IMG/VR virus record: IMGVR_UViG_3300006870_003540
Span: 1-20,927 of that record
DNA from: a virus
DNA length: 20,927 nt
Strand: one strand, 5' to 3'
A model generated the notes under the pieces. The model was not told the origin of the DNA. It saw only the letters and a program-made list of their open reading frames with translations, and made no database searches. Shown here in pieces: positions 1 to 20,927 of the stretch. How positions within the stretch are numbered: the stretch's first letter is position 1; every line of letters begins with the position of its first letter. The position numbers were made by a program, and so were the translations under genes.

Positions 1-422
1 TCTGTCGCACCACTTGGCAATTTAATAACACGGTCCTGAACCTGTGATGCGCGAATAATGCCTTGTCTAATCCACCAAAAAGCATAAGTTGAGAATTTGT
101 AGCCGCGAGAAGGGTCAAACAGTTCGACAGCTCTTATTAAGCCGATATTCCCTTCTTGTATTAGATCAAGCATTGATATGCGATTGACCATTCTGTTATA
201 TTTTGCCGCTACACGAATAACCAAGCGTAAATTTCCTTGGATCATCCTTCGCTTGGCTCTTTCACCAGCTTTGATGATTCGCTTTTCTTCTTTTGACAAG
301 TCTTCTTTGTCGGCAAGCGCAATCATTTTTTGAATTGCATTACCCAGTTCAATTTCCTCCGCTGGTGTCAACAGAGGGATCTTGCCGATTTCATTCAAGT
401 AGTCGCCAATTGAGTCAGACAT
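1..422 (-). CDS. Sigma-70 family RNA polymerase sigma factor, N-terminal part (cut by window edge)
   Basis: About 140 residues are visible from an ATG at 422-420 ([20 protein letters not shown]); the rest lies beyond position 1. The start matches region 1.2 of primary and group-2 sigma factors. It is followed by region 2: [12 protein letters not shown], then [20 protein letters not shown], then [12 protein letters not shown], the conserved -10-recognising helix. Continuation to [11 protein letters not shown] agrees with the start of region 3. The 1.2 plus 2 arrangement resembles cyanobacterial group-2 sigma factors, not the short ECF or late-phage types. It would redirect host RNA polymerase to phage promoters or act as an alternative host-like sigma. 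It follows ssb on the same strand but lies behind an intrinsic terminator, so read-through or a separate start is needed for expression. Regions 3 and 4 cannot be checked here. Confidence 0.93.
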
Positions 423-423
423 T

Positions 424-456
424 GCATATAAAAATGGGGGCAAAGCCCCCAAAACA
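424..456 (-). terminator. Intrinsic terminator between ssb and the sigma-factor gene
   Basis: Read leftward, GGGGGC (450-445) and GCCCCC (441-436) form a 6-bp GC-only stem with a 3-nt loop, followed by a T-rich run (positions 435-429: one A, then TTTTT, then A). It begins directly after the ssb stop codon and ends about 8 nt before the sigma-factor ATG. This placement makes it either an end to the recombination transcript or an attenuator limiting sigma-factor expression. Confidence 0.75.
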
Positions 457-789
457 TTAGAACGGCATTTCGTCGGATTCAACCTTTGGCTTAGGAGGCA
501 GAGAGAAGTCGTTGACAGCGACGTTGAGGTTAGAGCGGGTTTCGCCCTTCTTGGTTTCGTAGGTCTCGATGTAAGCCTGACCGGTGACGGTGACTTGCGA
601 GCCCTTGGTGAGGTAATCGCTAACGACCTTGGCGCGGGGACCCCACACAGCACAGCGGAGTGCCGAGGTGTGCTCCTCGCCTTTAATCTTCTTGTTGCAG
701 ATGATCGTGAAGTTAGCTACGTCGTTGTCGCCAACGGTGCGGACTTCGGGGTCGGCGGCTAGGTAGCCTACTGCGGTGATTTGGAGCAT
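457..789 (-). CDS. ssb: Single-stranded DNA-binding protein
   Basis: The 110-residue protein has the OB-fold pattern of bacterial [20 protein letters not shown] at the N-terminus, a central ALRCAVWG strand, then [22 protein letters not shown]. It ends in the acidic tip ESDEMPF, the form that binds partner proteins such as exonucleases, RecO, RecQ and polymerase subunits. It is shorter than host SSB (usually 120-180 residues) because the disordered linker is almost absent, as is common for phage versions. It should coat single-stranded DNA during phage replication and work with the annealing protein and RusA encoded just upstream in the same operon. Its start overlaps the end of the preceding small gene by 22 nt, which implies translational coupling. 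Confidence 0.95.
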
Positions 790-983
790 GAGCCGAAGAA
801 TTTAGAAAGGATAACTGACAGAGCTTGTTGCGCGGAGTACTGACGTGACTGCATAAAATGTTCCAACTGTAACCGCAGATGCGGTGGCAGCAGTTCAAGA
901 TCAGCAGGGAGATGAGGCTTCATAAATTTGCGTTGTGCGGCATAAGCCGCTGCCATCTGAGCGTGCATCATCTCATCAGACAT
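768..983 (-). CDS. Small hypothetical phage protein
   Basis: The 71-residue product is not recognised. It begins MSDEMMHAQMAAAYAAQ and has a Pro/Leu-rich middle (PADLELLPPHLRLQLEHFMQ) that looks mainly helical. No membrane segment, signal peptide or metal motif is visible. It lies between the annealing-protein gene (4-nt gap) and ssb (22-nt overlap) on the same strand, so it belongs to the recombination operon by position. The tight packing is the main reason to consider it real; a role as an accessory to SSB or to the annealing protein would be guesswork. Confidence 0.65.
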   Translation of the reverse strand: MSDEMMHAQMAAAYAAQRKFMKPHLPADLELLPPHLRLQLEHFMQSRQYSAQQALSVILSKFFGSCSKSPQ

Positions 984-987
984 TGCA

Positions 988-1686
988 TTACCGAGTTAAG
1001 CGCTCCGTAATAAACCGCTGATGGACAGGAAGAGTGATGTGGACGGAGATGAGTTCACCTTCCGGCACATTAAATTCCTTTTGGAACTCCTTGATGATTT
1101 TGTTCCTGCTAGCAACCGGTTCCTCTTTAAGGAGATCCCGGATTGTCTTTAGGTCAGAGTCGCTCAAGGGCGTCTCTTCGGCGGTAAGCTCGGGAGCTTG
1201 TACCTTAGGTCTAGCAGCGGCTTTTTGCTTTTGCTCTGGCGGCGCAGAATCCTGAACAGTTGTTACAGACTCGCCTTTCGCCTCCTCAATTTCCTCTCGG
1301 GCCCAAAGCTCATACCCAAGTGAGAAAAAGTATGCAGAAGCAGCACAAAGAGCCCGGCGATGCGAATCGCAAATCATTCGACTTGTAATTTTATCGCCAG
1401 GAACCGGGTTGTTACGGTTGTCAGTGATGGCATAGACGAAATCAGTCGTCTCAGTGCCATCAACACCCTTGAAGTAAACAACAAGATAGCCAGTGCCATC
1501 TGGTGCGTTCCATACATGTCCCTGCCGTTCAGGATTGGGACGAATTTGCATCTGGTAGCCGGGAGCTGCCGTATGCAAATGGTTAGCGATTCTTGCCCAG
1601 CTGACATAATCAGCGGCGTAGGAGCCAGAACCTTTGCGGAAAACATCATCTTTTGAGATGACACCCGCAAGATTTGGGATGTTCAT
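988..1686 (-). CDS. Putative single-strand annealing protein (DUF1071 / Rad52-like type)
   Basis: The 232-residue protein has the hallmarks I associate with DUF1071-type phage recombinases: a YVSWARIANHL motif near residues 27-37, a long beta-rich segment with GYLVVYFKGVDG and a conserved TDFVYAITDN, then a DSHRRALCAASAYFFSLGYELWAREE stretch (split here as DSHRRALCAASAYF and FSLGYELWAREE) around residues 108-133. A low-complexity Glu/Pro/Lys linker follows, and a C-terminal part (about 170-232) may be an accessory domain. Family members bind single-stranded DNA and anneal complementary strands in phage recombination. The neighbours fit: RusA resolvase upstream (ATGA overlap) and SSB downstream. 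The family call is from motif memory; the operon context strengthens it. Confidence 0.72.
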   Translation of the reverse strand: MNIPNLAGVISKDDVFRKGSGSYAADYVSWARIANHLHTAAPGYQMQIRPNPERQGHVWNAPDGTGYLVVYFKGVDGTETTDFVYAITDNRNNPVPGDKITSRMICDSHRRALCAASAYFFSLGYELWAREEIEEAKGESVTTVQDSAPPEQKQKAAARPKVQAPELTAEETPLSDSDLKTIRDLLKEEPVASRNKIIKEFQKEFNVPEGELISVHITLPVHQRFITERLTR

Positions 1687-2123
1687 TGATTTTTTAAGAG
1701 CGCAGTGAGCGTTATGATCGCACCTGGCTGGTCGTTTGGTCCACAGTAACGCTTGATGGCGTTAATGGAAACGACTTGGCGATCATCATCAAACAATACG
1801 CCAGTCATGGCGTCATTTGTGCTTCTTAGCAATTTGTCTAAATCGCCATTGGAAGCTGAGGTGCAATAGTAGGGGGCGCACGAGCGTAAACCACTTTTTA
1901 AGTAATGAGATTTGGGGCGTTGAAACATAAAAACTACAGAGAGTGACATCAGCACGGAAGTGTCCCAATCGGCAGTTTTATTTTCAATGGCGGCAAATTT
2001 TACATCTTGCCGCCAAGGCTTTACCTTTTTGCTTGATTCAACCATTACACCCCGTCCGATGTGTTTTTTTGAGCCTTGTGGCGCGGGTACACCGCAGACG
2101 GAGAACGTAATGCTGTTGTTCAA
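1683..2123 (-). CDS. rusA: RusA-like Holliday junction resolvase
   Basis: The 146-residue protein matches the RusA fold: an N-terminal strand with GVPAPQGSKK, a central VVFMFQRPKSHYLKSG, then GDLDKLLRSTNDAM and FDDDRQVVSI. Acidic residues D94, D96 and one of D112-D114 correspond in spacing to the catalytic aspartates of E. coli RusA. The enzyme is a dimeric endonuclease that cuts four-way junctions symmetrically, resolving recombination and replication intermediates before packaging. Its stop overlaps the start of the annealing protein by 4 nt (ATGA), and its own start overlaps the end of the preceding gene, so the genes form one leftward operon. Length is close to the usual 120-150 residues. 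Confidence 0.9.
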   Translation of the reverse strand: MNNSITFSVCGVPAPQGSKKHIGRGVMVESSKKVKPWRQDVKFAAIENKTADWDTSVLMSLSVVFMFQRPKSHYLKSGLRSCAPYYCTSASNGDLDKLLRSTNDAMTGVLFDDDRQVVSINAIKRYCGPNDQPGAIITLTALLKNQ

Positions 2124-2431
2124 TTGTTTATTCGAAGCTGATAGTAGATTGTCATATTTCGGCTTGCCAGTCCACTGTCAATGTCTTTTTGCTTAATGGC
2201 GCTAATTGCCTTTTCGGCTTCTTTGCTGTATTTGTAAGTATTTCTTTCGCATCGGGAATACTTGGCATTTGGAAATTCATAAATGCCTTGATCCGTTTCA
2301 AATGAGTCGAGTTCACCTAGGGCTAAAGCTCCTTGAAGCTGTTCTTTGATCCAGGCTTCTTGGCTTTCTAAATCCTCTTTTTGGGATCGGATTTTTAAAA
2401 GCTCATCTATCAGTTCCTGTGCGGTTGTCAT
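2120..2431 (-). CDS. Hypothetical protein with N-terminal coiled coil
   Basis: I take the ATG at 2431-2429 (MTTAQELIDELLKIRSQKED), giving 103 residues; a TTG four codons upstream is possible but less likely. Residues 1-40 have the heptad pattern of a helical coiled coil (AQELIDELLKIRSQKEDLES). The C-terminal half is basic and mixed. The family is not recognised. Small coiled-coil proteins next to recombinase genes are frequent in phages, but no function can be assigned. Its stop overlaps the RusA start by 4 nt, indicating coupled translation in the same operon. It is the first gene after the leftward promoter proposed at 2493-2521. Confidence 0.7.
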   Translation of the reverse strand: MTTAQELIDELLKIRSQKEDLESQEAWIKEQLQGALALGELDSFETDQGIYEFPNAKYSRCERNTYKYSKEAEKAISAIKQKDIDSGLASRNMTIYYQLRINN

Positions 2432-2458
2432 GATTGGGCGCAATGAGTTTGTCGGTGG

Positions 2459-2489
2459 TTGAGAGGCTGGTCAGACGCCTGCCTCTCAA
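2459..2489 (-). other. 5'-end hairpin of the leftward recombination transcript
   Basis: Perfect 9-bp inverted repeat, TTGAGAGGC and GCCTCTCAA, separated by 13 nt. On the minus strand it begins within 3 nt of the start predicted from the promoter at 2493-2521, so the transcript would open with this stem. No T-run follows, so it does not look like a terminator. Confidence 0.6.
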
Positions 2490-2492
2490 TTG

Positions 2493-2521
2493 AGGATACT
2501 ACGATCGACTGAATATGCCAA
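2493..2521 (-). promoter_or_regulatory. Sigma-70 type promoter for the leftward rusA-ssb operon
   Basis: On the minus strand, TTGGCA (2521-2516) and TATCCT (2498-2493) are separated by exactly 17 nt. The predicted start near 2486 lies about 55 nt upstream of the ATG at 2431. It sits in the only sizeable gap of the leftward block. Confidence 0.6.
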
Positions 2522-2537
2522 GAAAGAGGTCGGGGAC

Positions 2538-2717
2538 TTACATGAGATAAATGCTGCTTGCACGATGCCCGAAGGGAAGAAGCTCCTGGAACTGCATCGT
2601 GTCCTCGACGGGAACCTTTAGTTTCTTGCGCTTGGAACGTTGACCCTCACCAATTAGCCCGACCAGTGAGCATCCCCTACGCAGGCAGCAGCATAACCGC
2701 TTGCTCGGATCACTCAA
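2538..2717 (-). CDS. Doubtful small ORF in the 2444-2726 gap
   Basis: The gap holds an open frame of 59 codons on the minus strand, from a TTG at 2717 to a TAA at 2538. It is in the same frame as the gene that ends at 2727. Its C-terminal half (KRKKLKVPVEDTMQFQELLP) looks protein-like, but its N-terminal half is unusually rich in Cys and Arg and there is no ATG early in the frame. It could be a real small gene with a non-standard start, the remnant of a longer gene broken by the stop at 2727, or chance. No function is suggested. Confidence 0.25.
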   Translation of the reverse strand: MSDPSKRLCCCLRRGCSLVGLIGEGQRSKRKKLKVPVEDTMQFQELLPFGHRASSIYLM

Positions 2718-2726
2718 TGCCCCGAA

Positions 2727-2909
2727 TTACTCTGCATGATGTTTTGCAGAATTTAGACGCCAGCAAAATTCAAGATAAGTTACCTCCCAACTCTCATCAC
2801 TTTCGAGCATAGTCTTTTGTAAATCGCTAAATTTAATTTGATCTTCTTCGGGGATGTTGTCAAAAATCGACATAAACTGCAGAATCAGGTGGCGAATTTT
2901 GAGAAGCAC
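2727..2909 (-). CDS. Small hypothetical protein
   Basis: Sixty codons from a GTG at 2909, directly after the stop of the preceding gene. A more natural start is the internal ATG at 2873 (MSIFDNIPEEDQIKFSDLQK), which gives 48 residues. The product is acidic, helical by appearance, and contains SWEVTYLEFCWRLN. The family is not recognised. Same strand and close packing with neighbours support it as part of the leftward operon. Confidence 0.5.
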   Translation of the reverse strand: MLLKIRHLILQFMSIFDNIPEEDQIKFSDLQKTMLESDESWEVTYLEFCWRLNSAKHHAE

Positions 2910-3128
2910 TTAGGATAAGCCCCTTTCCAAATCAACATCTACTCCCAAATCCCAAAGTCGTTCTTTATACTTGCGCCGGATAGATCTAATTTCTGCTGCT
3001 TTGCTCCAGTTTTCTTGACGCAAAAAATAGAGTTCGCGCAAGGTTTCCCAGTGATACCCGGTAAACAGAAGGTTTTCGGGGCATGGCCCTGGCGATGTTC
3101 GAGTCATGATCTCATGAATTTGCTGCAC
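2910..3128 (-). CDS. Small hypothetical protein
   Basis: Up to 72 codons from a GTG at 3128; an ATG at 3107 (MTRTSPGPCPENLLFTGYHW) would give 65 residues. The basic, helical C-terminal half (ENWSKAAEIRSIRRKYKERL) could bind nucleic acid, but no family is recognised. The stop is immediately followed by the GTG of the next leftward frame. Operon position, midway between the nuclease and recombinase genes, is the main context. Confidence 0.6.
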   Translation of the reverse strand: MQQIHEIMTRTSPGPCPENLLFTGYHWETLRELYFLRQENWSKAAEIRSIRRKYKERLWDLGVDVDLERGLS

Positions 3129-3178
3129 TATGGCGAAAATGGATGAAAGGCGCGAGCACCTGTCGCCAATTGTTGTAC

Positions 3179-3361
3179 TTACGTTGCACCGTGCTTAAGA
3201 CTTGGGAAGCTGGACTTACGAGTTGATCGCACTTTTCGATGCGCTTTAGTCTTGCGAGATTTGTCTTGCGATTTGATTTTTTCACAGACTTCTTTGTAGC
3301 CAGGCGGTTCAAGTTCTGGATGCCTAATAAATATCTCGGTCCAATTTGGCTTGTCTTTCAT
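3179..3361 (-). CDS. Small basic hypothetical protein
   Basis: Sixty residues from an ATG at 3361, only 3 nt after the stop of the nuclease gene. The N-terminal part reads WTEIFIRHPELEPPGYKE, a well-formed motif that resembles small phage proteins. The C-terminal half is strongly basic (KSQDKSRKTKAHRKVRSTRK) and could bind DNA or RNA. A second open frame at 3112-3312 overlaps it out of frame; I prefer this one because of the N-terminal composition and the operon-like spacing. Function is unknown. Confidence 0.6.
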   Translation of the reverse strand: MKDKPNWTEIFIRHPELEPPGYKEVCEKIKSQDKSRKTKAHRKVRSTRKSSFPSLKHGAT

Positions 3362-3364
3362 CTT

Positions 3365-3991
3365 TTAAAAAGAGCAGTTTTGCAGCCGAAAAATATCCCA
3401 AGCATCAACCCATGCGAGCAAACATTCATCTGGATGACTTTGCAGCAAATTTGTTCTGCCTGGCCCGACCACCAGGGTATAGCACCAATCAATATGCAAG
3501 TTCGGGAAACGATCTATAAGCATGGACAGGTAGCCGCCCAATTGCGCGTTCGCTGGTTTTCTGCTGCCCACTGAGGCAATAGAACCGACAGTTTTTAAGT
3601 CTCCCAAAACCACCTTGTCATTCTCGGTCCTAAGCAAAAAATCAAAGCTACCACCTACCCCTTTTCTGCTGTCACAAATCCTATATTCAACTGCGATCGG
3701 CTCACTGTTTTTCAAAAGCCAACACGCATCAAGCTGTTCAGTCCATTCGATGTATTCAGTGCTGACCGGATTATTACCTTTAAGTAATGATTCGCAATGA
3801 GCGTGGACACTTGTGCCTCTCGGTTCCCAGATATGCTGTGTCTCTCGAAACATTCTCTCCTGTCTTTCTGAGACTCGATTTGCAACCTTGGTTACGCTAA
3901 ACGGCAGCCACCTCCCTTTGTATCTATACCGATGCAATTCAGGGAAAAACTCCAGGTCAGAGATAGGCTCCAGCACGTCGTGTTTTGGCAT
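3365..3991 (-). CDS. PD-(D/E)XK superfamily nuclease (RecB/Cas4-like phage exonuclease type)
   Basis: The 208-residue protein shows the core of this nuclease fold in order: RGTSVHAHCE (about 58-67, with a histidine before the active site), AVEYRI (E102), GGSFDFLL (D117), VVLGDLKTV (D131, K133) and AQLGGYL (Q150). D117, D131 and K133 fit the D-x(n)-(D/E)xK metal site, and the later Q-x3-Y matches RecB- and Cas4-type members. Phage enzymes of this kind are 5'-3' or end-processing exonucleases working with an annealing protein, here encoded about 1.7 kb downstream on the same strand. It is the first gene of the leftward block and diverges from the replication initiator. No iron-sulfur cysteine cluster of Cas4 type is apparent. 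Confidence 0.85.
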   Translation of the reverse strand: MPKHDVLEPISDLEFFPELHRYRYKGRWLPFSVTKVANRVSERQERMFRETQHIWEPRGTSVHAHCESLLKGNNPVSTEYIEWTEQLDACWLLKNSEPIAVEYRICDSRKGVGGSFDFLLRTENDKVVLGDLKTVGSIASVGSRKPANAQLGGYLSMLIDRFPNLHIDWCYTLVVGPGRTNLLQSHPDECLLAWVDAWDIFRLQNCSF

Positions 3992-4012
3992 TTCGGTGCT
4001 ACCTTAACACGT

Positions 4013-4052
4013 CACAAAAAAAATCGCCCATGAGCCATCAACTCAAGGGCGA
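4013..4052 (-). terminator. Terminator-like hairpin with U8 upstream of the nuclease gene
   Basis: TCGCCCATGAG (4024-4034) and CTCAAGGGCGA (4042-4052) form an 11-position stem with one A/A mismatch and a 7-nt loop. On the minus strand it is followed by eight T (4023-4016), a complete intrinsic-terminator signature. It lies 25 nt upstream of the nuclease ATG, so it would act as a leader attenuator or block antisense transcription from the initiator gene. On the plus strand the same stem could be the 5' hairpin of the rightward transcript. Confidence 0.6.
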
Positions 4053-4075
4053 GCACTCCTCCTCTTCCATCTTAC

Positions 4076-4933
4076 ATGACTCTCGAACAATTCGGCAGCG
4101 GCATTAAACCGTTTTGCCTGATACCAAATGAAATCTTGGATTCGGCACCTGACTACCACATAATTATGGTTTGGTGCTCTATCTGGCGACATGGAAATGG
4201 CAGCGACCAAGGTTGCTGGGCTTCAGTACAAAGAATCGCCAAGGTAGCCAGAATCGGAAGAGACAGAACAAGGTCAGCTATAAAATGGCTTAAAGAAAAC
4301 GGCTGGTTAATTTCACAAGAACGGCCTGGAACAACTACTAGATACCGTGCGACTTTAGAAGGTGGCGGCATAAAGAAAGAGGAAATAGAACCACTTAATT
4401 CGGCATCATCTGGACCCCTACTGGGCACCAGTACCCCTACTGGGTGTCAGGAGGGGTACCCCTACTGGGTGTCAGTAGGCGAACAAGATCCCTCTAAACA
4501 AGATCCCAACAGCCTCTTGTCTTCCGGTATTTCTGACGAAATACCTACAGACGCAGCTGCAAACGAGATTTGCAGCCAAATTCGGCAGGATCAGATTCCT
4601 GGCTTGGCTTCGCCAGAACCTGTTCGAAAGCCCCGTGCCAAAGGCAGCGAAACTTTCGAAGCCTTTTGGAAGCTGTACCTTGGAGCACCAGTCCGCGCAG
4701 CAAGCCAGTCGAAGCCAAAGGCGTGGTCGCAGTGGCAAAAAACAATCCGCACACATGCTGAGTCAGATCTCGTGAAAGCCCTGGAAACTGAGATCGCCTA
4801 TCAAAAGGCCGCTGCTGACTCGTTTGTTTCGCCTTTGCCTGATTGCTTCAGGTGGTTGCGCGATGAACGCTTCACGTCGGTCGATGATCGGCCCATCACT
4901 ACTGCCAACACAATTCCCGACGTGATCCGATGA
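4076..4933 (+). CDS. Phage replication initiator, winged-helix N-terminal domain
   Basis: The 285-residue protein has two domains joined by a linker. Residues about 12-95 form a helix-turn-helix or winged-helix unit: PNEILDS, SDQGCWASVQRIAKVARIG, RDRTRSAIKWLKENGWL, then a wing (SQERPGTTTRYRA). Residues about 190-275 (SETFEAFWKLY, KAWSQWQKTIR, LPDCFRWLRDERF) match the C-terminal part common to phage replisome organisers, which contacts helicase or its loader. Overall plan resembles lambda O: DNA-binding head, linker, partner-binding tail. The linker codons (about 113-134) carry three 18-bp direct repeats, probably the origin. It starts the rightward block, diverging from the nuclease gene; no Shine-Dalgarno is visible. 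Its stop overlaps the next start (ATGA). Confidence 0.85.
   Translation: MTLEQFGSGIKPFCLIPNEILDSAPDYHIIMVWCSIWRHGNGSDQGCWASVQRIAKVARIGRDRTRSAIKWLKENGWLISQERPGTTTRYRATLEGGGIKKEEIEPLNSASSGPLLGTSTPTGCQEGYPYWVSVGEQDPSKQDPNSLLSSGISDEIPTDAAANEICSQIRQDQIPGLASPEPVRKPRAKGSETFEAFWKLYLGAPVRAASQSKPKAWSQWQKTIRTHAESDLVKALETEIAYQKAAADSFVSPLPDCFRWLRDERFTSVDDRPITTANTIPDVIR
4414..4475 (+). repeat. Three 18-bp iterons inside the initiator gene (candidate origin)
   Basis: The unit ACCCCTACTGGGTGTCAG is perfect at 4433-4450 and 4458-4475 and changed at three positions near its end at 4414-4431. Start-to-start spacing is 19 and 25 bp, so each copy is read in a different frame and the protein is not repeated. This indicates selection on the DNA. 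A perfect 12-bp palindrome, AGGGGTACCCCT, lies at 4452-4463 and overlaps the start of the third copy. Downstream, AACAAGATCCC occurs at 4482-4492 and 4497-4507. Confidence 0.75.
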
Positions 4934-5226
4934 AGTTGTTCTCGCCTGAGGCGAAGAGCCATCTTGTTTATGCTGTCTTGCCAAAGGCGGCTAAAGAGGG
5001 AACCAAGCCCGTTTATCGAACTGTTGATGCTTACGATTTTGATGATGCTGAGCGCAAGCTCGACCGATTCCAACTCAAGAGTGCTTACCCACATCCACTA
5101 GGTCGCTTTGATGAGTTCGGTCGCTACATGACCTATCGACCACCAGTTGAAGGAATTTCACCTGGGAGATTTGCCCTTCATCCGTTCGCTGAGGATGAGC
5201 GCAAGCGCGAAGAGGGATTGACCTAA
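4930..5226 (+). CDS. Hypothetical protein, 98 residues
   Basis: The start overlaps the initiator stop (ATGA), showing coupled translation. The product begins MKLFSPEAKSHLVYAVLPKA and contains a charged middle (DFDDAERKLDRFQLKSAYP) and a Pro/Gly-rich end (PVEGISPGRFALHPF). It looks like a small globular alpha/beta protein without membrane segments or recognised motifs. Position directly after the initiator suggests a replication accessory role, as for helicase-loader genes, but it lacks a Walker motif and so is not a DnaC-like loader. Confidence 0.75.
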   Translation: MKLFSPEAKSHLVYAVLPKAAKEGTKPVYRTVDAYDFDDAERKLDRFQLKSAYPHPLGRFDEFGRYMTYRPPVEGISPGRFALHPFAEDERKREEGLT

Positions 5227-5474
5227 TGGCACTTAAGAGAATTTCCACCGAGGTCGGTGCGCGTGAAATTTTGAAACGGCTTGTCGAATCAGGTCGCTGC
5301 ACGATTGAAGATTTGGATCAGCCACCGGCAAGTCATCTCAAACCGGATAGCTATCGAAATCTTTTGCGTGATGTCCCAGATGAACCGAAAGTGTCAGTCA
5401 CAGAACCACGAGACTTCAGTCCGGTGAAACCAGAGTCGAAGAATGAGAGCATTGAAGAACCGCTGCCGTTTTAG
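5226..5474 (+). CDS. Hypothetical protein with an SSB-like C-terminal tip
   Basis: Eighty-two residues, starting at an ATG that shares its A with the preceding TAA. Residues 1-50 look folded and helical (TEVGAREILKRLVESGR, TIEDLDQPP), then a disordered acidic and Pro-rich tail runs to ESIEEPLPF. The last residues imitate the acidic -PF tip of SSB, seen here in the phage SSB as DEMPF. In SSB this tip docks partner proteins, so this protein may compete with or recruit the same partners. That is inference; the family is not recognised. It belongs to the initiator operon. Confidence 0.75.
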   Translation: MALKRISTEVGAREILKRLVESGRCTIEDLDQPPASHLKPDSYRNLLRDVPDEPKVSVTEPRDFSPVKPESKNESIEEPLPF

Positions 5475-5476
5475 GA

Positions 5477-5788
5477 ATGAGTGAAAAACGAAACTCGGTC
5501 AAGGTTTATCTGACGGCAAAAGAGCAGGACGTTCTCGATCAGCAAGCCAAGGCGCTTGGGCTAAGTCGCGGCAAGCTGATCCGCGATAGGGCCCTAGGAG
5601 CGCCTACAAGCCCTTCCGATGCCGCAATGCCTGCCATGACCCTCAAGCAGTACCAGAACGGCGTCAGAGCCGCTCTAGCGGCCTCTCAAGGCTGTGCGCC
5701 ACGTCCGATCATCGAAGCAATTGCAGCTGCCGTCATCTGTGCAGCGCATGAGCCTGCTACTCCAGTCACTACGAACGATGCCGACTGA
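5477..5788 (+). CDS. Ribbon-helix-helix protein (MobC/CopG-like)
   Basis: The 103-residue product begins with a basic strand and two helices, NSVKVYLTAKEQDVLDQQAK and LGLSRGKLIRDRAL (residues about 6-41). This is the pattern of ribbon-helix-helix DNA-binding domains in plasmid mobilisation accessory proteins and CopG-type repressors. The remainder (41-103) is Ala-rich and helical (AVRAALAAS-type segments, IIEAIAAAVICAAHE) and may be an oligomerisation tail. It could repress an early promoter or bind near the origin; the replication-operon context supports either. It follows the previous stop by 2 nt. No relaxase gene is present, so a mobilisation role is unlikely. Confidence 0.7.
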   Translation: MSEKRNSVKVYLTAKEQDVLDQQAKALGLSRGKLIRDRALGAPTSPSDAAMPAMTLKQYQNGVRAALAASQGCAPRPIIEAIAAAVICAAHEPATPVTTNDAD

Positions 5789-5933
5789 AAAAACAAAAAT
5801 TGAAAAAATCCTCAGACTAAGAGACGAGCAACTTATGTCCCTTTATCGGCAAAGAAATGACCCCAAGAGACCGCCTGAACCATTTGATCGAAAACGCTGC
5901 CTCCACTGTGGAGCCAAGCATCGAAACCCTTGA
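5778..5933 (+). CDS. Very small hypothetical protein with a CxxC pair
   Basis: The likely start is the ATG at 5778, overlapping the previous stop by 11 nt and giving 51 residues (MPTEKTKIEKILRLRDEQLM). A helical, charged first half is followed by FDRKRCLHCGAKH at the end. The single CxxC plus histidine could be half a zinc ribbon that dimerises, or a remnant. It overlaps the next proposed gene (5857) out of frame, so one of the two may be spurious or the pair may be translationally coupled. Function unknown. Confidence 0.5.
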   Translation: MPTEKTKIEKILRLRDEQLMSLYRQRNDPKRPPEPFDRKRCLHCGAKHRNP

Positions 5934-6051
5934 TGATGGAAGCATCCGAGTTTGCCTAGGTCAAACTTGCGGCACGGTTAGCAGCTTTCATTTGGTCGAG
6001 CCAAAGGTTAATCAATTAAAAACAATTCGTGATTTTGGCACAAAGCGGTAG
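5857..6051 (+). CDS. Small hypothetical protein
   Basis: Sixty-four residues from ATG at 5857 (MTPRDRLNHLIENAASTVEP). The middle part (ETLDDGSIRVCLGQTCGTVS) reads like beta strands, and a CLGQTC pair could bind metal. It overlaps the previous frame by 77 nt, which is unusual for this operon, so confidence is limited. It is the last gene before the promoter and structured RNA at 6074-6171. Family not recognised. Confidence 0.5.
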   Translation: MTPRDRLNHLIENAASTVEPSIETLDDGSIRVCLGQTCGTVSSFHLVEPKVNQLKTIRDFGTKR

Positions 6052-6073
6052 CCGCATTTATTTGGCTGTGTTG

Positions 6074-6079
6074 TATACT
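6074..6079 (+). promoter_or_regulatory. Promoter (-10 TATACT) of the structured RNA
   Basis: TATACT is a close match to the -10 consensus. No convincing -35 is visible 16-18 nt upstream, so it may be a type of promoter that depends on an activator. The predicted start, 6086, is exactly the first base of the GGCAG/CTGCC hairpin. Confidence 0.5.
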
Positions 6080-6085
6080 AGAAAA

Positions 6086-6171
6086 GGCAGACGCCTACCT
6101 GCCAGGCGGCTTGGGAGTAGTGACCCAAGAATCGGTTCTGTAGTTTAGTCGGGCTACAGAACTGTTCGCCT
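6086..6171 (+). ncRNA. Structured RNA of unknown class (or 5' leader of the ASCH transcript)
   Basis: In the 248-nt gap 6052-6299, an 86-nt segment folds by eye into a compact structure. A leading hairpin GGCAG/CTGCC (6086-6090 with 6099-6103) is followed by an outer stem AGGCG/CGCCT (6104-6108 with 6167-6171) that encloses two hairpins: CTTGGG/CCCAAG (6110-6115 with 6124-6129, loop AGTAGTGA) and an 11-bp stem with one G-T pair (6133-6143 with 6154-6164). The 10-nt loop of the long stem is TTTAGTCGGG. GTCGGG can pair with CCCGAC at 6193-6198, AGTCGG with CCGACT at 6207-6212, or with leader motifs of other genes. No intrinsic terminator follows within the gap, so it may continue into the ASCH gene as a cis-acting leader. 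I could not match it to a known riboswitch or tRNA. Confidence 0.6.
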
Positions 6172-6246
6172 ATAAACTCAACACTAAACCAGCCCGACAC
6201 ATAAAGCCGACTTAATAAAATACAGCCAGAATCATAAATCCTTAAT

Positions 6247-6302
6247 TTGAAATTACCTTAGTCGCATGTTATTGTGTACTTGCACAATCACTACATTTTG
6301 TG
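6247..6302 (+). promoter_or_regulatory. Promoter and start-codon hairpin of the ASCH gene
   Basis: TTGAAA (6247-6252) and TATTGT (6270-6275) are spaced by 17 nt, predicting a start near 6282. The first transcribed bases CACAA (6283-6287) pair with TTGTG (6298-6302), which contains the GTG start codon. The leader would be only about 18 nt, with its start codon held in the stem. Confidence 0.55.
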
Positions 6303-6785
6303 TTCCTCGACCTTCCGACTCACGATTCTGACATTATCAGAACTCTCTCGATTAAAACTGTTTACGCCGATCGAATAAGGGCGCAAACTAAAACAATCGA
6401 GCTTCGCACCTATTGCCCCAACATTCTTCCAGGTGGCTGGTGCGCTTTCTATGAAGGGTATCCGACACAGCACATTCGCACAGCATTTCGAGCAGGTCGA
6501 ACTTTTAAGCTCTCGCCAGATGAGGCTTGGCTAAATTTCGAACCGCATCTTGGCATTGATTTCTACGACTTTTTCCGTTACTTCCGAAAGAAGGATTTTG
6601 CTTATGGAGTTGAGATAGCAGAAGTTCGATCCTTTGAGCCGATCTCTCTCGATCATTTGAGAAAGCATCACCGATTTAACGTGCCACAAGGATGCCAGTA
6701 TCTCAAAGGGTCAATCCATAAGCGGATCAGTTCTATTATTGAATCCGACACTGCGACCCATAAGAATCCTCCATTTGACTCGTAA
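6300..6785 (+). CDS. ASCH-domain (PUA-like) protein
   Basis: The 161-residue product (GTG start at 6300) carries the ASCH signature: LSIKTVYADRIRAQTKTIEL (about 16-35) with the conserved lysine/threonine-glutamate pattern, then GGWCAFYEGYPTQHI, a strand-rich core and FAYGVEIAEVRSFEPISL (about 100-117). ASCH domains share the PUA-like RNA-binding fold and are associated with RNA metabolism; some family members hydrolyse N4-acetylcytidine. In phages they may act on modified nucleotides or RNA. This gene lies between the structured RNA and a group of small genes and has its own promoter. A later start is possible, because GTG is used and it lies within a hairpin. It may also be expressed from the promoter at 6074. 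Confidence 0.82.
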   Translation: MFLDLPTHDSDIIRTLSIKTVYADRIRAQTKTIELRTYCPNILPGGWCAFYEGYPTQHIRTAFRAGRTFKLSPDEAWLNFEPHLGIDFYDFFRYFRKKDFAYGVEIAEVRSFEPISLDHLRKHHRFNVPQGCQYLKGSIHKRISSIIESDTATHKNPPFDS

Positions 6786-6839
6786 GCAGTTCTATCCAAT
6801 ACTTTTGATGTCAGTTCACCACTGACTTCTTTACCCGAC
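6775..6839 (+). promoter_or_regulatory. Promoter, 5' hairpin and CCCGAC box before the gene at 6846
   Basis: TTGACT (6775-6780) and AATACT (6798-6803) are spaced by 17 nt; the predicted start is 6810. There a hairpin begins, GTCAGT (6810-6815) with ACTGAC (6821-6826). Directly after it lies TTCTTTACCCGAC (6827-6839), then 6 nt and the ATG. The DUF932 leader has the same order and the same 13-mer with the same 6-nt spacing. No Shine-Dalgarno is visible. Confidence 0.65.
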
Positions 6840-6845
6840 AAACAC

Positions 6846-7304
6846 ATGGCAAATCTTGTCAAGCATCAATCGGTTCCTATTTATGACACTTTGCTCAAGT
6901 TAGCCGATGGCACTTTAGAGCATTTTGTCGAGGATCTCATTGTTCATGACCGAGCAACACTAGCTAAAGCTAAGGTCGGCACTTCCTGGCTTTGGATTGT
7001 CCACAAGTGTGGCACCCACATGGCTCGGTGGGATGAGGATGCTTATGCCGGTTCTAAGGACTCACATCTTGAAGCACTAGTCCGACAAGGATGTTTTGGG
7101 ATGTGGCCGACTCACAAGGCATTTCTCATCCACATCACCGATAAACAAAAACACATTTCACCCGGTGCCCTTGGGACTATTGGTAAAGTCTCCTTCCAGC
7201 ACCTGCAAACCAAGCTGCCTAGGCCGAAGCCTGAGGTCAAACTGCCCAACCTTAAGCCGCAGCAGCAGGTTTACTCCGCCGCCTTTGCACTTGCATCTTT
7301 GTAA
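6846..7304 (+). CDS. Hypothetical protein, 152 residues
   Basis: The start is set by the leader and ATG at 6846 (MANLVKHQSVPIYDTLLKLA). The first two thirds look like an alpha/beta domain: LEHFVEDLIVHDRATLAK, TSWLWIVHKCGTHMARWDED, CFGMWPTHKAFLIHITDK. It has several Trp, His and Cys residues but no recognised metal motif. The last 35 residues are Pro/Lys-rich (PRPKPEVKLPNLKPQQQ) and probably disordered. It is the first gene of a packed run of five rightward genes ending at 8307. Family not recognised. Confidence 0.8.
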   Translation: MANLVKHQSVPIYDTLLKLADGTLEHFVEDLIVHDRATLAKAKVGTSWLWIVHKCGTHMARWDEDAYAGSKDSHLEALVRQGCFGMWPTHKAFLIHITDKQKHISPGALGTIGKVSFQHLQTKLPRPKPEVKLPNLKPQQQVYSAAFALASL

Positions 7305-7307
7305 ATC

Positions 7308-7604
7308 ATGACCGAACAAAAATCAACTGATTCCAACAACATCAAGCCGATTCCTACGAAGGAAGAGCGCGAACTGCATTATCAGAAACGATTGCAAAAG
7401 ATGGGGGAATGGCTTTTGCATAATCGGACTGCTTTGCTCGCAGTCCAGTCGGTTATTTGCAGTGCTATGTGCGACTGGTGTGAGGATGACTCACCAGATG
7501 CTGACGAGACTGCCCTCCATCGCATGAACGACACACTGGATCTTTATGTAGAAATAATCGCCAAGCTAAGGAACACTAATTTCTGCCCCGATCACACAGA
7601 CTGA
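7308..7604 (+). CDS. Hypothetical helical protein, 98 residues
   Basis: ATG at 7308 lies 3 nt after the previous stop. The product has a charged N-terminus (KPIPTKEERELHYQKRLQKM), a helical centre and an acidic stretch (CDWCEDDSPDADETALHRMN), then DLYVEIIAKLRN. It has a CDWC pair but no second metal pair. No family is recognised. Operon-like spacing with both neighbours supports it as a real gene. Confidence 0.75.
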   Translation: MTEQKSTDSNNIKPIPTKEERELHYQKRLQKMGEWLLHNRTALLAVQSVICSAMCDWCEDDSPDADETALHRMNDTLDLYVEIIAKLRNTNFCPDHTD

Positions 7605-7605
7605 T

Positions 7606-7785
7606 ATGTACGAAATCTTTGCCATCATTACCGATGAACATGGCACTCGTTGCAACCCGACTGGTGAAGGATCACATGATCGCCGTGTAGCTGAAAATCT
7701 CATGCTACGCCGCATGATCAAACATCCAACCGTCAAATTCTTTGTCGATTTTGTCCCTTGCGAGGATCAATTCAATGCTTACTAA
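7606..7785 (+). CDS. Small hypothetical protein, 59 residues
   Basis: ATG at 7606, 1 nt after the previous stop, to TAA at 7783-7785. The product starts MYEIFAIITDEHGTRCNPTG and continues HDRRVAENLMLRRMIKHPTV, ending in VDFVPCEDQFNAY. The alternation of strands and helix suggests a small folded domain; the tight spacing, and the next gene starting within its end, support translation. Family not recognised. Confidence 0.7.
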   Translation: MYEIFAIITDEHGTRCNPTGEGSHDRRVAENLMLRRMIKHPTVKFFVDFVPCEDQFNAY

Positions 7786-8098
7786 GCCGGGTCTACAAAA
7801 TCTCGGTCCATTGATCTGGACTGCCGGAGTTGAATCACGCTGCCTAACCGATGATCAGTTCTTTCGTGACATCGGCAACATTGTCACTTTGTTTATGGAT
7901 GGCGATTGGGGTTCCATTGATGAGGATGATTACGAAAGCAATCTCCAAACTTGTCGAAACAAAGATGGCGGCACTTTGATGGGATGCTACAAAACATTCG
8001 ACAAAACTAGGATCTGGGTCATCACATCCGGCTATGCACAGCAGCATATGGGCCGAGATTATTGCTACACAACCGTCCTGTTCCCCGAGGAGTACTAA
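7775..8098 (+). CDS. Small conserved plasmid/phage protein of unknown function
   Basis: I choose the ATG at 7775 (MLTKPGLQNLGPLIWTAGVE), overlapping the previous stop by 11 nt, for 107 residues. The later part, GDWGSIDEDDYESN, then a LMGCYKTFDKTRIWVITSGY segment and the ending TTVLFPEEY, closely matches a widespread family of roughly 90-110 residue proteins on plasmids and phages. Those often carry GDWG near the middle, IWVIT, and end in TTILLPEEY. The family has no established function that I know of. The ending TAATG couples it to the next gene. Confidence 0.8.
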   Translation: MLTKPGLQNLGPLIWTAGVESRCLTDDQFFRDIGNIVTLFMDGDWGSIDEDDYESNLQTCRNKDGGTLMGCYKTFDKTRIWVITSGYAQQHMGRDYCYTTVLFPEEY

Positions 8099-8307
8099 TG
8101 GAAATGAACCCGCACATCTTGGCAGGGATACGCTCGGCTCTTAATGAGTTGTGGGCGATTGATGAGTCACACAATCTGACCGAGTACTGGCACATGGAAT
8201 TGCACGGTGTCAGTGGTTATCCCATCCTTGACCGATGGAACGCCATGACACTTCGGCAAATTCAAAGGGATGTTGAGTCGGTCAAAAATAGCCAGACACA
8301 ACCATAA
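8098..8307 (+). CDS. Small hypothetical protein, 69 residues
   Basis: The ATG at 8098 overlaps the previous stop (TAATG). The product begins MEMNPHILAGIRSALNELWA and contains EYWHMELHGVSGYPILDRW and TLRQIQRDVESV, a helical protein with several aromatic residues. It is the last gene of the 6846-8307 operon; a promoter for the next unit starts 32 nt after its stop. No terminator is visible here. Family not recognised. Confidence 0.7.
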   Translation: MEMNPHILAGIRSALNELWAIDESHNLTEYWHMELHGVSGYPILDRWNAMTLRQIQRDVESVKNSQTQP

Positions 8308-8339
8308 TAATCGCTCATGGATAAAATATAGCCGAACGC

Positions 8340-8415
8340 TTGACACACGCAAGCCGATAAATTATTATTAAAGGGTGGATGGATTCACTACCTTCCACCC
8401 TGTTCTTTACCCGAC
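8340..8415 (+). promoter_or_regulatory. Consensus promoter, 5' hairpin and CCCGAC box before the DUF932 gene
   Basis: TTGACA (8340-8345), a 17-nt spacer and TATTAT (8363-8368) form a near-perfect sigma-70 promoter. The predicted start near 8375 falls in the stem GGGTGGA (8373-8379) that pairs with TCCACCC (8394-8400); GG/CC (8381-8382 with 8391-8392) extends it across one mismatch. After 2 nt comes TTCTTTACCCGAC (8403-8415), then 6 nt and the ATG. Confidence 0.8.
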
Positions 8416-8421
8416 TTTCTC

Positions 8422-9408
8422 ATGTCTCACAATTTCACAGACGGCATCATGATGCAAGGCAACGCCGCATGGCATGGCCTTGGTCAAGTCGTAGATGGTA
8501 CACTCCCAGCCCGAGAAGCCTTCACCAGGGCTAACGCGCTTTTTGAAGTGGACAAAGCTCCGCTCTATTTCAAGAATCCGGTCACTGGCGAGATGGCTGA
8601 AGATGACCAACGTTGTGCGACTTACCGCACTGACACTGGCGACAAACTTGGCACTGTCAGTCTCGGATATGAAGTCATTCAGAACGAGCAACTCTGCCAA
8701 TTTGCTGAAATGCTCCGAGATGATGTTGAGATGGAAACCGTTGTAGTGCTCAAAGGTGGAGCCAAGATCGCCTTCTCAGCAAGAATCCTTGGCACAGACG
8801 CCGACGTTGTGAAAGGTGACACGATTCACCGCAGGCTTAACGGCTATCTCTCACACGATGGCACCACTTCATTCGGTGGAATGTTCAGCAACATCCGGAT
8901 TGTCTGTCAGAACACTCTCGGATGGGCAATGCAAGATGCTGACAAGCACGGCAAGCAGTTCAAAATCTCCCATACCAAGCTCGGTGTATCCCAGATTGAT
9001 GCGACCCTCAGATCAATTGACGTAGCCCGACAAACCTTTGCTAAGGAAGTCGAGGACTACAAGCGCATGGCCGAGACTCCAATGGACTTTGACTCTTACC
9101 GCACCTGGCTCACAAGTCTCTACAACATGCCGAGTGTCAAACAGGAGGATGGCACACTGCGTCCGGGCACCATTGAGGATTCCAAGGTCAAGTGGAACAA
9201 GCTCAGGAACGCATGGGCAGGCGGCTTTGGCACCAACATTGATGGTGTGTCCGACACTGTATGGGGTGCCTACAACGCCATCACTGAGGTGGAAACCAGT
9301 CTCAGAGACGCACCTGCCAGCAGAAATATCGCCACTGTCAATGGATACTATGTCCGGCAGATTGTGGACAAAGCAAGATCACAGGCGATGGAGCTGTGTG
9401 CTGCTTGA
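8422..9408 (+). CDS. DUF932 (TIGR03299-like) phage/plasmid protein
   Basis: The 328-residue protein fits DUF932: an N-terminal AAWHGLGQVVDG motif (about 15-26), CATYRTDTGDKLGTVSLGYE with VIQNEQLCQFAE in the middle, RLNGYLSHDGTTSFGG (about 139-154), then SNIRIVCQNTLGWAM (about 157-171), and a helical C-terminal region. The family is frequent on plasmids and phages, often near replication or anti-restriction genes; its biochemical role is not established. It is monocistronic, with a consensus promoter, a structured leader and a strong terminator, which suggests high or independently timed expression. Length is normal for the family (about 300-400 residues). Confidence 0.92.
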   Translation: MSHNFTDGIMMQGNAAWHGLGQVVDGTLPAREAFTRANALFEVDKAPLYFKNPVTGEMAEDDQRCATYRTDTGDKLGTVSLGYEVIQNEQLCQFAEMLRDDVEMETVVVLKGGAKIAFSARILGTDADVVKGDTIHRRLNGYLSHDGTTSFGGMFSNIRIVCQNTLGWAMQDADKHGKQFKISHTKLGVSQIDATLRSIDVARQTFAKEVEDYKRMAETPMDFDSYRTWLTSLYNMPSVKQEDGTLRPGTIEDSKVKWNKLRNAWAGGFGTNIDGVSDTVWGAYNAITEVETSLRDAPASRNIATVNGYYVRQIVDKARSQAMELCAA

Positions 9409-9431
9409 CCGCTTACAACCAAACATCCACA

Positions 9432-9455
9432 GGGAGCCGAGTGCTCCCTTTTTTT
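9432..9455 (+). terminator. Intrinsic terminator after the DUF932 gene
   Basis: GGGAGC (9432-9437) pairs with GCTCCC (9443-9448) over a 5-nt loop, followed by seven T (9449-9455). Confidence 0.9.
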
Positions 9456-9462
9456 GTGCTCT

Positions 9463-9705
9463 TATGCCGAACTTTGATTTTTTCCGCTGGAACTGCAGCA
9501 TGGACTGATGTGTCTGATGACAGTTCCTCAGGAAAAAACTGAAGTTCGAATCTGGGAAGCAAGGCCACCACTGGGTTCCCAATGTATCACCATGGACATC
9601 CAGATCCAATGCGTCCCAGGAGCATCATTCACCCACTAAAACACTGCAAAAAAAATCTTAATCATCGGTGCATCCGCACGGACTACAGCGGTCTTGGCTC
9701 TGCTG
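9463..9705 (+). repeat. Intergenic repeat copy R1
   Basis: This stretch is a diverged direct duplicate of 10031-10269 (R2), and its left half is an inverted duplicate of 11055-11190 (R3). Best-kept blocks against R2 are the start (GCCGA then CTTT, TTTTTTCC), CTGATGACA, AGGAAAAA, TCTCAATGTATC-like (here TCCCAATGTATC), and 9643-9700, where about 60 nt carry only a handful of differences (CTGCAAAAAAAATCTTAAT, ATCGGTGCATCC, CACGGACTACA). The right end carries the promoter of the gene at 9756. It contains no plausible gene. Confidence 0.75.
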
Positions 9706-9733
9706 TATCTTTAAAGAGTGGCAAATCAGCCAC
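9706..9733 (+). promoter_or_regulatory. Promoter -10 and 5' hairpin at the end of R1
   Basis: TATCTT (9706-9711) predicts a start at 9718, exactly where GTGGC (9718-9722) pairs with GCCAC (9729-9733). There is no good -35; instead the block conserved between R1 and R2 (ATCGGTGCATCC to GACTACA, 9664-9687) sits upstream at the same distance (42 nt) in both copies, as an activator site would. Confidence 0.5.
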
Positions 9734-9755
9734 AAATCACTACACCAACCGACAA

Positions 9756-9983
9756 ATGTCCTTCACCAACGTCGAACCTAGACTCAGACTAGAAGCCCGC
9801 ACTATGCTCACTAAGCTGGTCGGTATTCTCATTGCAGATGGCAGCATTGATGCCGCAGAAGATGCTCCCTTTAATCCGTTCTGCCCTGGGGATGACCCGA
9901 ACTTTCATGAGCTAGTCCAAGATCTAGTCGATCAAACTCTGGAATTCATGGCAGACACCGCACATGATATGGTCCAGAATTAA
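9756..9983 (+). CDS. Small acidic hypothetical protein, 75 residues
   Basis: I choose the ATG at 9756 (MSFTNVEPRLRLEARTMLTK); the open frame runs further upstream but through the repeat and promoter. The product is acidic and helical: LVGILIADGSIDAAEDAPF, then FHELVQDLVDQTLEFMADT. The helices are amphipathic with a Cys and Pro-rich turn (NPFCPGDDPN). No family is recognised. CCGAC lies 2 nt before the ATG in place of a Shine-Dalgarno. It is a single-gene unit between the R1 promoter and a terminator. Confidence 0.7.
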   Translation: MSFTNVEPRLRLEARTMLTKLVGILIADGSIDAAEDAPFNPFCPGDDPNFHELVQDLVDQTLEFMADTAHDMVQN

Positions 9984-10002
9984 CCGACTACCAATACCAC
10001 AA

Positions 10003-10028
10003 GGGTGCCGACTGGCACCCCTTTTTTT
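10003..10028 (+). terminator. Intrinsic terminator after the 75-residue gene
   Basis: GGGTGCC (10003-10009) pairs with GGCACCC (10014-10020) over a 4-nt loop, followed by C and seven T (10022-10028). Confidence 0.92.
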
Positions 10029-10030
10029 GC

Positions 10031-10269
10031 CCTATAAGCCGATCTTCACTTTTTTCCATCACCAATGCTGGATGCACTAACCTACCTGATGACACTTTTC
10101 CAGGAAAAATTCAATCTTCGGCTCTGGAAACCCTGTCGTGGCCTTGGTTCTCAATGTATCCGCTTGGACACCCTGCCTGGCACTGTCAGCATTTCATCCA
10201 CTAAAAGCTGCAAAAAAAATCTTAATTATCGGTGCATCCCCACGGACTACAACGGTTCTGGCTATGCGA
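10031..10269 (+). repeat. Intergenic repeat copy R2
   Basis: Direct, diverged copy of R1 (9463-9705) in the same position relative to a terminator upstream and a gene downstream. The block 10208-10266 is nearly identical to R1, including the eight-A run and GGTGCATCC. The left half is more diverged. No plausible gene is present. Confidence 0.75.
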
Positions 10270-10373
10270 TACATTAACAACATGAGGAAGTGGATCATTC
10301 CCCGCTCCTCAGTACCTGGACAACCGAATATCTTCCCTGTCCAACCGTCGGCTCAGCTGCACTATCTGAGCCG
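10270..10373 (+). promoter_or_regulatory. Promoter -10 and two leader hairpins before the gene at 10401
   Basis: TACATT (10270-10275), at the position equivalent to TATCTT in R1, predicts a start near 10282. TGAGGA (10283-10288) pairs with TCCTCA (10306-10311) at the transcript end. Further down, CGGCTCAG (10349-10356) pairs perfectly with CTGAGCCG (10366-10373). The leader of about 118 nt is unusually long for this phage. CCGAC lies 3 nt before the ATG. Confidence 0.5.
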
Positions 10374-10400
10374 CAACTGTTCACCATCCAATCCGACACA

Positions 10401-11009
10401 ATGGCAAATTCCAAGCTACCTCTCGGTCCTCATGTCACCATTGACAAGAATGGCCGACAGCTCTTCTGGCTTGACCGCAAAAGGGTCAAAGAAGATGCCT
10501 ATCTTGCCGCAGTGGATGCTTCAGCTTCCGAGCTGGAACACTCACTTACCGATTTAGTTGACTCAGCTGCCGAAACAACTGTTTCAGAGCCCGTCTTGCC
10601 CTTGTTCAAAGTCGATCTTCCTGACCCTGATGCACCGTCTGTAATGGAAGAGCTAGACGCACTTCTCCTGGAAGTACGTCGCCACTTCCAACCCAGCACA
10701 ACCGACAAGGAGCGAGCATTGCTCGCACTCTGTCAAATTCAGGATTCGGGATACTATGCAGGCTATGCCGAAGCTCTTGCAGTAACTGGATCGCCAATGG
10801 CAGCTAATGCTCTCATTGGATCGCTCCAACGTAAGGGCCTCATTCGGTATGAGTCCAAGGAAGAGGCGAGATTCAGGCTTACTTCTGATCAGGGTCGGTA
10901 CTTCATGCTCACAAGCCCCGAAGTACAAAAAGCCCGGATCATTGAGCCAACTATTGCCGGGATGCACATTGGGGATGCTCAGCTAAATGCCGAGCTAACC
11001 AACATCTGA
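10401..11009 (+). CDS. Hypothetical protein with a C-terminal winged-helix-like domain
   Basis: ATG at 10401 (MANSKLPLGPHVTIDKNGRQ) gives 202 residues; an upstream GTG at 10290 is open but lies in the leader. Residues about 1-40 form a small strand-rich segment; 40-95 are acidic and probably disordered. Residues about 105-175 look like a winged helix: KERALLALCQIQDSGYYAG, then EALAVTGSPMAANALIGSLQ and RKGLIRYESKEEARFRLTSD. Such a domain could bind DNA as a regulator. It is monocistronic, driven from the R2 promoter and closed by a terminator. Family not recognised. Confidence 0.75.
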   Translation: MANSKLPLGPHVTIDKNGRQLFWLDRKRVKEDAYLAAVDASASELEHSLTDLVDSAAETTVSEPVLPLFKVDLPDPDAPSVMEELDALLLEVRRHFQPSTTDKERALLALCQIQDSGYYAGYAEALAVTGSPMAANALIGSLQRKGLIRYESKEEARFRLTSDQGRYFMLTSPEVQKARIIEPTIAGMHIGDAQLNAELTNI

Positions 11010-11020
11010 TCCGCCACAAT

Positions 11021-11046
11021 GCTCCGCTCATGCGGGGCTTTTTTTT
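11021..11046 (+). terminator. Intrinsic terminator after the winged-helix gene
   Basis: GCTCCGC (11021-11027) pairs with GCGGGGC (11032-11038), including one G-T pair, over TCAT, followed by eight T (11039-11046). Confidence 0.9.
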
Positions 11047-11054
11047 GGCTCAGC

Positions 11055-11190
11055 CCAAATGTCCGCAATGGACCTTCCCAAGCCTTGCCACCACTAGCTT
11101 CCCAAGCTCGGTCTTCTGTTTTTTCCTAAAAAACTGTCATCGTGGACTCCAGTCCATTGCACAATTTCAGCGGAAAAAGTACAATCTCGA
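11055..11190 (-). repeat. Intergenic repeat copy R3, inverted
   Basis: Read on the plus strand, this segment resembles the reverse complement of the left half of R1 (about 9466-9590). Shared blocks in order include CTTGCCACCACT-like/GGTGGCCTTG context, AGCTTCCCA, TTTTTTCCT, ACTGTCATC, CAGTCCAT and CAGCGGAAAAA. In this copy the sequence carries the promoter for the ParB-like gene and two inverted repeats. The open frames on the same strand of R1 and R3 give similar peptides, but R2 has stops there, so I do not call them genes. Confidence 0.65.
11143..11185 (+). promoter_or_regulatory. Promoter and operator-like palindrome before the ParB-like gene
   Basis: TTGCAC (11157-11162) and TACAAT (11180-11185) are spaced by 17 nt, predicting a start near 11192, 22 nt before the ATG. 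The perfect palindrome TGGACTCCAGTCCA (11143-11156) abuts the -35 and is a plausible operator. Only a weak hairpin follows the start here, unlike the other promoters. Confidence 0.7.
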
Positions 11191-11213
11191 CAAATCTTGG
11201 GCACTTTTGCACC

Positions 11214-11786
11214 ATGTCCGACTCTTCTGAGTCCATTAAGTCGATAAAATCCCTCAAACAAGACCCGAAAAACGCCAGAAAACGCACCGCACAGTCGAAA
11301 CACCTCATTGAGGAGTCGCTAAAACGTTATGGTGCGGCTCGATCCATCGTCATTGATGAATCGGATCGGATCTTGGCTGGCAACGGCACGATTGATGCGG
11401 CAACGCGAAGCGGCATTGATAAAGTCCGGGTTATCGAAACCGATGGCGACGAAATTATCGCCGTTCGTCGGACTGGTTTGTCCGAAGAGGAAAAAGTCGG
11501 ACTTGCTCTCGCAGACAACCGCACAAGTGATCTGTCCGAATGGGATGGGCAAATGCTTGCTCAGCTCGCCACAGAGCATGACATTGGCCCTTGGTTCTCC
11601 GAAGATGATGTTGCTGAGATCCTCGGCAAAGACAATGAATTTGACCCCGATGAACCTGAAGATCAGTCCGACAAAATTGACGACGTTTTTCAAATTATCG
11701 TAAACTGCACATCCGAAGAACAGCAAACAATTCTGCTAAACCGACTTCTTGAGGAGAACTACGAGTGCCGAGCGTTAAATTCGTAA
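11214..11786 (+). CDS. ParB-like nuclease-domain protein
   Basis: The 190-residue protein starts at ATG 11214 (MSDSSESIKSIKSLKQDPKN). Residues about 15-85 match the ParB N-terminal fold: NARKRT with HLIEESLKRYGAARSIVID and ILAGNGTIDAA (about 53-63), the nucleotide-binding site of the family. The rest is EEKVGLALADNRTSDLSEWD and a very acidic region (DNEFDPDEPEDQSDKIDD), without the ParB helix-turn-helix used for partition. Phage proteins of this type often sit beside terminase, DNA methylase or modification genes. It overlaps the next gene by 22 nt, so the two are probably co-translated. A partition role is unlikely because no ParA is present here. Confidence 0.85.
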   Translation: MSDSSESIKSIKSLKQDPKNARKRTAQSKHLIEESLKRYGAARSIVIDESDRILAGNGTIDAATRSGIDKVRVIETDGDEIIAVRRTGLSEEEKVGLALADNRTSDLSEWDGQMLAQLATEHDIGPWFSEDDVAEILGKDNEFDPDEPEDQSDKIDDVFQIIVNCTSEEQQTILLNRLLEENYECRALNS

Positions 11787-12907
11787 ATTCGTCCGAGATT
11801 CAAAGGACCGCCAGAGTTACCCAACTTGAGGGGCTTTTTGACATAACCCCCAACACAAAATCCATCGTTGCTTACGATCTGGAAATTCCGATCGAAACTT
11901 TCGACTGGAATGTTGGCGTTATCGTCGGCCCTTCAGGCTCTGGCAAAACAAGCATCGCCAAACAACTTTTTGGCGATCAGTTCGATCCTAAATTCGACTG
12001 GGATCCCTCAAAATCTATTGTCGATTCTTTCCCAACTTCAATGTCGATCAAGGAAATTACTTCCTTGCTATCGTCAGTCGGTTTTAGCTCCCCTCCAAAC
12101 TGGCTAAGGCCCCATCATGTCCTAAGCAATGGCGAGCAGTTTCGTGTCAACATCGCTAGAGGTCTAGCTGAATCGCCTGATCTCTTAGTCGTTGATGAGT
12201 TCACTTCCGTAGTGGACCGTACTGTCGCACAAATTGGCTCTGCCGCTATCGCTAAATCGGTACGCCGACGTAAACAAAAATTTGTCGCAGTCGCCTGTCA
12301 CTATGACATCCTCGACTGGCTTCAGCCAGATTGGGTGTTTGATCCTTCTACCTCCCGCTTTGCGCGGGACTGTCTTCAACGACCCCAAATCACTCTCCAA
12401 GTTCAACCCGTATCAGGCAAGGAATACTGGCCTCTCTTCAGTAAATTTCACTATCTAAATCGCCAAATTCATCCTGGCGCAAAATGCTTTGCCGCTTTCT
12501 ACAACGGCAGACCAGTAGCCTTTACAGCCGTTCTTACCATGCCATGCCCACAAGGTACCCGCTGGAAAGAACATAGAACTGTTTGCCTACCTGATTTTCA
12601 AGGCGTTGGTATCGGCAATGCTATGTCGAATTTCATCGCCTCCTGCTTCCATGGAACTCGCGGTCGCTATTACTTATCAGTTACCGCTAATCCCGCAATG
12701 GTAGCTTATCGAGCTAAATCGCCTCTCTGGAATATGACCAGAAAGCCATCGAACAACTGCGCTCAAAGACAACGTCGTAACGTAAAAGCTAAAACTGAGG
12801 CTATGACACAATGGAGAAAGGCACTCGGTACTGATAGAATTACCGCCTCTTTCCGCTATTGTGGGCCTAGCAATCCTGATGCTGCTGCCGTTCTGGGGAT
12901 TAAATAA
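11765..12907 (+). CDS. Fusion of ABC-type ATPase and GNAT-like acyltransferase
   Basis: GTG start at 11765; 380 residues. Residues about 40-205 form an ABC ATPase: Walker A GPSGSGKTS (55-63), signature LSNGEQFRVNIAR (120-132), Walker B LLVVDE (140-145) with FTSVVD after it, and H-loop histidine H179 (ACHYD). There are no membrane segments, so it is not a transporter. Residues about 215-330 look like a GNAT fold: FSKFHYLN, AGAKCFAAFYNGRPVAFTAV-type strands (240-256), HRTVCLPDFQGVGIGNA (270-286, with the acyl-CoA loop), and NPAMVAYRAKSPLWNMTRKP. The Mu DNA-modification protein Mom has a related fold. The neighbouring ParB-like and terminase genes suggest action on DNA. A DNA-modification function is inference. 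Confidence 0.85.
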   Translation: MPSVKFVNSSEIQRTARVTQLEGLFDITPNTKSIVAYDLEIPIETFDWNVGVIVGPSGSGKTSIAKQLFGDQFDPKFDWDPSKSIVDSFPTSMSIKEITSLLSSVGFSSPPNWLRPHHVLSNGEQFRVNIARGLAESPDLLVVDEFTSVVDRTVAQIGSAAIAKSVRRRKQKFVAVACHYDILDWLQPDWVFDPSTSRFARDCLQRPQITLQVQPVSGKEYWPLFSKFHYLNRQIHPGAKCFAAFYNGRPVAFTAVLTMPCPQGTRWKEHRTVCLPDFQGVGIGNAMSNFIASCFHGTRGRYYLSVTANPAMVAYRAKSPLWNMTRKPSNNCAQRQRRNVKAKTEAMTQWRKALGTDRITASFRYCGPSNPDAAAVLGIK

Positions 12908-13251
12908 TGCCAAGACGGAAAGACGGTAAAGAAACAGCTGCCAGAGCTTCCGCTGCGGAAAAAGCCTACCGCTACAATCGTCTGTTTCAGGTCATTAGAA
13001 ACGGTGGCACCACTCATGACTGTATTCGCTTTGCGGTAAATACTTGGGGGATCTCTGAGACCACAGCGCGTAAATACATTCCTGAAGTTCGGGCCCTTGT
13101 TCGTAAGGACTTTGAACTTGATCGCGCCCAGTTCGCAGCAGAGCTAATGCAGCAGGCGAGTTCAATTCAAATGGAAGCGAGACGAACTGGAAATTTGGCT
13201 GTTGCCCTTGGTGCTGTTAACGCACTAGCCAAGCTGGCTGCGATTTTGTGA
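12907..13251 (+). CDS. Small terminase subunit-like protein
   Basis: The 114-residue product shares the A of the previous TAA (TAATG) and overlaps the large terminase by 4 nt (GTGA). It has a basic N-terminus (MPRRKDGKETAARASAAEKA), a helix-turn-helix-like region (NTWGISETTARKYIPEVRAL, about 45-64) and a helical Ala-rich C-terminus, as expected for the DNA-recognition subunit that selects phage DNA for packaging. Position directly before terL is the strongest evidence. Length is within the range of small terminases (about 110-180). Confidence 0.8.
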   Translation: MPRRKDGKETAARASAAEKAYRYNRLFQVIRNGGTTHDCIRFAVNTWGISETTARKYIPEVRALVRKDFELDRAQFAAELMQQASSIQMEARRTGNLAVALGAVNALAKLAAIL

Positions 13252-14570
13252 GCATCCTTCAAGGCCGACCACAGGGCTGCATCCTTGACCCTCCATTACC
13301 CGCAAAAGACCCAGAATATGATTTTCGGGGTTTTCCAGATCAGCTATATGAAACGCTGACCGTTCCACAGCGCACGGTTTATGACGCACCTGAGCGATTT
13401 AAACTGCTTTGCTCAGGCCGCAGATTTGGAAAGACTTATCTCTGTATTACTCGTCTTATTAACTGGGCGATGGAAAAGCCCGGCAGTTTGTGCTGGTATG
13501 TCACGGCAAACTACCGAATGGCAAAACAAATTGCTTGGCGGCAGCTAAGAGCAATGGTGCCACCTGAAGTCTTTCTCGCCAAAAACGAAGCCGAACTAAC
13601 TGTTGAACTAAAGAATGGAAGTATCTTGGCACTTAAAGGTGCCGATAATCCTGACTCTTTGCGTGGAATTTCGCTGTCGGCATTGGTTGTTGATGAGGCG
13701 GCTTATGTCAGACAAGAGGCGTGGGAAATGGTTTTGCGACCAGCGCTTTCGGATCAAGGCGGGCCAGCTTGGTTCATTACAACTCCATCTGGCCTGAACT
13801 GGTTTCACGACTTATGGGAACAGGCGAAGCTAGAAGAAGATTGGCAGACCTTTTCTTACACAACTGTCGAAGGCGGAAATGTGCCGCCAGCCGAAGTCGA
13901 AGCTGCACGTCGCACTCTTGATGAGCGAACTTTTAGGCAGGAATATCTCGCCAGCTTTGAAACACTATCTGGTCGCGTCTACCCTGACTTCAGCGATGAC
14001 AACATCTCCGAAGATGTCAAAGACACAGGCGGAGAAATCTATTGGGGCACTGACTTTAACGTTGGTATCATGGCTGGCGTTTTGGCTTCTCGTGTCGGTG
14101 ATACTGTGCATATCTGGGATGAACTCGCTGTAAAACAATCCAATACCGATGAAGTTTGCCAACTCCTCAAGGAACGATTCCCAAACAGGAAAATTATTGC
14201 TTATCCAGATCCAACAGGGAGCGCCCGCAAGACTTCTTCAGCGGGTCGCACCGATCACGACATTATCCGAAGATACGGATTCCAGTGCATTAGCCCCAAA
14301 GCACCCTGGGCGGTAAAAGACAAAATCAACGCAACTAACTGGATGATCCGAACTGCGGATGGGCACATGAAGCTCTTTATTCATCCGCGTTGCAAGCACA
14401 CAATTAAAGCGTTAAAAAACGTAACTTACAAGCAGGGTGCCGATGATTATGTGATTGACAAGTCGGCGAATATCGAGCACTGGACTGATGGGCTCGGCTA
14501 CCTCATACTTGGGGCTTTCAACATGATGTATGCCCGATCTGGCAAAGGCACCGGAGTCAGGATATACTAA
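13248..14570 (+). CDS. terL: Terminase large subunit
   Basis: GTG start at 13248; 440 residues, typical length. The ATPase half has an adenine-binding GFPDQLYETLTVPQRTVYD-type start (28-46), Walker A CSGRRFGKTY (55-64), Walker B LSALVVDEAAY (143-153) and coupling motif ITTPSG (177-182). The nuclease half has the RNase H-like acidic residues: GTDFN (D269), YPDPTG (D321) and HWTDGLGY (D414). The protein powers DNA translocation into the procapsid and cuts the concatemer. It is co-translated with the small subunit. The next gene starts 22 nt after the stop and is not structural, which is unusual. Confidence 0.97.
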   Translation: MSILQGRPQGCILDPPLPAKDPEYDFRGFPDQLYETLTVPQRTVYDAPERFKLLCSGRRFGKTYLCITRLINWAMEKPGSLCWYVTANYRMAKQIAWRQLRAMVPPEVFLAKNEAELTVELKNGSILALKGADNPDSLRGISLSALVVDEAAYVRQEAWEMVLRPALSDQGGPAWFITTPSGLNWFHDLWEQAKLEEDWQTFSYTTVEGGNVPPAEVEAARRTLDERTFRQEYLASFETLSGRVYPDFSDDNISEDVKDTGGEIYWGTDFNVGIMAGVLASRVGDTVHIWDELAVKQSNTDEVCQLLKERFPNRKIIAYPDPTGSARKTSSAGRTDHDIIRRYGFQCISPKAPWAVKDKINATNWMIRTADGHMKLFIHPRCKHTIKALKNVTYKQGADDYVIDKSANIEHWTDGLGYLILGAFNMMYARSGKGTGVRIY

Positions 14571-14592
14571 TTGGCGTCACGGAACTTTTTCT

Positions 14593-14973
14593 ATGCTGAC
14601 CGGATCAGAACTTATTGCCAAAGTCAAGGAACTGAAGGACGTATCCAAATCAGAGCTTGTGCGCGAGTGCGGCTATGTCAAAAATGGCAAATTGTGCTTT
14701 ACCGCCTTTTATGAGGCGATTCTTGCTGCCAAGGGCTTGGAAATTGGCGCAGCTGCCAAGCCAGGTCGAACCTTGACCTACAAGACCAAGGTTCAATTCA
14801 ACGGTAAATTGCAGATTGGCGAGGGCTACGTCAAGGAAATGGGCTTTAAGCCTGGCGATGAGTTCGAAATTAAAGTTGGTCGCAAATCTGTGACTCTGCA
14901 GTCAATCACCCAAGAGGCGAACAACTTGGTTGATTTTTTTGAGGAGCGGGAGTTGGCAGAAGCTGCTGCTTAA
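14593..14973 (+). CDS. cyAbrB family DNA-binding protein
   Basis: ATG at 14593 gives 126 residues (a frame open further upstream overlaps terL). The N-terminal part, MLTGSELIAKVKELKDVSKS, then ELVRECGYVKNGKLCFTAFY and EAILAAKGLEIG, is the domain peculiar to cyanobacterial AbrB proteins. Residues about 62-103 are the C-terminal AbrB-like swapped-hairpin domain: TYKTKVQFNGKLQIGEGYVK, then GFKPGDEFEIKVGRKSVTL. Host cyAbrB proteins are global regulators of carbon and nitrogen metabolism, and of light responses. A phage copy could rewire host regulation or act as a nucleoid-like protein. It sits between terL and the portal region and is closed by a strong terminator. Confidence 0.9.
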   Translation: MLTGSELIAKVKELKDVSKSELVRECGYVKNGKLCFTAFYEAILAAKGLEIGAAAKPGRTLTYKTKVQFNGKLQIGEGYVKEMGFKPGDEFEIKVGRKSVTLQSITQEANNLVDFFEERELAEAAA

Positions 14974-14995
14974 GAGCCGACTCAATAATGTAAGT

Positions 14996-15041
14996 GCCGA
15001 GACTGGACAGGGTTCTACCTTCCAGCTCGGCCCTTTTTTTT
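14996..15041 (+). terminator. Intrinsic terminator after the cyAbrB gene
   Basis: A long stem, GCCGAG plus CTGGA (14996-15007) with TCCAG plus CTCGGC (15021-15031), is interrupted by one A and capped by AGG/CCT, followed by CC and eight T (15034-15041). It separates the packaging and regulator unit from the head genes. Confidence 0.92.
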
Positions 15042-15109
15042 AGCATTTCTGCAATCGGTGCTGGCATTACAAGTTGAACCCGGACGCCTTGAGCCATAAC
15101 CGAAAGTGG

Positions 15110-15142
15110 TATGATTGATAGGCAGATTGTACTCGATCTGCC
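15110..15142 (+). promoter_or_regulatory. Promoter -10 and 5' hairpin of the head-gene transcript
   Basis: TATGAT (15110-15115) predicts a start at about 15122; TTGAGC lies 15 nt upstream, a short spacer. GGCAGAT (15121-15127) pairs perfectly with ATCTGCC (15136-15142), so the transcript should begin with this hairpin. The ATG at 15159 follows, with CGAC 4 nt before it. Confidence 0.65.
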
Positions 15143-15158
15143 TACCAACTCGACTCTC

Positions 15159-15704
15159 ATGACTCATTCGACTCCGATCACTGCTCAAGCCGACTTCAAG
15201 TTTGACAAAGCCGTCATTCTTGGCAAAGGCGCCCCAAACTACCCATGGGCCAAATGCCTGCTATCTGATGGCGAACAGGCATTTGTTTACCCTGATGACG
15301 AAGAAACGGTAAATCCTAAAACTTTGCCTGTTGGCTCGACTCTATTCATTACGCCTCCGCGTCTTTGCCGAAAGCCAGGAACAACAAAGTGGACTGTAAA
15401 TGCTTTGCATTTTGATCTGCAGTCAGAAGATATTCAGGCTTTTGTCGCCAAAGTGCAGCCCGAGCAACCTGTAAAAACTGAGCAATGTGAATTGCCAGTT
15501 AAGTCGCCTATTGACATTGAAGATTGCCCAACGAAAAAAGTCTCTATTTCAATGCAACATAGCTATGCACGACAAATGTTTGTTGATCGGGTCGTCCATC
15601 ATTTCGGCTTGACTGGACCAAAAAGACGAGCTGAGGCTTTAGGCATTATTGTCGATTTATACATGGCGACAAATCAGCTCGAAGATGTCGAACGACTAAA
15701 CTGA
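15159..15704 (+). CDS. Hypothetical protein, 181 residues
   Basis: The ATG at 15159 (MTHSTPITAQADFKFDKAVI) is chosen because the earlier in-frame ATG at 15111 lies inside the -10 box. The first half looks like a beta barrel, perhaps OB-like: FDKAVILGKG, PWAKCLLSDGEQAFVYPDDE, VGSTLFITPPRL, TKWTVNALHFDL. A Glu/Pro/Lys linker follows, then a helical end (SYARQMFVDRVVHHFGL, RRAEALGIIVDLYMA). It is the first gene of the head transcript, 23 nt before the portal. The family is not recognised; a single-stranded DNA- or nucleic-acid-binding role is only a possibility. Confidence 0.75.
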   Translation: MTHSTPITAQADFKFDKAVILGKGAPNYPWAKCLLSDGEQAFVYPDDEETVNPKTLPVGSTLFITPPRLCRKPGTTKWTVNALHFDLQSEDIQAFVAKVQPEQPVKTEQCELPVKSPIDIEDCPTKKVSISMQHSYARQMFVDRVVHHFGLTGPKRRAEALGIIVDLYMATNQLEDVERLN

Positions 15705-15727
15705 GCTGAAGCCTGTGCTATAAAGCG

Positions 15728-17176
15728 GTGTATTCTGGTTTCCAGCATTACGATCGACAACTGACCAGCCGCGTAGCGCAGGTCAACGATCCAAACGCCG
15801 CTTGGCACAATCAAGAACCACACTGGGTTCTGGTGGAAGATCTGATTGGCGGCACCTTCGAAATGAGGCGCCGCCATCGCCGTTATCTTCCACAGGAACC
15901 ACGCGAGTTAGATGAAAGCTATGACAACAGGCTTGCTCGGTCTGTATTGGCGCCTTATTACGTTCGGCTAGAGCGGATGCTGGCTGGCATGTTAACGCGT
16001 AAGCCGATAAGACTTAATGATGTATCAGATGCAGTTCGGGAACAGCTGTTTGACGTAGATCTGCTCGGCAACGATCTGAATGTTTGGACCTATGAAACCA
16101 CGCGAAAAATGGTGCGTTATGGGCATGTTGGCGTGCTTGTGGATGCACCTGCTGCTGGTGAGAACGGAAGACCGTATTGGTGCTGTTATACGCCGCGTGA
16201 CATCTTAGGCTGGCGCACCGAATTAAAAGAAGGTCAGCAACAACTTAGCCAACTCAGGCTGATGGAGCGTGTTGTTGTGCCAGACGGATTGTATGGCGAA
16301 AAAGAAGTTGAGCAAATTCGAGTTTTGACGCCAGGCGCTTTTGAGATTCATCGCCGGGATGAAAAAGCTGGCGACTTTCAAATTCATGACAGTGGTACTA
16401 CTACACTAGATGCGATTCCATTCAGCGTTGCTTATGCCAACCGCGTTAATTTTATGGAATCACGTCCGCCAATGGAAGACATTGCGGAACTAAACCTGAA
16501 GGCGTATCAAATCCAGTCGGATCTAGATAATCAGCTTCATATCAGTGCTGTCCCAATGCTGGCGTTTTATGGTTTCCCGGCTAGTGCAGAAGAGGTGTCT
16601 GCAGGCCCAGGTGAGGCTATCGCTTTCCCGTCAGACGGCAGAGCTGAATATATTGAACCTAGCGGTAACAGCTTTGATGCTCAATTTAAGCGTTTAGAAC
16701 AAATCTCCTACCAGATCAATGAGCTTGGCTTGTCTGCCGTTCTTGGTCAAAAGCTGTCTGCTGAAACTGCCGAAGCTAAGCGTATTGATCGCAGCCAAGG
16801 CGATAGCACCATGATGGTTATTGCCCAAAACATGCAAGATCTGATCGACAATTGTTTGGTTTATCACGCGAGTTATCTCAACATCCCTGAGGCTGGCAGC
16901 TGTTACGTTAATCGTGACTTCCTTGGTTCGCGTTTGGAGCCTGCAGAAATTCAGTCGCTGCTTCAACTTTATACAGCAGGCACGATCACACAAAAAACTC
17001 TGCTCGATCAGTTGAGTGAAGGTGAGGTCTTGGGTGATGAGTTTGATGTAGAGGAAGAATTGGAGGCGACACAAAATGGCGGACTAATTGAAATGGCACA
17101 ACCTGAGCCGCGAGCAACGCAACAAATACCTGAGGAAACAGTCGAATTGGATACAGGTGATGAAATTCCGGCATGA
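15728..17176 (+). CDS. Phage portal protein (DUF4055-like)
   Basis: GTG start at 15728; 482 residues, usual for portals. The N-terminal section with LPQEPRELDESYDNRLARSV (about 58-77) and YYVRLERMLAGMLTRKPI is typical of DUF4055 proteins, followed by WTYETTRKMVRYGHVGVLVD (about 120-139), PRDILGWR, a strand-rich wing, LKAYQIQSDLDNQLHISAVP (about 258-277) and ETAEAKRIDRSQGDSTM in the long helical stem region. The C-terminus is acidic and disordered. It forms the dodecameric ring at the capsid vertex through which DNA passes and to which terminase docks. Location between terminase and the MuF-like gene agrees. Confidence 0.93.
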   Translation: MYSGFQHYDRQLTSRVAQVNDPNAAWHNQEPHWVLVEDLIGGTFEMRRRHRRYLPQEPRELDESYDNRLARSVLAPYYVRLERMLAGMLTRKPIRLNDVSDAVREQLFDVDLLGNDLNVWTYETTRKMVRYGHVGVLVDAPAAGENGRPYWCCYTPRDILGWRTELKEGQQQLSQLRLMERVVVPDGLYGEKEVEQIRVLTPGAFEIHRRDEKAGDFQIHDSGTTTLDAIPFSVAYANRVNFMESRPPMEDIAELNLKAYQIQSDLDNQLHISAVPMLAFYGFPASAEEVSAGPGEAIAFPSDGRAEYIEPSGNSFDAQFKRLEQISYQINELGLSAVLGQKLSAETAEAKRIDRSQGDSTMMVIAQNMQDLIDNCLVYHASYLNIPEAGSCYVNRDFLGSRLEPAEIQSLLQLYTAGTITQKTLLDQLSEGEVLGDEFDVEEELEATQNGGLIEMAQPEPRATQQIPEETVELDTGDEIPA

Positions 17177-17183
17177 TGGGCTC

Positions 17184-17459
17184 ATGCTGACATGTCTAGC
17201 GATGGGCGCTTTTAAAAAACCACGCAAGCAGCAACTTTCCTGCGTTCAGGGCCAATTGCCGCCATCACTGTTCGCCATTGTCAGACTGTCATGGTTCAAG
17301 CAAGGCAAAGTGTATGCCGTAGAAGAGATGAACATTCAAGGCGATGATAGGGAAACCGGCGAAGCACTATTGATGTTATTCAAAGAAGCACTAAAACAAG
17401 GTGCCGATGTCTGCTCAATTACGGCTTGCAACCCTGCCGACATTGGGATAGATCCGTGA
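17184..17459 (+). CDS. Small hypothetical protein in the head operon
   Basis: The open frame extends back into the portal gene, but the first ATG after the portal stop is 17184, giving 91 residues (MLTCLAMGAFKKPRKQQLSC); 17202 is an alternative. The product has PSLFAIVRLSWFKQGKVYAV and LLMLFKEALKQGADVCSITA, alternating strand and helix with no known motif. It overlaps the MuF-like start by 4 nt (GTGA). Small proteins here may assist head assembly. Family not recognised. Confidence 0.65.
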   Translation: MLTCLAMGAFKKPRKQQLSCVQGQLPPSLFAIVRLSWFKQGKVYAVEEMNIQGDDRETGEALLMLFKEALKQGADVCSITACNPADIGIDP

Positions 17460-18649
17460 CAACACCAGCCAGCCTTTATCGCAATGCAATTGATCTAAAT
17501 CGCTATAGCAATAGCGTCGCCAGAGATATTGTGATTTCATACAATGACATAATTATTTATGCTGTTAATCAACTCCGAACTATTGATGAACTAGCTGCTC
17601 CAGTTAAGGCTGCAAGGTTGCGGGCTATTTTGGCACAGCTAAAAGAATCTTTAGACAACTGGTCGGCATCAAGTGTTGAGACGATCGCCGATGAGTTGCA
17701 AGGGCTGGCATTGTTGCAGTCTGAATTTGTTGAAGATCAATTACGACGCGCTTTGCCTGTTGGTGCCCGCAATGCGGTAAATACTGTTGAAATTAGTCCA
17801 CAGTTCGCAAGATCAGTTGCCACAACAGATCCGACTCAAATCAATGTGGTGACTTTAAGCGATGATTTGTTTGCCGCTGTTAATGGCGCCCCACAAACTT
17901 ACAGCCTTACTGCGGCAAAAGGAGTGCAAATAACTTTGCCGAATGGGGAAATCATTGAAAAAGCATTTCGAGGTATATCTGTGGATCAAGCTGAGCGTTT
18001 TGCACAAGTGGTGCGAAACGGGCTTTTAACAGGTGATCCGACTTCTGTTATCGCAAAACAGTTAATTGGCAATTTGCAGCTTGGTTCTGCGGGCAGTGTT
18101 AAGGAATTAGCGAAAAAGGGCGGACAGCTTACTCAAGCAGCCGATCATCAGGTTATGACGTTAGTTCGCACAAGTGTCAATCAGGTCGCCAATGCTGCCA
18201 GCCAACAAGTTTATGAGGCGAATCAGGACATTACTAAAAAATACAGGTATGTGGCGACATTGGATGCCAGGACCAGCAGCATTTGCCGTGCATTGGATGG
18301 TAGAGAATTTGAGTATGGCAAAGGTCCAACTCCTCCGCAGCATTTCAATTGCAGGTCAACAACAGTTCCGGTAATCGACTATGAAGAATTGGGCTTTACC
18401 CCGCCGCCACCAGCAAAGCGTGCCAGCATGGATGGACCAGTGCCAATTGATCAAAGCTATGGCGACTGGCTAAGTAAACAAGATGCTGCCACAAAAGCTG
18501 AAGTACTGGGCAAGCAAAAAGTCGCCTATTTTGATTTACTTACTGAAAAATATGGCGGTAAAGATGCGATTGCCAAACTCGTGCGCGATGACGGCAGTGA
18601 ACTAACGTTGGAACAACTTCGGAGACGTTATGGAGCGGCCCAGTCTTAG
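17456..18649 (+). CDS. MuF-like head morphogenesis protein (SPP1 gp7 type)
   Basis: The natural start is the GTG at 17456, coupled to the previous stop, giving 397 residues. The first 230 residues are helical. The diagnostic Mu F motif lies at about 265-310: YRYVATLDARTSSICRALDG, then GPTPPQHFNCRSTTVPVIDY, with conserved Cys and His. It ends in a helical, charged segment. Such minor head proteins enter the capsid near the portal, and some are ejected with the DNA. It follows the portal as in many siphoviruses and Mu-like phages. No toxin domain fused to the C-terminus is evident. Confidence 0.92.
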   Translation: MTTPASLYRNAIDLNRYSNSVARDIVISYNDIIIYAVNQLRTIDELAAPVKAARLRAILAQLKESLDNWSASSVETIADELQGLALLQSEFVEDQLRRALPVGARNAVNTVEISPQFARSVATTDPTQINVVTLSDDLFAAVNGAPQTYSLTAAKGVQITLPNGEIIEKAFRGISVDQAERFAQVVRNGLLTGDPTSVIAKQLIGNLQLGSAGSVKELAKKGGQLTQAADHQVMTLVRTSVNQVANAASQQVYEANQDITKKYRYVATLDARTSSICRALDGREFEYGKGPTPPQHFNCRSTTVPVIDYEELGFTPPPPAKRASMDGPVPIDQSYGDWLSKQDAATKAEVLGKQKVAYFDLLTEKYGGKDAIAKLVRDDGSELTLEQLRRRYGAAQS

Positions 18650-18905
18650 ACACTTTAAAAATGAAGGGATCTTTCATATCAAGAGCGATCCTGTAGAGGC
18701 TCTGCATGACGGAGCCTGGATACCTGCTGTTTACACCGACAAAGGCTGGGCTACTGCAGACGGCTCTAGACTTTTGTCAGAAATTGTGGATTGGCACTAT
18801 GCCGATAAAAAAGAGCAAAAAGGGAATGAAGTCAAACAAGATGCCAAAGCAAGGAGCCAAAAGCGGATACGCAAAGCCCGGAAAATCCAAGAAGCGGAGG
18901 GCTAA
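18630..18905 (+). CDS. Small basic hypothetical protein
   Basis: ATG at 18630 overlaps the end of the MuF-like gene by 20 nt; 91 residues. Residues 1-55 appear folded with strands (GIFHIKSDPVEALHDGAWIP, then VYTDKGWATADG, LLSEIVDWHY). The last 35 residues are highly charged (KKEQKGNEVKQDAKARSQKR), perhaps helical and nucleic-acid binding. A different frame over the same tail encodes another basic peptide, so the DNA may be read twice. Family not recognised. Confidence 0.65.
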   Translation: MERPSLRHFKNEGIFHIKSDPVEALHDGAWIPAVYTDKGWATADGSRLLSEIVDWHYADKKEQKGNEVKQDAKARSQKRIRKARKIQEAEG

Positions 18906-18909
18906 GTAA
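18799..18909 (+). CDS. Possible overlapping tiny basic protein
   Basis: In another frame within the tail of the 18630 gene, an ATG at 18799 opens a 36-residue product, MPIKKSKKGMKSNKMPKQGA onward, that ends KPGKSKKRRAK. Almost half its residues are Lys or Arg. Small basic proteins of this look occur in phage head regions, but composition alone could produce it because the overlapping frame is also basic. It ends 58 nt before the scaffold ATG. Confidence 0.35.
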   Translation: MPIKKSKKGMKSNKMPKQGAKSGYAKPGKSKKRRAK

Positions 18910-18967
18910 GCAAAAAAGGCCGAGTGATGATAACCTGTGGGGCGCAATTTAACCCTGCGGGTTATTT

Positions 18968-19645
18968 ATGTCTGATGAGAACCAAACCCAAGAGCCTGCG
19001 GCCACTGGGATTGATGCTGAAGCGTTGCAGCGCAGTGTCGAAGCTCTTGAGCGCAAAAATCAGGAACTGATCACCGAACTCCGTCAAGCAAAATCCAAGG
19101 CGTCAAAGCTGCCGGATGGAGTGAACGTTGATGAGCTGCTCGAATTTAAGCGCAACTACGAACAGGAGCAGCTTGAATCACAGGGCAAATATCAAGAGGC
19201 GAGAGAAGCTCTTGAGCAGCAGTTCCGTGAAGCAACAGCCGAAAAGGACAAGCGCATTGCTGAACTTGAAGCCCAAGTGCGCGAGCTAGAGGTTTTGAGC
19301 CCTGCGGTCACTGCTCTTGCTGATGTCGTGCATGACCCCGACATGATCTTGCGGACTCAGATTCTCAAGGATCAGATCGAGCGCGAATCAGATGGCACTG
19401 TTGTAGTTGTCAAGGGTTATGAGCGCACACCGATCGGTGAATGGGCAAAAACTCTTCCTGCTTGGATGCAGAAGCAACCGAAGCCTCAGGGCAGCGGTGC
19501 TCCTATCGGTCGCAGCACTGGCGACATTGCTGCAGGCACGAAAAACCCGTTCCTGCCTGAATCCTTCAACCTTACAGAACAATCACGGCTGTTCCGTACT
19601 GACCGCGATTTATATGAAAGGTTGAAAGCAGCAGCAGGACGCTAA
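18968..19645 (+). CDS. Capsid scaffolding protein
   Basis: The 225-residue product is dominated by a long coiled coil (about 20-110: LQRSVEALERKNQELITELR, then LEFKRNYEQEQLESQGKYQE and IAELEAQVRELEVL) followed by a compact C-terminal part (about 115-225) with DPDMILRTQILKDQIERES and a helical end, FRTDRDLYERLKAAAGR. This composition and location directly before the major capsid gene define scaffolds that guide procapsid assembly and are then lost. No protease domain is visible. An inverted repeat AACCC/GGGTT (18950-18962) lies just before the ATG. Confidence 0.88.
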   Translation: MSDENQTQEPAATGIDAEALQRSVEALERKNQELITELRQAKSKASKLPDGVNVDELLEFKRNYEQEQLESQGKYQEAREALEQQFREATAEKDKRIAELEAQVRELEVLSPAVTALADVVHDPDMILRTQILKDQIERESDGTVVVVKGYERTPIGEWAKTLPAWMQKQPKPQGSGAPIGRSTGDIAAGTKNPFLPESFNLTEQSRLFRTDRDLYERLKAAAGR

Positions 19646-19717
19646 ACTTTTGGATAACCGGCTGCGCTGGTAACTAGGGCTGCGCCCGACATCGTAAACC
19701 AATCTTGAGGAATCATC

Positions 19718-20743
19718 ATGGCGACTCTTCGCTCTGATGTAATCATCCCCGAGGTATTTACGCCTTACGTCATTGAGCAAACCACTCAGCGTGATGCCTT
19801 TCTGGCTTCCGGTGTGGTGCAGCCTATGGCGGAGCTAAATGCCACCGAAGGCGGAGATTTCATCAATGTCCCTTTCTGGAAAGCTAATCTTTCCGGCGAT
19901 TTTGAAGTGCTTACCGATAGCACTTCGCTGACTCCTGGCAAAATTCAAGCCGATAAGCAGATCGGCGTGATTCTGCACCGTGGTCGTGCCTTTGAGGCAC
20001 GGGATCTTGCAGCTCTTGCTGCTGGTTCAGACCCCATGGCAGCCATTGGCGCCAAGATCGCTGATTATGTCGCCAACCAGCGGCAAAAGGATCTGCTTTC
20101 TTCTCTGCAGGGTGTGTTCGGCAGCCTGAACACCAACACCAGCAGCTCGGCTTTCTTCGATCTCTGTATTGATTCCGAGTCTGGTGATACTCCCACCAGC
20201 CTCAGCCCACGTCACGTTGCTGAAGCTCGCGCCATTCTTGGCGATCAGGGCGAAAAGCTGTCTGCCGTTTGTATGCACAGCAAGGTCTATTACGATCTTG
20301 TTGAGCGCAGAGCTGTGGACTATGTGCTCGCCAGCGATGTGAGCGGCGGTGGCGCCACTGCATCTGGCGGCACTATTGCCCCTGCTTATGGCAATCCCAC
20401 TGTGCCGACCTACATGGGTCTGCGAGTGATTGTTTCTGATGACGTGCCTGTTGCCGGATCTGGCTCCAGCACCGAGTACGGAACTTTCTTCTTCACTGCA
20501 GGTTCAGTTGCAGCTGGCGAGCAACTCGCTATGCAAACTGAAACCGATCGTGACATCCTCGCAAAGAGTGATGCCATGTCGATTGACCTTCACTATTGCT
20601 ACCACCCTGTTGGTGCTAAGTGGGGCGTCACCACAGTGAACCCGACTCGCGCTCAGCTTGAAACCGTGGGCAATTGGTCCAAGGTGTATGAGCTGAAGAA
20701 CATCGGCATTGTGCGTGCCACCAACGTCTCCAATATGGACTGA
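19718..20743 (+). CDS. Major capsid protein
   Basis: The 341-residue protein begins MATLRSDVIIPEVFTPYVIE and has the features of HK97-fold coat proteins in this length class: an N-terminal arm, GGDFINVPFWKANLSGDFEV (about 46-65), QIGVILHRGRAFEARDLAAL (81-100), a central helix IGAKIADYVANQRQKDLLSS, RHVAEARAILGDQGEKL, and a C-terminal THTV-like beta end with YELKNIGIVRATN. ATG is preceded by a good GAGG ribosome site (TTGAGGAATC), unlike most genes in the accessory zone. It follows the scaffold. It forms the icosahedral shell. Confidence 0.95.
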   Translation: MATLRSDVIIPEVFTPYVIEQTTQRDAFLASGVVQPMAELNATEGGDFINVPFWKANLSGDFEVLTDSTSLTPGKIQADKQIGVILHRGRAFEARDLAALAAGSDPMAAIGAKIADYVANQRQKDLLSSLQGVFGSLNTNTSSSAFFDLCIDSESGDTPTSLSPRHVAEARAILGDQGEKLSAVCMHSKVYYDLVERRAVDYVLASDVSGGGATASGGTIAPAYGNPTVPTYMGLRVIVSDDVPVAGSGSSTEYGTFFFTAGSVAAGEQLAMQTETDRDILAKSDAMSIDLHYCYHPVGAKWGVTTVNPTRAQLETVGNWSKVYELKNIGIVRATNVSNMD

Positions 20744-20757
20744 GGAGGTAACTAACA

Positions 20758-20927
20758 ATGGCATCTCAATTTGAAGCAATTGCTGGCAAGGCGATCGGCT
20801 ACGTCAAAGGCGGAGCTGTGACCCAAGGCACCAGCAAGGCGACTGGCGTGACGCTTAATCAGCCTTGCGGCCAGATCACCACTCATGACGCTTCTTTGGC
20901 TGGTGGCGCTGAAGTTTCCTTCACCGT
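20758..20927 (+). CDS. Capsid decoration or head-fibre-like protein, start only
   Basis: ATG at 20758 follows a strong AGGAGGT ribosome site 8 nt upstream, 14 nt after the capsid stop. The visible 56 residues begin MASQFEAIAGKAIGYVKGGA and include TGVTLNQPCGQITTHDASLA, a pattern I know from small proteins immediately after phage coat genes, where GVTLN-PCGQIT and a following AAG-VSFTV strand are typical. The gene runs past the window edge. The exact role, decoration or head fibre, is not resolved. Confidence 0.8.
   Translation, partial: MASQFEAIAGKAIGYVKGGAVTQGTSKATGVTLNQPCGQITTHDASLAGGAEVSFT

Follow-up and report, generated by a model that had tools for sequence, protein, structure and literature searches.

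A structured RNA at positions 6086-6171 of the window (the whole 20,927-nt stretch analysed, viral record IMGVR_UViG_3300006870_003540) is probably a phage-encoded trans-acting small RNA that pairs at the translation starts of a set of early phage genes, most likely repressing them. The hairpins and their synteny, the start-proximal boxes, and the matching of seed and box together with its changes are read directly from comparison with related phages. RNA and boxes have changed together in evolution, and one RNA therefore most likely controls a whole set of the virus's own genes at once. An earlier note, made from the letters of the window, had proposed a trans-acting RNA or a switch between a cis pseudoknot and trans pairing; the first reading gains support from the kept stems and from the joint change of loop and boxes, including the complete replacement of the seed in lineage E.

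The capsid protein of the window shares 86.5% identity with its counterpart in cyanophage KBS-S-2A, and a sigma factor fragment has its closest matches in Synechococcus phages S-CBS1/3 and KBS-S-2A; because of these similarities, the hosts are probably marine picocyanobacteria. The early regions of the cultured relatives are different, and no bacterial relative of the DUF932 protein, one of the predicted targets, was found in two scans of bacterial genomes.

Fold and parts of the RNA

The fold drawn by eye in the earlier note, a 5' hairpin (HP1) followed by an outer stem enclosing two hairpins (HP2 and HP3), is borne out, with coordinates and letters correct (Table 1). The minimum free energy of 6086-6171 is -41.0 kcal/mol, compared with -26.4 ± 3.4 for dinucleotide shuffles (z -4.3; equalled by 0 of 300 shuffles), and the longer segment 6086-6212 gives a z of -2.8. 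HP3 displays the seed within its loop, TTTAGTCGGG, at 6144-6153. The HP2 loop, AGUAGUGA, is identical between lineages A and D and sits on a different stem in D, where the outer-stem layout also recurs (AUGGC/GCCAU in L046, UGGCA/UGCCA in L051). Downstream of the RNA, AACACTAAAC at 6178-6187 is identical to one conserved part of the RAGATH-13 consensus; the covariance model has no match there and the identity is probably due to chance.

Table 1. Positions of the candidate RNA, its parts, start-proximal boxes and associated genes in the window
Feature	Position	Strand	Basis or remark
Sigma-70 factor fragment, contig edge	3-653	-	Like group 2 sigma factors of Synechococcus siphoviruses
-10-like hexamer TATACT	6074-6079	+	6 nt 5' of the first base of HP1
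HP1 (GGCAG..CTGCC)	6086-6103	+	Fold; in B-E, differing stem sequence at the equivalent place
Outer stem (6104-6109/6166-6171) around HP2 and HP3	6104-6171	+	Fold
HP2 (CTTGGG-AGTAGTGA-CCCAAG)	6110-6129	+	Fold
HP3, displays the seed loop	6133-6164	+	Fold
Seed AGUCGGG	6147-6153	+	Complementary to start-proximal boxes
Gene next after the RNA in every lineage, phrog_3136	6300-6785	+	PHROG and synteny
Box CCCGAC	6834-6839	+	6 nt 5' of ATG 6846; 6 bp with own seed; orthologues in all lineages boxed
Predicted target gene, 152 aa	6846-7304	+	Without Pfam or PHROG match
Box CCCGACT	8410-8416	+	Before DUF932 ATG 8422; 7 bp with own seed; orthologues in all lineages boxed
Predicted target gene, DUF932 (PF06067)	8422-9408	+	Pfam family
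Weak box CCGAC	9749-9753	+	Before ATG 9756; 5 bp; full CCCGAC in close relative G008
Weak box UCCGAC	10392-10397	+	Before ATG 10401; 5 bp plus one G-U; CCCGAC at related G008 gene

Conservation in related phages

Relatives were collected via neighbouring proteins, and all are uncultured siphovirus-like phages. They were arranged in five lineages: A (the window and L004, with G008 and G010 also in A but without the RNA region), B (L007, L020), C (L009/L012 and L010/L011), D (L046, L047 and L048 as D1, L051 as D2) and E (L066, equal to L119). Gene order around the RNA is kept in all five, and a hairpin RNA lies directly 5' of the orthologue of gene 6300 in every member of A-E with sequence there, amounting to nine distinct sequences with folding z values of -2.2 to -5.6. 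MAFFT alignment of all nine RNAs was unreliable, so stems were compared through individual folds. The earlier reading had been tied to conservation of the stems in relatives, and the stems do persist across lineages with differing sequences; within lineage C, HP3 carries a double change from G-C to A-U between L009 and L010.

The ends of the RNA are marked to differing degrees. A -10-like hexamer lies 5-6 nt 5' of HP1 in A-D (TATACT in the window, TACACT in L007 and L020, TACTAT in L009, TATTAT in L010, TATAAT in L046 and L048, TAGAAT in L051) and is less clear in E (L066), while hairpins with T runs resembling intrinsic terminators close the RNA in B, C and E, none being seen at the RNA end in A and D. 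The seed occupies the HP3 loop in A, B and D, and the linker before the terminator hairpin in C and E. HP2 of lineage D has CCCGAT in its 3' arm, a copy of the target box within the RNA (L046 5016-5025, L051 4983-4992), which may reflect self-regulation or chance.

Outside these lineages, the outgroups L061 and L067 retain a 6300-like gene and lack the RNA upstream of it, and the cultured capsid relatives (KBS-S-2A, S-H1, MED4-184, MED4-117) showed neither the RNA nor the box in the leaders and intergenic stretches inspected.

Boxes at the starts of early genes

As proposed in the earlier note, AGTCGGG is complementary to the box before the DUF932 start and GTCGGG to that before the 6846 start; the CCGAC motifs it had listed before 9756 and 10401 are present on the plus strand, but their pairing amounts to just 5 bp (6 including a G-U at 10401), so that two of the four boxes in the window are full. 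Judged from the window alone, the seed-box pairing is no more than suggestive: the probability that a pair of random real leaders would each reach 6 bp at a single RNA site is 0.006, and the warning about chance matches given with the original proposal was right at that scale. The significance of the pairing comes from the relatives, not from the window by itself.

Across the lineages, boxes occur in a single orientation, end 2-14 nt from the AUG (median 5), and precede non-homologous early genes having an intergenic leader. They mark 35 of 61 early first cistrons, 5 of 34 overlapping cistrons and 0 of the 80 late genes checked. Early CCCGAC sites fall within 10-nt slots before starts in G008 (4/5, p 2e-7), the corresponding counts being 4/4 in L051 (p 2e-8) and 4/5 in G001 (p 2e-7). 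The enrichment p values (1e-3 to 2e-8) are optimistic, since knowledge of the box guided the choice of some starts; the DUF932 and 6846 starts are backed by protein alignments. Within single genomes, 5-mers in general are weakly enriched ahead of ATG since ATG is common, and verified gene starts are needed. Unpaired bases are more frequent in the boxes than around them (0.70 vs 0.56).

Several further repeats were observed in these genomes. A non-coding repeat in three copies, 71-74% identical, lies at 9420-9760, 9997-10267 and 11094-11178 (minus strand) of the window; it contains CAAAAAAAATCTTAAT[C/T]ATCGGTGCATCC, has related copies at similar places in L005-L012, and is perhaps a promoter or leader, or an RNA element, before boxed genes. 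Three direct repeats of 20-25 nt (ACCCCTACTGGG...) in the replication-initiator gene (4414-4484) are possibly origin iterons. A scan for other start-associated motifs yielded leads only. TCTCGC stands shortly before several ATGs in L181 (11576, 11395 on the minus strand, 29663) and L182 (18687 on the minus strand, 18868, 597 and 38459, the last two on the minus strand), a start motif of the Prochlorococcus phages MED4-184 and MED4-117 and possibly a parallel system in cultured phages. In L099, GAGCGTGTGACGCTCAAGG(AG) repeats before starts (13707, 13958, 14366, 14701, 15318) combine an inverted repeat with a Shine-Dalgarno (SD) sequence and resemble extended start-associated sequences.

Seed and box change together

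In lineages A-D, where seeds have a UCGGG core and boxes read CCCGA[C/T], seed and box mostly change in step. The seeds are AGUCGGG in A, GAGUCGGGA in B, GAUCGGGG(AAAA) in C and AAUCGGGG/ACUCGGGG in D (by sublineage, AAUCGGGG in D2 and GACUCGGGG in D1); the boxes are CCCGAC in A and B, CCCCGA[T/C] in C and CCCGATT in D, and in these lineages they lie 2-8 nt 5' of the start codons of the 6846 orthologue, the DUF932 gene and further small genes. Runs between own seed and own box reach 6-7 bp in A, 7-9 in B, 7-9 in C, 7 in D2, 5 in D1 and 9-10 in E. In D1 (L046/L048), the seed GACUCGGG meets the box CCCGAUUC with one central mismatch, leaving at most 5 contiguous bp. Short seed pairing with mRNAs encoded elsewhere is accordingly kept in evolution, at 6-10 bp in A, B, C, D2 and E but not in D1. 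Joint matches recur at the same exposed site in B, C, D2 and E with probabilities of 1e-3 to below 5e-6 each, lineages A-D not being independent. When seeds were swapped among lineages, the total was as good in 2 of 720 permutations by duplex energy and in 8 of 720 by run length. The boxes of A and B do not discriminate between A and B seeds, the B DUF932 leader pairing over 9 bp with the A seed versus 7 with its own. Since the UCGGG core is common to A-D, most of the discriminating weight rests on E, a single lineage with two boxes.

There, the seed UGUGGUGGGUG is unrelated to those of A-D, and the leaders of both the 6846 and the DUF932 orthologues carry CCCACCAC (within CACCCACCAC and GCCCACCACA, respectively), a box that bears no relation to CCCGA; GUGGUGGGUG lies in the RNA of that phage. 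The two leaders pair over 10 and 9 bp at one RNA site. These leaders are the only two plus-strand sites of CCCACCAC in the 18,079-bp E contig. Of 7,190 E segments examined over both strands, and leaving aside the antisense strand of the leaders themselves, the best match to both leaders comes from those that include the RNA. None of 200,000 random pairs of real leaders equalled this match; shuffled E leaders reach such runs in ~2% each, because their C/A-rich composition favours them. Compensatory change between loop and leader boxes, suggested earlier as a check, is thus seen in relatives, up to a complete replacement of the seed.

Proposed mode of action and alternatives

We propose that the RNA would be transcribed from its own promoter immediately 5' of HP1, fold into hairpins and expose a seed of 6-10 nt, which would pair with the start-associated box of several separate early-region phage genes. 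The seed-box duplex would block initiation at leading cistrons; repression is the most likely outcome because the box, more often unpaired than the sequence around it, falls inside the 30S footprint, and the duplex would occupy the 30S binding place. Repression could then spread by translational coupling to the overlapping cistrons behind, making the RNA one switch for the early-gene set, and the rarity of boxes in overlapping later cistrons fits such control. From these patterns we infer that the RNA is expressed and pairs in trans inside the cell, that its effect is repression and not activation, and also the timing of control.

The opposite sign of control, with the RNA acting in trans as an activator or adaptor that sits on the box where an SD would lie and helps bring the ribosome to SD-less leaders, appears unlikely. 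Boxes do occupy the SD position, boxed leaders show no obvious SD, and A, B, C and D have a GGAG at the HP2 loop or in the linker; however, E has no GGAG, so short a motif is common by chance within ~95 nt, and non-boxed leaders are often SD-less too, which suggests that these phages usually initiate without an SD. Similarly doubtful is a translational gate, in which a co-evolving RNA would read the start box in place of SD recognition and its level would set early-gene translation or shut-off, with parallel seed-box codes in the lineages.

Cis-acting explanations fare less well. The pseudoknot arm of the switch first suggested could use CCCGAC at 6193-6198 (the match is actually 8 nt, GTCGGGCT/AGCCCGAC), a site without counterpart 3' of the RNA in B-E; as a general mechanism this pairing was rejected, being confined to lineage A. 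That the hairpins form an attenuator or riboswitch-like leader of gene 6300, their complementarity to other leaders being incidental, is improbable: the RNA always lies directly 5' of the 6300 orthologue and HP3 is terminator-like in B, C and E, but this account leaves the boxes before other genes and their change with the seed unexplained, and a riboswitch match in Rfam is absent.

More improbable still is that the boxes are start signals read by a protein or the ribosome, with the RNA a decoy or unrelated. Cluster K mycobacteriophages do have start-associated repeats whose reader is not known (PMC3203893), but in every lineage the RNA studied here bears a sequence complementary to the box rather than a duplicate of it, and it keeps step with the entire box change in E. 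Chance complementarity in CCGA/TCGG-rich sequence could claim the window-only figure and the frequency of CCGA (6.5/kb); given the comparative data, with the match recurring at the same exposed site in B, C, D2 and E, it is unlikely to the point of being barely credible.

Comparison with known systems

An Rfam covariance-model search at the gathering score gave no match in the window, L007, L009, L046, L051 or L066, and no meaningful weak match at the RNA; a RAGATH-13 hit lying on the opposite strand and outside the RNA (E 0.29) and the hits to GlsR9 were at chance level and set aside.

Antisense and trans-acting RNAs of phages are already known, among them c4, Sar, OOP, VpdS and PreS (PMC12197685). 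The closest in action would be the c4 antisense RNA of P1/P7 (Rfam C4), likewise a small structured phage RNA whose loops prevent translation by pairing in the region of a ribosome binding site (PMC12197685); c4 targets the ant mRNA within an immunity circuit, whereas the present RNA faces several separate early genes with the same box and has no Rfam match. Sar of P22 and OOP and aQ of lambda are also phage antisense RNAs on phage mRNAs (PMC12197685), but each is antisense to one gene, whereas the present RNA is encoded away from its predicted targets and would pair through a short seed. VpdS of VP882 and PreS of lambda share trans action through short pairing; VpdS affects phage and host mRNAs and PreS acts on host dnaN (PMC12197685). 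Both differ in being Hfq-dependent as described, and no conserved box before many phage genes is described for them in PMC12197685. CfrI of cyanophage S-PM2, likewise a non-coding RNA of a marine cyanophage, is by contrast a cis-antisense RNA of about 225 nt at psbA (PMC12197685). In the open-licence PMC papers searched, no system combined one phage RNA with a start box repeated in many genes of that phage and a seed-box code specific to the lineage.

The boxes themselves most resemble the Start-Associated Sequences of cluster K, which stand in one orientation a few nt from the starts of non-structural genes with intergenic gaps (PMC3203893). The present boxes share those limits of orientation, position and gene class, but lack the 13-bp GGGATAGGAGCCC with its SD core, being SD-less. 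The 2011 description left it open whether an RNA or a protein reads such boxes (PMC3203893); here, a candidate reader RNA becomes visible by co-variation. If the proposal is correct, a single small RNA governs a group of early genes of its own phage, much as a repressor governs a regulon but at the post-transcriptional level, and the lineage-specific seed-box codes offer directly testable swaps.
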